DNA of 64,000 nucleotides, taken from contig NZ_QWEQ01000019.1 in the NCBI RefSeq assembly GCF_009936045.1, positions 1 to 64,000 on the forward strand, read 5' to 3'. The stretch's first letter is position 1; each line of letters begins with the position of its first letter. Under the pieces are notes generated by a model, which saw only the letters and a program-made list of their open reading frames with translations, was not told the DNA's origin and did not search any database. Below are positions 1-64,000 of the stretch, one piece after another. The translations under genes were made by a program, and so were the position numbers. This stretch comes from Emergencia sp. 1XD21-10 (lineage in GTDB: Bacteria > Bacillota > Clostridia > Peptostreptococcales > Anaerovoracaceae).

Positions 1-419
1 CTGATTTAATATGATTAATATGTAATAGCCTGTGCTGCAGAGAAACCGGCGCGCCATAATCTCAAGATTTTTTTGGACATCCGGCGTCCACCCCATGAAA
101 ACCGCCAGATTGGGACTGATTTTCTAAAAAACTGGCGTACGCCGCCTGATATCCACTTTTTTGATATTTTACTGTAGGACGCTAAAGTTTTTCCGGCTAT
201 CTGTCTGCATTTCTTTCTGCCGCCGCCATTTTGCCTTAAAAAGGTTTTGGATTTGGCACTTTCTCATAGGTCTACACCATGTATACAGAAATCAAGCCCA
301 AAATTGGCGCACGAAAATTTCGCTTAAAGTTTCGTGAACCAGGTGCTACGGTATCCTTTCTGCAAATCTTGCAACAGAATAATATTTTTCTCCACTCGCC
401 GATTTACCTCCTGCTGCAC
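1..419. other. Intergenic stretch without a supported gene
   Basis: I see no credible coding region here. ORFs on the + strand across 279-660 overlap the 3' end of the apbE gene in antisense and have no ribosome binding site or recognisable motif. A short hairpin is present (CACGAAA at 310-316 pairs with TTTCGTG at 330-336) about 85 bases beyond the apbE stop, but it has no U-tract in the minus direction. The function of the rest is unknown. Confidence 0.5.
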
Positions 420-1439
420 TCATTTTTCTTCCGTGAACCCAGTGAATCCGCTGGTCTTCGTCAGTACGCCGTCCTTGTCCACAAAAAGCGCTTCCACACC
501 GTCAATACCCTCAATAAAGTCGATACCCTCTTCCACGCCCAACATGAGGCATATAGTCGCCATAGCGTCACAGTCGGCAGAGGTTCCTTTATCACCCACG
601 AGACTTACGCTAACTACATCGTTATTCACCGGCCAGCCGGTTTCCACATCTAATATATGATGGTAGTAAGTTCCGTCCGCTCCTTCAAATCCGCGCTCGT
701 AGATACCGGAGGTCACCACCGTTTTATTTGCGGTCTCCACATAGCCGACAATTTCTCCACTATCAGAAAACGGCTTTTCAATACCAATTTTAAAGGCATC
801 GCCGCCCTTATCGCCAATTACGATAATATTGCCGCCAAAGTTGACAACGGCGCTGGTAACGCCCAATTCTTCCAGACACTCCGCCGCACGGTCAGCCACA
901 TAGCCCTTTCCTATGCCGCCTAAGGTAATCTCCGCCTTAGGATTTTCCAGCGTTACATCATTTCCGTCAATCTTCACCGCCAGGTAGTCAACACCCTGCA
1001 TAGCTTCCTCCACTGCCGCCGTAGAAGGCACCTTCGGCTCCGACTCATGAAAATCCCACAAAGCAGCTGCTTTTCCGATGGTGATATCAAACTTTCCGCT
1101 GGAAAGATCGCCATAATACAATGCCTTTTTCAGCAAAGAAACCGTTCGCAGGTCGCATGCAACAGCCTTGCCGTCTGCATGATTTACCTTGTAAATATCA
1201 CTGCCCTCAATGGTCGCACTGATCAGCGACTCGTACTCCGCACATAATGCAAAAGCTGTGTTAATGGCATTCTCCGCATTCTCCTGCCCCATAGCTTCCA
1301 TATCGTAAATCGTAATCTGGCATAGAGTGTCCATGTAGTAACTTGTTTTTGATACCGGCTTTTCTGTACAGCCAGTCTGTGTTATAATAATAGAAGCAGT
1401 CATTATCGCAATGACCGCAATGGAAAGAAATTTTTTCAT
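420..1439 (-). CDS. apbE: FAD:protein FMN transferase (ApbE family lipoprotein)
   Basis: The 339-residue product matches the ApbE family, which attaches FMN covalently to threonines of redox proteins such as RnfG/RnfD or NqrC at the outer face of the membrane. An N-terminal hydrophobic segment ends in a lipobox-like TQTGC, suggesting a lipoprotein. Family hallmarks are the YYMDT start of the mature domain, GKAAALWDF, GGIGKGYVADRAAE, VNFGGNI, and a Mg-binding TSADCDAMAT segment near the C-terminus. The frame is open for 50 more codons upstream, but the start at 1439 is preferred because GAGGT lies just before it and the signal peptide starts there. It is divergent from the NusG-II gene with only 31 bp between starts. 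No Rnf genes lie in the window, so its target is elsewhere. Confidence 0.9.
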   Translation of the reverse strand: MKKFLSIAVIAIMTASIIITQTGCTEKPVSKTSYYMDTLCQITIYDMEAMGQENAENAINTAFALCAEYESLISATIEGSDIYKVNHADGKAVACDLRTVSLLKKALYYGDLSSGKFDITIGKAAALWDFHESEPKVPSTAAVEEAMQGVDYLAVKIDGNDVTLENPKAEITLGGIGKGYVADRAAECLEELGVTSAVVNFGGNIIVIGDKGGDAFKIGIEKPFSDSGEIVGYVETANKTVVTSGIYERGFEGADGTYYHHILDVETGWPVNNDVVSVSLVGDKGTSADCDAMATICLMLGVEEGIDFIEGIDGVEALFVDKDGVLTKTSGFTGFTEEK

Positions 1440-1470
1440 TACATATACCTCAAACTTTATTGGAGTTTTT

Positions 1471-1842
1471 ATGTTCAAAATCATCAACAAGGCTGATATC
1501 GTGCTCTTTTTCTGCCTGCTTCTCATGGGTCTTGGTCTTTCTGCGTGGTCCCTCACATCGGGCGGTGCTGGGCAACAGGTCATCGTCACGGTGAACGGAC
1601 AGCACTATGGCACCTACAGCCTCTTCGAAAATCAGACGATAGAGATTCAGCAAAAGAATCATCTTAATAAGATTACCATAAAAGACGGCACGGTGCAAAT
1701 GACTTATTCCGACTGCCACAACCAGGTGTGCGTCAAAGACGGCAAGGTTCGCATGGCAAATCAGAGCATTGTCTGCCTGCCAAACAAAGTCATGGTCGAA
1801 ATCGTCGGCGGAGAGGGGGAGCTTGATGCAATCTCAAATTAG
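1471..1842 (+). CDS. NusG domain II-like membrane-anchored protein
   Basis: A 123-residue protein with one N-terminal membrane segment (about residues 9-27) followed by a small beta-rich domain of the NusG_II type: VIVTVNGQHYGTYSL, then a DCHNQVC motif and a C-terminal SIVCLPNKVMVEI strand with a third cysteine. In Clostridia such proteins commonly sit beside ApbE and a Gx-transporter/HepS-like protein, as here, often linked to flavinylated redox complexes; the molecular role is not established. The start at 1471 is chosen because a GGAG sits 5 bases upstream; an in-frame ATG at 1411 would run into the divergent apbE gene. The stop overlaps the next gene by 17 bp, implying translational coupling. 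Confidence 0.8.
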   Translation: MFKIINKADIVLFFCLLLMGLGLSAWSLTSGGAGQQVIVTVNGQHYGTYSLFENQTIEIQQKNHLNKITIKDGTVQMTYSDCHNQVCVKDGKVRMANQSIVCLPNKVMVEIVGGEGELDAISN

Positions 1843-2350
1843 TACTCGTACCCGAAGAACTAAGGCGCTAGCCCTTTCTGCCATGTTCGCCTGTCTTGCG
1901 CTGATTTTTTCCTATGTAGAAGCAATAATTCCTTTTAACATCGGAATCCCCGGTGTCAAACTGGGGCTAGCCAATCTAGTCATTGTCATCGCCCTGTACG
2001 AGCTGAATTTTCGCTACGCCTTTGTCATCAACATGATCCGAATCCTGCTGGCAGGACTTTTGTTTAGCGGCGTATTCGGTGCGCTTTACTCACTGGCTGG
2101 CGGCATTTTGTCCCTACTCGTCATGTGGATTTTGAAAAAGACCGAACTGTTCAGCATGGTCGGCATCAGCATGGCAGGCGGCGTGGCGCACAACATGGGG
2201 CAGCTTTTGGTCGCCGCCGCCATCGTATCCAATCTGCGCATGTTCCTGTATTTTCCGATATTGATGTTCAGTGGGCTTGTAACCGGCATTCTCATGGGCA
2301 TTGTCGCATATGTCATCGACAACAAAATACCAAAAAGTATATTTAGATAG
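1826..2350 (+). CDS. Gx transporter family protein (heptaprenyl diphosphate synthase component I-like)
   Basis: A 174-residue, very hydrophobic protein with about five membrane segments and the conserved block YVEAIIPFNIGIPGVKLGLANLV typical of the family annotated as Hpre_diP_synt_I or Gx transporter. Despite the historic name, the fold resembles ECF-type S components, and a transport or membrane-complex role is as likely as prenyl synthesis. The start at 1826 follows GAGAGGGGGA and lies inside the end of the NusG-II gene, so the two are an operon. It is 13 bp upstream of the Xaa-Pro aminopeptidase start. Confidence 0.8.
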   Translation: MQSQISTRTRRTKALALSAMFACLALIFSYVEAIIPFNIGIPGVKLGLANLVIVIALYELNFRYAFVINMIRILLAGLLFSGVFGALYSLAGGILSLLVMWILKKTELFSMVGISMAGGVAHNMGQLLVAAAIVSNLRMFLYFPILMFSGLVTGILMGIVAYVIDNKIPKSIFR

Positions 2351-2363
2351 AAAGAGGTTTTTT

Positions 2364-4079
2364 ATGAAACAGCAATTAATTGACCTGCGCACACGCATGC
2401 AGCAGGCAGGCGTTGACGCCTACATCATTCCAACCACAGATTTTCACGGCTCCGAATATGTCAATGACTACTTCAAATGCCGCAAATTCCTTTCAGGTTT
2501 CACAGGCTCCGCGGGAACCGTGGTTGTCACACAGGAGGAAGCATATCTCTGGACGGACGGCAGATATTTTCTACAAGCGACGGATCAGCTAAAAGATACC
2601 GGCATCGGCCTGATGAAAATGGGGCAGCCAGGGGTTCCGACCATCGACGCTTATTTAAAAGAAAAGTTGACGCCGGAAAACACCATCGGCTTTGACGGCA
2701 GAGTCTGCGATTACGCCTTTGGCTGCAAACTGGAAAGCATCTGCAAAGTAAACTACGAACTGGATCTGGTCGGTGACATCTGGAAAGACCGCCCCGCTAT
2801 CAAACCGTCTAGGATTTACGGGCTGCCGTCCTCTGTCACCGGTGAAACAGCTGGTTCCAAGCTGGCGCGGGTTCGCAGCTATATGGAAAAAAAGGGCGCT
2901 GACTATCATCTCATCACGAAACTAGAAGAAATCGCATGGCTTTTCAACGTGCGCGGCGACGATGTCGCCAATACCCCGGTATTCTTCAGCTTTGCGCTGA
3001 TTGCCAGGGATCACGCATACCTTTATGTCATGGACGAAGCCTTTGAAGAAGAAGACGTCCGTCCATATTTCCAGATTTTTGAAGACATCAAGATGATTCC
3101 GCAAGGTACAATCCTGCTGGATGAAGATGTCGTCAGCTATGCTTTGGTGCGTTCTCTGCCTGAAAAAGTACGAATCATCAACAGCAGCAGTCCGGTTACC
3201 ATGATGAAAGCCCTAAAGAATGAGGACGAAACCAGAAGTACAAAAAATGCCCATCTAAAAGACGGCGCTGCTATGGTAAACTTCATCTACTGGCTGAAGC
3301 ATACCGTCGGCAAAGAGGAAATCACAGAAATTTCTGCTGCTGATTACCTGGAACAATGCCGCAGAGAGCAGGAAGGCTGTTATGACCTCAGTTTTACCAC
3401 CATTTCCGGTTATATGTCAAACGGCGCTATCGTCCACTACGAAGCGACGCCGGCAACCGACAAGACACTAAAACCAGAAGGGTTTCTTCTGGTGGATTCC
3501 GGTGGACAGTACGAGGACGGCACCACCGATATTACTAGAACCATCGCCCTAGGACCTTTGTCGCAGAAAATGAAAGAGCACTACACCACAGTGCTTCGCT
3601 GTCACATTCGTCTTGCCATGGCAAAATTCCCCGTGGGTACTACCGGCAGTGAGCTTGACACTTTGACCAGACAGCCGCTTCATGCCATCGGTCTTGACTA
3701 CAACCACGGCACTGGGCACGGCGTCGGTCATCTGCTCAGCGTCCACGAAGGGCCCCAGACCATCAGCGGTAAACCTGGCTGTGATGTGCCGTTTTATCAG
3801 AACATGATCACTAGCAATGAGCCGGGCGTTTATCTGGAAGGAGAATACGGAATCAGGCTGGAAAATGAAATTCTCTGTGTTGACGCTGCAAACGGAAAAC
3901 TGGGCTTTGAAAACCTGACTTTCTGCCCATTTGACAGGGAGGCAATTCTTCCAGAGCTTTTGACAGAAGAGGAACTGGCATGGCTCAACAACTACCACAG
4001 AGAAGTCTACGAAAAAATCGCACCGCGGGTATCCGCAGAAACTTCCGCCTGGCTGAAAGAGCAAACAGAGAAGATATAA
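2364..4079 (+). CDS. Xaa-Pro aminopeptidase (M24B)
   Basis: A 571-residue M24B metallopeptidase of the long aminopeptidase P type, releasing N-terminal residues before proline in the cytosol. It has two creatinase-type N-terminal domains (about residues 1-290) and a C-terminal pita-bread domain. The dinuclear metal ligands are visible in order: DSGGQYEDGTTDITR (two Asp), GTGHGVGHLLSVHEGP (His), SNEPGVY (Glu) and RLENE (Glu). The start at 2364 has AGAGG 8 bases upstream; the frame is open earlier but overlaps the previous gene. It likely ends the operon that starts at 1471 and begins a run of peptide-degrading functions. Confidence 0.93.
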   Translation: MKQQLIDLRTRMQQAGVDAYIIPTTDFHGSEYVNDYFKCRKFLSGFTGSAGTVVVTQEEAYLWTDGRYFLQATDQLKDTGIGLMKMGQPGVPTIDAYLKEKLTPENTIGFDGRVCDYAFGCKLESICKVNYELDLVGDIWKDRPAIKPSRIYGLPSSVTGETAGSKLARVRSYMEKKGADYHLITKLEEIAWLFNVRGDDVANTPVFFSFALIARDHAYLYVMDEAFEEEDVRPYFQIFEDIKMIPQGTILLDEDVVSYALVRSLPEKVRIINSSSPVTMMKALKNEDETRSTKNAHLKDGAAMVNFIYWLKHTVGKEEITEISAADYLEQCRREQEGCYDLSFTTISGYMSNGAIVHYEATPATDKTLKPEGFLLVDSGGQYEDGTTDITRTIALGPLSQKMKEHYTTVLRCHIRLAMAKFPVGTTGSELDTLTRQPLHAIGLDYNHGTGHGVGHLLSVHEGPQTISGKPGCDVPFYQNMITSNEPGVYLEGEYGIRLENEILCVDAANGKLGFENLTFCPFDREAILPELLTEEELAWLNNYHREVYEKIAPRVSAETSAWLKEQTEKI

Positions 4080-4156
4080 AAGAATATATAAAATTCAAAG
4101 CAGCGGCTGGTTTTCCAGTCGCTGTGTTTAATTTATTCTGGTTTCTCGAAATTCTC

Positions 4157-4185
4157 TTGACATCCAAAACATATTGTAGTATCGT
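4157..4185 (+). promoter_or_regulatory. Sigma-70-type promoter of the MFS transporter gene
   Basis: A consensus -35 TTGACA (4157-4162) is followed after 17 bp by TATCGT (4180-4185, 4 of 6 matches to TATAAT). Transcription would start near 4192, inside the inverted repeat at 4190-4226, about 85 bases before the start codon. Confidence 0.6.
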
Positions 4186-4189
4186 TTGT

Positions 4190-4226
4190 TTATAAATAAA
4201 CGTTTTATAAATTCGTTTATTTATAA
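4190..4226. promoter_or_regulatory. Perfect 13-bp inverted repeat overlapping the transcription start (operator candidate)
   Basis: TTATAAATAAACG (4190-4202) and its exact reverse complement CGTTTATTTATAA (4214-4226) flank an 11-bp AT-rich spacer. It lies immediately downstream of the -10 of the MFS gene promoter, where a bound repressor would block initiation. It is too AT-rich and lacks a U-tract to act as a terminator. The cognate regulator is not identifiable in the window. Confidence 0.6.
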
Positions 4227-4277
4227 CGGCACATGTCATTATTAATCTATCATTATTGAAGAAAGGACAAGAGAACT

Positions 4278-5558
4278 ATGCAAAAACTACTTCAAAAAAT
4301 CGGTTTAGGCGAAAAGATGTCAAGGAATTTCTGGGCAATTCTAACCGTCGCTTTCGGTGGTGCCATCATCTATGGTCTGCCATATTTCAGATTTGACTAT
4401 TACGATGTTTATCTGGAAACCTATCATCTGACCAATACCCAGATGGGTGTATTCGGCAGTGTACTGGGTATCTTCGGTATGATTTCCTACCTATTCGGAG
4501 GAATTGTCGCCGACAGATTCTCCACCAGAATGATTCTGACCGTATCGCTGATCGGAACAGGTCTGGGCGGATTTGCTCATCTGCTCCCGCTAAACTACAC
4601 TGCTCTTCTATGTCTCTACGCATTCTGGGGAATTTCCTCCCTGTTTGCATTCTGGCCTGCCTGTGTTAAAGCAGTGCGTATACTCTCCGGTTCCGGCGAC
4701 CAGGGTAAAGCCTTCGGCTTCTTTGAAGGCGGCAGAGGCATCGGCGCCGCTTTAATGGCGATGGGCGCAGTAGTCGCATTCAGAATCGGTATCGGTCAAA
4801 TTGACAATCAGGCACAGGGAATGAAATACGTTATCATATACTACTCTGTTCTGACTATTCTGATGGGAATTTTAGCATTCCTCACCGTTAAAGACGGCAA
4901 GATGGAAGCCAGCGACAGAATCTCCTTCAAAGGCATTGGTCAGGTTCTGAAGCTGCCTGCAGTATGGATTATCGGATTCGTTACCTTCTGCAACTATGTA
5001 TTCACCCTTTCCCTGTACTACTTCACACCGTATGCTACAGGTATTTTAGGCGCTACCGTTACTTTTGCTGCAACTCTAGCCGCTCTGAAAAGATGGCTTG
5101 GTACTGTCAGCAGTGTGGCAGGCGGCTATATGAGTGACAGAATCGGAACAGGCAAAACGATTTTGATATCCTTCTTAATTATGGCTGCAGGTACCGCAGG
5201 CATTTTACTGCTGCCGACTAATGCTAAGAGCATCATTGCATTCACTGTCATTTTCATGATCATTTATATCTTCTACAGTGTAAACTATGCGCAAACTTGG
5301 GCAATGATGGACGAAGGCGCAATCCCTGAAAAATATTCCGGCACTGCGGCAGGTATCATCTCCACTGTTGGTTATCTGCCTGAAATCTTCGTCTCCGTCA
5401 TGGCAGGTATCATGATTGACCAAAACCCAGGCGTTGGCGGCTACAGACAGTTCTTCGGATTCATGATCGGCATGCTGCTGCTTGGCGCTGTCATCACCGT
5501 AGTATGGATTAGATTCCTGAAGAAAAACAACGCAAACACAACAAATCAAGAAGCATAA
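4278..5558 (+). CDS. MFS transporter
   Basis: A 426-residue major facilitator protein with about 12 membrane segments. The MFS signature between segments 2 and 3 is present as GGIVADRFSTRMI, and a second GGYMSDRIGTGKT lies at the equivalent place in the second half. The charged WPACVKAVR and FGFFEGGRGIGAA stretches resemble organic-phosphate/nitrate-type MFS members, but the substrate cannot be assigned. It is flanked by Xaa-Pro peptidases on both sides, so an oligopeptide, proline-peptide or amino-acid substrate is an inference from context. It has its own promoter with a dyad operator (4157-4226) and likely shares its message with the following peptidase, which begins 9 bp after its stop. 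Confidence 0.85.
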   Translation: MQKLLQKIGLGEKMSRNFWAILTVAFGGAIIYGLPYFRFDYYDVYLETYHLTNTQMGVFGSVLGIFGMISYLFGGIVADRFSTRMILTVSLIGTGLGGFAHLLPLNYTALLCLYAFWGISSLFAFWPACVKAVRILSGSGDQGKAFGFFEGGRGIGAALMAMGAVVAFRIGIGQIDNQAQGMKYVIIYYSVLTILMGILAFLTVKDGKMEASDRISFKGIGQVLKLPAVWIIGFVTFCNYVFTLSLYYFTPYATGILGATVTFAATLAALKRWLGTVSSVAGGYMSDRIGTGKTILISFLIMAAGTAGILLLPTNAKSIIAFTVIFMIIYIFYSVNYAQTWAMMDEGAIPEKYSGTAAGIISTVGYLPEIFVSVMAGIMIDQNPGVGGYRQFFGFMIGMLLLGAVITVVWIRFLKKNNANTTNQEA

Positions 5559-5567
5559 GCAATTAGA

Positions 5568-7466
5568 ATGGTAACTATGATGAAAAAAGAAAGTGTAAAC
5601 AAAGAAATATTATTTGAAAGGGTCTATGTAGAAACGCCTGTCGATACTGACGGCGACGGCAGGTATGACCTGATTGCCGTTTACATCAGACGACCTGTAT
5701 CAACACTTCACGGCGAAAAAGTTCCTGCTATCTATGTGGCCAATCCGTATATGCTGTCCTGTAATGAGAACTGGTATGCGCCGCACAATGTAAATCAGGA
5801 AGTAAAAGTATATCCTGCACAAAACATTGCCGAGGAAGATATTCGCTACGACTTTTCCAAGGAGCCAACCCTTGCAGTCACGGAGCATCGTAAGACCAGC
5901 GGCTATGCTAAGACCTCTCCCTGCACGGAAGAGGTTGAACTGGAAGGCATCAATCCCATTTACGATCATTTTAACGCAAGAGGCTATGGCTGCGTATTCT
6001 GTGGCGGACTGGGCACTAGAGGCTCCGAAGGCTTTACACTGTCGGGTTCGCGCGAAGAGATTCTTGCTTTCCGTTCCGTCATAGACTGGCTCTGCGGCAG
6101 ATGTCGTGCTTTTACCAACAAAACCGACAACATTGAGATTAAAGCAGATTGGTGCACAGGTAAAGTCGCTATGTCAGCGAAATCCTACCTCGGAACTATG
6201 TGTATCGGCGTAGCAGCTACCGGCGTGGAAGGACTGGAAACCATTATTCCCGAAGCAGGCATCTGCAACTGGTACGACTACTATCGATACAACGGGCTGA
6301 CTGTACCTGCCCTTGACTGGCAGGGAGACGATCTGGACATCCTTGCAAAGTACTGTTTTAGCAGGGCTAAAGATCCAGATGACTACGAAAAAATCAAAGA
6401 CGCTTATGCCCAGCAGCTGGAAAATCTGTTCATAAACGAAGACCGGGATTCCGGCAATTACAACCGGTTCTGGGATCAGCGCAACTATCTGAGACAAATC
6501 GAAAACTTCAAAGCCTCAGTATTTATCATTCACGGTCTCAACGACTGGAATGTAAAGACAAATCAGTGCATTCCCCTTTTTCAGGCTCTGGAAAAGCAAG
6601 GAGTTGAGCGAAAGCTTCTGCTTCATCAGGGTGAGCATGTCTACATATATGCGCTGAAAGACGCAGGGGTGCTCTCTATGCTGGAACGCTGGCTGGATCA
6701 CTATCTAAAGGGCATCGATAACGGCGCTGAAAAAGAACCAAAAGTTTTGGTAGAAAGCAACACAGATCAATCCCGCTGGTTTGCCTCTGATACATGGCCT
6801 CCGGCAGACTGGTCTTATGTGGACTTCCCGATTCGCAGCGCTAGCAATCAAAAGACTTCCGTTATCGTCGATGATCTATCTAAAACAGCCTACGACAAAG
6901 CTTCCGACAATCAGAAAGAGTGGCTGGACAACTTGGTTTTAGCCGAAGAAAAAGACGCACCATACCGCTGCAGATTTTTCTGGGATCCGTGGGAAGCAGA
7001 TACCTCAGCGCAGAAAACAGCTCACTGCAGCGCCGATGAACTGCGCATCTCCGGCACCATCAAAGTATCCTTTGATGCAGCCATCGATAAAAAAACGGCT
7101 ATTCTCAGCGCTATGTTGGTAGATATAGGCGCAGACTGCCGAATTACCGCTGAGCAAGTGCCTGTCGAAGGGGATAATACTTTCGTCTTTGGCACGGAAG
7201 CCTCCCCATCTGCATATAAAGTGATCAGCCGCGGCTGGCTCAATGCGCAGAATCGAACCTGTCTCTGGAGCAAGGAAGATATTATAGCTGGACAGATTTA
7301 CAGCTACGATTTTGATATGGTTCCGACAGATCACAGCTTGAAAAAAGGTCATAAACTGGCGCTTATTCTATACGGCATTGATGCCCAGCAGACATTGCGG
7401 CCGGATACAGTCACCAGAATTGAAATTCCTACAGACAGCATCCGGGTACAAATTCCTCTGCTTTAG
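5568..7466 (+). CDS. Xaa-Pro dipeptidyl-peptidase (S15/CocE-NonD family)
   Basis: A 632-residue alpha/beta-hydrolase of the S15 family, which removes X-Pro dipeptides. The nucleophile elbow is AMSAKSYLGTM (Ser in GxSY-like context, about residue 206), an Asp-containing IIHGLNDWNV and a His-containing LHQGEHVYIY complete the triad, and the C-terminal beta-sandwich (from about residue 450, ending in KKGHKLALILYG) is the usual PepX_C domain. No signal peptide is seen, so it is probably cytosolic. ATGs at 5568, 5577 and 5580 are all possible starts and none has a strong ribosome binding site, consistent with coupling to the MFS gene 9 bp upstream. Confidence 0.88.
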   Translation: MVTMMKKESVNKEILFERVYVETPVDTDGDGRYDLIAVYIRRPVSTLHGEKVPAIYVANPYMLSCNENWYAPHNVNQEVKVYPAQNIAEEDIRYDFSKEPTLAVTEHRKTSGYAKTSPCTEEVELEGINPIYDHFNARGYGCVFCGGLGTRGSEGFTLSGSREEILAFRSVIDWLCGRCRAFTNKTDNIEIKADWCTGKVAMSAKSYLGTMCIGVAATGVEGLETIIPEAGICNWYDYYRYNGLTVPALDWQGDDLDILAKYCFSRAKDPDDYEKIKDAYAQQLENLFINEDRDSGNYNRFWDQRNYLRQIENFKASVFIIHGLNDWNVKTNQCIPLFQALEKQGVERKLLLHQGEHVYIYALKDAGVLSMLERWLDHYLKGIDNGAEKEPKVLVESNTDQSRWFASDTWPPADWSYVDFPIRSASNQKTSVIVDDLSKTAYDKASDNQKEWLDNLVLAEEKDAPYRCRFFWDPWEADTSAQKTAHCSADELRISGTIKVSFDAAIDKKTAILSAMLVDIGADCRITAEQVPVEGDNTFVFGTEASPSAYKVISRGWLNAQNRTCLWSKEDIIAGQIYSYDFDMVPTDHSLKKGHKLALILYGIDAQQTLRPDTVTRIEIPTDSIRVQIPLL

Positions 7467-7487
7467 GCACATAATTAAAACTATTAC

Positions 7488-7512
7488 AAAGGCTGCCTTC
7501 CCGGCGGCCTTT
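7488..7512 (+). terminator. Terminator-like hairpin after the X-Pro peptidase gene
   Basis: AAAGGCTGCC (7488-7497) pairs with GGCGGCCTTT (7503-7512) over 10 bp with one T-G wobble and a 5-base loop. The U-tract is short and interrupted, so termination efficiency is uncertain. Confidence 0.6.
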
Positions 7513-7609
7513 GCTCATATTTGCAATGCCAAAATCTATAGCCCTTGTGGCTGCGGCAGCCATATATAGCAGCATGGCAAAGGCATGAAAAATATCATTA
7601 GCCATCAAT

Positions 7610-7789
7610 ACTGACAAAATGATAGCAGAATGCAGGATTTTGTCAGTAAATCGTAAAGAATCCATCTTAATACGCCTGAAATCCTGACAGAACTGACAAA
7701 ATCAAAAATAATTGTCAGTATTGGCAGGAATTTTGAAAGAAACACTGACAAAACTGACATAAATCTAAAAAGCTGTCAGTTTTGTCAGT
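7610..7789. repeat. Intergenic triple-hairpin block of CTGACA repeats (copy A)
   Basis: Nine copies of CTGACA/TGTCAG lie in 180 bp. They form three successive inverted repeats: 7610-7619 with 7638-7647 (10 of 10), 7683-7699 with 7712-7728 (14 of 17) and 7744-7759 with 7774-7789 (16 of 16). Within arms the unit is doubled with a 9-bp period, as in CTGACAAAACTGACA. Two more blocks of almost the same length and design lie at 48155-48343 and 52870-53048. No coding frame fits it. The remaining part of the 7467-7908 gap holds only a terminator and a promoter. Confidence 0.8.
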
Positions 7790-7845
7790 TCCAGAAAATC
7801 ATTAAACGTTTTTCGTGCGTTTGCCGTGTATAGCAGGAAGAACAC

Positions 7846-7874
7846 TTGCCATTCAAAGCAAAATATGATATCGT
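7846..7874 (+). promoter_or_regulatory. Promoter of the small LuxR-type regulator gene
   Basis: TTGCCA (7846-7851), 17-bp spacer, then TATCGT (7869-7874) preceded by TGA, 35 bp before the start codon. The -10 and the bases after it (TATCGTTT) resemble those of the MFS promoter at 4180. Confidence 0.45.
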
Positions 7875-7908
7875 TTTTGTATAGACTTTTGCATTCAGGA
7901 GGATTTTA

Positions 7909-8445
7909 ATGGAATTAAAAGAATTAACAGTCTCCGAACTTTCTAGCGGCTATTACCGTTCAAAGGAAACCGGACAGCTTACCTGCATCTTCTGCGGCGA
8001 AGCTTTTGAGGAAGGACTTATCTATAATTCCCGAGGAAGAAATGTCACGGCTCAGCGCGCCATAGCAGAGCATATCTTCGACCGACACGGCGGCGTATTT
8101 CACGGGCTGATTCAGCTGGACAAGCAGATTAACGGTCTCTCCGAAGTGCAGAAAGATATTCTCACCGGCATGTATGAAGATATCGATAACAAAACCTTGG
8201 GCGAAGAACTTCACATCAGTACCGCTACAGTTCGCACCCACAAATTCAATATACAGAAAACGAAGCGTCAGGCACAGATTCTGCTGGCAATTCTCGCACA
8301 AATTGAGGACGAGGAACTGGTAGCAGCCAGAAAACAGCTGTCAGATGAGAGTGCAGAAAAGGCACCGATAGATTTTCCAAAGCCAAATCAGGATTTCTGC
8401 CGCAACACCCTGCACCCGTTCTTCACTACATTTGACTTAAAATAG
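7909..8445 (+). CDS. Transcriptional regulator with zinc-knuckle-like N-terminus and LuxR-type HTH
   Basis: A 178-residue protein. The N-terminal part has CIFCGEAF followed by EHIFDRHGG, a Cys2-His2-like metal-binding pattern. A helix-turn-helix of the LuxR/sigma-4 kind occupies about residues 75-115: LSEVQKDILTGMYEDIDNK followed by TLGEELHISTATVRTHKFNI. This architecture occurs in a Firmicutes regulator family of unknown ligand. The start follows a good CAGGAGG. It is 32 bp upstream of the M32-like gene and probably co-transcribed with it, so the two may work together. Confidence 0.7.
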   Translation: MELKELTVSELSSGYYRSKETGQLTCIFCGEAFEEGLIYNSRGRNVTAQRAIAEHIFDRHGGVFHGLIQLDKQINGLSEVQKDILTGMYEDIDNKTLGEELHISTATVRTHKFNIQKTKRQAQILLAILAQIEDEELVAARKQLSDESAEKAPIDFPKPNQDFCRNTLHPFFTTFDLK

Positions 8446-8477
8446 CGACATAAGAGTTTCAGGAGGTAGTTAAAACT

Positions 8478-9986
8478 ATGATCGGATATTACAACAAACT
8501 CGCAGAGTTTAAAAAACTGATCAGCCGCATAGAGTATTTATCCTATACGCAAAATTCTCTGATTTACTGGGATAAGCTCACCTATATGCCGCCTGGCGCC
8601 ATCTCCTATCGTGCCAAAGTCCTCGCTTTTCTGGCAGATGAGCAGTACAGATTTATGTCTTCTGCAGAATTCAACAGCTACATGGCTTACTTTGATCATC
8701 ACAAGAAAAATGACGCTCTGACCAAGTCCATGATTGCGCAGATAAAGCAGAGCGCCGAATACGTACGGCGGATTCCCGAAGATGAATACCAGGCATATAT
8801 CCAGCTGATTGCCGTTTCTGAGCAAGTTTGGGAAGAGGCAAAGGAGAAGTGTGATTTTGCCTTATTTCAGCCATATTTAGAAAAAATCTTCAGCACTTTT
8901 AAAAGTTTTACGAAGTATTGGGGATATGAAAAAGATCCTTATGACGCTCTTTTGAACTATTATGAGCCTGGACTCACAACAGAAACGATTGATAATTATT
9001 TGGTGAAGCTAAAGCCTTTTCTCATAGATCTCTACAGTCAGATTCAGCAGTTAAACCGTTCCTCCCTTTCTTCCTGCGAAATCCTTCCAGTCATGGGCGG
9101 CAGCAGCCAGAAAGCCCTTTGGGAGCATCTTCTTAAAAAAATGGGGTTCAGCTTTCATACTGGGCGCGTGGATATCGGTTCACACCCCACAGTTCTTGCC
9201 AATTCTCCCGATGATGTGCGCATTGTCAACGCCTACCGCGAAGATAATACAGTTTTCGGTCTGTTCAATGTCATGCACTCTGCAGGCAAAGGCATCTACC
9301 AGCAGTCCATCAGCAAGGATTTGCTGGGTACTTTTCTGGCAAAGGTACCTTCTTTCGCCTTGGAAGAAGGAATCGGGCGGTTCTATGAAAACATCATCGG
9401 AAGGAGCAAAGGCTTTGCTGAATTTTTTACACGGGAACTTTCGGTTTTCTCTGGCGGCAGCCACTTGCTTTCCGCTCAGCGTTTCTATGAAGATGTCAAT
9501 GCAGTAACACAGGCCCCAATCCGTCTGCAGGCAGATGAACTGACTTATCTGCTTCACGTTATCATTCGCTATGAAATCGAGCGGGATCTCATCAATGACC
9601 GTCTTAAGGTTTCCGATCTGCCTGAGGTTTGGAATCAAAAATACCAGGAAATGCTGGGTTGCACACCTGCCAACGATGGAGAAGGCGTGCTGCAGGATAT
9701 CCACTGGGCTGCCGGTTATGTCGGATATTTTCCGACCTATCTGGTCGCAAATCTTGCAGCTGCACAGCTGGCAACTGCTATCGATACCAGCTGCGGCCAT
9801 CTGGACGATCTGATAGCAAAAGGAGATTTCGCTGCAATCAACCAATGGCTGAAAGAAAATATCTTCACCTACGGGGCACAGTATTCCACCAGCCAGCTCC
9901 TAAAATCAGCTTCCGGCAGCTCGCTGTCATCCCAGCCCTACATGGCTTATCTGCAGAAAAAATATACAGAAGTGTACAAATTATAA
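8478..9986 (+). CDS. Carboxypeptidase Taq (M32) homologue lacking the HEXXH motif, probable pseudo-enzyme
   Basis: The 502-residue product aligns with M32 carboxypeptidases over its full length: YWDKLTYMPPG near the start, SPDDVRI before the active site, FYENIIGRS after it, and DIHWAAGYVGYFPTYLVANL near the C-terminus. The metal-binding HEXXH, normally in a context like LHEGGHALYEQ, is replaced by MHSAGKGIYQQ (residues 267-271 read HSAGK, bases 9276-9290), so the catalytic Glu and the second His are missing. The third ligand Glu appears retained near residue 296. The gene is intact, with an AGGAGG site, suggesting selection for a non-catalytic role such as binding or regulation. It follows the LuxR-type regulator by 32 bp. 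Confidence 0.85.
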   Translation: MIGYYNKLAEFKKLISRIEYLSYTQNSLIYWDKLTYMPPGAISYRAKVLAFLADEQYRFMSSAEFNSYMAYFDHHKKNDALTKSMIAQIKQSAEYVRRIPEDEYQAYIQLIAVSEQVWEEAKEKCDFALFQPYLEKIFSTFKSFTKYWGYEKDPYDALLNYYEPGLTTETIDNYLVKLKPFLIDLYSQIQQLNRSSLSSCEILPVMGGSSQKALWEHLLKKMGFSFHTGRVDIGSHPTVLANSPDDVRIVNAYREDNTVFGLFNVMHSAGKGIYQQSISKDLLGTFLAKVPSFALEEGIGRFYENIIGRSKGFAEFFTRELSVFSGGSHLLSAQRFYEDVNAVTQAPIRLQADELTYLLHVIIRYEIERDLINDRLKVSDLPEVWNQKYQEMLGCTPANDGEGVLQDIHWAAGYVGYFPTYLVANLAAAQLATAIDTSCGHLDDLIAKGDFAAINQWLKENIFTYGAQYSTSQLLKSASGSSLSSQPYMAYLQKKYTEVYKL

Positions 9987-10043
9987 TTTCCAAGGCGCAG
10001 TGAGTATATCATGGCAGCATCCTTTGAGAAATCTATGCTAAAC

Positions 10044-10068
10044 AAAAACCGGCTTCATGCCGGTTTTT
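10044..10068. terminator. Bidirectional intrinsic terminator
   Basis: AAAAACCGGC (10044-10053) and GCCGGTTTTT (10059-10068) form a perfect 10-bp stem with a 5-base loop, giving a U-tract in both directions between the convergent M32-like gene and the DUF4143 ATPase gene. Confidence 0.85.
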
Positions 10069-10080
10069 ATTAAATCGTTA

Positions 10081-11358
10081 TCAATTTTTCAAAGCAGTAA
10101 TGGGTACAACATATACACCATCTTCCCTTTGATATGCTGCATTTGACATACCGCATATCACGCACAAAATTGCAGGCAGTTTCCCTTTGGGCTCTTTTTC
10201 AATATCTTTTTTAAGGCGAAGTAAGGCTTCTGCTGCTGCTTCTATCTGATTGGCACCCAGCTTAATCTCAAAAGCACTCCACTTTCCATCAGGCATTTCA
10301 ACAACAGCGTCAATTTCGCCGCCTCTATAATCCTGATAATGATAGAGCTTTCCGCCAAAAGACTCCGCATAAATCTTTAAATCCCGCTCGCATAGAGACT
10401 CAAAGAGAAATCCCAACGTCTCTAAATCGCCGAGAAGTCTTTCCGGTGTAGCTTTCAGCAAAGCACACGCTAAGGAAGGGTCCGAAAAATGCCTCTTCAC
10501 CGCCTGTTTTACACGAACAGAGGAGCGAATTTCAGTTGAAAACGGAGGCTGATTATCAGTAATAAACAGTCTTGCAAAAATATCCAGATATTCTTTTACC
10601 GTTTCGATATCAATATCCTCATCATCTATTTCTTTCATATCATTTTTTAAGGTTTTATTTGTAACAGTTGTGCTCTCATTTCGGGCAAGGGAGCGCAGCA
10701 GTTTCTCCATTTTAACAGTATTTCGCTTTACCCCATCTATGTGATATACGTCATCTTCAATGACCGCGCTTAAATATTCCTCAGGTATGATTGCTGCCTG
10801 CTCCTGTGATAATCCCAAACTACCCGGCCATCCTCCACGAATGATATAGAAAATCAATTTTCGCAAATCCACGTTTCCTGTCATTACAGCTTGGAAGTCA
10901 CCCTTACAGAGTTTCTCCAAGGAAACTTCTCCTGAAGAATCACCCGACTCATACAGCGACATCGGACGCATTCGCAATCTCGCAATTCGCCCTGCCCCAC
11001 TATGCAGAATCCCTTTGTGATTAGGCGTCGCTGAACCGGTCAAAATAAATTGCCCCTTTTCCCCCGTCTGATCCACCTTATGTCTAACTGCGTCCCATAT
11101 AAGCGGCACTTCTTGCCATTCATCAACAAGTCTAGGTGTTTCCCCCTCTAAAACCAACTCCGGCGATAACTCTGCCAATTTCCTGTTCTGAAAATTACCT
11201 TCCGGATTGCCAATTAAAATTTCACTATTGCTATGAAAAGAAGACGTCCAAGTCTTCCCGCACCATTTAGGTCCTTCTACGCATACCGCTCCGAAAACTT
11301 GCAGATATTCTTCAATGGTTTTATCAATGATTCTCGGCATATAATATTTCTTGTCCAT
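10081..11358 (-). CDS. ATP-binding protein with AAA_14 and DUF4143 domains
   Basis: A 425-residue protein of the widespread AAA_14-DUF4143 family. Walker A is GPKWCGKT (about residues 29-36), Walker B-like LVDEWQEVP lies near residue 98, and a sensor-like ILTGSATP follows. The C-terminal DUF4143 part contains GGEIDAVVEMPDGKWSAFEIKLG, a restriction-nuclease-like D-x(n)-ExK pattern. Function is not known; such genes are scattered, lineage-variable and often suspected of roles in defence or mobile-element biology. The start at 11358 follows AGAGGTGA, better placed than the upstream ATG at 11388. It is monocistronic between two terminators. Confidence 0.8.
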   Translation of the reverse strand: MDKKYYMPRIIDKTIEEYLQVFGAVCVEGPKWCGKTWTSSFHSNSEILIGNPEGNFQNRKLAELSPELVLEGETPRLVDEWQEVPLIWDAVRHKVDQTGEKGQFILTGSATPNHKGILHSGAGRIARLRMRPMSLYESGDSSGEVSLEKLCKGDFQAVMTGNVDLRKLIFYIIRGGWPGSLGLSQEQAAIIPEEYLSAVIEDDVYHIDGVKRNTVKMEKLLRSLARNESTTVTNKTLKNDMKEIDDEDIDIETVKEYLDIFARLFITDNQPPFSTEIRSSVRVKQAVKRHFSDPSLACALLKATPERLLGDLETLGFLFESLCERDLKIYAESFGGKLYHYQDYRGGEIDAVVEMPDGKWSAFEIKLGANQIEAAAEALLRLKKDIEKEPKGKLPAILCVICGMSNAAYQREDGVYVVPITALKN

Positions 11359-11473
11359 GCTCTCACCTCTACCATTATTGTACCCCAATCCGATAGATTT
11401 TACAACCTTATTCCTATTTATTTTATTTTTTCAACCCGATTGATTTCACATTTTCAACCCTACTAATTTTAAA

Positions 11474-11510
11474 AAAACAACCGGATTCCTGCAAGGTCGC
11501 CGGTTGTTTT
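11474..11510 (-). terminator. Intrinsic terminator of the pepT operon
   Basis: An 11-bp perfect stem (11474-11484 with 11500-11510, arm AAAACAACCGG) with a 15-base loop; on the minus strand it is followed by a run of seven T. It lies 18 bp beyond the pepT stop. Confidence 0.85.
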
Positions 11511-11528
11511 CTATTTATATTCTACCTC

Positions 11529-12746
11529 TTATCTCTCCGCATACTTTCCGATAATCGCCAGTATCAATTCCGCGGTTTTCTCCATATGGTCGATATTGGC
11601 AACTTCGGTCACGGAGTGGTGATTCCAAGAGCCGGTTCCAAGGTTCGGGCAAGGCACGCCTTTGAAAGAAAGCTCCGCACCGTCTGTACCGCCGCGAATA
11701 GCCGGCACACGAGGTGCAATGCCAAGCTCAGCAATCGCTTCTTTCGCGTAGTCAATCAAGTGCATGTGAGGTCTTACCATCTCCGTCATGTTGCGGTAGC
11801 CGTCGGTCACTTCTGCAGTCACTGTGCCATCACCGTACTTAAAGTTGAGCAGTTCCGCCACTTTGCGCACTGTATCTTTTCTCTTTGCAAACTTTTCAGC
11901 ATCGTGTTCTCTGATGATATAGCGCAAGGTCGCGGTACTGCAATCGCCGTCCATGTGCATGAGGTGATAAAATCCCTCGTAGTTTTCCGTGTGCTCCGGT
12001 CTTTCAAACGGCGGCAGCATAGCGTTAAACTCCATAGCAATGAGCATGGCGTTCTTCATTTTGTCCTTAGCTTCTCCCGGATGGGTTTCTACACCCTGCA
12101 CGGTGATTTTGGCAGAAGCGCCGTTGAAATTCTCATATTCGATATCGCCAAGATCTGCCCCGTCCACCGTGTAAGCAAACTCTGCGCCGAATGCTTCCAC
12201 ATTGAAGTTGTCCTGACTTGTGCCGATTTCCTCATCAGGCGTAAAAGAGAATGCAATCTTGCCGTGTTTCGTCTCAGGGTGAGCCGTAAGATATTCCAGT
12301 GCCGTCATAATTTCTGCAACGCCGGCTTTATCATCACCGCCCAGCAGGGTTGTTCCATCAGTTACAATCAGGCTGCATCCTTTAGCATTTCGCAGATTTT
12401 CATCGGTTTTCGGATCCAGCACAGCCCCTGATTCCAGGGTAATTATACCGCCGTCGTAGTTTTCAATGACGCGAGGCATTTTTACCGGTGATGGATGGGC
12501 GTCAGCCGTGTCCATATGCGCAATAAAACCGATGGTCGGCACATTTTTATCCAAATTTGACGGAATACTGCCGTAAATATATCCCATATCATCAAGGCGT
12601 ACATCGGCAATGCCAAGGTCCTTCAACTCATCTACCAGTGCCTGCGCAAAATCCTTCTGTCCCGGCGTGCTCGGCACCGTACCGGTCCCCTCCAGCGACT
12701 GGGTGTTCATCATCACATACTTCAAAAATCTTTCCTGTAGTTTCAT
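11529..12746 (-). CDS. pepT: Peptidase T (tripeptide aminopeptidase)
   Basis: A 405-residue M20B metallopeptidase, close to the usual 408, that removes the N-terminal residue of tripeptides in the cytosol. Two-zinc ligands and catalytic residues are all visible: GFIAHMDTAD (His, Asp), LLGGDDKAGV (Asp), TPDEEIG (Glu-Glu), YTVDGAD (Asp) and GSWNHHSVTE (His). The start at 12746 is fixed by GAGG directly after the stop of the transglutaminase gene, 10 bp upstream, so pepT is the last gene of the moxR operon. Confidence 0.95.
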   Translation of the reverse strand: MKLQERFLKYVMMNTQSLEGTGTVPSTPGQKDFAQALVDELKDLGIADVRLDDMGYIYGSIPSNLDKNVPTIGFIAHMDTADAHPSPVKMPRVIENYDGGIITLESGAVLDPKTDENLRNAKGCSLIVTDGTTLLGGDDKAGVAEIMTALEYLTAHPETKHGKIAFSFTPDEEIGTSQDNFNVEAFGAEFAYTVDGADLGDIEYENFNGASAKITVQGVETHPGEAKDKMKNAMLIAMEFNAMLPPFERPEHTENYEGFYHLMHMDGDCSTATLRYIIREHDAEKFAKRKDTVRKVAELLNFKYGDGTVTAEVTDGYRNMTEMVRPHMHLIDYAKEAIAELGIAPRVPAIRGGTDGAELSFKGVPCPNLGTGSWNHHSVTEVANIDHMEKTAELILAIIGKYAER

Positions 12747-12756
12747 TCTTTTCCTC

Positions 12757-14937
12757 CTATAAAATCTTTTTATTTTTCTTTGCCCAGGCAGCAATTTTCC
12801 TGTAAAGCTGTCTGACCGCTTCTTCCTCTTCTTCGCTTACTGGCGTATTTCCAAAAGCTGCCCTGCTGACGATTTCCGTCGCCCGCTGTGCTTCCTCCTC
12901 GCTGACTTCCGCTACCGCTATCGCCAGTTTCTGCGCAAAATCCTCTTCACTGCCGTCATAACCGGAAAGTACTCCCGCACCCTGCAGTTTTTCCAGCATT
13001 TTCGCAAATGCCTTTCGGCAGTTCATCCTGTCAAGGGAACGCACATACAACTTTCTTCCCAAAACTGCGGCGGCTATGGTCACGAATACTGCCGCAAGCA
13101 GTGCCAGGACTATCACTTCAAGACGCGTGCTGCGTCCGCTCTCCTCCTCTTCCGGATTCTGATCCAAGCCTGTCTCCGGCTCATCATCTTTCTTATCAGG
13201 TGTATCAGGACGCTCTGTCTCATCCGTTTCACCTTCTGTTCTCTCAAAATCCGGTCGCACAGCTTCTGCGCTGCTCTCTGCTCCCTCATCTGAAGGCGTC
13301 ACTTCAACCGGCGTCCAGCCCATCTCATCATCAAAAATCTCCGGCCATGCGTGGGCATTTCCATCTGTGACCACTGCATAATATAGTCCATCCTCTCCTT
13401 GTACAAAGTCCGACGGCTTCACCGCAAATCCCATGGCATAACGGGCAGGTACACCGTACATCCTGTATAGCATCGTCGCCGCCGAAGCAAAATGCTGGCA
13501 GTATCCTCGCTGGCTTTCAAAAAGAAAATATTCTATCGGCTCACGCCCCAACGGAATTCTTCCCGGAGACTGCGTATATGTACCGTGAGTCAGCAGATAA
13601 TTTTTGATAAAGGCTGTAATATCCGCTTCCCCTTTCATAGGATTCTCCTGCTGCAGGCTGCTCAGCTTTGGAAGACTCTTCCTGTTCACCTGTGTGTAAG
13701 CACGCTGCGCCGCATCTGCGTATTTCCTATGCAGACTGCGCTCTCTTTCAAAGAGAAGATTTTGTCGCTGTCTATATATATTATCGTCATTTTCATCAAA
13801 TCCCACAACAAAGCGAGAAGTCACTATCGCATCCCAATCCGGCTCCATATCCTTTTTCTCAAAATATGCATAGCCCTCTTCCCCGGCTTGCAGCACGTGG
13901 TTCTCCCAGGAGGCATTGTGCCACTGACTATAGTAAATCCCATAAGACTGCGAGTCCTGATCTGCACGCCTTACGTAGAGAATCCGTTCCTTCTCTGCGC
14001 CTGCACGGTTCACGTCGTAATACATATTAATAAAACGATTTACCGTATCGGCTCTGCTATCTATCTCATTCAAAATCTCCCTGTCCGCCGCGGGAAGCCA
14101 AGTTCCGTTGCTATATGTACCTCCGCTGAAATCCCGCAGATAGATGGTCTCCGTCGGCTTTTCCTCAGCACGGACTTCCATGACCACCGTGTCTGATGTG
14201 TACAGATTTCCTCTGTTAATTCTCCGCACGTTCTGCCGGTTTTTCACAGTAATTGTGATTTCACTCTCAATCTGCTGCAAAGTCGGGTCAATCGCTTCCG
14301 CCCAGCGATACAAAAACCCATCGCCGCTTCCTGCTATTACATGAGAGACCAGCAGCAAAACAGCCAGCATCCCTGCCGTAATACCTCCGGCTTTTCGCAT
14401 CACCTTTGGACTTCCTTCTGCCTTTTCTCCAAAGTGAACCGCTGTAAAAAGCACCTGATAAAGTCCCAGCAAAATAATACAGAGCCAGCCGGGGTCGATT
14501 CCGGTAATCGGCACGCTGAGCAGAAGCGCCATGGACAGCACCCACATGATAAAATGCCAGCCCAAAACGCACTCTGTCAAAAACAGCAATACAGAAAGTC
14601 CGCCAAAGACGCAGACCAAAAATCCGGTCATGTCGTACATGTACCAGTAAAGCCTACCCTCTATACAGCCGAGAAAATATGGAAACATTTGAATTTGTGC
14701 CAAAATCCAGTCGTCCCAAATGAGAACGCACCCTGCAAAAAGCACAGCGACTGCAACAGGCAGCGCTTTCGCCTTAATCCCGTAAAGGCTCCAAAATAGA
14801 AGGCATGGCGCAGCCGCCGCAAAGACAACCAGCTGCCTTTGGCAAATTAAGTCCTCTATGTCAAACACATAAGTTAATATTCCCAAGATTCCAATCAAGA
14901 GAAGAATCAGATGGAAAACGGTATTTCTATTTTTCAT
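12757..14937 (-). CDS. Transglutaminase-like membrane protein (TgpA type)
   Basis: A 726-residue protein. About six to seven membrane segments fill residues 1-200, an extracytoplasmic region contains a transglutaminase core, and a further membrane segment near residue 610 precedes a C-terminal DUF4129-like tail. The Cys-His-Asp triad is seen in RGYCQHFASAATMLYRMYG, NAHAWPEIF and the following GWTPVEVTPS. A Glu/Asp/Thr-rich linker (ETDETERPDTPDKKDDEPE) joins the core to the last membrane helix. With MoxR and DUF58 neighbours this is the standard TgpA-like set, probably acting on exported proteins or the envelope. The start follows GGGAGGG; it overlaps the DUF58 gene by 11 bp. Confidence 0.85.
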   Translation of the reverse strand: MKNRNTVFHLILLLIGILGILTYVFDIEDLICQRQLVVFAAAAPCLLFWSLYGIKAKALPVAVAVLFAGCVLIWDDWILAQIQMFPYFLGCIEGRLYWYMYDMTGFLVCVFGGLSVLLFLTECVLGWHFIMWVLSMALLLSVPITGIDPGWLCIILLGLYQVLFTAVHFGEKAEGSPKVMRKAGGITAGMLAVLLLVSHVIAGSGDGFLYRWAEAIDPTLQQIESEITITVKNRQNVRRINRGNLYTSDTVVMEVRAEEKPTETIYLRDFSGGTYSNGTWLPAADREILNEIDSRADTVNRFINMYYDVNRAGAEKERILYVRRADQDSQSYGIYYSQWHNASWENHVLQAGEEGYAYFEKKDMEPDWDAIVTSRFVVGFDENDDNIYRQRQNLLFERERSLHRKYADAAQRAYTQVNRKSLPKLSSLQQENPMKGEADITAFIKNYLLTHGTYTQSPGRIPLGREPIEYFLFESQRGYCQHFASAATMLYRMYGVPARYAMGFAVKPSDFVQGEDGLYYAVVTDGNAHAWPEIFDDEMGWTPVEVTPSDEGAESSAEAVRPDFERTEGETDETERPDTPDKKDDEPETGLDQNPEEEESGRSTRLEVIVLALLAAVFVTIAAAVLGRKLYVRSLDRMNCRKAFAKMLEKLQGAGVLSGYDGSEEDFAQKLAIAVAEVSEEEAQRATEIVSRAAFGNTPVSEEEEEAVRQLYRKIAAWAKKNKKIL

Positions 14938-16018
14938 CAAATCCCTCCCCGATATAAACGGTCTGCGCCAGCTGTTCGCTGAGCTTTTCCGCCTCAAAAA
15001 TCGCAACCCTTTTCTTTCCATAGAAAAGATTCAGCTCTAAATCCAGACAAAATCCTTTTGCACAAGCCGCCTCATCGCCGGCTGTCAATCCATTAAACCG
15101 GTCTTCTTCACGGTAAAGTCTGCATAAAAGCAGGTCTATTTCCCTCTCAGAACTAATCCTTGCGCTCTGCAGCGTGTTGTTCTCACACCGCCAGCACACT
15201 CTTAGAGACCTTCCCACCGCCAAGAGTCCGGCAACTACCCCATACAGCACCTGATAAAAGGCACTGATTTTTTCCGGTTCATACTCGTCACACCCGGCTA
15301 AATCCAGAAACAGTTCACTGCATGCGTCACTGATTTCACGATATTCCTTTACGAAGAGATTATCTGAACGAACACTCTGCTTCCATGCGATATCCCTGGC
15401 TCTGTCGCCCTGCTGATATTCGCGAATCTGAAAAAGTTCCCGCTCTGTCTCTTCCTCCGCTGCGCTGCTCCCTTCAAGGCAAATACGCAGCACATGTTTT
15501 GGCGGAAGTACTGCGATTTCTATAGATGTCTTCTGCGCAAAGCGCCTTCTGAAAAGTCCCAAATAATCCCAAAGATACGCTTTTTTTATGGTTACATCTA
15601 AAAGACCGCAAAGTTCCGCACGAGCCAGCAGTTTCAGCAGCAGCGCCTCCTTTGCATCTAAGGAAATACTCCGACTTTCCTTTCTCCTGCGGCAATTCTT
15701 ATCTCGCTTCATCTTTTTAGACGCCGTCTGATTTCTGCGATATCCCCAATTCCATTTCAGCAGCACCTTTGTCACTGGCAGCACGCCAGTATTTTCCACT
15801 GTCACAGAGCAAAGGGCATCCTTTTCTGTATGAAGCCGCAGGTTCTGCAGTGACTCCGCGCTCAGTTGCACACGACTTCGCAAATACCAACTGAGAAGAT
15901 ACATGGCAAGAAATAACATCGTTTCCGCTGCTGCCAGCACCATGATGTGCGCTGCATGGAAAAATCCTGCCAAATACCAGCTGACCAAAAAGAGTGAAAT
16001 TAAAAACACTTTTTTCAT
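14927..16018 (-). CDS. DUF58 domain-containing membrane protein
   Basis: A 363-residue protein with two N-terminal membrane segments (about residues 2-45), a middle beta-rich region and the DUF58 core with its signature REYQQGDRARDIAWKQSVRSDNLFVKEY around residues 196-223. DUF58 proteins carry a vWA-like fold and work with MoxR ATPases, as here. A basic stretch (KKMKRDKNCRRRKESR) precedes the core. The gene lies 10 bp after moxR and overlaps the transglutaminase gene. Confidence 0.88.
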   Translation of the reverse strand: MKKVFLISLFLVSWYLAGFFHAAHIMVLAAAETMLFLAMYLLSWYLRSRVQLSAESLQNLRLHTEKDALCSVTVENTGVLPVTKVLLKWNWGYRRNQTASKKMKRDKNCRRRKESRSISLDAKEALLLKLLARAELCGLLDVTIKKAYLWDYLGLFRRRFAQKTSIEIAVLPPKHVLRICLEGSSAAEEETERELFQIREYQQGDRARDIAWKQSVRSDNLFVKEYREISDACSELFLDLAGCDEYEPEKISAFYQVLYGVVAGLLAVGRSLRVCWRCENNTLQSARISSEREIDLLLCRLYREEDRFNGLTAGDEAACAKGFCLDLELNLFYGKKRVAIFEAEKLSEQLAQTVYIGEGFDEK

Positions 16019-16028
16019 AGCTTGGCTC

Positions 16029-16976
16029 CTATTTTTTACCCATGGCAGGTTTCTTGGTTCTCGTTAGAATTTCCGATAAGATTTCAGCCTTTTCCGCCTG
16101 ATTCTCTTCGCCGCTGCGGTCTGTCCGAATACGATGCCCCATCACATAAGGGAACACTTCCTGTACATCCTTTGGCATAACAAACTCCCGTCCGTCAAGC
16201 CATGCAGCTGCCTTTGCCATCTGACAAAGGGCGATACCCGCTCTGGGACTTGCTCCCTGAAGGAGTCTTTGATGCACTCTGGTTCCTCGCACCAGATTGA
16301 CAATATATGCAGAAACCTCTTCACCGGCAAAGACTTCGTCGACCTGCTTCTGCACCATCTGCAGAGTCTGAATGTCGAGGTTTTGTTTTACTGTTTCAAT
16401 CGCAGTTCTTCCGCCTTTTCCCATAATCATAGCAAGCTCGCTGTCAAAATCCGGATAGCCCAAAGACAGACAAATCATAAAGCGCTCCATCTGTGATTCC
16501 GGCAAAGGCTGCGTTCCGGCGCTTCCCTCCGGATTTTGCGTAGCAATGACAAAGAAAGGACTCGGCACTTTTCTGGTAACACCCTCCACACTGACCGTAC
16601 CTTCCTCCATGACCTCCAAAAGGGCTGACTGCGTTTTCGGCGAAGTCCTGTTAATTTCGTCCGCCAAAAGCAGATTGCAGAAAACACTGCCCGGCTGATA
16701 AACAAACTGCTCCGTTTCCTTCTGATACATGGAAAATCCCGTCAAATCCGAAGGCAGCACATCGGGCGTAAACTGCACCCGCTTATAGTCCAGTTCCATT
16801 TCCCTTGCAATGGTCTCTGCCAAAGTAGTCTTTCCAGTCCCCGGCAAATCCGTAAGCAGGACATGTCCGCCGGAAAGCAGTGCTAAAATTATCTGCTTTA
16901 CCTGCTCCTCTTTTCCTAAAATTATACTGTTTACATCCTTCATTACCTGCTGCAACGCAGTTCTTGCTTCATTCAT
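16029..16976 (-). CDS. MoxR family AAA+ ATPase
   Basis: A 315-residue MoxR ATPase, a chaperone-like AAA+ protein thought to help assemble or activate vWA/DUF58 partners. Walker A is DLPGTGKTTLAETIA (about residue 43), Walker B LLLADEINRTSPKTQSALLE, sensor-1 FFVIATQNPEG and an arginine-finger region ESQMERFM. The C-terminal lid ends in a lysine-rich tail. It is the first gene of the moxR-DUF58-transglutaminase-pepT operon; GGGGTG lies before the start codon. Confidence 0.9.
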   Translation of the reverse strand: MNEARTALQQVMKDVNSIILGKEEQVKQIILALLSGGHVLLTDLPGTGKTTLAETIAREMELDYKRVQFTPDVLPSDLTGFSMYQKETEQFVYQPGSVFCNLLLADEINRTSPKTQSALLEVMEEGTVSVEGVTRKVPSPFFVIATQNPEGSAGTQPLPESQMERFMICLSLGYPDFDSELAMIMGKGGRTAIETVKQNLDIQTLQMVQKQVDEVFAGEEVSAYIVNLVRGTRVHQRLLQGASPRAGIALCQMAKAAAWLDGREFVMPKDVQEVFPYVMGHRIRTDRSGEENQAEKAEILSEILTRTKKPAMGKK

Positions 16977-17022
16977 GGTAGCACCCCTTTTCTATTCAGA
17001 CTTGTCTGATAACTATATTCTT

Positions 17023-17052
17023 ATTTTATCATATATTATCTTCTGCTTTCAA
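17023..17052 (-). promoter_or_regulatory. Probable promoter of the moxR operon
   Basis: On the minus strand TTGAAA (17052-17047) and TAAAAT (17028-17023) are separated by 18 bp, about 46 bp before the moxR start codon. Confidence 0.45.
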
Positions 17053-17357
17053 GGCACTTCTCTCCTTTTGATTCTATTTTAAAAAAGGGGCGGGTACTCT
17101 TAGACGAAAACTTAACCCAAATCAAGAAATGTTCAAAAAAATGTATAAGAACGCTGTTCTGAAAGCGCAGTAGACTTACATCATTTGCAAGATATGCAGC
17201 AAATCCGAAATTTTCTTGCATAAAACGTAAAAATGCATATAAGTTTAGCCGCCGCTGCCTACCGACGACAAATACTTTTATACATTTTTATGACATTTTA
17301 CGATTCTCGGTTAAGATTTGCCCTTTCACTTATACATTTTAAGGAGAAAAATCTGTT
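17053..17357. other. Non-coding gap with a 12-bp inverted repeat
   Basis: This AT-rich gap lies between the moxR promoter and the end of the first yitT gene. AAAATGTATAAG (17138-17149) recurs as its exact complement CTTATACATTTT (17329-17340), and a related TTATACATTTT sits at 17278-17288. No gene with a ribosome binding site is seen, and no clear terminator for yitT was found. Confidence 0.4.
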
Positions 17358-18242
17358 TTAAGTTAAATTTGATTTTTCCCGCCTTATCCGTTTCGCTGCG
17401 CCCGTCTCAAAGGAAAAGCCCCTGCCCTTCACTTCCTTGACACTGCTTATAGTAAAAAAGGCTTCCGGATCAATGCTTAAAATCGCTCGCTGCACTCGGT
17501 TCAATTCCCGAGCAGGGAGCACACAAAGCAAAATATCCTGCTTATTCTCCTGATAGCCGGATTCCCCATAAAACACTGTATTTCCAATGACCATATCGGC
17601 AAAAGCCCGTCTCATCTGCTGATGCTTTTCACTAATAATAAAGATCTGCACCGAGCTTCCGCCCATGAGAACCACTTTGTCCGCCACCATAGAATAGAAA
17701 AAGGTCAGCAGAATCCCCAGCAGGATTTCCTCCATGTTCCTTGCAAAAATCACCTGCGTCAGAAGAATCGCAAAGTCGATGAAGTACATGGGAAGTCCCA
17801 CTGAAATGCCCAGCTTACGATTGAAGATAATCGCTAAAATATCCGTGCCTCCAGTGGATGCGCCGCATTTTATTACAATCCCCATGCCAACGCCTGCCAG
17901 TACCCCGCCGTAGATAGTCGCCAGCATTACATTGTCCGTAATTCCGTCTGCAAATCTTGTATGCTCAAAGAGATTGATGAACATCGGATACGCAAAAGTG
18001 CTGACAATAATCGAGCCGGCAAACTTTTTCCCCAAACAAATCCAGCCTGCCAGAAACAAAATCCCGTTAAATGCCATTACCGTATACGATACCGGAATCC
18101 CATAAAAGTGCTCCATTACTCTGCCTACACCCGTGGAACTTCCAATCATAACACCGCTAGGCAGCACAAATGCCACGATTCCAAATGCTGCGATGGCAAG
18201 TCCTGCAAAAACTGCAATATAGTTAATGATGATCCGTTTCAT
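17358..18242 (-). CDS. YitT family membrane protein (paralogue 1)
   Basis: A 294-residue YitT protein: five to six membrane segments of the YitT domain (residues about 5-200) with the conserved GASTGGTDILA motif, followed by a cytosolic DUF2179 domain (VLPARELNRVQRAILSIDPEAFFTISSVKEVKGRGF). The family is abundant in Firmicutes and its function is not known; transport has been suggested. It is the second of two tandem paralogues and has its own extended -10 promoter. AAAGGGAAA precedes the start. Confidence 0.88.
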   Translation of the reverse strand: MKRIIINYIAVFAGLAIAAFGIVAFVLPSGVMIGSSTGVGRVMEHFYGIPVSYTVMAFNGILFLAGWICLGKKFAGSIIVSTFAYPMFINLFEHTRFADGITDNVMLATIYGGVLAGVGMGIVIKCGASTGGTDILAIIFNRKLGISVGLPMYFIDFAILLTQVIFARNMEEILLGILLTFFYSMVADKVVLMGGSSVQIFIISEKHQQMRRAFADMVIGNTVFYGESGYQENKQDILLCVLPARELNRVQRAILSIDPEAFFTISSVKEVKGRGFSFETGAAKRIRREKSNLT

Positions 18243-18279
18243 GATATTTCCCTTTCTCTTATAAAGTCGTCCGAAAAGG

Positions 18280-18288
18280 ATTATATCA
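18280..18288 (-). promoter_or_regulatory. Extended -10 promoter before yitT paralogue 1
   Basis: Minus strand TGATATAAT (18288-18280): a TGn motif joined to a perfect TATAAT, 37 bp before the start codon at 18242. No good -35 is present, as expected for an extended -10 promoter. Confidence 0.55.
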
Positions 18289-18337
18289 CAACTTTTGGTC
18301 TATTAAAACAAATTTAATCCGTATTTTGATTAATTTT

Positions 18338-19237
18338 TTATTCATCTTTTACAGTTTTGCTTTTCTTATATTCTTTCCCCATAGAAAATCCTCTGCCGCT
18401 GACTTGACTGACTCTGCTGACTGTCATAAAGCACGCAGGATCGATTCCATGAACAATCCGTTCCACCTTGGGCACTTCTCTGTTTGAGACTACAGTAAAG
18501 ACCATCTCTGTCTGATGTGCAAGATAACCGCCTCTCGCAGAAAGGAGTGTCGTTCCTCTGTCAAGCTGCACGCCGATTGCCTCATTGATTTCTTCTGACT
18601 TTTCGCTGATAATTTTAATCTCTGTCTGGGTCGTGCCTATGAGCATCAGCTTATCAATAACCATCGTATAAATCATGACCAGCACAATACCATAAAGGAT
18701 TTTTTCTGAACCGGTAAAAAATGCCTGTGCCAGCAAAATACAGGTATCAAACACATACAGACTGACTGACACCGGCACCTTGCAGAACTTCTGCAAAATC
18801 AGTGGCGGCACGTCCATACCCCCGGTAGAGGCGCCCGCGCGAATCACCACGCCAACTGCAATACCAATACCAAGACCGGAAAACAGCGTGCACAGAATCA
18901 CATCGTCTGTAATAAATGCGCCCGGAAACAGTCTGTCAAGCCCTTCCAGAGCCAACGGATATGTAAAGGTGCTGATAATGGTGGTCAGCGCAAAGCGGCT
19001 CCCCAGCACAAGGAATCCCGCCGCCAGCATAATCACATTAAACACCAGCACAAAACCTGAAATCGAAATTCCACTCAAATGATTAACCGCCAGGGCTATG
19101 CCGGTACTGCCACCTGTCACCAATCCGCCCGGAATCAGAAAAAATTTCACCGCCAGCGCATAAATAACATTACCTGCAATCACGCAAAGGACTCTCGCCG
19201 CATTATCCCTTAAACTTAATTCTTTTTTCAACACCAT
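18338..19237 (-). CDS. YitT family membrane protein (paralogue 2)
   Basis: A 299-residue YitT protein with the same plan as its neighbour: about six membrane segments, GASTGGMDVPPLIL in the place of the neighbour's GASTGGTDILA, and a C-terminal DUF2179 domain ending VSRVSQVSGRGFSMG. The two copies face the same way with 95 bp between them and look like an old tandem duplication, since many positions differ. A TTGACA promoter and an AGGAGG site precede it. Confidence 0.88.
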   Translation of the reverse strand: MVLKKELSLRDNAARVLCVIAGNVIYALAVKFFLIPGGLVTGGSTGIALAVNHLSGISISGFVLVFNVIMLAAGFLVLGSRFALTTIISTFTYPLALEGLDRLFPGAFITDDVILCTLFSGLGIGIAVGVVIRAGASTGGMDVPPLILQKFCKVPVSVSLYVFDTCILLAQAFFTGSEKILYGIVLVMIYTMVIDKLMLIGTTQTEIKIISEKSEEINEAIGVQLDRGTTLLSARGGYLAHQTEMVFTVVSNREVPKVERIVHGIDPACFMTVSRVSQVSGRGFSMGKEYKKSKTVKDE

Positions 19238-19263
19238 GCCTCCTCACATCATAACTGAGACCT

Positions 19264-19292
19264 ATCCTAAAGCAAAGCCTCGCCCTTGTCAA
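19264..19292 (-). promoter_or_regulatory. Promoter of yitT paralogue 2
   Basis: Minus strand TTGACA (19292-19287), 17-bp spacer, TAGGAT (19269-19264), 26 bp before the start codon at 19237. Confidence 0.6.
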
Positions 19293-19331
19293 TAGACCCC
19301 CATTAGCATGGTAAAGAGATAATATAATATA

Positions 19332-19362
19332 AAACTGCTGCAAGCTTACCTCGCAGCAGTTT
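19332..19362 (-). terminator. Intrinsic terminator of the serine dehydratase gene's neighbour region
   Basis: This lies 19 bp upstream of the serine dehydratase stop coordinate, that is, downstream of that minus-strand gene's 3' end is at 19382 and the hairpin follows it. A perfect 10-bp stem (AAACTGCTGC 19332-19341 with GCAGCAGTTT 19353-19362) has an 11-base loop and a T-rich tail on the minus strand. Confidence 0.75.
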
Positions 19363-19381
19363 CTTCATACTGTTTTAAACT

Positions 19382-20587
19382 TTATTCAAAATACGTCTTT
19401 GCCAGGCCGCCTTCACTGGTCTCCCTGTATTTGCTGAACAAATCACAGCCTGTCTCATACATGGTCTTTATCACCACGTCAAAGGATATTTTTCTGGTGT
19501 GAGTCAAAAAGTTCGCCAAGCTTACCGCATTAATCGCACGCATAGCCGCAACAGCATTTCTCTCAATACATGGAATCTGCACCAATCCGCTGATAGGATC
19601 GCATGTCAGCCCAAGGTGGTGTTCCATAGCGACCTCAGCCGCATATTCGATCTGGTCAATTTCCATACCGAAAAGCTCGCCAAGTCCTGCAGCAGCCATA
19701 GAGCAGGCGCTTCCTACCTCTGCCTGACAGCCGCACTCAGCTCCGCTGATAGAGGCATTGGTCTTAATCAGATTTCCGATAAGCCCCGCCGTTGCCAGCG
19801 CATCCACAATCTGCTCATCGGAATACTTTCTGTTTTTCTGCATGTAGTAAAGGGTTGCCGGCACCACACCGCAGGAGCCGCAGGTCGGTGCAGTTACCAC
19901 CATACCACCGTCCGCATTTTCTTCACTGACCGCATAGGCAAAAGCACATACCAGCCTGTTTTCTCTCGTCTGCGGGCTTTCATCAATATGATTCTGGCGA
20001 TACAGATACCTAGCCTTTCTCTGAACGGAAAGCCCGCCCTGTAAAGTGCCTTCTGCAGAAAGCCCCCGGCGCACAGTTTCTTTCATCTGGTTCCAGATTT
20101 CATGCAGATAATCACGAATTTCTTCGCCTTCCGTCTCATAAACATATTCACAAAGGCGAATATCCCTCTCTCTGCTGTAAGCATGTATTTCCTCAAAGGA
20201 TTCCAGCTTATATACATCCTGCGGCTTTGCAGGCTTTTGCCCTTTGACGGCAATACGGCCGCCGCCCACGCTGTAAATTTCCATCTGACATGTCACACTG
20301 CCCGCAGCGTCCAGCGCTTCGAAAAACATGGTGTTAGGATGCGGCAATTCTTCATCCGGCTTATCGCTGAAAATCATTTCACACTTGTCATGACCGAGGA
20401 CATCTAAAATCGCTGTATCGGTCATATGACCCTTTCCCGTCTTTGAAAGAGAGCCATACAAGGTAACTCTATAGCCAGCAGCACCTTTTGCCTCCGCTGC
20501 AAAGATTTCCGCCGCCAGGGTCGGTGCAATGGTGTGAGAGCTGGACGGTCCTCTGCCGATTCTGTATAGTTCACGAAGTGATTCCAT
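19382..20587 (-). CDS. sdaA: L-serine ammonia-lyase, iron-sulfur type, single chain
   Basis: A 401-residue enzyme converting L-serine to pyruvate and ammonia. The N-terminal beta domain carries GRGPSSSHTIAPTLAA and the C-terminal alpha domain carries TAPTCGSCGVVPA, SISGAECGCQAEVGSACSMAAAG and LGLTCDPISGLVQIPC, whose cysteines hold the catalytic 4Fe-4S cluster. Having both domains on one chain matches the E. coli type rather than the split clostridial/Bacillus SdaAA-SdaAB type, and the chain is shorter than the about 455 residues of E. coli SdaA. It fits a serine-fermenting metabolism and feeds the 2-oxoacid pool. Confidence 0.9.
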   Translation of the reverse strand: MESLRELYRIGRGPSSSHTIAPTLAAEIFAAEAKGAAGYRVTLYGSLSKTGKGHMTDTAILDVLGHDKCEMIFSDKPDEELPHPNTMFFEALDAAGSVTCQMEIYSVGGGRIAVKGQKPAKPQDVYKLESFEEIHAYSRERDIRLCEYVYETEGEEIRDYLHEIWNQMKETVRRGLSAEGTLQGGLSVQRKARYLYRQNHIDESPQTRENRLVCAFAYAVSEENADGGMVVTAPTCGSCGVVPATLYYMQKNRKYSDEQIVDALATAGLIGNLIKTNASISGAECGCQAEVGSACSMAAAGLGELFGMEIDQIEYAAEVAMEHHLGLTCDPISGLVQIPCIERNAVAAMRAINAVSLANFLTHTRKISFDVVIKTMYETGCDLFSKYRETSEGGLAKTYFE

Positions 20588-20674
20588 AATATTCCTTCTT
20601 TCTTTTTTAGACTTAAATCAAATCATTTCATCTAGCATTATATACGGAAATCTCCTTACCTCGCAACCCTAAAA

Positions 20675-21556
20675 TTATCTGCCCACCGCAAACAATATGA
20701 CGCCCAAAACCAGCAGTCCAAACCCGCCCCAGCCTTTTGCTGAAAGTTTTTCCTTCAAGAAAATCCGGGACAGAATGATGGAAATCACCATGCCCATACG
20801 GTAAATAGTCATAATGACCGCCGCTTTTCCAAGGAAAAGAGCCTTATACACCAGCACATGACCGGCTCCGGAAGCTGCTGCGCCCAGCAGAATAAACAGC
20901 CATGTCTTTGGGGAAATTTCCCCAAACTCTCTGCCCTTTCCTTTCTTCGCCAGCAAAAGCCAGAGCATTACAACCACGATGATGTAACGAAAAGTGGAAG
21001 TCACATTGGTGTCGATAGGCTCAGTATCCGACTTTACGATGACATAGGAAATAGACGCGCAAACCGCGGAAAGTCCCGCAAAAAGAATCCATCGCTGCTC
21101 ACTATTCAAAAGACCTTTGCCTGAGAGCGCTGCAAGTTCCTGTCTGTCCATCATCAGTAAGGTTCCAGTAATAATCAATGCCGTTCCAACCATCATGAAT
21201 ACAGTAATTTTTTCTTTGATAAATACCGCACAAAGAATCATGGAAATGACGATGGTAAGACTTTGAATGGCAAGAAATACGCTGACACTGCCGCCTTTGA
21301 GTCCCAGAAAATAAAATGCCCATGAGATGGACAAGACAATGCCGGACGCAAGTACCGAAAGCCATGTATGCATGGTCATATCACTGACCTGCCCGAAGCT
21401 GCCAGAAAAAAGTGCTGTTCCTGCAAAAGCCGCAAGAAGCACCGTATTTGTCACCGCACCGGTCACATAAGCATCGGCGTCCTTAATTCCGATTTTAGAA
21501 AGTATGGTCGATACACCGATAAACAGCGTAGAAATCACCGCAAGTAAAAGCCACAT
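20675..21556 (-). CDS. EamA family (DMT) transporter
   Basis: A 293-residue drug/metabolite transporter with ten predicted membrane segments in two EamA repeats; the second repeat includes SGAGHVLVYKALFLGKAAVIM and FLKEKLSAKGWGGFGLLVLG near the C-terminus, a typical EamA ending. The substrate is unknown. It starts close to the codon CAT at 21554-21556 with AGGAG before it and stands alone between the serine dehydratase and the M18 peptidase genes. A ribosome binding site is clear but no strong promoter was identified. Confidence 0.85.
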   Translation of the reverse strand: MWLLLAVISTLFIGVSTILSKIGIKDADAYVTGAVTNTVLLAAFAGTALFSGSFGQVSDMTMHTWLSVLASGIVLSISWAFYFLGLKGGSVSVFLAIQSLTIVISMILCAVFIKEKITVFMMVGTALIITGTLLMMDRQELAALSGKGLLNSEQRWILFAGLSAVCASISYVIVKSDTEPIDTNVTSTFRYIIVVVMLWLLLAKKGKGREFGEISPKTWLFILLGAAASGAGHVLVYKALFLGKAAVIMTIYRMGMVISIILSRIFLKEKLSAKGWGGFGLLVLGVILFAVGR

Positions 21557-21624
21557 AAAAACAGGCTCCTTTCGTTTTGTTTCCAGTAGTTTAAACGAAA
21601 AAAGCCCGTTTTATGTCATTTTAA

Positions 21625-23004
21625 TTACATTCTTTTCAGAAATACTTCATAGCCTCTCTTGGTTTCGTAAACGTCAGCTTTGCTGGTTACTTCCCAAGGT
21701 GCGTGCATGTTCAGTACCGCTACACCGCAGTCGATAACGTCCATGCCGTAAAGCGCCAGAATGTACGCAATCGTACCGCCGCCGCCGATATCGACTTTAC
21801 CCAGTTCTGCCAGCTGATAGTGGATTCCTTCATCGTCCATGATATTTCTGATTTCAGCAATATACTCAGCGTTGGCGTCGTTGGAGCCGGATTTGCCGCG
21901 AGAACCTGTGAACTTACTGAATACCATACCGCGGCCTGCAAAAGAAGCGTTCTTCTTTTCGTAAACGTCTGCGAAGAGCGGGTCGTAAGCAGCATTTACA
22001 TCAGAGGAAAGCATTTTGGAGTTAGCCAGCACTCTGCGCAGCGTAAGCTCGCTATACTGCCCCATTCTATCAAGAAGTTCTGCTACTGCATTTTCAAAGA
22101 ACTTGGATTCCATACCGGTTGCACCTACGCTGCCGATTTCTTCTTTATCTACCAGAATGCAGCATGCCGTTTTTTCTATATCTTCCACGTCCAGCAGGGC
22201 TTTCAGGGAAGTAAACGCGCAAACTCTGTCATCCTGACCGTAGGACATAATCATGCTGCGGTCAAGACCCGTGTCTCTTGCCTTGCCCGCCGGAACTACT
22301 TCCAGCTCAGCAGAGAGAAAATCCTCTTCTTCCATGTCGTATTTTTCTTTTAACAGCTTCAGAACTGTAGCCTTTACTGCGTCTTTTTCTTCACCTTCAA
22401 GGGGTTTGCTGCCGATGAGTACGTCCAGATTTTCGCCCTCGATGACAGAGCCCGCCTTCTTTTCCATCTGTTTTGCGCCAAGGTGCGGCAGCAGGTCTGT
22501 AATGCTGACAACAGGATCTGTTTCGTCCTCACCGATTACTACGTCGATAACCTGGCCGTCTTTCTTTGCCACTACGCCGTGAATGGCAAGAGGCATCGCT
22601 ACCCACTGGTATTTCTTCACACCGCCGTAGTAGTGCGTATCCATGTATGCAAAATCAGAGTCCTCATAAAGCGGATTCTGCTTCACATCCAGTCTCGGAG
22701 AGTCTACGTGAGCGCCCAAAATGTTCATGCCGTCTTCGATATTCTTTTTGCCGATGTGAAACAGGGCAATGGTCTTGCCCATGCAAACCGCATAAACCTT
22801 ATCGCCAGCCTTCAGACTTTCTCCAGCTTTGATTACGTCCGCCAGGTCTTTATAGCCTGCAGCTTTTGCCATTTCGATGGTATTCTTTACACATTCTCTT
22901 TCGGTCTTGCCTTTGTCTAAAAAATCCTTATACTCTTCGCAAAGAGCCTCAAGAGCCTTTAAATCATTTTCCTTATAGCTTTTCCAAGCGTTTGGTCTTT
23001 CCAT
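21625..23004 (-). CDS. Aminopeptidase, M18 family
   Basis: A 459-residue M18 zinc aminopeptidase of the ApeA/aspartyl-aminopeptidase group, cytosolic and normally dodecameric. Metal and catalytic residues are visible in order: LGAHVDSPRLDVK (His, Asp), SYGQDDRVCAF (Asp), LVDKEEIGSVGATG (Glu-Glu), LSSDVNAAYDP (Asp) and VLNMHAPWEVTSK (His). Its start at 23004 has GGAGTGAT upstream, and its promoter lies in the end of the fold-back repeat at 23031-23194. Confidence 0.92.
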   Translation of the reverse strand: MERPNAWKSYKENDLKALEALCEEYKDFLDKGKTERECVKNTIEMAKAAGYKDLADVIKAGESLKAGDKVYAVCMGKTIALFHIGKKNIEDGMNILGAHVDSPRLDVKQNPLYEDSDFAYMDTHYYGGVKKYQWVAMPLAIHGVVAKKDGQVIDVVIGEDETDPVVSITDLLPHLGAKQMEKKAGSVIEGENLDVLIGSKPLEGEEKDAVKATVLKLLKEKYDMEEEDFLSAELEVVPAGKARDTGLDRSMIMSYGQDDRVCAFTSLKALLDVEDIEKTACCILVDKEEIGSVGATGMESKFFENAVAELLDRMGQYSELTLRRVLANSKMLSSDVNAAYDPLFADVYEKKNASFAGRGMVFSKFTGSRGKSGSNDANAEYIAEIRNIMDDEGIHYQLAELGKVDIGGGGTIAYILALYGMDVIDCGVAVLNMHAPWEVTSKADVYETKRGYEVFLKRM

Positions 23005-23030
23005 TTGATATCACTCCTTTACTTCTTTCT

Positions 23031-23194
23031 AGTATAGCATTCGGCAAATAACCGGTTCAATCATGCCGAATACTTTTTCGAGTGTGCCAGGCAAAAAACG
23101 CAAGGCGTAGCGAGACTATGCTGAGGCTTTTTGCCCAGTGCAAGCGGGAAAGCAGGCAAGTGATTTGGGCTGGTTATTTGCGAAATGCTATACT
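23031..23194. repeat. 164-bp fold-back element with 25-bp terminal inverted repeats
   Basis: The left end (23031-23055) and the reverse complement of the right end (23170-23194) agree at 22 of 25 positions, both starting AGTATAGCATT. Inside, GGCAAAAA (23090-23097) and TTTTTGCC (23128-23135) pair again. Each end carries an outward TGCTATACT, an extended -10. On the left side TTGAAC (23060-23055, minus) is 18 bp from TATACT (23036-23031), giving the likely promoter of the M18 gene. The size and shape fit a MITE-like or structured repeat; no transposase and no convincing target duplication is seen. Confidence 0.65.
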
Positions 23195-23246
23195 CATCTT
23201 TATCTTAGCCTAAAGACAGAAATAATGCAAGGAAATATTTGGTAAA

Positions 23247-23275
23247 AAATCCACGGCAATTAGAACCGTGGATTT
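23247..23275 (-). terminator. Intrinsic terminator of the mntA-hepT pair
   Basis: Perfect 10-bp stem AAATCCACGG (23247-23256) with CCGTGGATTT (23266-23275) and a 9-base loop; the minus strand continues as a run of six T. Confidence 0.85.
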
Positions 23276-23291
23276 ACAAGAAAATCAATTT

Positions 23292-23615
23292 TTATTTCTG
23301 CAATATAGTTTCACAGGCATTTTTCAGCTCCGGAATATCGTAAAGCAGCGTGTTCCATACAGAGGAGACATCAATAGAGCCATAGGAGTGCACATAAAAA
23401 TTTCTCGTATCTTTGATTATACGCCAAGGAATGGCACTGTTCTGCTCCTTAATTTCTTCTGAAAGCTGAGAAACCAATTCTCCAATTTGAACAACACACA
23501 TGCAGCAAGCATCTTGAAACAGATACTCTCTTTCAAAAGATTCAAAGTTATATGCATAACGACTAAGATTATTCTCAATACGCAAGCAATATTCTACTAT
23601 CTTATTAAGGACCAA
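23292..23615 (-). CDS. HepT-like toxin (DUF86 family)
   Basis: A 107-residue all-alpha HEPN protein. The HepT signature RX4HXY is exact: RNFYVHSY with Arg71, His76 and Tyr78. In studied pairs HepT is either an RNase or is inactivated by AMP-ylation of that tyrosine by the partner nucleotidyltransferase. The frame opens with TTG at 23615 and no internal Met exists until residue 39, so the weak start is probably used through coupling to the antitoxin gene ending 4 bp upstream. A terminator follows. Confidence 0.85.
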   Translation of the reverse strand: MVLNKIVEYCLRIENNLSRYAYNFESFEREYLFQDACCMCVVQIGELVSQLSEEIKEQNSAIPWRIIKDTRNFYVHSYGSIDVSSVWNTLLYDIPELKNACETILQK

Positions 23616-23619
23616 CCTA

Positions 23620-23919
23620 TCACGCGTTTTGATAAAGCAGCACCTCTTCCTTTTTTATCATATCTAAGAATTCAATATCAGAAGACTCACTTGTTATTAT
23701 ATCGACCGACAGGCTTAATGCATCCTCAACTGCCAGCCGGAAGCCACTTAGCTGAAATAACGATCGAAGTTTTCCTTTTTCAATTTTCAAGTCTACATCA
23801 CTGCCAGCCGTTGCGGTACCCTTTGAATAAGATCCAAATAGAGACACACTTTTTACACCGTGTTGTTCCGCTATCGGCGATATAATACGTTTTAATTCCT
23901 CAATACTATATGGAAGCAT
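23620..23919 (-). CDS. MntA-like minimal nucleotidyltransferase antitoxin
   Basis: A 99-residue minimal nucleotidyltransferase. The GSX10DXD signature is complete: FGSYSKGTATAGSDVDLKIE with Gly29, Ser30, Asp41 and Asp43. Proteins of this kind neutralise HepT by adding AMP to its tyrosine. The pair order (antitoxin first, then toxin 4 bp later) and shared terminator support a toxin-antitoxin operon. AGGTGA precedes the ATG. Confidence 0.87.
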   Translation of the reverse strand: MLPYSIEELKRIISPIAEQHGVKSVSLFGSYSKGTATAGSDVDLKIEKGKLRSLFQLSGFRLAVEDALSLSVDIITSESSDIEFLDMIKKEEVLLYQNA

Positions 23920-23940
23920 AAAATCACCTCATCTATATTC

Positions 23941-23949
23941 AGTATACCA
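23941..23949 (-). promoter_or_regulatory. Extended -10 promoter of the mntA-hepT operon
   Basis: Minus strand TGGTATACT (23949-23941), 21 bp before the antitoxin start codon; no strong -35. Confidence 0.45.
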
Positions 23950-23978
23950 CGCTGTCTGCAAGAATAAAAGCTTTTCCT

Positions 23979-24896
23979 TTATTCCTCCCCATTTTTTCCA
24001 AACCGATTTACCCCATAAACACCTGCAAGTACCAGCACCGTTGCTATAATCTGGGTTTTCGTAAAAGTTTCACCCAGATAAAATACTCCGCCAAGGACTG
24101 ACGTTACGGAAGCTATGCTTGCGAAGGCGGCACGCTTTGTCGCACCGATGATAGAGATGGAATAATTTGCGCAGAGAAACGCAATCAGATTGCACCCCAG
24201 AGACAGATACAAAATGCACACCAAAAAACCGCTGTTATGTAAAGGCAGGGTCAGAAACTCGACAACCGTTCCGTTCATTGCATGCTCCACAAGGGCGCAG
24301 CCGGTAAACACTACCGCACCGCTGACAATCATCGCATAAGTTTTTTCTGCACTGTTAAAGCCTTTGATATTCTGGGAAGTAATAGCATACGCTGACTCAC
24401 TGCACATAGCAACAAGCAGAAACAGATATCCAAGAAAGCTGCTGGAAGTTGTCAGCTCACCACCCATTCCAATCATCACTGCGCCGGCCACAGTTACTAT
24501 CATGCATGCAATCTGCAGCTTGGTCGGCTTATCCCGCAGAAATACTGCACTAAACAGCATAGTAATAATAGGAATGCAGGCAAGAAGCACTCCGCTTTCC
24601 GCCGCCGTAGTTCTCTGCACGCCCAGAGTTTCCATGATGAAATATAAAACCGGCTGAAAAAAGCTGAGAAGCAGAAGCGGCTTCAAATTTTTTCCTTTTA
24701 AATCGATTTTAATAATGCCCAGCACTGCGCAAATGGTCATGGCGAAAAACGCTACGATGGTACGCCACGACAGCAGTGTAAATACCGACACATCGTTGAC
24801 GCACATTCTAATAAAAATAAAGCTTAGTCCAAAGAGAACTTCGCTGAAAACTGCAATAATAATTCCCTTGCTGTAAACGCTCTTTCCCTGATTCAT
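23979..24896 (-). CDS. EamA family (DMT) transporter
   Basis: A 305-residue transporter with ten membrane segments in two EamA repeats. The first repeat includes SWRTIVAFFAMTICAVLG and the second ends in FYLGETFTKTQIIATVLVLAGVYGVNR, the usual EamA closing motif. The substrate is unknown. AGGAGG lies before the ATG at 24896 and a TACAAT-type -10 lies about 35 bp upstream. It is not obviously linked to the toxin-antitoxin pair, which has its own promoter. Confidence 0.85.
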   Translation of the reverse strand: MNQGKSVYSKGIIIAVFSEVLFGLSFIFIRMCVNDVSVFTLLSWRTIVAFFAMTICAVLGIIKIDLKGKNLKPLLLLSFFQPVLYFIMETLGVQRTTAAESGVLLACIPIITMLFSAVFLRDKPTKLQIACMIVTVAGAVMIGMGGELTTSSSFLGYLFLLVAMCSESAYAITSQNIKGFNSAEKTYAMIVSGAVVFTGCALVEHAMNGTVVEFLTLPLHNSGFLVCILYLSLGCNLIAFLCANYSISIIGATKRAAFASIASVTSVLGGVFYLGETFTKTQIIATVLVLAGVYGVNRFGKNGEE

Positions 24897-25093
24897 GGCA
24901 ATTCCTCCTAGCTCTAGCCAACTCTAGCTTATATTGTAGCATGAAGAAAAAAGCATTTAAAAGGGTGTAATTTTAGAATGATTGGTACAATACCTATTTC
25001 ATTGGAAATTTTCTAAAACCATGCTATGCTGCAGCTTATCACAGTAAAGCCATGAATCCCTTCTCTTCCCCACGGCAAAGCGTGAATTCAATC

Positions 25094-25122
25094 TTGACAT
25101 ATTTTTCGTGCCTTTGTCATAT
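25094..25122 (+). promoter_or_regulatory. Promoter of the racemase gene
   Basis: Consensus TTGACA (25094-25099), 17-bp spacer, weak -10 TCATAT (25117-25122), 84 bp before the start codon. The rest of the 310-bp gap (24897-25206) shows nothing else recognisable. Confidence 0.5.
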
Positions 25123-25206
25123 CCTTCGTCTTGCCTCGCATTGACTTTTTCTGTCCCATCAAGTAAACTAAAGAAAACTATGAAAAATCCCACTGGAGGT
25201 GTTATC

Positions 25207-25884
25207 ATGAAAACCATCGGCATGATTGGAGGTCTGTCCTGGCATTCCTCTCTGCAAATGTACGAATACATCAATCACTATGTCGCAAATGCACTGGGCG
25301 AATACAACTGCGCCAAAATGGTTCTCGCCAACGTCAACCTGCAAGATGTCTTCATCAACCGCAAAGATGAACAGGAGCAGGTACTTTTGGAAGGCGCGCG
25401 CCAAATTGAAGCCGCTGGCTGTGATTTTTATATTATCTGTTCCAACACCATGCACAGGCATGCTCCATTCCTGCAGGCGCACATAAAAACGCCGCTGCTG
25501 CATATCGCAGACGCCACTGCTGACGCAATTCTCGCAAAAGGTATTTCCTGTATTGGTCTCATGGGAACCCGTATCACCATGGAAGAAGATTTTTATCGCG
25601 GCAGGCTGGAGGAAAAAGGTCTGGAGGTTGTGACTCCCGAGGAAAAAGACCGCGCTTTTATCGACAAGGTTCTCTTTGAAGAAACTGGCTTCGGCATTGT
25701 CAAAGAAGAATCCTCAAAAGAGTTTTACAGGATTGCCGAAAAGCTGACTGCTTCCGGCGCAGAGGGCGTTATCCTCGGCTGTACCGAAATCGGCATGCTG
25801 ATGCAGCAGGAACACACCGAAATCCCACTCTTTGATACGACAATCATACACGGAGAAACCGCCGCAAAGATGGCGATTGAATAA
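25207..25884 (+). CDS. Aspartate/glutamate racemase family protein
   Basis: A 225-residue member of the Asp/Glu/hydantoin racemase superfamily, close to the RacX/YgeA broad-substrate group. MIGGLSWHSSLQMYEYIN is the family N-terminus. The second acid/base is Cys in VILGCTEIGML; the first position, Cys in aspartate racemases and Thr in YgeA, reads Ser here (IICSNTMHRH), so the activity and specificity are uncertain. The start at 25207 is fixed by GGAGGTG; upstream in-frame starts lack one. It may supply D-amino acids or open them to the D-amino-acid enzymes found at 62.4 kb. Confidence 0.85.
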   Translation: MKTIGMIGGLSWHSSLQMYEYINHYVANALGEYNCAKMVLANVNLQDVFINRKDEQEQVLLEGARQIEAAGCDFYIICSNTMHRHAPFLQAHIKTPLLHIADATADAILAKGISCIGLMGTRITMEEDFYRGRLEEKGLEVVTPEEKDRAFIDKVLFEETGFGIVKEESSKEFYRIAEKLTASGAEGVILGCTEIGMLMQQEHTEIPLFDTTIIHGETAAKMAIE

Positions 25885-25887
25885 ACT

Positions 25888-25918
25888 AAAAAACAGCCGC
25901 TATCGAAACGGCTGTTTT
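25888..25918. terminator. Bidirectional intrinsic terminator
   Basis: AAAACAGCCG (25890-25899) pairs with CGGCTGTTTT (25909-25918) over 10 bp with a 9-base loop, between the convergent racemase and thiC genes. Confidence 0.85.
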
Positions 25919-25928
25919 GCTTATTTTC

Positions 25929-27233
25929 TTATAATATATCAATATGTTCCCCTGCCAGAGCTTTGTTCATACTTCTGACAGCGCAGAACTTTCCGCACAT
26001 AGAGCAAGTATCTTCATGTTCTGGTTTTCGTTCCTCACGGATTGCCTTTGCCGTCTCAGGATCAATGGCGCATGCCCACTGTGCCTCCCAATCCAGCTCT
26101 CGTCTTGCATCAGCCATACGGTCGTCCATTTCACGAGCCCCGCGAACACCCTTTGCGATATCCCCTGCGTGGGCTGCGATTTTGGAAGCGATAATCCCCT
26201 GTTTTACGTCTTCCACGTTCGGCAGTGCCAAGTGCTCTGCCGGGGTTACATAGCATAAAAATGCTGCGCCGGAAGCCGCTGCGATAGCGCCGCCGATGGC
26301 AGAGGTAATATGGTCGTAACCCGGAGCAATATCTGTCACAATTGGACCCAGCACATAAAATGGTGCGCCGCTGCAGATGGTCTGTTGCAGCTTCATATTC
26401 GCCGCAATCTGATCCATCGGCATATGTCCAGGTCCTTCTACCATTACCTGCACATCTTTTTCCCAGGCACGCTTTGTCAGTTCGCCAAGACGCACCAGCT
26501 CTTCAATCTGGCAGACATCGGATCCATCGGCAAGACAGCCTGGACGGCAGGCATCTCCCAGAGAAATAGTTACGTCGTACTCTCTACAGATATCCAAAAT
26601 TTCATCAAAGTACTCGTAAAACGGGTTTTCCTCACCGGTCATAGTCATCCATGCAAAGACCAGAGAGCCGCCGCGGGAAACAATATTCATCTTCCGCTTA
26701 TGCTTTTTAATCTGATCGATGGTTTTTCTTGTAATCCCGCAGTGAAGGGTTACGAAGTCTACACCATCCTCTGCATGAAGCCTTACTACATCCAGAAAAT
26801 CCTTTGCGGTCAGCGTATCTAAATCCCTCTGATAATGAATCACACTATCATAAACGGGAACAGTACCAATCATCGCCGGACATTCACCGGTCAGCTTTCT
26901 GCGGAAGGGAATTGTATCTCCGTGAGAAGACAGATCCATGATGGCATGGGCTCCCATATTGACTGCCGCCATGACCTTTTCCAGTTCCACATCCATATCC
27001 TTACAGTCTCTGGAGACACCCAGGTTTACGTTTATTTTCGTCTGCAGCATAGAACCGACTCCCTCCGGATCGATACATTTGTGATTTTTATTGGCGCAAA
27101 TCGCCACTTTGCCAGACGCCACAAGAGGCAGCAGTTCTTCTGTCGTCATGCGCTCTTTCTTTGCTACAATTTCAAGTTCCGGGGTTACAATCCCTTTGCG
27201 TGCAGCTTCCATCTGTGTTGCATATGCTCTCAT
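25929..27233 (-). CDS. thiC: Phosphomethylpyrimidine synthase (ThiC)
   Basis: A 434-residue radical-SAM enzyme converting aminoimidazole ribotide to the hydroxymethylpyrimidine phosphate of thiamine. Conserved blocks include [51 protein letters not shown] and the C-terminal cluster motif CSMCGKFC (Cys410, 413, 417). This spacing is one residue shorter than the CX2CX4C of the long E. coli form, as I would expect for the short clostridial ThiC that lacks the N-terminal domain. No other thi gene is adjacent. Expression is controlled by the TPP riboswitch upstream. Confidence 0.95.
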
Positions 27234-27282
27234 TTTCGTTTTTCCTCCTTACGTATCTTCGGACATCTGCAGCCGCCGCAAA

Positions 27283-27321
27283 AAAACAAACTGCCAATGT
27301 CCCCGCAGGTCCATTGGCAGT
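27283..27321 (-). terminator. Riboswitch expression-platform terminator of thiC
   Basis: ACTGCCAATG (27290-27299) pairs perfectly with CATTGGCAGT (27312-27321); on the minus strand the stem is followed by TTTGTTTTTTT. It sits just after the TPP aptamer and 50 bp before the thiC start, the expected place for ligand-dependent termination. Confidence 0.85.
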
Positions 27322-27333
27322 ATACTCGTCAAT

Positions 27334-27417
27334 ATTTCCCTACGTTGGCATTATCCAAATCAGGTTGCAGGTCGAAGCAGTATCAGCTCCCTCTCAGCCC
27401 ATTACTATGAGCTCCCT
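27334..27417 (-). ncRNA. TPP riboswitch (THI element)
   Basis: Read on the minus strand, the aptamer has the conserved GGGCTGAGAGG, then ACCTGATTTGGATAATGCC and AACGTAGGGAA, the hallmark segments of THI elements, closed by GAGCTC-type outer pairing. With the terminator at 27283-27321 it would switch off thiC when thiamine pyrophosphate is plentiful. Confidence 0.95.
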
Positions 27418-27436
27418 TTTTTATATTTATATATTT

Positions 27437-27465
27437 ATCTTAGCACTGTATCTTACAAATTGCAA
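27437..27465 (-). promoter_or_regulatory. Promoter of the thiC leader
   Basis: Minus strand TTGCAA (27465-27460), 17-bp spacer ending TGC, TAAGAT (27442-27437); the start point would be about 10 bases before the TPP aptamer. Confidence 0.6.
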
Positions 27466-27543
27466 GAAATTCTTTACAATCCGATGCGGTGGCACGCGAC
27501 TGCGGTATGCGTTACGCAGCTCGCCATCCGCAAGACGCATTTA

Positions 27544-29844
27544 TCAGCCGCACTTAGAAAATCCACAGTTTCTGCAGATCACACAGCCGCCTTCATGTTC
27601 CACTACACTTCCGCATTCCGGGCAAGCATGAATCTCACTGGCAGATGCTGGTACTTTCTGGCTCTGCTGTGCAGGTACTGCTGCAGCAGTTGGTGCTGCC
27701 GACGCTGCGGTTTCACCTGACTGTTCCTCAATAATCTTAGAAACTTTCATAATCACCCTTGCGATAGCGTCTGGACAGGATGTGCAGCCCATGCCCTGCT
27801 GTCTGATGGTAGACGGACATCTGATTCCCTTCAGCTGATCATAAACTTCCTGAATAGAGATACCGCTGCGCAGCGCTACAGATACCAATCTCGCTGTAGC
27901 TTCGCTCTGGCTTGGGCAGCCGCCGGCTTTTCCCGTACTGGTAAACACTTCGCAAATGCCGTTTTCGTCGTAGTTGGTCGTCACATAAAGGCTTCCGCAG
28001 CCGATTTTCATCTTTTCTGTAAAGCCGCGGGTTACGTCAGGACGCGGACGCGGTTCGATATGACCGTAGCGTTCCTCCTGGCAGGTCGGGCAAGCTGCCG
28101 CAGTCTGCGCAGATGCACCTTCTCTGTTTACCTTGCCGATATTAAGTACCTGCTCTTCTCTGCTGCCGTCACGATAAATAGTCACACCCTTGCAGCCTTC
28201 TTTGTATGCCAGAAGATATGCCTCTCGCACTTCGTTTCTGGTGGCTTCCTTAGGGAAGTTTACAGTCTTTGAAACGGCGTTGTCCGTATGGCGCTGGAAA
28301 GCTGCCTGCATTTTAATGTGGTCAATCGGCTTGATATCGTGTGAGCAAACGAAAACATCGCGCACTTCCTGCGGGATTTCCTCACAGTGAGCGATAGTTC
28401 CCTCTGATGCAATTCTGCGAAGCAGTCTATCACTATAAAGCCCCAGTTCTTTCAATTTCTCTGTTAGAACCGGATTCACCTCAATCATCTCTGTGCCATC
28501 CATAATATTGCGGATAAATGCGTAGGCGAAGACTGGTTCTACACCGGAAGAACATCCGCCGATGATAGAAAGCGTACCGGTCGGAGCAATGGTAGTCACC
28601 GTCGCATTTCTCATAGCCGCCCCATCCTTTAAAGTGCTGACCGAGAATAACGGGAAAGTTCCGCGCTTTGCTGCCAGCTTACTGCTTGCCGCATGACCTG
28701 CTGTATTGATATACCCCATGACTCTTTCAGCAAGCTCCACAGCTTCATCAGAATTATATGGAATACCCAGCATTAAAAGAGCATCTGCCCATCCCATTAC
28801 GCCCAGTCCGATTTTACGGGACGCACGGGTCGTTTCTGCAATCTTATCCAGAGGATAATTATTGGCGTCAATGACGTTGTCCAGAAAATGCACTGCCTGC
28901 TCTACAGTTTCTCCCAAAAGACGGAAGTCAAATTCATAGCCCGTCAGCGTTTTTCTCAGCATCTTCACCAGGTTAATGGAGCCCAAGTTGCAGCTTTCAT
29001 ATGGCAGCAGCGGCTGTTCTCCGCACGGATTGGTACTTTCAATTTCACCCTGCGTCGGGGTCACATTATCGCGGTTAAGCCTGTCCAGGAAAATAATGCC
29101 CGGCTCTCCGTTTTTCCACGCATGGTCAACGACAAGGTCGAAGACCTTTTCTGCGCTGAGATGTCCTACCGCTTGCTTTGTCTTCGGGTCGATGAGATCA
29201 TAATCACTCTGGCTCTCTACCGCTTCCATAAAAGCTTCCGTAATACCAACACTAATGTTAAAATTTGTAATCTCTTTATTGTCTGCTTTGCAGTTGATAA
29301 AGTCCAAAATATCCGGGTGATCAATTCTAAGTACACCCATGTTAGCACCTCGTCTAGTGCCACCCTGTTTCACAGCCTCCGTTGCCGCATTGAATACCTT
29401 CATAAAGCTGATAGGTCCGCTGGCAACGCCGCCCGTAGATCTAACGGCTGACCCGCTCTGACGAAGTCTTGAAAAAGAAAATCCCGTACCCCCACCAGAC
29501 TTATGAATCAATGCCGCATTCTTTACAGAATCAAAGATTCCTTCCATACTGTCTTCCACCGGCAAAACAAAGCAGGCTGAAAGCTGTCCCAAAACTCTGC
29601 CCGCATTCATCAGAGTCGGGGAGTTTGGTAAAAAGCGCAAATCCGTCATCAGTTCGAAGAACTGATCGCTGAGCGCCTTCGTATCTGTCGTGTTATCGTA
29701 TTTTGCATCTGCTGCAGCGATGGTATCTGAAACTCTGCGAAACATACCTTCTACTGTTTCCGTCAGGTTACCTTCTCCATCTTTGCCCAGATATCGTTTT
29801 TCCAGTACTGTTAAAGCATTCTTGCTGATTTCTGAAATTGCCAT
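27544..29844 (-). CDS. nrdJ: Adenosylcobalamin-dependent ribonucleoside-diphosphate reductase (class II)
   Basis: A 766-residue class II ribonucleotide reductase, making deoxyribonucleotides without oxygen. Typical blocks: RFLPNSPTLMNAGR, LSACFVLPVEDSMEGIF, HKSGGGTGFSFSRLR, STNPCGEQPLLPYESCNLGSINL with the active-site cysteine region, and TTIAPTGTLSIIGGCSSGVEP. The C-terminus carries redox cysteines (CTSCPDAIAR) and a zinc-ribbon tail from about residue 741 (CPECG...CRNCG). The start follows GGAGGG. Two NrdR boxes overlap its promoter. It implies a cobalamin supply. Confidence 0.94.
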   Translation of the reverse strand: MAISEISKNALTVLEKRYLGKDGEGNLTETVEGMFRRVSDTIAAADAKYDNTTDTKALSDQFFELMTDLRFLPNSPTLMNAGRVLGQLSACFVLPVEDSMEGIFDSVKNAALIHKSGGGTGFSFSRLRQSGSAVRSTGGVASGPISFMKVFNAATEAVKQGGTRRGANMGVLRIDHPDILDFINCKADNKEITNFNISVGITEAFMEAVESQSDYDLIDPKTKQAVGHLSAEKVFDLVVDHAWKNGEPGIIFLDRLNRDNVTPTQGEIESTNPCGEQPLLPYESCNLGSINLVKMLRKTLTGYEFDFRLLGETVEQAVHFLDNVIDANNYPLDKIAETTRASRKIGLGVMGWADALLMLGIPYNSDEAVELAERVMGYINTAGHAASSKLAAKRGTFPLFSVSTLKDGAAMRNATVTTIAPTGTLSIIGGCSSGVEPVFAYAFIRNIMDGTEMIEVNPVLTEKLKELGLYSDRLLRRIASEGTIAHCEEIPQEVRDVFVCSHDIKPIDHIKMQAAFQRHTDNAVSKTVNFPKEATRNEVREAYLLAYKEGCKGVTIYRDGSREEQVLNIGKVNREGASAQTAAACPTCQEERYGHIEPRPRPDVTRGFTEKMKIGCGSLYVTTNYDENGICEVFTSTGKAGGCPSQSEATARLVSVALRSGISIQEVYDQLKGIRCPSTIRQQGMGCTSCPDAIARVIMKVSKIIEEQSGETAASAAPTAAAVPAQQSQKVPASASEIHACPECGSVVEHEGGCVICRNCGFSKCG

Positions 29845-29859
29845 ATTTCCCTCCGCTAT

Positions 29860-29914
29860 ACACTTTATATATTGTCACAGAGATAATTATATCACTATAT
29901 GTAGTGTATAGCAA
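29860..29914 (-). promoter_or_regulatory. Promoter with two NrdR boxes upstream of the class II RNR gene
   Basis: Minus strand TTGCTA (29914-29909), 17 bp, then TATAAT (29891-29886) with a TGn extension. One box (29892-29907, TCACTATATGTAGTGT on the + strand) fills the spacer; a second (29860-29875, ACACTTTATATATTGT) covers the start of the transcript. Each differs at only two positions from the palindrome ACACTATATATAGTGT that approximates the NrdR consensus, and the starts are 32 bp apart, three helical turns. The nrdR gene is not in the window. Confidence 0.8.
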
Positions 29915-30019
29915 CAAGTTCTTCCAACAAATTCACGATAGCTTTATAAGAAGACTGCGCACGCCGCAATTTATCCTATTTCTTAAAAGACTAGCAGCGG
30001 AACGAAAGAAATTCTAAAA

Positions 30020-30054
30020 TAGGTCAATTTCCCCTATTTTTTGTAGGTCAATTT
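30020..30054 (+). promoter_or_regulatory. Direct repeats before the XRE regulator gene (operator candidate)
   Basis: TAGGTCAATTT occurs at 30020-30030 and again at 30044-30054, 24 bp apart, 32 bp before the start codon; CATAAT at 30057-30062 could be the -10. The repeat may be an autoregulatory site. Confidence 0.45.
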
Positions 30055-30085
30055 GCCATAATAGTTCTAGAAAGGAGGCGTGACA

Positions 30086-30349
30086 GTGAATAGACTCAAA
30101 GAACTTCGAAAGAAAAAAGGTCTTACTCAGGTCAAAGTGCAAATCGAAACCGGTATAGACCAGGCTGACTATTCAAAGATGGAGCATGGCAAACGCTATC
30201 CTACAACGGAGCAGGCAAAGGAACTGTCCTTTCTCTTTGAAACCAGTCTCGACTATATCTATGGCATCACTGACGATCCCACGCCTTATCCCAGATCAAA
30301 GAACGCCGTACCGAAAAAGAAGCGAAAGGATTCAGAGCCTAAAATATAA
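30086..30349 (+). CDS. XRE/Cro-CI family DNA-binding protein
   Basis: An 87-residue protein that is almost only a Cro/CI helix-turn-helix (residues about 2-62: RLKELRKKKGLTQVKVQIET, SKMEHGKRYPTTEQAKELSFLFETSLDYIYG) followed by a basic tail (KKKRKD). GTG at 30086 is taken as start because GGAGG ends 7 bases before it; the GTG at 30080 would be only one base away from it. It is monocistronic and may regulate itself; no target is evident. Confidence 0.82.
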   Translation: MNRLKELRKKKGLTQVKVQIETGIDQADYSKMEHGKRYPTTEQAKELSFLFETSLDYIYGITDDPTPYPRSKNAVPKKKRKDSEPKI

Positions 30350-30394
30350 AACCTCCAGAAGCTGCACCATACAGGGTGTCATCTGGAGGTTTTT
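30349..30394. terminator. Bidirectional intrinsic terminator
   Basis: AAACCTCCAGA (30349-30359) pairs with TCTGGAGGTTT (30382-30392), with an inner CACC/GGTG pairing in the loop, followed by T residues on the + strand and by AT-rich sequence on the other. It overlaps the last base of the XRE gene stop. Confidence 0.8.
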
Positions 30395-30409
30395 GTTTTG
30401 TTTCAGGAA

Positions 30410-32260
30410 TTATTTTACTGTCACTTTGCACGTTTTGGAAAGTCCGTTACTTGTTTTTACAGTTATGGTTGCTGTACCTTTCTTTTTCTTTGCAGTAACC
30501 ACTCCTTTGCTGTTTACGACAGCAATAGTCCTGTCTGAAGAAGTATAGGTCAACTTTCTGCCGTTGACGCCACTCTTAGAAAGAGTCGCTTTCAAGGTAA
30601 AGGCTTTCCCCTTTGCGAGACTCTTCTTCGAATAGTTCAGTTTTAGACTGCTAACCGCATTAACAGTGCAGGTTGCTTTCACCAGTACATCATTTCCTGC
30701 TGCGTCCACCGCATATACCGAATAAATGCCCGGAATGGTTAGGGTTTTGCTGACCGTCCCATCTGCACTCAAAGAAAGCTTGGTGCCTGCCCCGCTTCGG
30801 AAGTAGGAAAGAGACTGACTGCCCCTAGCATATCGCACAGTTGGCAAAAGACCACTGTCATCGCTTGCTGCGATTTTCAGTTTCTGTTTATAGGAACCGC
30901 TGATTTTAGATACCGATGCTTTTAGCTGCGGTGCCTTGACATCAATCTGATAATCATCTTCACTGTAATCTGTCAGCGACTTATATAAATCCAAAAATCT
31001 TCCCGACACCACTCTTCCGTTTAGAGAACTCTTTCTCTGGGCGCCGGAAAGAAGCAAATGGCGGATACCTGCTGCGCTGATATCTTTATAGTAGGAATGC
31101 AGCACCGCTGCCGCCCCCGTTACAAAAGGAGCCGCCATGGAGGTTCCTGACATATCATCATATTTATTGTTAGGAATTGTACTGTGAATCACGGTTCCCG
31201 GCGCCGCAATATCTACAGATTTACTGCTGTAATTGGATTTACTGTTCAGTCTGCCATTGCTCTGTGCATTGCCGACACAGATTACATTGCTCAAGTCATA
31301 GCAGCCCGGATAAATCGGCTTATTGTCCAGATTCAGTCCATCATTTCCTGCTGCGCAGACAAACAGCATATCTGATGCCGCAATGGTCCTATACAAAGTC
31401 TCATCGTCGACATAGGAACCCATGCTCAAGTTGCAGATATCTGCACCGTTTCTCTCTGCATAGCGAATAGCTCTAACCACATCGTAGCTGTCTCCAAGTC
31501 CCTTCGGACCTTCCAGTACCTTTAAATCCATGATGGAAACTTTGCCTGTAGCAGAGGCAATTCCGGCAATCCCATTCCCATTATTAGTAGCTGCGCCGAT
31601 AATGCCTGCACAGTGAGTTCCATGGGCATAGTAGTTGTTGATTGCGCCATCGCTGAGAGGTCTGTTTTTGGCAAAATCATATCCATGAACATCATCCCGA
31701 TAGCCGTTTCCGTCATCGTCCTTATCATTTCCTGGGGTTTCTCCAGAATTTACCCAGATATTTGCAGCTAAATCGCTATGCGTATAGTCCATACCGGTGT
31801 CGATAACTGCCACTACAGTTTCGCTCATTTCATTCAGATGTTCCATGATAAAATCATAGCTTTCTTCAAAACCGATATCCACGCCGGTTTCTTCATTATG
31901 CAAGCCCCACTGCAAGCCATAAAAAGGATCATTAACCCTTGTCGCTTCATATACAAAATTCGGCTGTACAGAAAAGTTCTCTGCCTGCGCCTCCAAATCC
32001 TCTCTAATCTGATCTTCTGTAATACCGTTTTTGACCTTAATCAGTGCCAAATCGGTTCCATCAAAGCTGATGTCCTCTACATAAGACGGCAGCTTCAGCT
32101 CTGACAAATCTGAAGTAGCTGTTAAGATATATTCCTGCTTTCTGACCTCTGCAGAGGTATCTCCTGCTGTATCCGTACCAAAAGAAATCACCGGCACCAT
32201 AGTTACACCCAGTGCCATGGCTAAAAATAAAACTATGCCTTTTTTCTTTAACCTTTTCAT
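30410..32260 (-). CDS. Secreted subtilisin-like serine protease (S8)
   Basis: A 616-residue exported protease. A signal peptide (residues 1 to about 28, KKKGIVLFLAMALGVTMV) is followed by a propeptide-like region to about residue 105, the S8 catalytic domain with Asp154 (VIDTGMDYTH), His213 (HGTHCAGI) and Ser374 (SGTSMAAP), then a beta domain and a C-terminal Big_2-like Ig repeat (YSKKSLAKGKAFTLKATLS to the end). KDDDGNGYRDD looks like a calcium loop. It probably supplies peptides to the transporters and peptidases encoded nearby. It overlaps the TagO-like gene by 4 bp (ATGA). Confidence 0.92.
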   Translation of the reverse strand: MKRLKKKGIVLFLAMALGVTMVPVISFGTDTAGDTSAEVRKQEYILTATSDLSELKLPSYVEDISFDGTDLALIKVKNGITEDQIREDLEAQAENFSVQPNFVYEATRVNDPFYGLQWGLHNEETGVDIGFEESYDFIMEHLNEMSETVVAVIDTGMDYTHSDLAANIWVNSGETPGNDKDDDGNGYRDDVHGYDFAKNRPLSDGAINNYYAHGTHCAGIIGAATNNGNGIAGIASATGKVSIMDLKVLEGPKGLGDSYDVVRAIRYAERNGADICNLSMGSYVDDETLYRTIAASDMLFVCAAGNDGLNLDNKPIYPGCYDLSNVICVGNAQSNGRLNSKSNYSSKSVDIAAPGTVIHSTIPNNKYDDMSGTSMAAPFVTGAAAVLHSYYKDISAAGIRHLLLSGAQRKSSLNGRVVSGRFLDLYKSLTDYSEDDYQIDVKAPQLKASVSKISGSYKQKLKIAASDDSGLLPTVRYARGSQSLSYFRSGAGTKLSLSADGTVSKTLTIPGIYSVYAVDAAGNDVLVKATCTVNAVSSLKLNYSKKSLAKGKAFTLKATLSKSGVNGRKLTYTSSDRTIAVVNSKGVVTAKKKKGTATITVKTSNGLSKTCKVTVK

Positions 32261-33372
32261 TCTGTTGCCTCCGATTTTTCGCTTCTTTTCTCCTCCATCC
32301 GCTCCTCTTTTGCAATATTGACTGCCTTGATGTGCGGCATTTTATGATTCGGATCGGTGAGGAATACGTACAAATATATAGTCGCAATCCCTACCAAAAC
32401 AAAAGCGTCTTTATAAAGCTCTCTGCTAATCAGCACAGCCGCCATTCCCATGGTTGCACTAACGCCGTAAAGCATCAACACAGCTCTTCGCTGTCCGTAT
32501 CCCGATGCCATCAGCCTGTGATGCAGATGACCTTTGTCCGCTTCCATAATCGGTCTTTTATTTACAAGCCTACGTAAAATGGCAAAAAACGTATCAAAGA
32601 TTGGAATTCCCAGCACCACGACCGGCACTACAACTGCAATGATGGTCGACCGTTTCAGCGGTCCTACCACCGACAGAGCAGCAATCATAAACCCGAGAAA
32701 CAGCGAGCCTCCGTCTCCCATAAAAATCTTTGCCGGAAAAAAGTTAAAGGGCAAAAATCCCAAACATCCGCCGGCAAGAGTCAGCATAGCAAGGCAAACA
32801 ATCATCATACCATACTGATCTCCATGAATATAGGCAACATAGGCAATGCAAAGGGCAGAAATCGCTGCGTTTCCAGCCGCAAGTCCGTCCAGTCCGTCAA
32901 TGAGGTTGATGGTATTGGTAATCCCTACAATCCAAAGCACCGTCACGATAAAGCAGACCACTTCCCCGAAAAGGAGCTTTCCTTCTCCAAAATAGTTTGC
33001 AATGAACTTAATCCGAAGCCCCATATAATACATCAAAATCGCAACCAAAAGCTGCCCGCCGAACTTCAGTTTCGCGTTCAGATTCTTTAAATCGTCAACC
33101 ACGCCCAGAATATAGATCATAGTGCCGCCGATCAAAACCGGTATCATCTTTTCATTATCGCCTGCATAAATTGCAAGAGAACCGATAGTTCCCACGAAGA
33201 TTGCCAATCCACCAAAGCGAGGCATTGCCTTAGTATGCATCCTTCGTCCGTCTTTCGGCACGTCAATCGCACCGATTTTAGGAGCAATCTTAATCGCAAC
33301 CGGCGTAAACAAAAGTGCCAGCGCAAAAGCTGTTACAAAAGCCGCCAGCAGCGTCAGTCTCGTAATTTCCAT
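32257..33372 (-). CDS. Undecaprenyl-phosphate sugar-1-phosphate transferase (MraY/WecA/TagO family)
   Basis: A 371-residue membrane enzyme with about ten to eleven segments that transfers a sugar phosphate, usually GlcNAc-1-P, from UDP-sugar to undecaprenyl phosphate to begin a wall polymer. Signatures: ILGVVDDLKNLNAKLKF (Asp-Asp), NLIDGLDGLAAG, IFMGDGGSLFLG and the His motif KGHLHHRLMASG. The acidic-basic C-terminal tail is cytosolic. It lies between dCMP deaminase and the subtilase gene in one operon. Confidence 0.88.
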   Translation of the reverse strand: MEITRLTLLAAFVTAFALALLFTPVAIKIAPKIGAIDVPKDGRRMHTKAMPRFGGLAIFVGTIGSLAIYAGDNEKMIPVLIGGTMIYILGVVDDLKNLNAKLKFGGQLLVAILMYYMGLRIKFIANYFGEGKLLFGEVVCFIVTVLWIVGITNTINLIDGLDGLAAGNAAISALCIAYVAYIHGDQYGMMIVCLAMLTLAGGCLGFLPFNFFPAKIFMGDGGSLFLGFMIAALSVVGPLKRSTIIAVVVPVVVLGIPIFDTFFAILRRLVNKRPIMEADKGHLHHRLMASGYGQRRAVLMLYGVSATMGMAAVLISRELYKDAFVLVGIATIYLYVFLTDPNHKMPHIKAVNIAKEERMEEKRSEKSEATE

Positions 33373-33402
33373 AAATTTGTTATCCTTCGTACTTGTATTC
33401 TA

Positions 33403-33876
33403 TTAGTCCAGCATGACGATCTTAAGACCCGCTTCATCTAAAATCTCTACAGAAAGCTCATCTGGATAACCCTCTTTTACCACAATGCGTTTAATTCCTG
33501 CGTTGATGATCATCTTTGCACAAATTACGCAAGGTTGATTGGTAACATAGATGGTCGCATCTTCGATGCTCTGTCCCAGCGTTGCCGCCTGGATAATCGC
33601 ATTCTGTTCCGCATGAAGCGCTCTGCAAAGCTCATGGCGCTGTCCCGATGGAACTCCCATCTTCTGACGCAGGCAGCCACCCTTTTCGTCGCAGTGGGCA
33701 ATGCCTCTGGGCGCGCCGTTATATCCTGTGGCCACAATATGCTTGTCCTTTACAATAACTGCTCCAACCTGTCTGCGCAGGCAGGTAGAGCGCTTTGCTG
33801 TCAGCTCTGCCATCTGCATAAAATATTCATCCCATGTAGGTCTGTTATCTTTTGCTAAAATCTTCGTATCAGCCAT
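33403..33876 (-). CDS. dCMP deaminase (ComEB-like)
   Basis: A 157-residue zinc cytidine/deoxycytidylate deaminase giving dUMP for thymidylate synthesis. The zinc site and proton donor appear as [12 protein letters not shown] (His, Glu) and [16 protein letters not shown] (two Cys), and the N-terminal [28 protein letters not shown] is characteristic of the family. Its start overlaps the truA stop by 8 bp, so the genes are coupled. Confidence 0.92.
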
Positions 33877-34678
33877 GATCGTCGTTCCTTTCTTTCATTG
33901 GTTTTTCATCGTAATATATTTCCACCAGGTACAAGCCCTGGGGTGGTGCTGTGTGCCCCGCTCTCTGTCTGTCTGCCGACTGCAGAATTGCCGGAATGTC
34001 CTCTGCAGACTTCTTCCCTTGTCCAACTTCTACTAAAGTACCCACAATAATCCGCACCATATTGTAGAGAAAGCCATCGCCGGTCACCTCTATGTGCATC
34101 TCTCCTGCCACAGGTTCTTTGATCTGAAGGTCATATATCGTGCGCACGGTAGTCTCGCGCACGGTTCCCCCCGCAGCCTGGAAACAAGCAAAGTCATGAG
34201 TTCCCTCGATAAAAGCTGCTGCCTTACGCATAGGCTCTGCTGCCAAAGCGGCTTTCAGGTGGTAACAGTAATTTCGCGAAAACGCACTGGCTGCGCTGCC
34301 GTGTCTTAAGATATACCGATAAGTCTTCCCCTTGGAGTCAAACCGTGCATGAAAGTCTGCCGGCATTTCTTCTGCCCTGATAATCCGCACATCACCGCAG
34401 GCGTATCCGCTCCCCAGACTCCCTGCCAAATAGTTATTGACTGCCAAAGGGATTCTGTCAGTAGGAATCCCAAACTCACCCCGGAAAGACGCCCGCTGGG
34501 AAAGCGCATGTACACCGGCGTCGGTACGACTGGTACCGTTTATCTGTACCGGCTTTCCGCATACATGGCTCAGCGCCTTCTCCAGTTCGCCCTGCACCGT
34601 CCGCACGCCAGGCTGTCTCTGCCAGCCGGAGAAACCTGTTCCGTCATATTCAATCGTCAAAAGAATATTTCTTTCCAT
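33869..34678 (-). CDS. truA: tRNA pseudouridine(38-40) synthase
   Basis: A 269-residue TruA enzyme that modifies U38-U40 in the anticodon arm. The catalytic Asp is in [15 protein letters not shown] (about residue 53), and other blocks are [13 protein letters not shown] at the N-terminus, [14 protein letters not shown] and [20 protein letters not shown]. The start at 34678 is chosen because the family begins there; the open frame continues 42 codons upstream into yhbY. The binding site before it is weak. Confidence 0.93.
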
Positions 34679-34694
34679 GTTTGATTCTAATGCC

Positions 34695-34991
34695 TTACTT
34701 TCTCGGAAGCTCAATCTGCTTGTTGTCCTTAGACTCTCTGTACAGGGTGAATTTTCTTCCAATGGCCTGAACAAACTCTGCTCCCAGTTTCTCGGCAATT
34801 TCATTGGCGGTTTCCTTCGGGCTCAAAGTGCAGCCCTCCTGAATCTTCACTTTTACCAACTCTCTGCAGTAAAGTCCGGTGTCAATTTCCTTGACGATAT
34901 TCTCCGTCAGTCCCTGTTTTCCAATATATACCGTAGGGTCTGTGGTCTGTGCAAGTCCTCTCAAAAAACTCCTCTGCTTGCTTGTAATCAT
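34695..34991 (-). CDS. yhbY: YhbY family RNA-binding protein
   Basis: A 98-residue CRS1/YhbY (CRM) domain protein associated with ribosome assembly. The N-terminal TSKQRSFLRGLAQ, the central IGKQGLTENIVKEID and the C-terminal EFVQAIGRKFTLYRESKDNKQIELPR follow the family pattern. It is the first gene of the yhbY-truA-dCMP deaminase-TagO-subtilase run. Confidence 0.92.
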   Translation of the reverse strand: MITSKQRSFLRGLAQTTDPTVYIGKQGLTENIVKEIDTGLYCRELVKVKIQEGCTLSPKETANEIAEKLGAEFVQAIGRKFTLYRESKDNKQIELPRK

Positions 34992-35127
34992 AAATCTATC
35001 CTCATTTCATCTTAATTCTGCATTCAATCCGTTATAGTATACCATAAAACTTGTCACTTTGTGCGAAGAAAAGATAAAGATTCACAAAAAAGGACACGGC
35101 TTTAGATAAACTATCTCCTACTACATC

Positions 35128-35835
35128 TTATAACAACAGCACTGGCATGTAATCCCACAAAAAAATCAAATGGACCGCTGCCGCTAGTGCAATATACGGC
35201 GCCATCGCAACAGTATCGGTGCGCCGGATTTTCTTTCTCACAAGAAGCCAGATTAGATGCCCAGCACTAAAGAGTGTAGTCATCACAAATATCAGCAGTA
35301 TTCCCCGAAGCCCGGCAATCAAACCCAGCGCCGCAAAAAGCTTGATATCTCCACCGCCAAGAGTATCTCTGCGATACGCCAGCTTGCCAAGTAGTGCAGT
35401 GGCACCCATGATACCAAATCCGGCAATCCCTCCATACAAACAGTCTTTCCATCCATCATGAAAGACAATAAATCCCATGGCGGTTACCGCAAGAAGCAGT
35501 ACCAGCTGATCTGGTACAATGCGGTACTTCGCATCAGCCACGGCAATTTCCAAAAGCAACCAAAGACTGCAAACTGCCGCCACCGCAAACTGCCAATCGT
35601 CTATTACCAATTTAATATCGATGACGACAAACAGCATGGTAAGGATAAACTTCCATGGGTAACTTTTGATGCGCTGTGTATATGGATCTTTCAGTGCATC
35701 GGATGGCTCCTCGTCATAGTCGCAAAGCCACTGCGCCGGCATTTTGTTAAAGAAATATACTGCGCCGTTTCCTGCGAAAACGCCGACCAGAATCGCCGCA
35801 AGACATTTTATAATTATGATTAATGTATCAGTCAT
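35128..35835 (-). CDS. Prepilin peptidase (A24 family)
   Basis: A 235-residue polytopic membrane protease. The two catalytic aspartates lie in VADAKYRIVPDQLV and LGGGDIKLFAALG. The N-terminal region retains a GNGAVYFFNKMP segment resembling the GSFLNVVIYRLP start of full prepilin peptidases, but the zinc-binding CXXC pairs of the methylase domain are missing, so N-methylation may be lost. The start at 35835 is preferred over an open frame 33 codons longer. No pilin genes are nearby. Confidence 0.87.
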   Translation of the reverse strand: MTDTLIIIIKCLAAILVGVFAGNGAVYFFNKMPAQWLCDYDEEPSDALKDPYTQRIKSYPWKFILTMLFVVIDIKLVIDDWQFAVAAVCSLWLLLEIAVADAKYRIVPDQLVLLLAVTAMGFIVFHDGWKDCLYGGIAGFGIMGATALLGKLAYRRDTLGGGDIKLFAALGLIAGLRGILLIFVMTTLFSAGHLIWLLVRKKIRRTDTVAMAPYIALAAAVHLIFLWDYMPVLLL

Positions 35836-35973
35836 ATTTTTTCTCTCTTTCTCACTTGGTATCTTACCACAAAATTGCATCTCGCAAAACAAGTTTCTGC
35901 GTCTTTCTACGTATAAGCGATTCGCCTTCTGCACATAGTATCAGTAACTTTATTTGATTGCGAGGAATTTATC

Positions 35974-37380
35974 ATGCAGGACAAACAAGGTCTTGGACTT
36001 TTTAAACTAACTTTTTTTGCCATCGGTACAACGCTGGCAAGCGGCGTTTTCAACATGTTCAGCGATATGGCAAGAAACGGCGCAGGCACTCTTTCTGTAC
36101 TTATTGGTTGGACCATCGCCGGTATCGGCATGTACAGCCTTGCCATGTGCTTCAACAGGCTCAGTATCGTAAGACCCTCTCTGAAAAGCGGTATTTTCGC
36201 CTATGCAAAAGAGGGGTTCGGCGCTTACATCGGATTTAACTCCGCCTGGGGCTATTGGATTAGCGCGATTTTATCACAGGTATCTTTTGCGACTCTGCTC
36301 TTCGCTGCGCTAGGTCAGTTCATGCCCCTGTTTGCCGGCGGCAACAATCTGGCTTCCATAGTCTGCGCATCTATTGTGATTTGGGGCTTCACTTTTCTTG
36401 TGATGGGCGGCGTGCAGGAAGCGGTTACTATTAACACGATTATCGTCATCGCCAAAATCATCCCCATTTTTGCATTTATTCTATTTGTTATTTTTCTCGG
36501 TGCTTTTGATCTGGATATTTTTCTGGACAATTTTATGGGCGAGGATACCGGCTATTCCCTGGGCAAACAAGTGCTGGAAACCACCTACACTACAGTTTGG
36601 ATTTTTACCGGAATTGAGGGAGCGGTCGTCATTTCCGCCCGTGCAAAATCGACTGCTGTCTCTGGGAAAGCCACTACTCTTTCCTTCCTGTCACTGCTGA
36701 TTCTCTATGTACTGATTTCTATTCTCAGCATGGGTATTATGCCAAGAAGCGAACTTGCTGCTCTGGGCGACCCCGCTATGGCTGGACTTCTTTCCTATGT
36801 TGTCGGACCTTTCGGCGCAACCCTTATCAACATCGGTGTAATTATTTCCATCGCCGGTGCCATGTTTTCTTATACGATTGTTACCGCCGACAGCGCCTAT
36901 GCGCCAGCCCTGCAGGGCTGCTTTCCTGCTTTTCTCCGGAAAGAAAACCGGTGCCATGCGCCCAGCGGCGCGCTGCTTCTCACCGCAGCCATCATCCAGG
37001 TGCTGCTGATTATCATTTATTTCCAGTCTTCTACCTATCAGGCGCTGTATACCCTGGCAACCAGCGCCATTATGATTCCATTCGTGCTCTCTGCCCTGTA
37101 CTGCCTGAAAACCTGCTTTGAAGACAGCCGCACCGGACACAGGACTGCCGGTTTCAAAGACTGGTTCATTTCTACACTTGGCGTCATCTACGGCTTCTGG
37201 ATGCTGTACGCCACAGGTATCAGCAATATCATCATCTCAGCCCTGATGTTTGCGCCTGGTGCCTTGTTCTACTTCTGGGCTCGCCGTGAGTCCCACGAAA
37301 AATTCTTTGGAAGTGCACTGGATGTCGGTGTCTTCGTGATTATCATGGCAGGCTTTTTATATTCAATGGTGTGGTTTTAA
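35974..37380 (+). CDS. APC superfamily amino acid antiporter (ArcD/basic amino acid type)
   Basis: A 468-residue permease with 12 to 13 membrane segments. The opening GLFKLTFFAIGTTLASGVFNMFSDMA, TTVWIFTGIEGAVVISARAKS and the late LYTLATSAIMIPFVLSALY match the basic amino acid/polyamine antiporter group that includes arginine:ornithine exchangers. The exchange partner cannot be read from sequence. GCGAGGAA precedes the start. It could serve the deiminase-fold enzymes at 55-57 kb, but it lies 18 kb away with its own transcript. Confidence 0.85.
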   Translation: MQDKQGLGLFKLTFFAIGTTLASGVFNMFSDMARNGAGTLSVLIGWTIAGIGMYSLAMCFNRLSIVRPSLKSGIFAYAKEGFGAYIGFNSAWGYWISAILSQVSFATLLFAALGQFMPLFAGGNNLASIVCASIVIWGFTFLVMGGVQEAVTINTIIVIAKIIPIFAFILFVIFLGAFDLDIFLDNFMGEDTGYSLGKQVLETTYTTVWIFTGIEGAVVISARAKSTAVSGKATTLSFLSLLILYVLISILSMGIMPRSELAALGDPAMAGLLSYVVGPFGATLINIGVIISIAGAMFSYTIVTADSAYAPALQGCFPAFLRKENRCHAPSGALLLTAAIIQVLLIIIYFQSSTYQALYTLATSAIMIPFVLSALYCLKTCFEDSRTGHRTAGFKDWFISTLGVIYGFWMLYATGISNIIISALMFAPGALFYFWARRESHEKFFGSALDVGVFVIIMAGFLYSMVWF

Positions 37381-37423
37381 CCATTCCGTCCTCCCCTCAT
37401 TACTATTGTGGGGTGAACTGTGC

Positions 37424-37470
37424 AAAATGACCGCATCGCTCTATAAATTAGCGTTTGCGGTCATTTTTTT
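37424..37470 (+). terminator. Intrinsic terminator of the antiporter gene
   Basis: Perfect 12-bp stem AAAATGACCGCA (37424-37435) with TGCGGTCATTTT (37456-37467), an inner CGCT/AGCG pairing, and a run of seven T. The remaining part of the 328-bp gap to glnS holds no gene. Confidence 0.88.
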
Positions 37471-37655
37471 ATTTTTTGTAACCGCGATTTTGACCGTAAC
37501 TAGAAAAAATGACTCAAATGCGGTCACTTTTTCCATCTATTGCACTCAAAAGACATCTCACCGCTCCTTCTGTTCTTTTACATACTACCACAATTACCTC
37601 CCTGCTTCAAGATTTATTTTCCATAATTGTAAAATAAACCCATAAATTTTAAGTA

Positions 37656-37695
37656 CAAAAACACCCCACTGCACAAATTACGCAAGTAGGGTGCT
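37656..37695 (-). terminator. Intrinsic terminator of glnS
   Basis: On the minus strand CACCCTACTTGC pairs with GCAGTGGGGTG (one bulge, one wobble), followed by TTTTTGT; 14 bp beyond the glnS stop. Confidence 0.7.
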
Positions 37696-37708
37696 ATTTC
37701 TATTCACC

Positions 37709-39358
37709 TTATTTTGCAGGCTTCCAGGAACTCTTCAGATCGACAATCCGATTGAAGACTTTTTCAGTATCTGTCGTCAGTTTGCTGTCTGCTACATAAT
37801 AGCCGTGACGGAAAAATTGGAACCGCTCGCCCGGCGCCGCCTCCGCCAAAGAAGGCTCAGCGTAGCCCCAGGTTTCCTCAATAGAATCAGGATTGAGAAC
37901 ATTCTCGCCATTTTCATCCGGCACCATCAGGTAACTGTAGTTGCGAATCTTTACCTTAACTGCAGTCTTCGCGTCTACAAAGTGAATGGTTCCCTTGACC
38001 TTGCGACCTTCAAACCCGCTACCGCTTCTTGTTTCCGGATCATAGGTACAGCGCAGTTCCTTGATGGAACCGTCTTCGTTCTTGAAGACCTCTTCACACT
38101 TGATGAAGTATGCGCCCTTAAAGCGAACTTCGTTACCCGGGAACAGTCTGAAATACTTCTTTGCCGGCACCTCCATAAAGTCTGCACCATCCACATAAAG
38201 TTCTCTGGAAAACGGAATTTCACGCACACCCATCTCCGGCACTTCTTTGTTATTTTCAAGTTCAATCATCTCAGTCTTATCTTCCGGATAATTGGTGATT
38301 ATGACTTTAATCGGATTTTCAATCACATTTCTGCTCTGTACTTTGGTCTTTAGGTCCTCACGAATGCAATGTTCCAGCAGGGAAATGTCCACTGTGCTGT
38401 TGGATTTTGCAACGCCTACTCTCTCGCAGAAATCGCGAATGGATTCCGGCGTATAGCCTCTTCTGCGCATCCCTGCCAAAGTCGGCATTCTCGGATCATC
38501 CCAGCCGTCTACCACGCCATCCTCTACAAAGCTGCGCAGGTAGCGCTTGCTCATCACGGTATTGGTAATGTTCAGTCTTGCAAATTCAATCTGCTGCGGC
38601 AGGTTTTCCCACCAGCCGACCTCCTTCAGCACCCACTCGTAAAGTGGTCTATGATCCTCAAATTCCAAAGAACATAGGGAATGCGTAATGCCCTCGATGG
38701 CATCCTCAATCGGATGCGCAAAATCGTACATTGGATAAATGCACCATTTATCTCCCGTGTTGTGATGCAGCGGGCTGTGGGCGATTCTGTAAATAACAGG
38801 GTCTCTCATATTGATATTAGGCGATGCCATATCAATTTTTGCACGAAGTACGCGCTCGCCGTCTGCAAACTTACCCGCTTTCATCTCCTCAAAGAGACGC
38901 AGGTTTTCTTCCACGCTCTGGTTTCTGCACGGACTCTCCTTGCCCGGCTCTTTCAGAGTGCCGCGGTATTCCTTAATCTGCTCAGCATTCAGGCTGCAGA
39001 CATAAGCCTTGCCCTTCTTGATTAGCTCGACTGCTGCTTCGTACATCTTGTCGAAGTAGTTGGACGCCCAAAGCAGCTTATCCCACTTAAAGCCTAGCCA
39101 GTGAATATCCTCTTCGATTGCACTGACATATTCTACATCTTCCTTGACCGGATTGGTATCGTCATAGCGCAGGTTGCACATACCGCCGTACTTCTCGGCG
39201 GTTCCGAAATTGATGCAAATCGCCTTAGCATGCCCGATGTGCAGGTAGCCGTTAGGTTCCGGTGGAAAACGGGTATATACCTTGTCGCCGTTCTTCTGCG
39301 ATTCCAAATCCTTATCAATAATGCTATGAATAAAATTCGTTGAAACAGGTTCTGTCAT
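37709..39358 (-). CDS. glnS: Glutaminyl-tRNA synthetase
   Basis: A 549-residue class I synthetase. [16 protein letters not shown] holds the HIGH signature and [11 protein letters not shown] the KMSKS-equivalent; [14 protein letters not shown] and the C-terminal anticodon-binding beta barrels (from about residue 335) follow the GlnRS rather than the GluRS pattern. TTG at 39373 could extend the frame, but ATG at 39358 with GGAGG 8 bases upstream is the true start. Confidence 0.94.
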
Positions 39359-39393
39359 AGTTGTTTCCTCCAAATATTGTTATCAATAGACTT

Positions 39394-39421
39394 AGTATAC
39401 CATAATTATATCCCAATTCAA
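39394..39421 (-). promoter_or_regulatory. Promoter of glnS
   Basis: Minus strand TTGAAT (39421-39416), 16-bp spacer ending TGG, TATACT (39399-39394), 35 bp before the start codon. Confidence 0.55.
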
Positions 39422-39436
39422 AACAAATTTTTCACC

Positions 39437-39465
39437 TTTACAGCACTTTCCGCCTCTGCTAAAAT
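39437..39465 (+). promoter_or_regulatory. Promoter of the AIM24-like gene
   Basis: TTTACA (39437-39442), 17-bp spacer, TAAAAT (39460-39465), 38 bp before the start codon. It is back to back with the glnS promoter. Confidence 0.6.
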
Positions 39466-39503
39466 AAAAGTTACGAACATGTTTGTGAAAGGAGATTGAA
39501 GCA

Positions 39504-40184
39504 ATGAAATATAATATTGTCGGTGAACCGCTTCCTGCTGTCATCTGCGACGTGGAAGCAGGCGAAACCTTAATCACAGAAAGCGGTGCCATGAGCTGGA
39601 TGACCCAGAACATGAAGATGGAAACTACGAGCAACGGCGGTATCGGAAAAGCCCTCGGCAGAATGTTTTCCGGCGAAACCCTTTTCCAGAATCGATACAC
39701 TGCACAGGGAGGTCCTGGACAGATTGCCTTTGCTTCCAGTTTTCCGGGTTCCATCAAAGCTGTAGAAATCACCCCGGGCAATGACCTGGTTGTACAGAAA
39801 AAGGCTTTCCTCGCCAGCGAATCCACTATAGAACTGTCCATATTTTTCCAGAAAAAGGCAGGCGCTGGCTTCTTTGGCGGCGAAGGCTTTATCATGCAGA
39901 GGCTCTCAGGTCACGGTACTGCCTTTATTGAAATCGACGGCTACGCAGTAGAATACAATCTGCAGGCCGGTCAGTCCATGGTCGTAGACACAGGATATCT
40001 GGCTGCTATGGATTCCACCTGCTCCATTGAGGTTGTCTCCGTTCCGGGCGTAAAGAACATGCTCTTCGGCGGCGAAGGCATTTTCAACACGTTGGTAAAA
40101 GGACCAGGAAAAATCATTCTGCAGACCATGCCAATTAACGTAGTCGCTGGCGCTATCAATCCGTTTATTGTAACCAGCAATTAA
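39504..40184 (+). CDS. TIGR00266/AIM24 family protein
   Basis: A 226-residue beta-rich protein of the AIM24 family. Typical segments are AGETLITESGAMSWMTQNMKMET, GGPGQIAFASSFPGSIK, FLASESTIELSIFF and GGEGIFNTLVKGPGKIILQTMP near the end. The family is widespread, cytosolic and of unknown function. AAAGGAGATTG precedes the start. It is monocistronic. Confidence 0.9.
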   Translation: MKYNIVGEPLPAVICDVEAGETLITESGAMSWMTQNMKMETTSNGGIGKALGRMFSGETLFQNRYTAQGGPGQIAFASSFPGSIKAVEITPGNDLVVQKKAFLASESTIELSIFFQKKAGAGFFGGEGFIMQRLSGHGTAFIEIDGYAVEYNLQAGQSMVVDTGYLAAMDSTCSIEVVSVPGVKNMLFGGEGIFNTLVKGPGKIILQTMPINVVAGAINPFIVTSN

Positions 40185-40202
40185 TCAATCACATATTAAT
40201 TG

Positions 40203-40233
40203 AAAAAGGACGGAATTCACTTCCGCCCTTTTT
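40203..40233. terminator. Bidirectional intrinsic terminator
   Basis: A 13-bp stem with one mismatch (40203-40215 with 40221-40233) and T runs on both strands between the convergent AIM24-like and DUF917 genes. Confidence 0.85.
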
Positions 40234-40245
40234 ATTATACTCTAT

Positions 40246-41370
40246 TTACCAGAACTTCACTTCTGGTTTTGCATTTCTGTAATCGGCGCTGACCATGACT
40301 TCGTTCCAGCATTCGTAGCATTCTGGCATGTCATACCAGCGATCGTCTGCTTTCACTGCGGTCAGTGCAATTCTCTGCCCCACGTAGGTTTCACTGTTGG
40401 ATACAGGAACTGCGTGTTTTTCGTCGCCCAAATCTAAAGTGGAGATGATGCTCGGAATGGTAACCAGCGTCTTTTCGCCAGCTTCCACGTAGAGGTTCTC
40501 GTTCTGGAATACAACCTTAAATTCCTCGCCGTTATCTGCGCGAACCGTCGTCACACCTGTATCAAAACCGCCTGCTGAGTCAATCTGAATATCCACAATG
40601 GTTCCTGCAGACACGATTGGACTAAACGGAATTTTTTTCTCGCCAAAGTAGCTTTGCAGTTTTTCCACAGCCTCTGCAGCAGGCGTTTTCATCAGAATAT
40701 CGCCCACTTCAATTGCCAGGGTCATCTGGCCCAGTGCGGAAGCATCCTTGTGCTGGTCTTTGTTCATCATCCATGCAGCAAAGCCGATGCCCTGGTCGAA
40801 TGCCTGACACATGTATCTTGCGATTTTTTCACAGGCTGCGCCATCCATCGAATCTTCTGTCCTCGCAACGATGGTGTCACCAGCTTCACTGGCTAAAATA
40901 ACCGGACTGGTTGGCACGCCGTGTACCGGCAGAAGTCCTGTATTCAGCTCCGGAACGGCACGACCGTTTCCATCTGTATCGATAATCGGCAGTCCGCATT
41001 TCCAAGCTGCGTAAAGTGGAAGCATGGTGTTTCCGCCGCCCATTTCGCCGGAATACACATATTTCAATTCTTTGCCCAAAAATCTTGCTTCTTCGCTCAT
41101 CCCCTTTACAGCGTTGACAGATTCGTCCTGGAAAGTTCTGCCCTTGGTTGCTACCGGAGAGCCCAGCGCTGCAATCATCGTGGAAACAACATTTGGATCG
41201 TCCTCCATCTCTACAATATCAATCATTTTGATAAATGCATCAGGGTCTTCCGCATACATAGCTTCAATCAGCGCCAATCCCTCTTCAGCGCTGCCGCCAC
41301 CGCCACCGCCATAAAAGCTGGAGCCGTAAACAATACTTGTCAGTTCCTCACGTCTTAATTCTCTTGCCAT
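40246..41370 (-). CDS. DUF917 (S-methyl-thiohydantoin desulfurase-like) family protein
   Basis: A 374-residue protein matching DUF917/PF06032, renamed after a member acting on S-methyl thiohydantoin. Conserved parts: GSSFYGGGGGGSAEEGL at the N-terminus, YSGEMGGGNTMLPLYAAWKCGLPIIDTDGNGRAVPEL in the middle, SAGTIVDIQIDSAGGFDTG and the final ALTAVKADDRWYD. It probably hydrolyses or opens a heterocyclic ring, but the real substrate here is unknown. It is last in the operon permease-M29-DUF917 that faces a PucR regulator, a context seen for hydantoin or purine use. Confidence 0.8.
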   Translation of the reverse strand: MARELRREELTSIVYGSSFYGGGGGGSAEEGLALIEAMYAEDPDAFIKMIDIVEMEDDPNVVSTMIAALGSPVATKGRTFQDESVNAVKGMSEEARFLGKELKYVYSGEMGGGNTMLPLYAAWKCGLPIIDTDGNGRAVPELNTGLLPVHGVPTSPVILASEAGDTIVARTEDSMDGAACEKIARYMCQAFDQGIGFAAWMMNKDQHKDASALGQMTLAIEVGDILMKTPAAEAVEKLQSYFGEKKIPFSPIVSAGTIVDIQIDSAGGFDTGVTTVRADNGEEFKVVFQNENLYVEAGEKTLVTIPSIISTLDLGDEKHAVPVSNSETYVGQRIALTAVKADDRWYDMPECYECWNEVMVSADYRNAKPEVKFW

Positions 41371-41397
41371 TTTTTACCTCTCAAATCTATTTTCTCT

Positions 41398-42339
41398 TTA
41401 ATAAACGTGTTTTCCCTTTTCCATCACGCATTCGTCATCAATCCAGACAGTCGGTGCGTTGATAATCATGTCGTAGTGCATATCGCAGTCCTGCTGTCCG
41501 CCCATGAACAAGTTGTTGCCGCAGGCAATATGAATGGTGCCGAACACTTTTTCGTCGACCAGGCCATTGCCCATAATTTCACAGGTTGGATTGGTGCCGA
41601 TACCGAATTCGCATACATTCTTTGCAGTGTCTTCAAACTGACCGACAAATTCCTCAAACATCTCTGCGTCAGCGCCTTCTGTCTTCACAATTCTGCCGTC
41701 TGCAAAGGTCAAAGTCAACGGTTCTTCCATCACCTTAAAATCTGCGATAACGCCGTCAACCACCAGCACACCGTTGCCTTTTGTTTCAATAGGCGCGACC
41801 ATGGCTTCGCCTGCCGGCAGATTACCAAAGGCGCCGGACTCTGTCAGTTTTCCAGTATCTGCAATGCCTTTTCTGCCGCCGCAGTAAAGGGTTAAATCAG
41901 TGCCAGCCTCTGTTGTAATATGTATCTTTTCAGCCCTTGTCAGCTTTTCTGCCAGAATGTTTCCGATGCGCTCTACCTCATCGTAATCAGCGCCCAAAGT
42001 CATTTTTACGATGTCTTCGGTGATGCCCGGCATGGAAGCAATTCTGCAGCCTCTTTCTGTAGCTTCGGCTCTGCCTTTTGTATGGGTGTAAGAGCCGGTG
42101 GTAATCATCATGCACACCTGCGCCTCGTCGAGGGCCGCTTTACAAAGCTGCGGCATTTCTCCGCCTTGATGGACAGGTCCCACTGCCATAATCGTTTCAA
42201 TTCCCAAATCATTTCCTGCTTTTACAAATTCCTTCGCAAGATCCAGCTGCTCGATATCGGTAAGAATCAGAAATTTTTCTCCCGCTTTTACGCCCATGCA
42301 GGATGCAATAGAAATTTTTGCTACTTCATAAGTATTCAT
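41398..42339 (-). CDS. M29-like aminopeptidase family protein
   Basis: A 313-residue protein of the leucyl aminopeptidase (M29)/NicX superfamily. Likely metal-site segments are LPAGEAMVAPIE (Glu), VCEFGIGTNPTCEI (Glu), IHIACGNNLFMGG (His) and DCDMHYDMII (His, Asp). M29 members cleave N-terminal residues, while relatives (NicX) are ring-opening dioxygenases, so in this operon it could act on the product of a hydantoin-like ring rather than on peptides. Its ribosome binding site AAGGAGG lies in the last codons of the permease gene. Confidence 0.75.
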   Translation of the reverse strand: MNTYEVAKISIASCMGVKAGEKFLILTDIEQLDLAKEFVKAGNDLGIETIMAVGPVHQGGEMPQLCKAALDEAQVCMMITTGSYTHTKGRAEATERGCRIASMPGITEDIVKMTLGADYDEVERIGNILAEKLTRAEKIHITTEAGTDLTLYCGGRKGIADTGKLTESGAFGNLPAGEAMVAPIETKGNGVLVVDGVIADFKVMEEPLTLTFADGRIVKTEGADAEMFEEFVGQFEDTAKNVCEFGIGTNPTCEIMGNGLVDEKVFGTIHIACGNNLFMGGQQDCDMHYDMIINAPTVWIDDECVMEKGKHVY

Positions 42340-42342
42340 AGT

Positions 42343-43632
42343 TTACGCCTCCTTAACAAATGGATTGTATTTCGGATTCTTCACTACAGTGCAGAGAATC
42401 CAGTAAACTACGATTGTTACTGCAATACCGATCAGCTCTGGAATGAAGAATTTATCGAAGTATGTAGTCAGCGCGCCGCAGATCCATGCGATAATGCCAA
42501 GCCAGTTGACACCCGGGAACGGCTCCCAGCCTTCAGCCTTGCCGCGACCCATAACCCAGTAATCTGCAATCAGAACGGCGCAGATTGGAGTAATGAGATA
42601 GCTGAGAATGGACAGGAAGTCTACGAAATAGTAAACGATACCGCCCAGAGAAAGCAGAATCCCGATGATACCGCAGATTGCTGTCACGATGGCTCTTCTG
42701 TCATCTCTCATTTTAAAAATATCTACGACTGCGATACCTGCTGAATAAGCGTTTCCTACGTTGGTTGTCCATGTTGCCAGAATCAGAACCAGCATGCCTG
42801 CCGCCGGAAGACCTACATTGGCAAACATTACTGTAATATCTGAATCGCCGGAACAAATGGAAAGAATTGCACCGCATGCCAGCGCACCAACGCCTGCAGG
42901 GATGACGCCAAATAGACAGGACAGCGCAGCGCTTTTTCCGTCTTTGCTGTAACGGTTATAGTCACCGCAGGTTGCCGCACCAGAGATGAATCCACCAACA
43001 GAAATGGTAATGCCGACCATCATGCCGCCGCCACCTTCCGGCTGATACGCTGACAGAACAGCAGCTCCGCCATCACCCAGGGCAATGGACACACCATAAA
43101 TCAAAAATACGAACAAAAGTGGTACGCTGACAACGTTGAGAATCTTTGTCAGACCAATGCCGTAGAAAGCAGTCACCAGCATTAAAGTGCCCCAAAGCAC
43201 ACATGCCAGCCACTCAGGAAATGCGATACCAAAACTGGACTGCATGAGTGAGCAGAATGAAGACGCACAGACAATAGTCTGATAGCCGTACCATCCAATC
43301 ATAGAAATGGCGATAATCAGAGACAAGGTATACTGAGATCCTCTGTCTCCCAGCGCTCTTGATACTGCCATTACAGTCGGTCTTCCCGTCTGTGCAGACT
43401 GCGCTGCAATTAACATCATCAGCACTACGACGATTCCGTAGCCGATAAACATCGCCAAAATGGAATCTTTAAAATTCAGCCCAGCCGATACCATAGCGCC
43501 TACCATCAGCGCAGGTACACAAATGACATTTCCTGCCCAGATAAAGGCAATGGAAGGCCAGCTTTTTTTCTCACTGTCCGGAACCGGTTCCAGCGTGATG
43601 GTTTCAACATGACTTTTCTTTGCTTCAGCCAT
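42343..43632 (-). CDS. NCS1 family permease (cytosine/purine/hydantoin type)
   Basis: A 429-residue transporter with 12 membrane segments. KSWPSIAFIWAGNVICVPALMVGA at the start, GWYGYQTIVCASSF, ISVGGFISGAATCGDYNRYSK and ATWTTNVGNAYSAGIAVVDIF are NCS1/CodB-type signatures. The ligand could be cytosine, a purine, or a hydantoin as in Mhp1. The start at 43632 follows GGAGGAAACG; an upstream open frame overlaps the promoter. First gene of the permease-M29-DUF917 operon. Confidence 0.88.
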   Translation of the reverse strand: MAEAKKSHVETITLEPVPDSEKKSWPSIAFIWAGNVICVPALMVGAMVSAGLNFKDSILAMFIGYGIVVVLMMLIAAQSAQTGRPTVMAVSRALGDRGSQYTLSLIIAISMIGWYGYQTIVCASSFCSLMQSSFGIAFPEWLACVLWGTLMLVTAFYGIGLTKILNVVSVPLLFVFLIYGVSIALGDGGAAVLSAYQPEGGGGMMVGITISVGGFISGAATCGDYNRYSKDGKSAALSCLFGVIPAGVGALACGAILSICSGDSDITVMFANVGLPAAGMLVLILATWTTNVGNAYSAGIAVVDIFKMRDDRRAIVTAICGIIGILLSLGGIVYYFVDFLSILSYLITPICAVLIADYWVMGRGKAEGWEPFPGVNWLGIIAWICGALTTYFDKFFIPELIGIAVTIVVYWILCTVVKNPKYNPFVKEA

Positions 43633-43680
43633 ATCGTTTCCTCCTTTCAGGATAAACAAAGGTATTATTGCGTTGTAGTA

Positions 43681-43710
43681 AGTATAGCAGCAGGGGATAT
43701 CCCCTGTCAT
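43681..43710 (-). promoter_or_regulatory. Permease-operon promoter with a 16-bp palindromic operator in its spacer
   Basis: Minus strand ATGACA (43710-43705), 18-bp spacer, TATACT (43686-43681). The spacer contains CAGGGGATATCCCCTG (43691-43706), a perfect 16-bp palindrome also touching the -35. The divergent PucR protein is the natural candidate to bind it. Confidence 0.65.
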
Positions 43711-43827
43711 TAGCATAATTGCGGAAAAAGTCTTTATATTTTTATGCACGTAAACAATCATGAAATAATTTCTCAGCGAATATACGGAAAAATTTCACGA
43801 TTATTTATTTATATTTACAATTATTTC

Positions 43828-43856
43828 TTGCGTTTCCCTTTCCCTTGGAATAGAAT
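43828..43856 (+). promoter_or_regulatory. Promoter of the pucR-like gene
   Basis: TTGCGT (43828-43833), 17-bp spacer, TAGAAT (43851-43856), 32 bp before the start codon. Confidence 0.55.
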
Positions 43857-43888
43857 ATAGACATTACAATTAATATGGAGGTAATCTA

Positions 43889-45508
43889 ATGAGCCTTACT
43901 GTTTCCGACTGTCTGAAACTCCCTTCTCTGCGCAGCGCCAAAGTCATCGCAGGTCATAAAGGGCTTTCCAATATCGTCAACAATGTTTCTGTACTGGAAA
44001 TTTACGATGCCGAACTCTTTTCGCTGGAAGCCCCGGTCAACGACAGCGACATGACGCTGACCTCTTTCCGCGCCATCGCAGATAACTATGAGCTGCAGTG
44101 CAAGCATATTGAGCAAATGCACAGTCTGGGTGACGCCGCCGTAGTGATTTACTACGTAGGAATTTACCTGAAAGAGATTCATCCTTCTCTCATCGAAACT
44201 GCTGACCGCCTTGGATTTCCCCTAATTATCATGCCCGAAGGTCGGATAGACTGCTTCTATCGGGAGGTTCTTTATGATGTTTATAAAGCGATTTTCCATG
44301 CAAAAAATAAAGAAAAAGACCTGATTAATAACGTGGTAGCCCTATTTTCGAGACTGCCGGAGGACCGCAAAAATCTGACGAATCTGCTGCGTCTTATCAG
44401 CGATTCGCTCAAGTGCACAGTGCTTCTTTCTGATACGGTCATGAACAACGTCTGTCTGTCCAAATATCCCGCTTCCAACGACATCACAGCCTCTGACATA
44501 CACCAGCTTTACGAAAAAACTGGATGTTCAGATTCCCACGGCGCAGAAAGTCTTTGGCAGGGACGGGTGCTGCGCATTTTTCGCCTGCCTTTCACTGTCT
44601 TTGAATACCGTAACTTCTCGATTTACGCCATCGACGAATTCGGCTCTCTCACTATGGACGACATGTACGACGTCGTCGAACTACTGGAAATTTTCTCCAA
44701 GCTTTGGAACCTGGACGCAGACAACATTCTGGAAAACTCATTGATTTCATCCATTCTGGACGGCGACTCGGAAAAAATGCGCCAGATTTCCACAAAACTT
44801 TCTATCGATATTCGCACCATCAATACTTCAGTATTTTTGCGCCCTTCCCTCATCGGTCTGGAGCCCCAGGGCAAACTTCGCCTGCAGAGAGAAATGGTGC
44901 AGCAGATTAAATCCTGCTCTGAAGACTGGGGCAAAACTGTCATCGTGGATACCTATGAATCCCTCATCGTCAGCTTCATTATGTACTCCTCCACCGACAA
45001 CACGGACAGGGAATATCTCCAGGAGATGACAGAACGGCTGGATACGCTCTGCACAAACTATACTATCTCCTTCTTCCCGTGTGACAACAAAGCAGAGGAA
45101 ACCCGCAAAACCTATCTGCTGTACAGCGAAACCATTCCTCTCGCCATTTCCATCTTCCCAAGCCGGAAATTATTCTCCTACGGTGACATTCTCTTCGCCC
45201 ACCAATGCGAAACCATCTGCTGCGAAAAGAATGATTCTTTCCGCATCTGCCGCAACATTCTAAAGCCGCTGCTGGAAGACGCTGACAGTGACGCACTGCT
45301 GGAAACCCTCAGCGTTTATTATCTGGACGCCGGCTGTGAAGTCAAGGCTACCGCCAGCCAGCTTTTCGTCCACAGAAATACCATTCAATACCGGCTGGCA
45401 AAAATTCATGCAATTACCAATTTCAAGACCGACGATTTTCTGTCCAACAACCTTATGTATCAGGCCATCGCCTGCTACAGACTCCATCCGGAGCTGTTTG
45501 AGGTGTAG
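43889..45508 (+). CDS. PucR family transcriptional regulator
   Basis: A 539-residue regulator. The N-terminal PucR domain (about residues 4-125, starting LTVSDCLKLPSL) is followed by a GGDEF-like CdaR region and a C-terminal PucR-type helix-turn-helix: LSVYYLDAGCEVKATASQLFVHRNTIQYRLAKI. PucR relatives control purine, allantoin or amino acid use. It is divergent from the NCS1 permease operon with 256 bp between starts and very likely controls it. GGAGG precedes the ATG. Confidence 0.9.
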   Translation: MSLTVSDCLKLPSLRSAKVIAGHKGLSNIVNNVSVLEIYDAELFSLEAPVNDSDMTLTSFRAIADNYELQCKHIEQMHSLGDAAVVIYYVGIYLKEIHPSLIETADRLGFPLIIMPEGRIDCFYREVLYDVYKAIFHAKNKEKDLINNVVALFSRLPEDRKNLTNLLRLISDSLKCTVLLSDTVMNNVCLSKYPASNDITASDIHQLYEKTGCSDSHGAESLWQGRVLRIFRLPFTVFEYRNFSIYAIDEFGSLTMDDMYDVVELLEIFSKLWNLDADNILENSLISSILDGDSEKMRQISTKLSIDIRTINTSVFLRPSLIGLEPQGKLRLQREMVQQIKSCSEDWGKTVIVDTYESLIVSFIMYSSTDNTDREYLQEMTERLDTLCTNYTISFFPCDNKAEETRKTYLLYSETIPLAISIFPSRKLFSYGDILFAHQCETICCEKNDSFRICRNILKPLLEDADSDALLETLSVYYLDAGCEVKATASQLFVHRNTIQYRLAKIHAITNFKTDDFLSNNLMYQAIACYRLHPELFEV

Positions 45509-45627
45509 GTTTATTCGTGAAGCTCAATGTATCTTTCTGCCAGTTTTCAGTTTTTTAAGAGATGGTTTTCAAAATGGCGATTTTGTTTGTAAAAAAGCAA
45601 ACTTTTTCGCAGATTTCGAAAACCACA

Positions 45628-46431
45628 TTATATCCAAATCTGACTTTCCACCCTGTTGTCGGCAAAATCCCGCTCCAGCATAGCTTTGTGACTGAGGAAT
45701 GCCCCATCGGTAAAGTATTTTGCGCTTTGCGGGCAAACAGCGATACATGCCTGACATTTAATACAAATGCCATCCGTTCCAATGCTCCCCATGGGGCAGT
45801 GCTCCGCACAAAGACCGCAGCCGGTGCATTTACCCGAATCGGTCACTGGCTTGGCTTTCAGGAAAACTGCCGGCGTGCCCTCGAGTCCCTTCGGCACATA
45901 ATAAGGTCCTGCCGGATGATTTCCCGGAAATACTTCTGCACTGAGGGTATGACCTGTCTGCAAGTTCTTCATCGCACCTTCTCCCAACTCTGCCGCTTTT
46001 TCAAAGTCTGCTCTTGCCGGTCTTCCCTCCGCCACCTTTGCAAAGGCGTGATGGCACACAAATGCCCCGCCGCCCGCCAGTTTAAAGCCTGTTTCTTCCA
46101 GCAAATCCGAAAGTTCAGCCAGACTGTCATCAAAACTACGACCACCGAAAGTTACTACAGGTACGCAGGAAGCGCCTGCACTTTTCACCGAATCTCTGAT
46201 ATAGGGCATGATTTTGTTGGGCAATCTGCCCGCATAAGTGGGCATGCCGAATATGACAAAATCTCTCGCTCCGAATTCCGCCCTGCTCTGCCGATTTTCC
46301 AGCTTTGTGATATCAAACTCCCGCACCGCAGCAGCGCCCAGCGCTTCTGCTGCGGCTTTTGCTATGCGAACAATCAGCCCCTTCGTGCTGCCTGTCGGGC
46401 TGAAGTATACTGCCCAAATTTGTTTTATCAT
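45628..46431 (-). CDS. EFR1 family protein (flavodoxin fused to 2[4Fe-4S] ferredoxin)
   Basis: A 267-residue fusion. The N-terminal flavodoxin domain has the FMN phosphate loop FSPTGSTKG (about residue 10) and PTYAGRLPNK; the C-terminal ferredoxin has CTGCGLCAEHCP and CIKCQACIAVCP (from about residue 195) for two 4Fe-4S clusters. It is a soluble electron carrier of unknown partner. The start at 46431 follows GAGGGGG and overlaps the cca stop (ATGA), so it is translationally coupled and part of the blaI-cca operon. Confidence 0.9.
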   Translation of the reverse strand: MIKQIWAVYFSPTGSTKGLIVRIAKAAAEALGAAAVREFDITKLENRQSRAEFGARDFVIFGMPTYAGRLPNKIMPYIRDSVKSAGASCVPVVTFGGRSFDDSLAELSDLLEETGFKLAGGGAFVCHHAFAKVAEGRPARADFEKAAELGEGAMKNLQTGHTLSAEVFPGNHPAGPYYVPKGLEGTPAVFLKAKPVTDSGKCTGCGLCAEHCPMGSIGTDGICIKCQACIAVCPQSAKYFTDGAFLSHKAMLERDFADNRVESQIWI

Positions 46432-47579
46432 AAGAGCCCCCTCTCTCTCGCATAATCCAGCAAACATTCGCCGGAGTTTTCCAGTTTCCCATCTATCACA
46501 AGTTCCAGCATTTCATCTAGTATGCTGCCGATGGCGGGTCCGGGCACTGCACCCAGCTTAATCAAGTCGCCGCCGCTTACAGCAAGCTGTTTCAGATTCC
46601 AACAGACATCGCTGTCGATAACAGCTTTGACGCAGGACTCTTCACCAAAGGCTGCATAATACATTCTGGTAACAAATTCCCCCTCTGCTTTCAGCATGCG
46701 GCAAATCGCCCGCCGATCGACCTGCGGTTCTGGCTGCGCCTCCAGAAGTCTCGCAATGGCTGCCGCCTGCTCTACCGTCCTGTTATCATACTTCAATTCC
46801 CGCAGGGCTTCTTTTGTCCCCTCAGGAAAAAGCATTGCAAGACGAACGGAAAGTTCCTTCGGAAGTTTCTTTACAGAAGCCGGCACAAGTCCAGGGCAGC
46901 ACACCTGCAGCACCTCATAATAGCTGCCGATGACCGTGTCCACAGCAGGTCCCAGCACCAGTTTGGAAAGTTCCCCATTGATTCGTTCCCTGGAAATTTT
47001 CGTCAGCAGATGAGCACAGCTGCGGACCGCCTCCGCCGTCTCCATATCCATCTGAAAACACAGTACTGAACGGAACCGAAGAGCGCGTAATATCCGAAGT
47101 GCGTCCTCCTCAAAGCGTTTCTGCGGCTCCCCCACACAATGAACCATTTTATGTTTGATATCATAGGCGCCGTTATGCAAATCCACCAGCCCCCGCTCTG
47201 GATTATAGGCAAGGGCATTCATGGTAAAGTCCCGCCTTTTCAGGTCCTCCTCAAGATTGGTTGTAAATGCCACAGCCTCCGGATGTCGCCCATCCAGATA
47301 GTCGCCGTCAATGCGGTAGGTGGTAATTTCTACTGGACCTTCCTCTGTTAAAACTGTAACCGTCCCATGTTTTGCACCGGTCTGCACGGCGTTTTCCTCG
47401 CCAAAACACGCCGTCGTCTCCTCCGGACGCGCCGAAGTGCAAATGTCCCAGTCAGAGGGCTGCCGCTCCATAAGCAGATCCCTGATGCAGCCGCCTACGG
47501 CGTAAGCCTCGTGACCTTGCTGCTCAAGAGCCGCAAGGACATTGCTTATATAATCCGGCAGCTTAAAAATATTCGTCAT
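46428..47579 (-). CDS. cca: CCA tRNA nucleotidyltransferase
   Basis: A 383-residue class II nucleotidyltransferase that adds or repairs the 3' CCA of tRNA. Catalytic AVGGCIRDLLMERQPSDWDICTSA carries the DxD, then EEDLKRRDFTMNALAYN and RFEEDALRILRALRF, then a helical tail. The start at 47579 has GGAGG inside the end of blaI, one base after its stop. Placing an essential tRNA enzyme behind a BlaI-type repressor is unusual. Confidence 0.92.
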   Translation of the reverse strand: MTNIFKLPDYISNVLAALEQQGHEAYAVGGCIRDLLMERQPSDWDICTSARPEETTACFGEENAVQTGAKHGTVTVLTEEGPVEITTYRIDGDYLDGRHPEAVAFTTNLEEDLKRRDFTMNALAYNPERGLVDLHNGAYDIKHKMVHCVGEPQKRFEEDALRILRALRFRSVLCFQMDMETAEAVRSCAHLLTKISRERINGELSKLVLGPAVDTVIGSYYEVLQVCCPGLVPASVKKLPKELSVRLAMLFPEGTKEALRELKYDNRTVEQAAAIARLLEAQPEPQVDRRAICRMLKAEGEFVTRMYYAAFGEESCVKAVIDSDVCWNLKQLAVSGGDLIKLGAVPGPAIGSILDEMLELVIDGKLENSGECLLDYARERGLL

Positions 47580-47580
47580 A

Positions 47581-47949
47581 TCAGACCTCCATCTCATCTA
47601 AAAGCTGCTTCAGCTGCGCTCTCTCTTCTTCCGAAATTCTGCTTTCTTTCAAAAAAGCCGCAATCAAATCTCCTGCTGCGCCGCCGTATACTTTTTCCAA
47701 AAGGTTTCGTCTCTCCGGCGCAGCACAGGTCTCTCTGCTGACCTCTGCCAGATAGCGGTGCGGATCACCGCTCCGATCGATTTTTACCAGCCTCTTTCGT
47801 TCCATACGTGTCAAATAGGTCAGCACCGTATTTCTGCTCCAACCAGTTACCGGTTTCAAGGCTTCCACAATTTCACCAAGCCCAAAGCCTTCTGTTCTTT
47901 CCCATAAAACACCGAGCACGTTGAGCTCGGCTTCTGACAGTCTGCCCAT
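47581..47949 (-). CDS. BlaI/MecI-family repressor
   Basis: A 122-residue winged-helix repressor: LSEAELNVLGVLWERTEGFGLGEIVEAL and the recognition region TGWSRNTVLTYLTRMERKRLVKIDR, then a dimerisation tail. BlaI proteins bind TACA-N2-TGTA dyads and are usually cleaved by BlaR1. There is no sensor protease or beta-lactamase in the window. Two perfect operators cover its own promoter, so it is autoregulated together with cca and the EFR1 gene. Confidence 0.9.
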   Translation of the reverse strand: MGRLSEAELNVLGVLWERTEGFGLGEIVEALKPVTGWSRNTVLTYLTRMERKRLVKIDRSGDPHRYLAEVSRETCAAPERRNLLEKVYGGAAGDLIAAFLKESRISEEERAQLKQLLDEMEV

Positions 47950-47956
47950 AGAAAAA

Positions 47957-48004
47957 CCTCCTACAATTGTAGTATTCTTATCTATATACTACAATTGTAG
48001 GAGG
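47957..48004 (-). promoter_or_regulatory. BlaI-type double operator over the blaI-cca promoter
   Basis: CTACAATTGTAG occurs at 47961-47972 and 47989-48000; the flanks extend this to an exact 19-bp inverted repeat (47957-47975 and 47986-48004). On the minus strand the upstream operator supplies the -35 TTGTAG (47994-47989) and the downstream one the -10 TACAAT (47971-47966), exactly 17 bp apart. Confidence 0.85.
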
Positions 48005-48154
48005 CATGTGTCAAGGGAAATATATGCGACTACCTACCAAATCGGGCGTCAGCGGCGGTAGCGGCATCGCTCTCCGGTGACTGCGGTCAGCTCCGGCAGG
48101 CCGTGCTAGTTCACAGCTGCACCGAAGCGGCATTAGCCTCCGCAGACTGCCTAC

Positions 48155-48343
48155 ATTGACAAATTCTTGATTTTTCTTCAATTTTGTCAATAAATCAAGA
48201 TTTTCACTCTAAAATACCGGCTATTTCACCCTTGTTTTTGACAAATTGGACAAATTTCTGCAAAAATGTCAATTCTGTCAAGGTTTTTCACCGAAAACAT
48301 TGCCCGAATTGACAGAATCACGATTTTTTGTCAATTTTGTCAA
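48155..48343. repeat. Intergenic triple-hairpin block of TTGACA repeats (copy B)
   Basis: Three inverted repeats follow each other: 48155-48163 with 48183-48191 (9 of 9), 48238-48252 with 48267-48281 (13 of 15) and 48307-48314 with 48329-48336 (8 of 8). The unit is TTGACA instead of CTGACA, again doubled with a 9-bp period (TGTCAATTCTGTCAA, TGTCAATTTTGTCAA). A further pairing, 48165-48173 with 48192-48200, would compete with the first hairpin. The rest of the 48005-48500 gap is GC-rich non-coding sequence. Confidence 0.72.
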
Positions 48344-48448
48344 CGCCAGCGTGAGGAAGAGGCCGGAAAGCGGCACTGCTGCTTTCCGGTACCGGCGCTA
48401 CAACCAGACACAGTCGCTACCGTCAGAGCCCAAGCTTCACCATACAGA

Positions 48449-48488
48449 AAAACCACCTGCAAACGGTTTCCTGCCTGCAGGTGGTTTT
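48449..48488 (-). terminator. Intrinsic terminator of the 2-oxoacid oxidoreductase operon
   Basis: Perfect 13-bp stem: AAAACCACCTGCA (48449-48461) with TGCAGGTGGTTTT (48476-48488); T run on the minus strand. It lies 12 bp beyond the last gene. Confidence 0.88.
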
Positions 48489-48500
48489 AAAATATATATT

Positions 48501-49049
48501 TTATTTTGCAGCTGCGCCAATCGCAAATCCTTTTTCGAAAGCTTCTAAGTTCATCGGCAGGAACTCTGGTTTTTTCTTACCCAGTTTGTTCTTGATAGTT
48601 TCAATGATAACTTCTTTTGGAACAACTTCTGTTGCGCCGATGTAAGCGCCCAGCATGATGATGTTCAAAACTTTCGGATTTCCCATTTCCAGAGCCATTT
48701 CAGTTACAGGAACTTTGATGACCTTGATGTCGTCTCTCTCGATTGGAGAGATTACGATGGAGCTGTTAATCAGCAGGTTTCCGCCTGGTTTCAGCTTGTC
48801 AAGGAATCTATGCAGGGAAGGATCGTTCATGACAATCATATCTTCCATTGCTTCCATAACAGGCGCACCGATTTCGTCATCGGAGATTACAACGTAGCAG
48901 TTAGCTGTACCTCCACGCATTTCTGCGCCGTAGGATGGGAAATATGTTACGTGTTTATCAGTTGATTCGCAAGTTGCCTGAGCCAAAAGAGTTCCTAGCA
49001 TCATGACACCCTGTCCGCCAAATCCGGCAACAAGTAAATTTCTTTCCAT
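48501..49049 (-). CDS. 2-oxoacid:ferredoxin oxidoreductase, gamma subunit
   Basis: A 182-residue gamma subunit (POR_gamma): VAGFGGQGVMMLGTLLAQA at the N-terminus and SYGAEMRGGTANCYVVIS are family signatures. With the alpha, beta and delta subunits it oxidatively decarboxylates a 2-oxoacid to the acyl-CoA and reduces ferredoxin. Which 2-oxoacid (2-oxoglutarate or a branched-chain one) is not decidable from sequence. Last of the four-gene operon. Confidence 0.9.
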   Translation of the reverse strand: MERNLLVAGFGGQGVMMLGTLLAQATCESTDKHVTYFPSYGAEMRGGTANCYVVISDDEIGAPVMEAMEDMIVMNDPSLHRFLDKLKPGGNLLINSSIVISPIERDDIKVIKVPVTEMALEMGNPKVLNIIMLGAYIGATEVVPKEVIIETIKNKLGKKKPEFLPMNLEAFEKGFAIGAAAK

Positions 49050-49052
49050 GTT

Positions 49053-49802
49053 CTATTCCTCCTTTGATTTATCTCTGAATACACCCAGCGGGAATTCTTT
49101 CAGCATTTTTTCTTCTAAGAAATCCAGTGCTTTTGCTTCGCTCATGCCCCAGTTTGTTGGACATGTAGTGACAATTTCAACCATGGAGAAGCCTTTTCCG
49201 TCAATCTGGTTCTGGAATGCTTTCTTGATAGCCGCTTTTGTCTTACGAACGTTAGCAGGTGTGTTGCAGCTGGTTCTTTCCAGATAAGCAGGAGCTGTCA
49301 GCTGGCTCAAAACTTCGCACATATGGATTGGATATCCGTGTTCTTCCGGATTCCTGCCCTTCGGTGCAGTAGTAGCCTTCATGCCGATCAGTGTAGTCGG
49401 TGCCATCTGACCGCCAGTCATACCGTAGATACCGTTATTTACAAAGATAACGGTAAAGTTTTCACCTCTGTTGGCAGCGGAAACTGTTTCGCCAAGACCG
49501 ATGGAAGCAAGGTCTCCATCGCCCTGATATGTATAAACCAGAGAATCCGGATTGGATCTCTTCAGACCTGTTGCAACTGCGCAAGCTCTGCCGTGTGCAG
49601 AAATGTTCAGGTCGTGGGATACGTATAACTGACCCAGTCCACAGCAGCCAACACCTTCGCAGCGAACTAATTTGTCCAGCATGCCTAATTCTTCAACAAC
49701 TTCACCAATCAGTTTGTGAATGGTTCCGTGCATGCAGCCCGGACAGAATCCGGATACGGTTTCAGGTTTGATACCAATGGTTCTCTTATATACTTTTTCC
49801 AT
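49053..49802 (-). CDS. 2-oxoacid:ferredoxin oxidoreductase, beta subunit (TPP-binding)
   Basis: A 249-residue beta subunit. CPGCMHGTIHKLI, VRCEGVGCCGLG, HDLNISAHGRACAVATGLK and the TPP-Mg motif QGDGDLASIGLGETVSAANRGENFTVIFVNNGIYGMTGGQ mark the thiamine site. It overlaps the alpha gene by 1 bp and is 3 bp from the gamma gene. Thiamine need links it to the riboswitch-controlled thiC. Confidence 0.92.
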   Translation of the reverse strand: MEKVYKRTIGIKPETVSGFCPGCMHGTIHKLIGEVVEELGMLDKLVRCEGVGCCGLGQLYVSHDLNISAHGRACAVATGLKRSNPDSLVYTYQGDGDLASIGLGETVSAANRGENFTVIFVNNGIYGMTGGQMAPTTLIGMKATTAPKGRNPEEHGYPIHMCEVLSQLTAPAYLERTSCNTPANVRKTKAAIKKAFQNQIDGKGFSMVEIVTTCPTNWGMSEAKALDFLEEKMLKEFPLGVFRDKSKEE

Positions 49803-50884
49803 TATAATACCTCCTTTACCAGTTCATGTGCTGCAGCCATAACTCTTTCTTTTGTCATCAGCTCACCGCCGGATCTGAGACATTCTTTGATTGGACATCT
49901 GCCATGAACTGCGTGGTCTACGTCCCATCTCATCTGTGCAGGGATGGACATTTCGATGTCTAAGATACCCTTAACTCTGTTGAAGTCCAGATTTTCAAAG
50001 GACTTATATGGGAACGGATGAATTGCAATCGGTCTGATGAGTCCAGCCTTAATGCCTTCTGCTCTCAGTTCTTTTACTGCAATTCTAGCGATACGAGCGG
50101 AGATACCATAAGCGGTCAAAATGATTTCTGCGTCATCAACCATGATTTCTTCTACTCTAACGTCATTTTCTTTCCAAGATTCATAAAGTTTTGCAGCTTC
50201 AATGTTTACTGGCTCAAAACCGCCGCCTACGCCGCCAGGAAGGATTCTAACCTGTTCTTCCGGTTTGTGTCCAACTGCGGAAACAGCCTTGCGAGCTGCT
50301 TTCAGTGCAGCAACCTCTTCATCGCTCTTCATCGGAGGAAGTTCAACAGGCTCCATCATAGTACCCATTACACCGTCTGTCAGAATCAGAACCGGGTTCA
50401 TGTCTCTTTCTGCCAGGTCAAATGCTTCATAGGTCATATCTACTGCTTCCTGTACAGTGGAAGGAGACAGTACGATCATTTCAAAACCACCGTTGCCGGA
50501 AGCCTTGGTTGCCTGCATGTAGTCCTGCTGTGCCGGCTGAATTGCACCGATACCAGGACCGCCTCTCTGCACGTTTACATATACGATTGGAAGACGCGCA
50601 GCAGCGCAATAGGAAATACCTTCACTATATAAACTGATACCAGTACTGGAAGAAGAACTCATGGATCTTGTTCCTGTCTGTACTGCGCCATACAGCATAT
50701 TGACAGAAGCGACTTCACTTTCACCCTGTACGAATACGCCGTTTTCAACTTCCGGCATTCTTCTTGCAAAGTATTCCGGAATCTCGTTCTGTGGTGTGAT
50801 TGGGTAGCCGGCAAAGAATCTACAGCCAGCTCTGGTAGCTGCTTCTGCGATTGCTTCACAGCCCTTCATAAATACTCTTGCCAT
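49802..50884 (-). CDS. vorB: 2-oxoacid:ferredoxin oxidoreductase, alpha subunit (VorB/KorA-like)
   Basis: A 360-residue alpha subunit: GCRFFAGYPITPQNEIPEYFARR, FVQGESEVASVNMLYGA, RSMSSSSSTGISLYSEG and VYVNVQRGGPGIGAIQPAQQDYMQ are typical of KorA/VorB proteins. In amino acid fermenters this enzyme class oxidises 2-oxoacids from transaminated branched-chain amino acids or glutamate. The symbol is given for the subunit type; substrate specificity is not proven. Preceded 5 bp upstream by the ferredoxin gene. Confidence 0.88.
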   Translation of the reverse strand: MARVFMKGCEAIAEAATRAGCRFFAGYPITPQNEIPEYFARRMPEVENGVFVQGESEVASVNMLYGAVQTGTRSMSSSSSTGISLYSEGISYCAAARLPIVYVNVQRGGPGIGAIQPAQQDYMQATKASGNGGFEMIVLSPSTVQEAVDMTYEAFDLAERDMNPVLILTDGVMGTMMEPVELPPMKSDEEVAALKAARKAVSAVGHKPEEQVRILPGGVGGGFEPVNIEAAKLYESWKENDVRVEEIMVDDAEIILTAYGISARIARIAVKELRAEGIKAGLIRPIAIHPFPYKSFENLDFNRVKGILDIEMSIPAQMRWDVDHAVHGRCPIKECLRSGGELMTKERVMAAAHELVKEVL

Positions 50885-50889
50885 TTTTT

Positions 50890-51105
50890 CTAAACCTCCC
50901 TATAAACTTCGATTGCTGCGTCTGGACAGACAACTCCGCAAGCGGCACAGCCGATGCAGTCGTCCGGATTTGCTGCAACAACATACTGGTAGCCTTTAGA
51001 ATTCACTTTGTCGCCAATAGCGAGCACTTTCTTAGGGCAGAATTTAACGCAATAACCGCAGCTCTTGCAGCTCTCTGCTCTAATTTCCACTTTTCCTTTT
51101 GCCAT
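50890..51105 (-). CDS. 2-oxoacid:ferredoxin oxidoreductase, delta subunit (2[4Fe-4S] ferredoxin)
   Basis: A 71-residue ferredoxin with CKSCGYCVKFCP and CIGCAACGVVCP, each giving one 4Fe-4S cluster. First gene of the operon (delta-alpha-beta-gamma), with AAGGAGG before the ATG. The leader upstream contains the duplicated 50-bp sequence at 51120-51258. Confidence 0.93.
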   Translation of the reverse strand: MAKGKVEIRAESCKSCGYCVKFCPKKVLAIGDKVNSKGYQYVVAANPDDCIGCAACGVVCPDAAIEVYREV

Positions 51106-51119
51106 TTTGATTACCTCCT

Positions 51120-51291
51120 TAATGGTCCTGCCCTGCGAACTCAGTGAGCAGTTTGGCAGACCTTATGCTGGCATTCTCCGGTCTTTAGCCGGTTTAGAAT
51201 GCGTCGTATAATGGTCCTGCCCTGCGAACTCAGTGAGCAGTCTGGCAGACCTTATGCTTTAGAGCCCCAAAACTTGTTTTGGGCTGGCTCT
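51120..51291. repeat. Two 50-bp direct repeats alternating with hairpins, upstream of the oxidoreductase operon
   Basis: 51120-51169 and 51209-51258 are identical except for one base and are 89 bp apart. Each can itself fold (CTGCC/GGCAG ends). Between them is a hairpin GCATTCT (51171-51177) with AGAATGC (51196-51202) and an inner CCGG pair; after the second copy is a different hairpin, CCCAAAA (51266-51272) with TTTTGGG (51277-51283), within AGAGC/GCTCT. The gap between genes (51106-51382) has no coding frame. Confidence 0.75.
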
Positions 51292-51382
51292 AGTCGTAAC
51301 ATGGTGTACTGAGCCAGCGAAAAGCAAAGGCTCTCAAACCGTTATTCAATAACCCCAGGCAAAGCCAGGGTAGTTGACATTT

Positions 51383-52075
51383 CTAATCGACCCACTCATA
51401 GGTCAGATACAAATTCACCGGAAGAAGCGGGGTATTTGTCTTTCCTGAAATCTCAGGACAAAGGTGCGCAAGAGCGCACATGTAGTCGACATTCAAATAT
51501 TCTCCAATTAATGCTTTGACTTTCTCATTGCCATCAAGCGCTTCCTCCGCTGTAGTAGTAATTCCCACATTGGGATTACTCAAAATTGAGACATTTGCTA
51601 AATCGATGCGAGCCATGCCCAATACGCGGGCCATGGTACCGTCAATACTGATTAAATCCTTCGACCACGGACGATATGCGTTAATGACGAAGAAGTTCTG
51701 TGTATTTTCTCGGTTGAGAAACGGTGAAAATGCACCGATGAGTCTTGCTCCGACATGGTCGCCGCCTACGTCCATAATTACGATACTATCCTCGTCCGCC
51801 ATATAGTTTCTCACGCCACCCGGCAGGGTCGGTGCGTCAAAAAACTGTTCCTCATAATGGAAGACGATGCCTGCATCCTCAATCTGATGTCTGATATCTC
51901 TGGAACGAAACAGCGGCTTCGTCTGGTCCATATCAAAGAAGTGCACCTTCTTATCAGAAAGCTCTGCAAGCTGGAAGGCAAAGTTAATTGCAATTTCGCT
52001 CTTACCGCTGCCTGCTTCGCCTACAAAGACGAAGTTCTTCTTAGTCTTAATCATTTCTGTTAAAATGCTTTTCAT
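51383..52075 (-). CDS. P-loop ATP-binding protein of unknown function
   Basis: A 230-residue P-loop protein: Walker A VGEAGSGKSEIAINFA (about residues 18-33), FFDMDQTKPLFRSRDIRHQI resembling the SIMIBI/MinD-type D-x-D segment, and a Walker B-like SIVIMDVGGDHVGAR. It lacks membrane segments. The start at 52075 has GGGAGAG upstream. It lies 5' of the oxidoreductase operon on the same strand, separated by the repeat-bearing gap, so a maturation or regulatory role for that enzyme is only a guess. Confidence 0.65.
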   Translation of the reverse strand: MKSILTEMIKTKKNFVFVGEAGSGKSEIAINFAFQLAELSDKKVHFFDMDQTKPLFRSRDIRHQIEDAGIVFHYEEQFFDAPTLPGGVRNYMADEDSIVIMDVGGDHVGARLIGAFSPFLNRENTQNFFVINAYRPWSKDLISIDGTMARVLGMARIDLANVSILSNPNVGITTTAEEALDGNEKVKALIGEYLNVDYMCALAHLCPEISGKTNTPLLPVNLYLTYEWVD

Positions 52076-52193
52076 CGAAAACTCTCCCATTTTGCATTCT
52101 CACTTTACACTTATATTTTAACGAATTGTGACGGAAATGTCAAATTAATTTTCAGAGATTATGACTTTTTGTTTGGTGCATTTTTGCGAATTT

Positions 52194-52628
52194 TCAGCTC
52201 CTCGCTATTACGATGACACCGGCAATGCAAAGACCAATTCCCACCATCTGCTGTACCGTCAAAACCTCTCTATAAAAAAGTATTCCAATCACCGCAAGGA
52301 CTACGGCAAGAGCAATATTTACAATGGTCGTTCCCACGCTGATATTCCAGCCCAGCTTATACATAAAGACCGATGCTACTTCCACCGCCGTAATGGTAAA
52401 TCCCATGACAACCGGTGCCCAGTTCATCTTCCCAAACTGCACCGCCAGGTTTTTGTCCTGCCCCATGACCATCCACAGGACAAAGGCTGCAGCCGCAGCC
52501 ACCACATAGTTAAAAAATACCGCTGCGAAAGGATCCATTGCCTCCGGCACAGATTTTGCGCTGACCTGATAAAAGGTGTGCGCCACCAGAAGCAGTGCTA
52601 TAGGCCACCAAAATGTAAAAATACTCAT
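52194..52628 (-). CDS. Half-size EamA (DMT) transporter
   Basis: A 144-residue protein with five membrane segments, one EamA repeat only (FTFWWPIALLLVAHTFYQVSAK at the start, LFYREVLTVQQMVGIGLCIAGVIVI at the end), so it must dimerise or pair with another half. The start at 52628 follows GGAGGAAAGCG. A terminator-like hairpin and a short structured leader lie between its promoter and start codon, so it is probably controlled by attenuation. Confidence 0.8.
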   Translation of the reverse strand: MSIFTFWWPIALLLVAHTFYQVSAKSVPEAMDPFAAVFFNYVVAAAAAFVLWMVMGQDKNLAVQFGKMNWAPVVMGFTITAVEVASVFMYKLGWNISVGTTIVNIALAVVLAVIGILFYREVLTVQQMVGIGLCIAGVIVIARS

Positions 52629-52678
52629 ACGCTTTCCTCCTTCAACGCCGCAAAATACCTCCTGACAAGAAAACAAAA

Positions 52679-52775
52679 GCGCCCCGCACCATTCCTTCTA
52701 AGGCCTAACGGAATGGATTAGGACGCTAAAATCATCTACCCGGCGGTACATCATCTGCGTTTTTCTTTCAGTTTT
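52679..52775 (-). promoter_or_regulatory. Attenuated leader of the half-size EamA gene (possible small-molecule riboswitch)
   Basis: Minus strand: an aptamer-sized segment of about 45 nt (ACGCAGATGATGTACC, GCC, GGGTAGATGATTTTAGCGT) precedes a terminator in which GCGTCC (52726-52721) pairs with GGGCGC (52684-52679), with an inner CCATTCC/GGAATGG stem, followed by TTTTGTTTT. The ACGC near 52764-52761 could pair with the same GCGT and block the terminator. Compact size and a multidrug-type transporter downstream recall the guanidine-IV (mepA) class, but that match is from memory and unproven. Confidence 0.5.
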
Positions 52776-52783
52776 ATAGGTAT

Positions 52784-52812
52784 AGTGTACATGCGCCTGC
52801 AGAAAAAGTCAA
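52784..52812 (-). promoter_or_regulatory. Promoter of the half-size EamA leader
   Basis: Minus strand TTGACT (52812-52807), 17-bp spacer, TACACT (52789-52784), giving a leader of about 150 nt. Confidence 0.55.
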
Positions 52813-52869
52813 TGGGAATACAGCAATGTGCCAAGGTGAACACACGAAAAAGTTTTAAATTTCTATGTC

Positions 52870-53048
52870 GCTGACAAAACTGACATTTTTTTAGTTTTTT
52901 GTCAAATCTGTCAGCATTTTAGCTAAAAACGCTGACAAAACTGACAAATTCTTTTGATTTTGTCTGCTTTGTCAGGATTTTAAGAATATGAAACCTAATT
53001 CTTCACGATTTGCTGACAAAATTCAGCAAAATCCAAAATTTAGTCAGC
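52870..53048. repeat. Intergenic triple-hairpin block of CTGACA repeats (copy C)
   Basis: Three inverted repeats: 52870-52885 with 52900-52915 (13 of 16), 52932-52948 with 52959-52975 (15 of 17) and 53012-53023 with 53037-53048 (11 of 12). CTGACAAAACTGACA, the exact unit of copy A, occurs at 52871-52885 and 52932-52946. The block lies between the promoter of the EamA gene and the end of the deacetylase gene. The rest of the gap carries only the hairpin at 53154-53191. Confidence 0.8.
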
Positions 53049-53153
53049 GTCGATGGGTGAATGCTCTTTTCATGTGTTTACCGCAGGCAGCGCCTAGTCT
53101 GATCGAGCAGGCGCTGCCTCGCAGACCCTGCTCAACCCGCTAAAGTGCAGACA

Positions 53154-53191
53154 AGCAGCGCGCCCGGTGGATTCCCACCGGGCGCGCTGCT
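53154..53191 (-). terminator. Very GC-rich 17-bp perfect hairpin after the deacetylase gene
   Basis: AGCAGCGCGCCCGGTGG (53154-53170) pairs perfectly with 53175-53191 around a 4-base loop. It lies 38 bp past the stop of the last gene in the deiminase operon. There is no U-tract on the minus strand, so it may protect the mRNA end rather than terminate alone. Confidence 0.6.
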
Positions 53192-53229
53192 GTACCAAAG
53201 GAGTGTACATCTACATTGGATTGTCTTGA

Positions 53230-54048
53230 TTATGCTTGTTCCAAACCTTTACGTGCCAATCTGCTGATTTCCAGCGCCGGTCCGATTGCAACGCCCGGCT
53301 TTGTCTTCATGTAGCAGATTAAATCTTCCAGCATGTTAATACGGCTGATTCTGCCGATGCACTGCGGATGCAGCACCAGGGTCATCAGACCGCCTTCTTC
53401 ATAGAGACCGTCAAATTCGCTCTGCCAAATATCTTTTACATACTGCGGAGAGCAGATTCTTCTTCTTTCCGGCTGCTGCAGTGTGAAGAAGAAGTGGGAA
53501 GTATCATCATACAGCCAGGAGAACGGCAGCTCGATTAATTTCTGACCATCTTCACTTTCATGGAAATAAGGCCAGTCACATGCCATGGTGTTTGAGGAAT
53601 ATTCAAAGCCGCTTGCCATGACATTCCGAATGGTTTCTTCGGTTAAAATTGCTTCCGGCGCTCTGTAGCCTAGCGGCTCAACGCCCAGCAGTTCTTTCAT
53701 GATTTTTTTTGATTTTGCGACCAGTTCTTTGTCCTGTTCAGGGAAATAGGTTGTTTCGTGGAGATAGCCGTGATAGCCAATTTCGTGTCCGCGTCTTACA
53801 ATTTCCTGGCAGGTTTCGGTATGCTGCTCGATGACCCAGCCTGGAATAAAGAAAGTCGCTTTCAGCTGCTGTCTATCCAGCATATCTAAAATCCTCGGCA
53901 CGCCAACTTTAGGACCGTATGCGCCCTCTGCCATTAAATTTGGGTTGTTTAAGCTGTCCATGGTGCGGGAAAACCAGAAAGTTTCCGCATCCAAGTCAAA
54001 AGTCAGGGCTACGCCCATTTTTACGCCTTCCGGCCAATTCTTTCTCAT
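53230..54048 (-). CDS. Polysaccharide deacetylase-fold enzyme (PuuE-like)
   Basis: A 272-residue cytosolic NodB-fold protein. FDLDAETFWF holds the first Asp pair, HEIGYHGYLHETTYF the metal His residues, and GYRAPEAILTEETIRNV the substrate loop; LHPQCIGRISR closes the site. Without a signal peptide, it resembles the intracellular group (PuuE and similar) that acts on small amide or imide substrates rather than on glycans. It is 2 bp after the amidohydrolase gene and last in the deiminase operon, so it probably processes the same substrate. Confidence 0.85.
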   Translation of the reverse strand: MRKNWPEGVKMGVALTFDLDAETFWFSRTMDSLNNPNLMAEGAYGPKVGVPRILDMLDRQQLKATFFIPGWVIEQHTETCQEIVRRGHEIGYHGYLHETTYFPEQDKELVAKSKKIMKELLGVEPLGYRAPEAILTEETIRNVMASGFEYSSNTMACDWPYFHESEDGQKLIELPFSWLYDDTSHFFFTLQQPERRRICSPQYVKDIWQSEFDGLYEEGGLMTLVLHPQCIGRISRINMLEDLICYMKTKPGVAIGPALEISRLARKGLEQA

Positions 54049-54050
54049 TT

Positions 54051-55679
54051 TTATTCCTCCTCTTCCATATCGAAGGCAAGCGCGCCGTCAATATAGGTTT
54101 TCATCACCTGAATATTTTTAATCGTATCCTCCGGCACGCTGAATACATCGTCTGACAGCACGACAAAGTTTGCCCGCTTGCCGACTTCCAGAGAGCCGAG
54201 AGAATCTTCATCTTTAGAAACATAAGCGCCATAAATGGTATGCAGTTTGACTGCATCCAGTCTGCTCATTTTCTCTTCCGGATACCATCCGCCTTCCGGC
54301 TGTCCGGACAGATCTTTTCTGGTCACGTTGACCTGAATGCCCTCCAGCGGATTGACCGATTCAATCGGAAGATCGGAGCCAGCCGCCAGACGGATGCCCT
54401 GTTTCAGCATGCTGCCGAAGCAGTAGCTGGTCTTCATACGTTCGCCGACACGAGAATCTGCGATGCTCCAGTCGGAATGAATATACATCGGCTGAATCAA
54501 GCCGATCGCGTCGACTTCCTTGTACTTCTCGAAAATGCGCTCGTTCATAATCTGACTGTGGATAATAGAAGGACGCAGCTGTTTTTCTTTGATGGTATCT
54601 TTTACAGAAATGCATCCGTCCAGGAAGGTCTCTACTGCAGCGTCTCCGATGGCATGAATCGTCAGATCAAAATCGTGATCCACGATTTCTTTTGCGATAG
54701 CTGAAAGTTCTTCCTTATCCCAATACAGGCAGCCGCAGCTATCCGGCTTATCACTGTAAGGCTCGTTCAGACCTGCAGACCATGCGCCCAGTGAGCCGTC
54801 GCCCAGGAACTTAATCGGTCCGATTTTGATTTTTCCAAACCGCTGCCAGGAGTGGAATCCATAATCAAAGAATTCCTGCAGCTGATCCGGTCTGTGAATC
54901 CGCAGCTGTAAAACCAGGTCAATCGGCATTTTTCCTTCTGCGCAAAGTTCCAAATAAGCTTCCCACAGCGCCCGTTTATCGTCGACAGAATAGAAGTCTT
55001 CCGTATGGCAGACGGTCACGCCGTTTTTCACCATTTCGCGGAAAGAAAATTCCAGCAGTTCTTTCATCTGCAGTTTATCCGTCAGTTTTGGCACGTGATC
55101 ACCGATCAGGCTCATTGCGCTTTCCAGCATGACGCCAGTTGGAGAGCCATCGGGAAAACGTACCAGTTCGCCGCCCTGGGGGTCAGGTGTGTTCTTGTCG
55201 ATGCCGGCGATCTTCAGCGCCATTGAGTTTGCGGCGCAGATTGTTCCGCAGCGTCTGTCCAGCATAATCGGATGGGTATCAGAAATCCGATCTAAATCTT
55301 TAACCGTTGGAAATTCTCCGCCTGGAAATACTTCCTGATCCCAGCCGAACCCGGTGACCCATTCGCCGTCCGGAATCTGGTTATCCTTGATATACTGCTT
55401 TACGATTTCTACCATTTCGTCCGCACTGCGGGCAGCGCCCAGCGATGCTGTTTTCTTTTCAAAGATTGCGTGATTTAAAAGGTGAATATGTGCATCGATG
55501 AAGCCGGGCAGTACATCCTTTCCCTCGAGATCAATGATGTCACAGCCCTGCGCCAGCTTTTCGATTTCTTCAGTGGTTCCTAGAGCAGAAATCTTTCCAT
55601 CTTCACAAATCATTGCTTCCACGAGGGTATTTTCAGTATCAATAGTTCTGATTCTGCCATTTACAAATGCTTTTCTCAT
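54051..55679 (-). CDS. Amidohydrolase, YtcJ-like
   Basis: A 542-residue amidohydrolase. An N-terminal beta-sandwich begins FVNGRIRTIDTENTLVEAM, then PGFIDAHIHLLNH holds the HxH metal site, GDAAVETFLDGCIS lies in the barrel, and AAGSDLPIESVNPLEGIQ contains the late Asp. Members hydrolyse C-N bonds of amides, ureas or ring amides; the substrate here is unknown. It sits 4 bp after a deiminase-fold gene and 2 bp before the deacetylase gene. Confidence 0.88.
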   Translation of the reverse strand: MRKAFVNGRIRTIDTENTLVEAMICEDGKISALGTTEEIEKLAQGCDIIDLEGKDVLPGFIDAHIHLLNHAIFEKKTASLGAARSADEMVEIVKQYIKDNQIPDGEWVTGFGWDQEVFPGGEFPTVKDLDRISDTHPIMLDRRCGTICAANSMALKIAGIDKNTPDPQGGELVRFPDGSPTGVMLESAMSLIGDHVPKLTDKLQMKELLEFSFREMVKNGVTVCHTEDFYSVDDKRALWEAYLELCAEGKMPIDLVLQLRIHRPDQLQEFFDYGFHSWQRFGKIKIGPIKFLGDGSLGAWSAGLNEPYSDKPDSCGCLYWDKEELSAIAKEIVDHDFDLTIHAIGDAAVETFLDGCISVKDTIKEKQLRPSIIHSQIMNERIFEKYKEVDAIGLIQPMYIHSDWSIADSRVGERMKTSYCFGSMLKQGIRLAAGSDLPIESVNPLEGIQVNVTRKDLSGQPEGGWYPEEKMSRLDAVKLHTIYGAYVSKDEDSLGSLEVGKRANFVVLSDDVFSVPEDTIKNIQVMKTYIDGALAFDMEEEE

Positions 55680-55683
55680 TGTT

Positions 55684-56643
55684 CTAACCTCTCTTCAAAA
55701 ATGCAGTGCAGCAGTGAATTGCACCGAATCCTTTCATGATTTCATCAAATTCTACAGGAATGACATTGATGCCGTTCTTTTCAAGCAACTCCTGTGAGCG
55801 CGGATTACCTGCAGGCATTACAATCGTGCCTGGTTCTATGGCAACAAAGTTGATGGCAAAGCTCTCTTTTGCTTCAATTCTGGAAGGGCATTCCAGCAGC
55901 TTGATGCCTTTTTTCTTCAGCGCGTCACACACGTCATAAGGCACCTGCGATGCGTGAATCATTGCAACGTCATGGCTTGCCATGTTTAACAGCCCGTCAA
56001 TGTGTGCATGACCGTAAGGAATCTGCATGTGCAGAATTTCTGTAACACCCATTCTGCGAAGTTCGGATTCAACCATTTCGTAGCCTTCACGGTTGGTGCG
56101 CACACCGGAAGCCAGGACAACGGTATGACGGTCAATCCAAAGCCCCATAGCCCCTTCAAAGGTTCCGCTGCCGCAGACAGTTCTAATGATAGGCACACCT
56201 AGTTCGGCCAGTTTTTTTGCAGCATAACGTTCTTCGCCGCGTCTTGCCTCCATCGCTGGACGTGTAACGATGGCGCCTTCTGGGGTCATGAAGACCAGAT
56301 CGCGGCAGAACAAAGCATTCGGTCTGTCTTCCCGCTGTTCTTCGATATAGTGCACAGTCGCACCGTGATCTCTGTAAATCTGCGCTAGTGCATCGTGCTG
56401 CTGACGAAAACGCTCAGGATCGATAGGAGCTTTAAATCTGGCTGCTTCCCAGTCAAAGTTTTCAATTTCCTTTCCCGGTCTGCGCATGAGCACGGCGCGC
56501 AGGGTATCGACCTCGGAGCAGACGCCCCAGTCTCCCCAAAGCTCCGGCATATCGTCAATGATAGAAGATTCTTTCGCAAACCAGCGCTCTCCTGGAAGCG
56601 CATCAATATCTACAGTGTTGTTCATTCCTTGTTTTTCGTTCAT
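55684..56643 (-). CDS. Arginine deiminase/DDAH-superfamily enzyme (paralogue 1)
   Basis: A 319-residue pentein-fold guanidino-modifying enzyme. The catalytic set of the superfamily is present: FCRD (Asp115), FEG (Glu163), GHAHID (His214, Asp216) and the nucleophile in GAIHCC (Cys311). The EGGD motif common in arginine deiminases reads EGAM, which may change guanidino substrate binding. It may be a hydrolase (deiminase, dihydrolase) or amidinotransferase. The start at 56643 follows AGGAGG. Closely related to the gene 31 bp upstream. Confidence 0.85.
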   Translation of the reverse strand: MNEKQGMNNTVDIDALPGERWFAKESSIIDDMPELWGDWGVCSEVDTLRAVLMRRPGKEIENFDWEAARFKAPIDPERFRQQHDALAQIYRDHGATVHYIEEQREDRPNALFCRDLVFMTPEGAIVTRPAMEARRGEERYAAKKLAELGVPIIRTVCGSGTFEGAMGLWIDRHTVVLASGVRTNREGYEMVESELRRMGVTEILHMQIPYGHAHIDGLLNMASHDVAMIHASQVPYDVCDALKKKGIKLLECPSRIEAKESFAINFVAIEPGTIVMPAGNPRSQELLEKNGINVIPVEFDEIMKGFGAIHCCTAFLKRG

Positions 56644-56674
56644 AATTTCCTCCTTGTATATAATCGATGTCAAA

Positions 56675-57619
56675 TTAGCCTCTCTTCAGATAAGCGGTAA
56701 TACAGTGGAGCGCACCTTTTCCTTTGATAATTTCAGAAATATTGACAGTTTGCACTTTGATACCGCTTTTCTCCAATAGCTCCTGAGTTCTAGGACTGCC
56801 CTCCGGCATGAGGATATGACCAGGTTCCAATGCTACGAAGTTGCATGCAAAAGTCTCTCTGACTTCGGTCTGTGATGGTGCCTCTAAAATGCGATAACCC
56901 TTTTTCTTCAGCATATCGAGAATATCGTAAGGTACCTGAGAAGCGTGAACCAGAACATGTTCGTGGCTCAGTGGGTTCATCAGTCCGTCGATGTGAATAT
57001 TGCTGTAAGGCTGCTGCATGTGATATACAGTGACTCCCATGCGTTCCAGTTCATATTTTACCTGCTCAAAGCCGCTTTGGTTGCAGCGGCTGCCAGTAGA
57101 TAAGACGCAGGTATGTCTATCCACCCACATGCCATTTGCACCCTCAAACATGCCGTCACCTGCGATCGTGCGCAGAATCGGTACACCGAGCTTTCCCAGT
57201 GCTTCTGCAATATAGCGTTCTTCCCCTCTGCGAGCTGCCATCCCTGGTCTTGTCAGGATAGCGCCTTCCGGTGTCATGAACATCAGGTCGCGGCAGAAAA
57301 TTGCATTGGGTCTGTCTTCTCTCTGATTTTCTACATAATGTACTTTGACGCCAAAGTCTGTGTAGACCTTTACTACATCGTCATGCTGTTTTCTCATCAG
57401 CTCCACATCGATGGGTTCATCAGAAAATCTAACTGCCGCAGCATCAAAATCTTCTACTTCTTTGCCGGGTCTTCTCATCAGTACTGCCCGCAGGGTGTCG
57501 ACTTCGGAACAAACGCCGAAATCACCCCAGTATTCGTTCATATCGTCTTCAAAAGCAGTTTCTTTTGGAAACCATCTTTCACCAGGTATAGCATCAATAT
57601 CTTGTTTTATTTGGCTCAT
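56675..57619 (-). CDS. Arginine deiminase/DDAH-superfamily enzyme (paralogue 2)
   Basis: A 314-residue paralogue of the next gene; long stretches match, such as WGDFGVCSEVDTLRAVLMRR and ASQVPYD. Catalytic residues are kept: FCRD (Asp111), FEG (Glu159), IHID (His209, Asp211), ALHC (Cys306); the EGGD motif reads EGAN. Two complete copies suggest a heteromer or two related substrates. First gene of the operon, starting at 57619 behind GGAGGTG and a sigma-54 promoter. Confidence 0.85.
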   Translation of the reverse strand: MSQIKQDIDAIPGERWFPKETAFEDDMNEYWGDFGVCSEVDTLRAVLMRRPGKEVEDFDAAAVRFSDEPIDVELMRKQHDDVVKVYTDFGVKVHYVENQREDRPNAIFCRDLMFMTPEGAILTRPGMAARRGEERYIAEALGKLGVPILRTIAGDGMFEGANGMWVDRHTCVLSTGSRCNQSGFEQVKYELERMGVTVYHMQQPYSNIHIDGLMNPLSHEHVLVHASQVPYDILDMLKKKGYRILEAPSQTEVRETFACNFVALEPGHILMPEGSPRTQELLEKSGIKVQTVNISEIIKGKGALHCITAYLKRG

Positions 57620-57656
57620 ATTGCCTTCACCTCCATTTTCATTTATCAATTTATAT

Positions 57657-57672
57657 AGCAATTCCCGTGCCA
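57657..57672 (-). promoter_or_regulatory. Sigma-54 (-24/-12) promoter of the deiminase-fold operon
   Basis: Minus strand TGGCAC (57672-57667), 5-bp spacer GGGAA, TTGCT (57661-57657): a full match to TGGCAC-N5-TTGCW. Transcription would start about 25 bp before the start codon. The terminator of the regulator gene ends directly upstream. Confidence 0.88.
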
Positions 57673-57675
57673 ATA

Positions 57676-57714
57676 AAAAGAGCGAACAAATCACTTCGTA
57701 TTGCTCGCTCTTTT
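57676..57714 (-). terminator. Intrinsic terminator of the sigma-54 activator genes
   Basis: AAAAGAGCGA (57676-57685) pairs with TCGCTCTTTT (57705-57714) over 10 bp, with T residues after it on the minus strand, insulating the deiminase operon from the regulator transcript. Confidence 0.85.
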
Positions 57715-57779
57715 GTTGAATTTTCAATGGGTTAGTTGCGAAATAGGAAAGTGCGGCCGCAGAGGAATGCCGCAATATG

Positions 57780-59180
57780 CTAAAATTTTTTTATACTGTC
57801 AAATTTATTTTCGATTCCGTATTGCTTCAACTTATGGTTCAGATTTTGCCTGCTTAGACTAAGATTATCCAGCAGTTCATGGATTGTAGAGCTTTCATGC
57901 ATGCTTTTCAGAATCTGATCGCGCTCATAGTCTTGCAGAAGTTCTTTTAAAGTACGCTTTTCCTCTGGGCGGAATGGCGGATAATTTTCTTCCTCTATTT
58001 CTGCCTTCATTTCTGAAGTCCAGCTAATGTCTTCCAAATGAAGGACAGCATCCTTTGCAAAGTTGAAAGCACCTTCTATGGTATTGGCAAGCTCCCGCAC
58101 ATTGCCGGGCCATTCGTAGCGAAGGAATAACGCTTTGACGCTGTCATCCACGCCTAAAATATTTTTATCCATCGACCGGTTATAGAGTCGGATAAAATGT
58201 TCCGTCAGAGGCATAATATCTTCTTTGCGATCCTTCAAATCGGGTAGGTCTATTTGCACAACGCGAAGCCTGTAATAAAGGTCATCGCGCAACATGTTCT
58301 GCTGTACCAGCTGCAGGGGTTCTACGTTGGTCGCAGCAATGACGCGCACATCGACAGGACGGGGTTCGTAGTCTCCTACTCTTGTAATTTTCTGTTCTTC
58401 GATGGCTTTTAAAATTTTTGCCTGCAGGTTCAAATCCATGTTGTTTATTTCATCCAGGAAAAGCGTACCGCCGCTTGCAGCTTCAAAGAGCCCTTTCCGG
58501 TTTTCTGCTCCGGTAAAACTACCCTTTATAGTACCGAATAAAATGCTTTCCATCAGACTTGCTGGAATGGCAGCGCAGTTTTGCGTTACAAAGCGTTGGC
58601 TACTTCTTTTGCTGCCAGCATGAATGGCTTCCGCTGCCATGCCCTTTCCGGAACCTGTTTTTCCGTATAGGAGAATTGATGAATCGGTTCTGGCGACTTT
58701 GCGAATTTTTGATTTTACAAGCTCCATTTCCGGATTGCAGGTAATGATATCGTCTACAGTGAAACGGGCATGGTGCATTTCACTATGGATGGGTGTAATA
58801 TAGATGTTCCGACATTCGTTCTCACCGATGATATACTGGGACGCCTCGACGGCGCCGATGATTTCTGTCCCGTCAAAAATGGGCAGTGTTGTGTTGACTT
58901 CATGTACTTCCTGTCCTTTGAAATCTATGGTTTTTTGGTATATATTAGAAGTCGGCTTTCCAGTCTTCAGAGCTTTCATGATTGTGCTGGCAGACAAGTC
59001 CAGATTGGGATAAATCTGCGACAGAGTTTTTCCGATTACATCTTTATCCTGTAAACTATTGAGATCCGGACGGTTATTGTAATAGTATACTGCTATTGCA
59101 TGTCGATCGAAAATAATGACGCCATTGAAATAGTTGTATACGTCCAAGAGTTCCTGCGCATATTCACGTAGCTTTTTCAT
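57780..59180 (-). CDS. Sigma-54-dependent transcriptional activator (RocR-like, PAS-AAA-Fis)
   Basis: A 466-residue enhancer-binding protein. An N-terminal PAS-like sensor (about residues 1-125) precedes an AAA+ domain with Walker A GKTGSGKG (173-180), a sigma-54 contact loop GSFTGA (220-225), Walker B GGTLFLDEINN and sensor R-finger motifs, and a C-terminal Fis-type HTH ending LSLSRQNLNHKLKQYGIE. Lying between its own terminator and the sigma-54 promoter of the deiminase operon, it is the best candidate activator of that operon and perhaps of the permease. Confidence 0.9.
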   Translation of the reverse strand: MKKLREYAQELLDVYNYFNGVIIFDRHAIAVYYYNNRPDLNSLQDKDVIGKTLSQIYPNLDLSASTIMKALKTGKPTSNIYQKTIDFKGQEVHEVNTTLPIFDGTEIIGAVEASQYIIGENECRNIYITPIHSEMHHARFTVDDIITCNPEMELVKSKIRKVARTDSSILLYGKTGSGKGMAAEAIHAGSKRSSQRFVTQNCAAIPASLMESILFGTIKGSFTGAENRKGLFEAASGGTLFLDEINNMDLNLQAKILKAIEEQKITRVGDYEPRPVDVRVIAATNVEPLQLVQQNMLRDDLYYRLRVVQIDLPDLKDRKEDIMPLTEHFIRLYNRSMDKNILGVDDSVKALFLRYEWPGNVRELANTIEGAFNFAKDAVLHLEDISWTSEMKAEIEEENYPPFRPEEKRTLKELLQDYERDQILKSMHESSTIHELLDNLSLSRQNLNHKLKQYGIENKFDSIKKF

Positions 59181-59184
59181 TCTG

Positions 59185-60564
59185 TCACTCCTCTCTGCGG
59201 CAGACGTCCATTATCTGTAATGTTTTCATTTTTGCACTTAGCGTTTGCCGACTGATTCCAAGGCAGGCGGCAGTATCGGTCATACTGCCGCAATGTGCCA
59301 GCGCTTCTTTTAGGAGATATCGCTCAAAGCGTTGTGCTTTTGCTTTTAGGCTGCTACCGGTGATGTTCTTTTCTGTGTAGGGCTTCTCCATAGTGTGGAG
59401 TACTTTTGTGTCAATATCTTCTATATTGATGATATCTCCTTCACACAAATTGAAGCCGCTTTCAATCATGTTTCGTAATTCTCTGACATTGCCTGGCCAG
59501 GTGTATTGTTGAAATGCTTCCATAACCTGGCTAGAGACATTTTCGATTCGGCGGTGCATGGTGCGGTTAAAAAATTCGATGTAGTATTCGGTTAGGGGCA
59601 AGATATCTTCTTTACGTTTGCGTAGAGGGGGAATATCTAGCTGTACAACACGCAGGCGGTAATATAAATCTTCCCGCAGTTTTCCATTTTTGACGCAGTC
59701 TTTGGGAGATTCATTCATTGCTGCAATAATCCTGACATCTATGGGAATTTCCTCAGTGCTACCGATTCGCGTTACTTTTTGTTCTTCCAGTACCCGCAGT
59801 AGTTTAGCTTGTACTGCCAGATCCATCGAGTTTACTTCATCCAGAAAAAGTGTGCCGCCGCTTGCAGCTTCAAAGAGCCCCATATGGTTTTCTGCATTGG
59901 TAAATCCACCTTTTACGGTGCCAAAGAGGATGCTTTCCAGTAAATTCTCAGGAATTGCGGCACAGTTCTGGGAAAGAAACCGTTTATTTCCTCGGGGACT
60001 GTTTGAATGCAGTGCCTGTGCAACCAGTTCTTTACCTGTCCCCGTTTCTCCATAGATTAGAGCTGTGGACTTGGAACGGGATGCCTGCATAATGCGTTCC
60101 TTTAGCTGTTCCATCGATGGCGAAACAGAGATAATATCATTGAGCAGGTATGGTTCGCGTGTTCCTGTCAGTTCAGAGTTCATGATAAAAATGTTTAAGT
60201 GTTCCTCACGGTTTTCCAGGTATAAAAAGACTTCGATGGAACCAACAATTTTGTCATGAATATAAATAGGAAATGTGCTGAATAGGGCTTCATAGGTTTC
60301 ATTCCTGTGATTTGTAAGCCTTTGGTGCTGGTTCAGCAGCGGCTTTCCTGTCCGAATGACTTCAAACATGGAACTGTTTTTTTCCTCCAGTCCGGGATAA
60401 ACAGTAAAAAGGCTTTTGCCTCTGGTATTTTCATTGGTCAGTGTGTTGATATCTTTGCGTGAGTTGTAGTAATATTCAATTATCCCTTTGCGGTCGATGA
60501 CGATGGCACCATCATAATAGTTGTAGATATTTAAAATTTGTTTTACGTATTTAGATAATTCCAT
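59185..60564 (-). CDS. Sigma-54-type activator with degenerate GAFTGA loop (RocR-like)
   Basis: A 459-residue paralogue of the next gene with the same PAS-AAA-Fis plan: Walker A GETGTGKE (172-179), Walker B GGTLFLDEVNS, Fis HTH AACLGISRQTLSAKMKTL. The loop that touches sigma-54, GAFTGA in standard activators, reads GGFTNA (219-224; bases 59893-59910). This may lower or abolish remodelling of sigma-54, making it a modulator or hetero-oligomer partner of the downstream copy 4 bp away. Driven by a sigma-70-type promoter at 60596-60624. Confidence 0.88.
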   Translation of the reverse strand: MELSKYVKQILNIYNYYDGAIVIDRKGIIEYYYNSRKDINTLTNENTRGKSLFTVYPGLEEKNSSMFEVIRTGKPLLNQHQRLTNHRNETYEALFSTFPIYIHDKIVGSIEVFLYLENREEHLNIFIMNSELTGTREPYLLNDIISVSPSMEQLKERIMQASRSKSTALIYGETGTGKELVAQALHSNSPRGNKRFLSQNCAAIPENLLESILFGTVKGGFTNAENHMGLFEAASGGTLFLDEVNSMDLAVQAKLLRVLEEQKVTRIGSTEEIPIDVRIIAAMNESPKDCVKNGKLREDLYYRLRVVQLDIPPLRKRKEDILPLTEYYIEFFNRTMHRRIENVSSQVMEAFQQYTWPGNVRELRNMIESGFNLCEGDIINIEDIDTKVLHTMEKPYTEKNITGSSLKAKAQRFERYLLKEALAHCGSMTDTAACLGISRQTLSAKMKTLQIMDVCRREE

Positions 60565-60595
60565 TTGGTATCCTCGCTTGCTTGTTTATATTAAA

Positions 60596-60624
60596 ATTTT
60601 AGCATAGGATTTGTTTCAAATCAA
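60596..60624 (-). promoter_or_regulatory. Sigma-70-type promoter of the two activator genes
   Basis: Minus strand TTGATT (60624-60619), 17-bp spacer, TAAAAT (60601-60596), 31 bp before the start codon. Confidence 0.6.
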
Positions 60625-60670
60625 TTTATTAAATAAGAGCAACTTCTGGAAAATATTTGTATATTTGAAA

Positions 60671-60709
60671 AATCCCCCAAGATAGGACTATGTCTGGCCT
60701 TGGGGGATT
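60671..60709 (-). terminator. Intrinsic terminator of the APC permease gene
   Basis: AATCCCCCAAG (60671-60681) pairs perfectly with CTTGGGGGATT (60699-60709), 11 bp, followed by T residues on the minus strand; 30 bp beyond the permease stop. Confidence 0.88.
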
Positions 60710-60739
60710 GGGGAAAGACCCCTGTATGATAAGGGCTAT

Positions 60740-62131
60740 TTATGCGTTCTTAGCTTCCTTTTTGTTGAGGCGGTCATAGTAGATGTAGATGACTGCGCCA
60801 ATGGCAGGAACGACAATTAATCCGAAGATGGACATCATCGGGTCATCAAGGAAGTTGCTGACCAGAAGTCCGACAAAGCATAAGGTTGCGATGAGGACAG
60901 TTACAACACCGCCTGGAACTTTGTAAGGTTTTTCTTTGTCTGGGAAACGGTAACGGTTTACCAGAACGCCGAATACGCCCAGTAAAGACCCGATAGCGCC
61001 GAGGAATACAACCAGAGTAGTCAGCTGATCCAGACTGCGGAACAGTACCAGAATGATTGCGATAACACACTGCGTAATCAGAGCAACAGCTGGAACACCT
61101 TTCTTGGAAAGCGTACCCTGATTTCTGAAGAAATGTCCCTCGTGAGACATTGCATAGCCGACTCTGGCGTATGCCAATACCTGTCCGTTCAGAGAGCCCA
61201 GCATCGCAACCAGCATAGCTGCAACAACCAGAACGCTGCCGAAGCTGCCGAAGAGACGTCTTGCCACTTCTGTGCCTAAATATACATTGTCAGATTCAAT
61301 CATAGCTTTTGCTTCTTCGATTGGAATAACTCGATAAATTGCAAAGTTAAATAAGATATAGAATACAGTAACAAAACCGACGCCGATAACCAGCGCTTTT
61401 GGCAAGTTCTTCTGTGGATTTCTCATTTCTTCCCCCAGGTTGGCTACGTTAGACCAGCCTTCATATGCCCATAGCGAAGAGAGTGTAGCAAATGCTACAA
61501 TTCCAATACCACTGGTAAAGCTGGCTGTTTCGCCAGTTGCTTCTACGGGAACTGGACTCAGATCCGGCATGTAGTTTCCAATAATAATTGCACCAATCAG
61601 AATGATTCCCATTGGCACGATTTTCGCAATCATAGTCACGTTTGCCATAACGGACGCTTCTTTTACACCCAAGATGTTATATAAGGTAAATAAGATGATG
61701 AGAACGATGGCGATGGACTTGATGTGCATATCGCCCATACCCGGGAAAAATTCAACCAGTGCAGTAGGGATTGCGATAGCAACCGCAGATATGGAGCCCG
61801 GACTTGCGATAAGCCACTGGCTGAATCCATACATATAACCTACAACCGGGTGATAGACTTCGTTCAGATATACGGTTAATCCGCCTGCTTTTGGCATGGA
61901 AGATCCCAGCTCTGAGAAACAAAGAGCGCCCAGCAGGCTGATAACGCCGCCTACCAGCCAGCAGAGCAGTGCAACACCAGTATCATAGTTTGCTCTCTGC
62001 AGAACATAAGAACCCAAATAGAAAATACCTGAACCAATCATGATGCCGGCAACGATACTTACACCGCTGAAAACAGAGATTTCTTTTTTAAATTCGCCGT
62101 TTTCAGCTGCTAATTTTTTTTGATTTGACAT
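60740..62131 (-). CDS. APC family amino acid permease
   Basis: A 463-residue permease with 12 membrane segments. SGVSIVAGIMIGSGIFYLGSYV is the APC opening motif, YEGWSNVANLGEEMRNPQKNLPKAL the conserved loop after segment 6, and the C-terminus is short and basic. It resembles the LAT-like/basic amino acid group; the substrate is unknown. Its sigma-54 promoter and its place between the deacylase and the activators tie it to the same regulon as the deiminase-fold operon. Confidence 0.88.
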   Translation of the reverse strand: MSNQKKLAAENGEFKKEISVFSGVSIVAGIMIGSGIFYLGSYVLQRANYDTGVALLCWLVGGVISLLGALCFSELGSSMPKAGGLTVYLNEVYHPVVGYMYGFSQWLIASPGSISAVAIAIPTALVEFFPGMGDMHIKSIAIVLIILFTLYNILGVKEASVMANVTMIAKIVPMGIILIGAIIIGNYMPDLSPVPVEATGETASFTSGIGIVAFATLSSLWAYEGWSNVANLGEEMRNPQKNLPKALVIGVGFVTVFYILFNFAIYRVIPIEEAKAMIESDNVYLGTEVARRLFGSFGSVLVVAAMLVAMLGSLNGQVLAYARVGYAMSHEGHFFRNQGTLSKKGVPAVALITQCVIAIILVLFRSLDQLTTLVVFLGAIGSLLGVFGVLVNRYRFPDKEKPYKVPGGVVTVLIATLCFVGLLVSNFLDDPMMSIFGLIVVPAIGAVIYIYYDRLNKKEAKNA

Positions 62132-62172
62132 TCTTTCTCCTCCTTTTCATTTTGATTGTCGAAAAAGATAAT

Positions 62173-62188
62173 TGCAAAGTGTATGCCA
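62173..62188 (-). promoter_or_regulatory. Sigma-54 (-24/-12) promoter of the APC permease gene
   Basis: Minus strand TGGCAT (62188-62183), 5-bp spacer ACACT, TTGCA (62177-62173), one mismatch from TGGCAC-N5-TTGCW, 42 bp before the start codon. Confidence 0.85.
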
Positions 62189-62283
62189 AAAGAATACTTG
62201 TTGTATTTTCAACGCTTTTAGACCCAGGCATAATAGTTCTGTCTTCACTTTGCAGAAAATTTTCTTAACATGTCAAATATGCG

Positions 62284-62370
62284 GCGGCTGCCACTTTGAT
62301 ACATTCACCATAGCCCCTGCCACTAAAGTGCAAGCAGCCGCATAGGGCTTTAAATCCCGGGCGGCTGCTT
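62284..62370 (-). terminator. Hairpin region with two mutually exclusive stems after the deacylase gene
   Basis: AAGCAGCCGC (62332-62341) pairs perfectly with GCGGCTGCTT (62361-62370), 28 bp beyond the deacylase stop. The same left arm can instead pair with GCGGCTGC (62284-62291). There is no real U-tract. It may be a 3' end structure or weak terminator. Confidence 0.5.
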
Positions 62371-62397
62371 ACTTTATTGAAAGGTGTCATTATGAAT

Positions 62398-63753
62398 TTA
62401 GCTGTTTTGATATGGAATGAACCGTCCCAGTGTTCCGTTGACCATGGTTTTGTCTTTCACCGCAATCTGTCCGCCTAATATGACATAAGAAATCCCATCG
62501 GGCGGCAGGGTCGGATGTTCATAGGTGGCACAGTCTGCAATCGCGTTCTCATCAAAAATGACGATATCCGCGTCGAAGCCTTCTCTGATTTCACCTTTTG
62601 TCTTCAGATTAAGACGATCGGCAGGCAGCACTGTCATCTTGCGCAGCGCGTCCATCATGGTCAGAACGCCTTTTTCGCGCACCATCCGTCCAAGGACACG
62701 AGGGAATGTTCCCGCGCCTCTCGGATGACCGCCGCCGTCAGTGAATCCGCAGTCGCTGCCTACCATGACATATGGAGCCTGATACGCAAGCTCTACTTCC
62801 GGCTCGTTCATTACAAATGCCGCTACATACAGATCCGGGTCTTCCGCGCGCAGTTTTTCAAACAGCGCCTTATCGCACCGCTGTCCTTTATATGAACCAG
62901 CCGTAACCATCAGGTCGCTGTAGTCCCACTTCTCAAAACTGGCTTCATCAAATACCGCGGTGCCGATGCCGGTGCAGAACGCCGTGTAAGGATAGCAGTC
63001 GCAGGTAATGTCCACCCCAGCGCCTCTGGCTTCCTCGATACACGTCAGCGCCTGTCGCATGTAGCCTACCGCGCTGCAGCTTCCAATATGGGACATCTGC
63101 ATGCCGTAGCCGCTTCTGCGCTGAATTTCCACCAGTTCCTCAATGGATGCCACACTGTCCGGTCCATCTGCGCGAAAATGCACAGAGGTCAAATATCCCG
63201 GCTCCTCCAGTGCAGACAAAAGTTCCACCGTTTCATCGGTTGTCACACCCGGCGCATATTCAAATCCGCAGGACAGTCCCACAGGACCGTATTTTCTGCA
63301 TGCTGCCAGTTCCCGTTTCATCTGGTCAAGCTGCGCTTTCGTAGACGGTTTATACCTGTCGCCGGCGCCGGCATGCTCACGCAGGCTGTTTTGTCCCACA
63401 AACATCATATAGTTGGTAGGACTGCCCTGACTGTTTACTCTGCCGCAAAAGTCTTCCAGCCTGTTATAGCTGTCGCCGCAGTTGCCGCCTACTTTCGTCG
63501 TAACGCCCATTCTGACCTCACAGGCCGCTGTGAAAAAGTCATGTGCATCGCCGTGCAGTGCGTTTTCATGGGCATGGATGTCGATAAAACCGGGAGAGGC
63601 AATTTTGCCCTCCGCATCGATGGTTTCCAGCGTATCCTCATCCACCGTTCCTACTTTCAAAATCGTTCCGTGATCAATTAAAATGTCGGCAACTTCCCAG
63701 GTATCTGTTTCAAAATCAGGGATTTTCGCATTCAATATTTTTAACTCTTTCAT
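62398..63753 (-). CDS. N-acyl-D-amino-acid deacylase-like amidohydrolase
   Basis: A 451-residue amidohydrolase of the D-aminoacylase group. PGFIDIHAHEN has the HxH metal pair, GVTTKVGGNCGDSYN the metal-bridging Cys region, SVHFRADGPD and MQMSHIGSC further His ligands, VGSDCGFTDGGGHPRGAG the late Asp. The HAHEN replaces the HTHDD usual in D-aminoacylases, so substrate preference may differ. It is 20 bp after an Opp-type ATPase gene, suggesting that imported acylated or D-residue peptides are its substrate. Confidence 0.85.
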   Translation of the reverse strand: MKELKILNAKIPDFETDTWEVADILIDHGTILKVGTVDEDTLETIDAEGKIASPGFIDIHAHENALHGDAHDFFTAACEVRMGVTTKVGGNCGDSYNRLEDFCGRVNSQGSPTNYMMFVGQNSLREHAGAGDRYKPSTKAQLDQMKRELAACRKYGPVGLSCGFEYAPGVTTDETVELLSALEEPGYLTSVHFRADGPDSVASIEELVEIQRRSGYGMQMSHIGSCSAVGYMRQALTCIEEARGAGVDITCDCYPYTAFCTGIGTAVFDEASFEKWDYSDLMVTAGSYKGQRCDKALFEKLRAEDPDLYVAAFVMNEPEVELAYQAPYVMVGSDCGFTDGGGHPRGAGTFPRVLGRMVREKGVLTMMDALRKMTVLPADRLNLKTKGEIREGFDADIVIFDENAIADCATYEHPTLPPDGISYVILGGQIAVKDKTMVNGTLGRFIPYQNS

Positions 63754-63773
63754 CGTTTCTCCTCACTGCAGCC

Positions 63774-64000
63774 TTAAAATTCCAGTTCTCCTGCAAAATG
63801 GCACGCCGAAAAATGGCCTTCGCCTACTTCTTTCATCTCCGGCGCTTCTGCCTTGCAGATTTCCTTACAATATTTACATCTGCCTGCGAATCGGCAGCCC
63901 GGCGTATCTTCGGTCAAACTCGGCATATCGCCGCTGAGCAGATACTTCTTGCGGTACCGCTCTTTCGGATGCAGAGGCGGCACAGAAGAAAGCAGCCCGA
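63774..64000 (-). CDS. Oligopeptide ABC transporter ATP-binding protein, C-terminal part (cut by window end)
   Basis: Only the last 75 codons are in the window. They read in the style of OppF/DppF: LLSSVPPLHPKERYRKKYLL, GDMPS, GCRFAGRCKYCKEICKAEAPEM and GHFSACHFA. The cysteine-rich C-terminal motif is diagnostic of the oligopeptide/dipeptide ATPases. The gene continues beyond base 64000 and probably belongs to an Opp operon upstream of the deacylase. Confidence 0.85.
   Translation of the reverse strand, partial: GLLSSVPPLHPKERYRKKYLLSGDMPSLTEDTPGCRFAGRCKYCKEICKAEAPEMKEVGEGHFSACHFAGELEF

Follow-up and report, generated by a model that had tools for sequence, protein, structure and literature searches.

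Arrays of short inverted words inside and beside ISAs1-type elements of the Emergencia group

Word arrays in the window and the element around copy A

The window, that is, the whole stretch of 64,000 nucleotides of Emergencia sp. 1XD21-10 (genome G000) that was analysed, carries arrays of short inverted words at four loci, whose neighbouring genes are unrelated in function from one locus to the next. The features of copies A, B and C and of the array at 37.4 kb are listed below, with the strand given where one applies.

7565 to 7572: left copy of the target-site duplication of copy A, 8 bp, TATAGCAG
7573 to 7591, forward strand: left terminal inverted repeat of copy A, matching 17 of 19 bases of CACGGCAAACGCATGAAAA
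7611 to 7646: H1 of copy A, outer inverted word pair (CTGACA...TGTCAG)
7684 to 7727: H2 of copy A, doubled inverted word pair
7745 to 7788: H3 of copy A, doubled inverted word pair
7810 to 7828, reverse strand: right terminal inverted repeat of copy A, 18 of 19
7829 to 7836: right copy of the target-site duplication of copy A, TATAGCAG
Neighbours of copy A: S15 peptidase and GerE-type regulator
37428 to 37526: TGACCG array, two inverted pairs 63 bp apart, overlooked in the preliminary description and found by a word-blind scan
Neighbours of the 37.4-kb array: amino acid permease and class I tRNA synthetase
48156 to 48190: H1 of copy B (TTGACA...TGTCAA)
48238 to 48281: H2 of copy B
48300 to 48343: H3 of copy B, first unit degenerate, with a 9-base stretch absent from the G008 orthologue
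Neighbours of copy B: penicillinase-repressor protein and oxidoreductase subunit
52832 to 52850, forward strand: decayed terminal repeat of copy C, 14 of 19
52871 to 52914: H3 of copy C (element reversed)
52932 to 52975: H2 of copy C
53013 to 53047: H1 of copy C
53067 to 53085, reverse strand: decayed terminal repeat of copy C, 15 of 19
Neighbours of copy C: EamA transporter and polysaccharide deacetylase

A preliminary description of this DNA had seen in block A (7611-7788) three hairpins made from nine CTGACA/TGTCAG hexamers, with a 9-bp period in the doubled units and a perfect 16-bp stem in the last hairpin (7744-7759 with 7774-7789), all of which was borne out. The two further blocks of three hairpins that it reported were recovered at 48156-48343 and 52871-53047, the latter in the opposite orientation, but the CTGACA core that it took to be common to all three is not, as block B is built on TTGACA. 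Its placement of the blocks outside genes holds in that they are intergenic, with the exception of small chance frames over B (100 aa) and A (78 aa and 51 aa, counting frames of at least 30 aa). The terminal repeats bounding A and C fall outside the coordinates that it gave. CTGACA occurs 57 times in the window vs 27.5 +/- 4.6 times in the shuffled window, and the pattern TGACAAAAYTGACA has 21 matches genome-wide, with 0 for the reversed control pattern. Two other inverted repeats lie close to the blocks: a perfect 19-bp repeat, CCTCCTACAATTGTAGTAT, at 47957-48004 before the penicillinase-repressor (BlaI/MecI-type) gene, which is likely an operator, and a perfect 17-bp G+C-rich hairpin at 53154-53191, just downstream of copy C, which is terminator-like.

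Block A forms the interior of a non-autonomous transposable element, 256 bp long (7573-7828), whose terminal inverted repeats lie outside the hairpins and have the consensus CACGGCAAACGCATGAAAA. The sister species G008, collinear with the copy A locus and 86% identical to it, has an empty site there, reading GCAGCCATATATAATCGGAAGAACAC with a single target copy where the window reads TATAGCAG-element-TATAGCAG. A second empty site was provided by element L094, with a different inside, which is also missing from G008 and leaves a clean single target; a further element, L101, occurs in G008 in an internally deleted form and is seemingly absent from G004, where the alignment is less clean. Target duplication was examined at 27 distinct end pairs lying 80-620 bp apart with each end matching at least 15 of 19 bases, a set in which a few pairs come from other genera and one orthologous pair is counted twice. 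The mean identity of their flanks was 0.836 vs 0.458 for re-paired flanks (highest 0.552 of 500), and flanks reached 0.875 or more in 16 of the 27 vs 0.72 expected from re-paired flanks (at most 4); the remaining 11 fell below 0.875, some of them with weak or no duplication. The duplications seen were 8, 9 and 10 bp long. Copy A thus combines the marks of a MITE, namely, terminal inverted repeats, a target duplication, short length, the lack of a transposase gene and an empty site, and mobility by insertion is demonstrated.

Ends of the ISAs1 type and the spread of the copies

The ends match those of ISAs1-family insertion sequences of the same order at 16-18 of 19 bases (G043, G161 and G032). 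Eight ISAs1 loci were examined, and both ends were found in four of them, which represent three different elements: a 1481-bp ISAs1 element of G043 (NCBIfam NF033564, 399 bits), flanked by a duplication of 10 bp, and one element each in G161 and G032, the ends being alike in all three. G032 belongs to the family of the window's organism. An exact target duplication was not found at the two G161 copies examined. Target duplications of the ISAs1 family range from 8 to 10 bp, as do those seen here. Candidate donors with like ends exist elsewhere in the order, and an autonomous element with the same ends, a further mark by which MITEs are recognised, was not found in the same genome. No ISAs1 transposase was detected by protein and model searches in 13 same-genus draft genomes (73-99% complete), so the mover is absent, lost or unassembled. 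A parent insertion sequence carrying word arrays was also considered and rejected, as no two end repeats (0-3 mismatches) in the four genomes searched faced each other at a distance of 1-3 kb. Likewise, no autonomous relative with word arrays was found, and a geometry scan of the ISAs1 loci gave no array with another word, TGACA-type matches falling outside the output of that scan. The elements described here differ from ISAs1 itself in having no transposase gene inside, and the sequence read at the ISAs1 locus L106 shows no TGACA.

Of the 61 genomes searched for the doubled-hairpin pattern, four carry it, namely, G000 and its congeners G004, G007 and G008. Single pattern matches outside the genus occurred in one Chloroflexi assembly and one Novosphingobium assembly, and a viral origin was set aside, because viral contigs gave no exact match to the pattern. 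Further copies were found with a sequence-only model of the H2-H3 core, which gave 54 matches in G000, 42 in G004, 26 in G007 and 99 in G008; among the other same-genus genomes, it matched once in G006, twice in G010 and not at all in seven more. Because the palindromic core tends to match both strands, matches were halved, and as scoring covered 150 candidates in each genome, the results are lower bounds: at least about 27 copies in G000, the window's genome, about 21 in G004, about 13 in G007 and about 50 in G008. This multicopy occurrence and the fixed architecture confirm that the blocks belong, as had been proposed, to a defined repeat family and are not a chance pattern. Elsewhere, full copies carry a fourth hairpin that is the mirror image of the first. 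The full plan, H1-H2-H3-H4, is nearly mirror-symmetric, with H1 and H4 as single inverted pairs of 35 bp, H2 and H3 as doubled pairs of 44 bp, and the words of an inverted pair about 29 bp apart; H4 is missing from many copies, A included. The 61 cores compared below were taken with H2 and H3 each matching at least 15 of 20 and lying 59-64 bp apart, so that their H2-H3 distance of 61/62 bp is partly imposed by the selection. Among 20 distinct G000 copies examined (L052 being the same as L057), 16 could be classified by their neighbouring genes, which are tandem for 10 copies, convergent for 5 and divergent for 1.

The arrays and the ends are separable. Copy C is a decayed copy, and copy B is an array without ends, as no terminal repeats were found around it. 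A recognisable pair of ISAs1 ends was likewise not found at L025, L040, L159 or the CGGACT, TGCATA and TTGTGCA arrays, with a single 14/19 end match at one TGCATA array, while in L315 and L023 of the GCACCA family the ends are decayed and the words intact. In copies that were collected by their words, this suggests that words may outlast ends. The end-less arrays B, L009, L025, L040 and L159 have loops and edges in common (CRTTGACAAAT ... TTGTCAA), which gives the impression of spread by another route, and no target duplication was seen at them by eye.

Other composite structures with ends of this type were also observed. For instance, L102 (G007:C47:436-1005) is a 570-bp mosaic with ISAs1-type ends, one part with TGACA and one with GGCGC, and in L050:1352-1399 (G008:C11) the palindrome GATGATCATC is spanned by two back-to-back ends of ISAs1 type, as though two elements had been joined end to end. 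Another ISAs1-ended family (L085, L094, L101, L055 and L059) contains GGTACT/AGTACC and folds over much of its length; the array plan was not demonstrated in its geometry.

Constant geometry, changing words

Between copies, the NTGACA cores have a median identity of 90%, a value biased upwards because the copies were gathered by their words. The 48-bp outer spacers are 35% identical between copies (27% for shuffled letters), and the 38-bp ones are 53% identical in a set of fewer copies that are perhaps closer kin. Outer spacer length, sought over a wide range, was 38+/-1 or 48+/-1 bp in 69 of 73 cases; the length of the spacers is thus kept, and their sequence mostly is not. The words within a copy also agree with one another, as all eight units have one first base in 41 of the 61 cores, and unit pairs had an identical first base in 1486 of 1708 comparisons vs at most 902 in 2000 shuffles. 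TTGACA is the -35 box of promoters, and a promoter reading was set aside, since CTGACA predominates in 16 of the 61 cores and GTGACA in 7. Change of the word at orthologous sites is concerted. At the site L002/L145, most unit first bases have switched between G000 (mostly CTGACA) and G004 (TTGACA), and the H3 loop shows a one-base difference despite this switch; at L038/L124/L171, CTGACA in G000 corresponds to TTGACA in both G008 and G004. Orthology was judged from flanks that are 82-90% alike, and at L038/L124/L171 the bases adjacent to the array align poorly.

Elements with the same ends also carry other words, such as CGCCAT (L086) and GCACCA (L071 and L075), in inverted pairs 28-29 bp apart; part of this inspection was restricted to words unlike TGACA. 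The pair-to-pair distance in these elements is 62 bp, and distances of 51, 102 or about 177 bp also occur; pairs directly adjoin an end in L071 and L075, and H1 and H4 stand just inside the ends in TGACA elements. A word-blind scan was defined by geometry, with a 5-base word, its inverse 27-31 bp on and both again 60-64 bp on. In the window, it returned A, C and the new array at 37428, with 0 matches in 10 shuffles, and it missed B, in which the units are partly degenerate. The TGACCG word of the new array was found again in G008 (L279, L281 and L312) and elsewhere in G000 (L288), and a CGGACT array was found in G006 (L149). On sampled sequence, the matches numbered 3 for G000 (399 kb, 2 elements), 8 for G008 (400 kb, 6 elements) and none for either G005 (400 kb) or shuffled sequence. 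Between 0 and 3 matches were obtained with decoy geometries, with the exception of spacing 50-54 (7, 5 and 1), which is one helical turn below 62. With both span and spacing left free and 6-base words, G008 was led by the combinations 35/145 and 34-35/62, and the G000 sample and G005 were led by other repeats (in G000, span 16-20 with spacing 67-68); no 6-base match at span 30-40 and spacing 59-65 was found in the G000 sample.

Except in this free search, the pair span was fixed at 27-31 bp, both in the word-blind scans and in a survey of spacings from 36 to 200 bp and the period analysis. The survey revealed two more words, TGCATA and TTGTGCA (the latter read by eye), and spacings in G000 and G008 that lie mostly near 42, 52, 62, 72, 83, 92, 125, 136, 145, 155, 177 and 187 bp, with off-phase spacings of 70, 89, 98, 128 and 133 bp in G000. 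Over the distinct non-TGACA spacings of G000 and G008, 22 in number and including the off-phase 89 and 98, the best period was 10.40 bp (R 0.677). This value was reached by 2 of 20000 jittered sets, an optimistic figure because neighbouring spacings (e.g., 51-54) are not independent. A first phasing test with five classes (276/20000) was only suggestive. Taken separately, G000 and G008 have period peaks at 10.35-10.45, and G005, where most events stem from one 94-bp repeat and its double, peaks elsewhere, yet at 10.4 its value is high too (0.856, or 0.616 when only distinct spacings are counted). The spacings of the arrays fit a DNA helix period of about 10.4 bp, with the pairs facing one side of the helix. 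Other periodic repeats were met in these samples, namely, 94-bp-period repeats with inverted words in the control genome G005 (L339:16437-17171, L343 and L345) and palindromic repeats with 67/68-bp spacing in the C22/C34 sample of G000, which are CRISPR-like by spacing only.

Pairing was examined in 121 distinct doubled hairpins and in 69 distinct outer hairpins of exactly 35 bp (48 H1, 23 H4). In the doubled hairpins, the first unit base was paired in 108 cases vs 65.4 in shuffles and in 107 vs 56.0, and the second unit base showed a slight excess (118 vs 112.4). The base outside the hairpin (47 vs 34.8) and the innermost loop pair (54 vs 41.0) also exceeded the shuffles; the latter is the one of seven loop positions that covaries, the other six being at or below chance. 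The three bases between units showed no covariation, with 81, 69 and 65 paired vs 80.0, 73.7 and 71.3 expected. In the outer hairpins, the excess lay at the first base (59 vs 49.4) and at the base outside (50 vs 28.6), and it was slight at the two positions that follow the word (64 vs 61.3 and 67 vs 65.1). A model of local hairpins and one of long-range pairing fitted equally well (34 copies); H2-H3 long-range pairing in place of local hairpins obtained an equal score, so pairing cannot decide between them. Compensated changes at two pairs in H1 of the G008 orthologue of copy B speak for pairing. At curated thresholds, Rfam had no match at the blocks, and its sole match in the window is a TPP riboswitch (27318-27428, reverse strand); matches to miRNA models in L097 were far below the cut-offs and were taken as chance palindrome matches.

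A possible docking platform and its alternatives

The element itself is an ISAs1-type MITE; what is unusual are the arrays, phased and diverse in their words, that occur within such elements and next to them. With bacterial MITEs the element shares small size, lack of coding capacity, terminal inverted repeats, target duplication, intergenic dispersal and empty sites, whereas it differs from them in the helix-phased word array inside, in the other words of related arrays and in the arrays that have no ends. A closer likeness in organisation is offered by the CACTA (En/Spm) elements of plants, in the account of which TNPA binds subterminal words that differ between families, short words are repeated inside conserved ends and non-autonomous copies keep the words (PMC2613891). 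Here, in contrast, the ends are of ISAs1 type, and the array fills the element and also exists without ends. To our knowledge, there is no TNPA-like protein in this system. REP/BIME palindromes are described as protein binding sites in some bacteria (PMC2817692). Many intergenic palindromes per genome are common to both systems. However, REP/RAYT elements are not known to have terminal repeats or target duplication, both of which are present here. A REP/RAYT relationship was set aside; the sole Y1 match in the genome (PF01797, L103, G000:C13:94111-94413, IS200/RAYT-type) has one internal stop. A search of one open-access library found no description of such arrays, and we know of no named family with this phased, word-diverse design.

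We consider it likely that the NTGACA array of this ISAs1-type MITE is a docking platform for a protein and that the arrays of other words are read by related proteins. Copy A is a non-autonomous ISAs1-type element whose inside presents a 6-bp word, NTGACA, as inverted pairs about 29 bp apart. Standing near multiples of the helical repeat, the pairs would lie on one face of the DNA, where an oligomeric DNA-binding protein could sit and contact several pairs at once. For the TGACCG, GCACCAT, CGCCAT, CGGACT, TTGTGCA and TGCATA arrays, the readers would be related proteins that differ in specificity, with a word that drifts and a geometry that stays, and ISAs1-type transposition may be the vehicle that has spread some of the arrays. 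No binding protein for the words was found. As to the bound complex, we would lean towards one of transposition or maintenance, like that at subterminal repeats, with host regulation or chromosome organisation as the main alternative. A pure role in transposition misfits some copies because there are arrays without recognisable ends (B, CGGACT, TTGTGCA and TGCATA), and since words persist without ends, host regulation stays close behind.

The preliminary description had left room for an RNA family, in which the hairpins of a transcript act as terminator, attenuator or small RNA. In its favour, folding gives stable stems, cells changed on both sides number 49 vs 21.3 in shuffles, the copy B orthologue has its two compensated pairs, and G-T is commoner than A-C in the unpaired loop of the outer hairpins (e.g., 24 vs 3). 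Against this stand the concentration of covariation at the first unit base, the equally good fit of long-range pairing and the lack of any excess over shuffles in how many pairs are changed on both sides (10 vs 9.2, 34 copies). Moreover, mismatches in the units and spacers of H2 and H3 are 59 G-T and 82 A-C, in a test weakened by the arbitrary orientation of part of the copies, and there is no covariation between units. As the blocks have no Rfam match, mainly the first unit base covaries, together with the base that flanks the outer hairpins, and the geometry fits the DNA helix, the RNA family was not upheld; we regard it as improbable, and from their sequences the hairpins appear to behave as DNA words rather than RNA stems. 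It is less far-fetched, but still unlikely, that this is an ordinary MITE whose inner palindromes are a by-product, that is, fold-back DNA kept by template switching with no binding protein. Its ends, duplications and empty sites are typical of such elements, one loop position and bases beside the words covary, and the MITE transcripts of bacterial families covered by one review are described there as forming long stem-loops (PMC2229807). However, template switching would repair whole arms, and the bases between words and six of the seven loop positions do not covary; a by-product would also leave unexplained the like geometry with different words and the 10.4-bp period.

A somewhat stronger rival, although we still rate its chances as rather low, is that a host regulator reads the word and that the MITEs spread its sites as a regulon or silencing system. 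The persistence of words without recognisable ISAs1 ends, as in B (with an orthologue in G008) and L315, would agree with it, as would copies at orthologous places in two or three species and the position of 15 of the 16 classified distinct G000 copies away from divergent genes. However, neutral insertions are also expected to avoid gaps between two promoters, the copies in the window have no neighbouring gene function in common, and many copies are present in only 4 of 13 same-genus genomes.

Compared with these alternatives, the docking platform remains our preferred reading, and a wider one may be built on it, to which we give slightly less than an even chance. The Emergencia group would possess diversified helix-phased arrays, with at least seven words in one geometry, whose pairs stand whole helical turns apart and whose proteins have co-evolved with the words, so that within an array the words change jointly, and ISAs1-type elements would be one of their vehicles and not their origin. 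A fixed geometry with changing words would be the expected trace of co-evolving DNA-binding proteins. If so, the different words within one genome and the joint word switches between sister species would amount to a natural experiment on how DNA recognition changes, and the geometry alone would offer a word-blind way to seek such arrays in other genomes.
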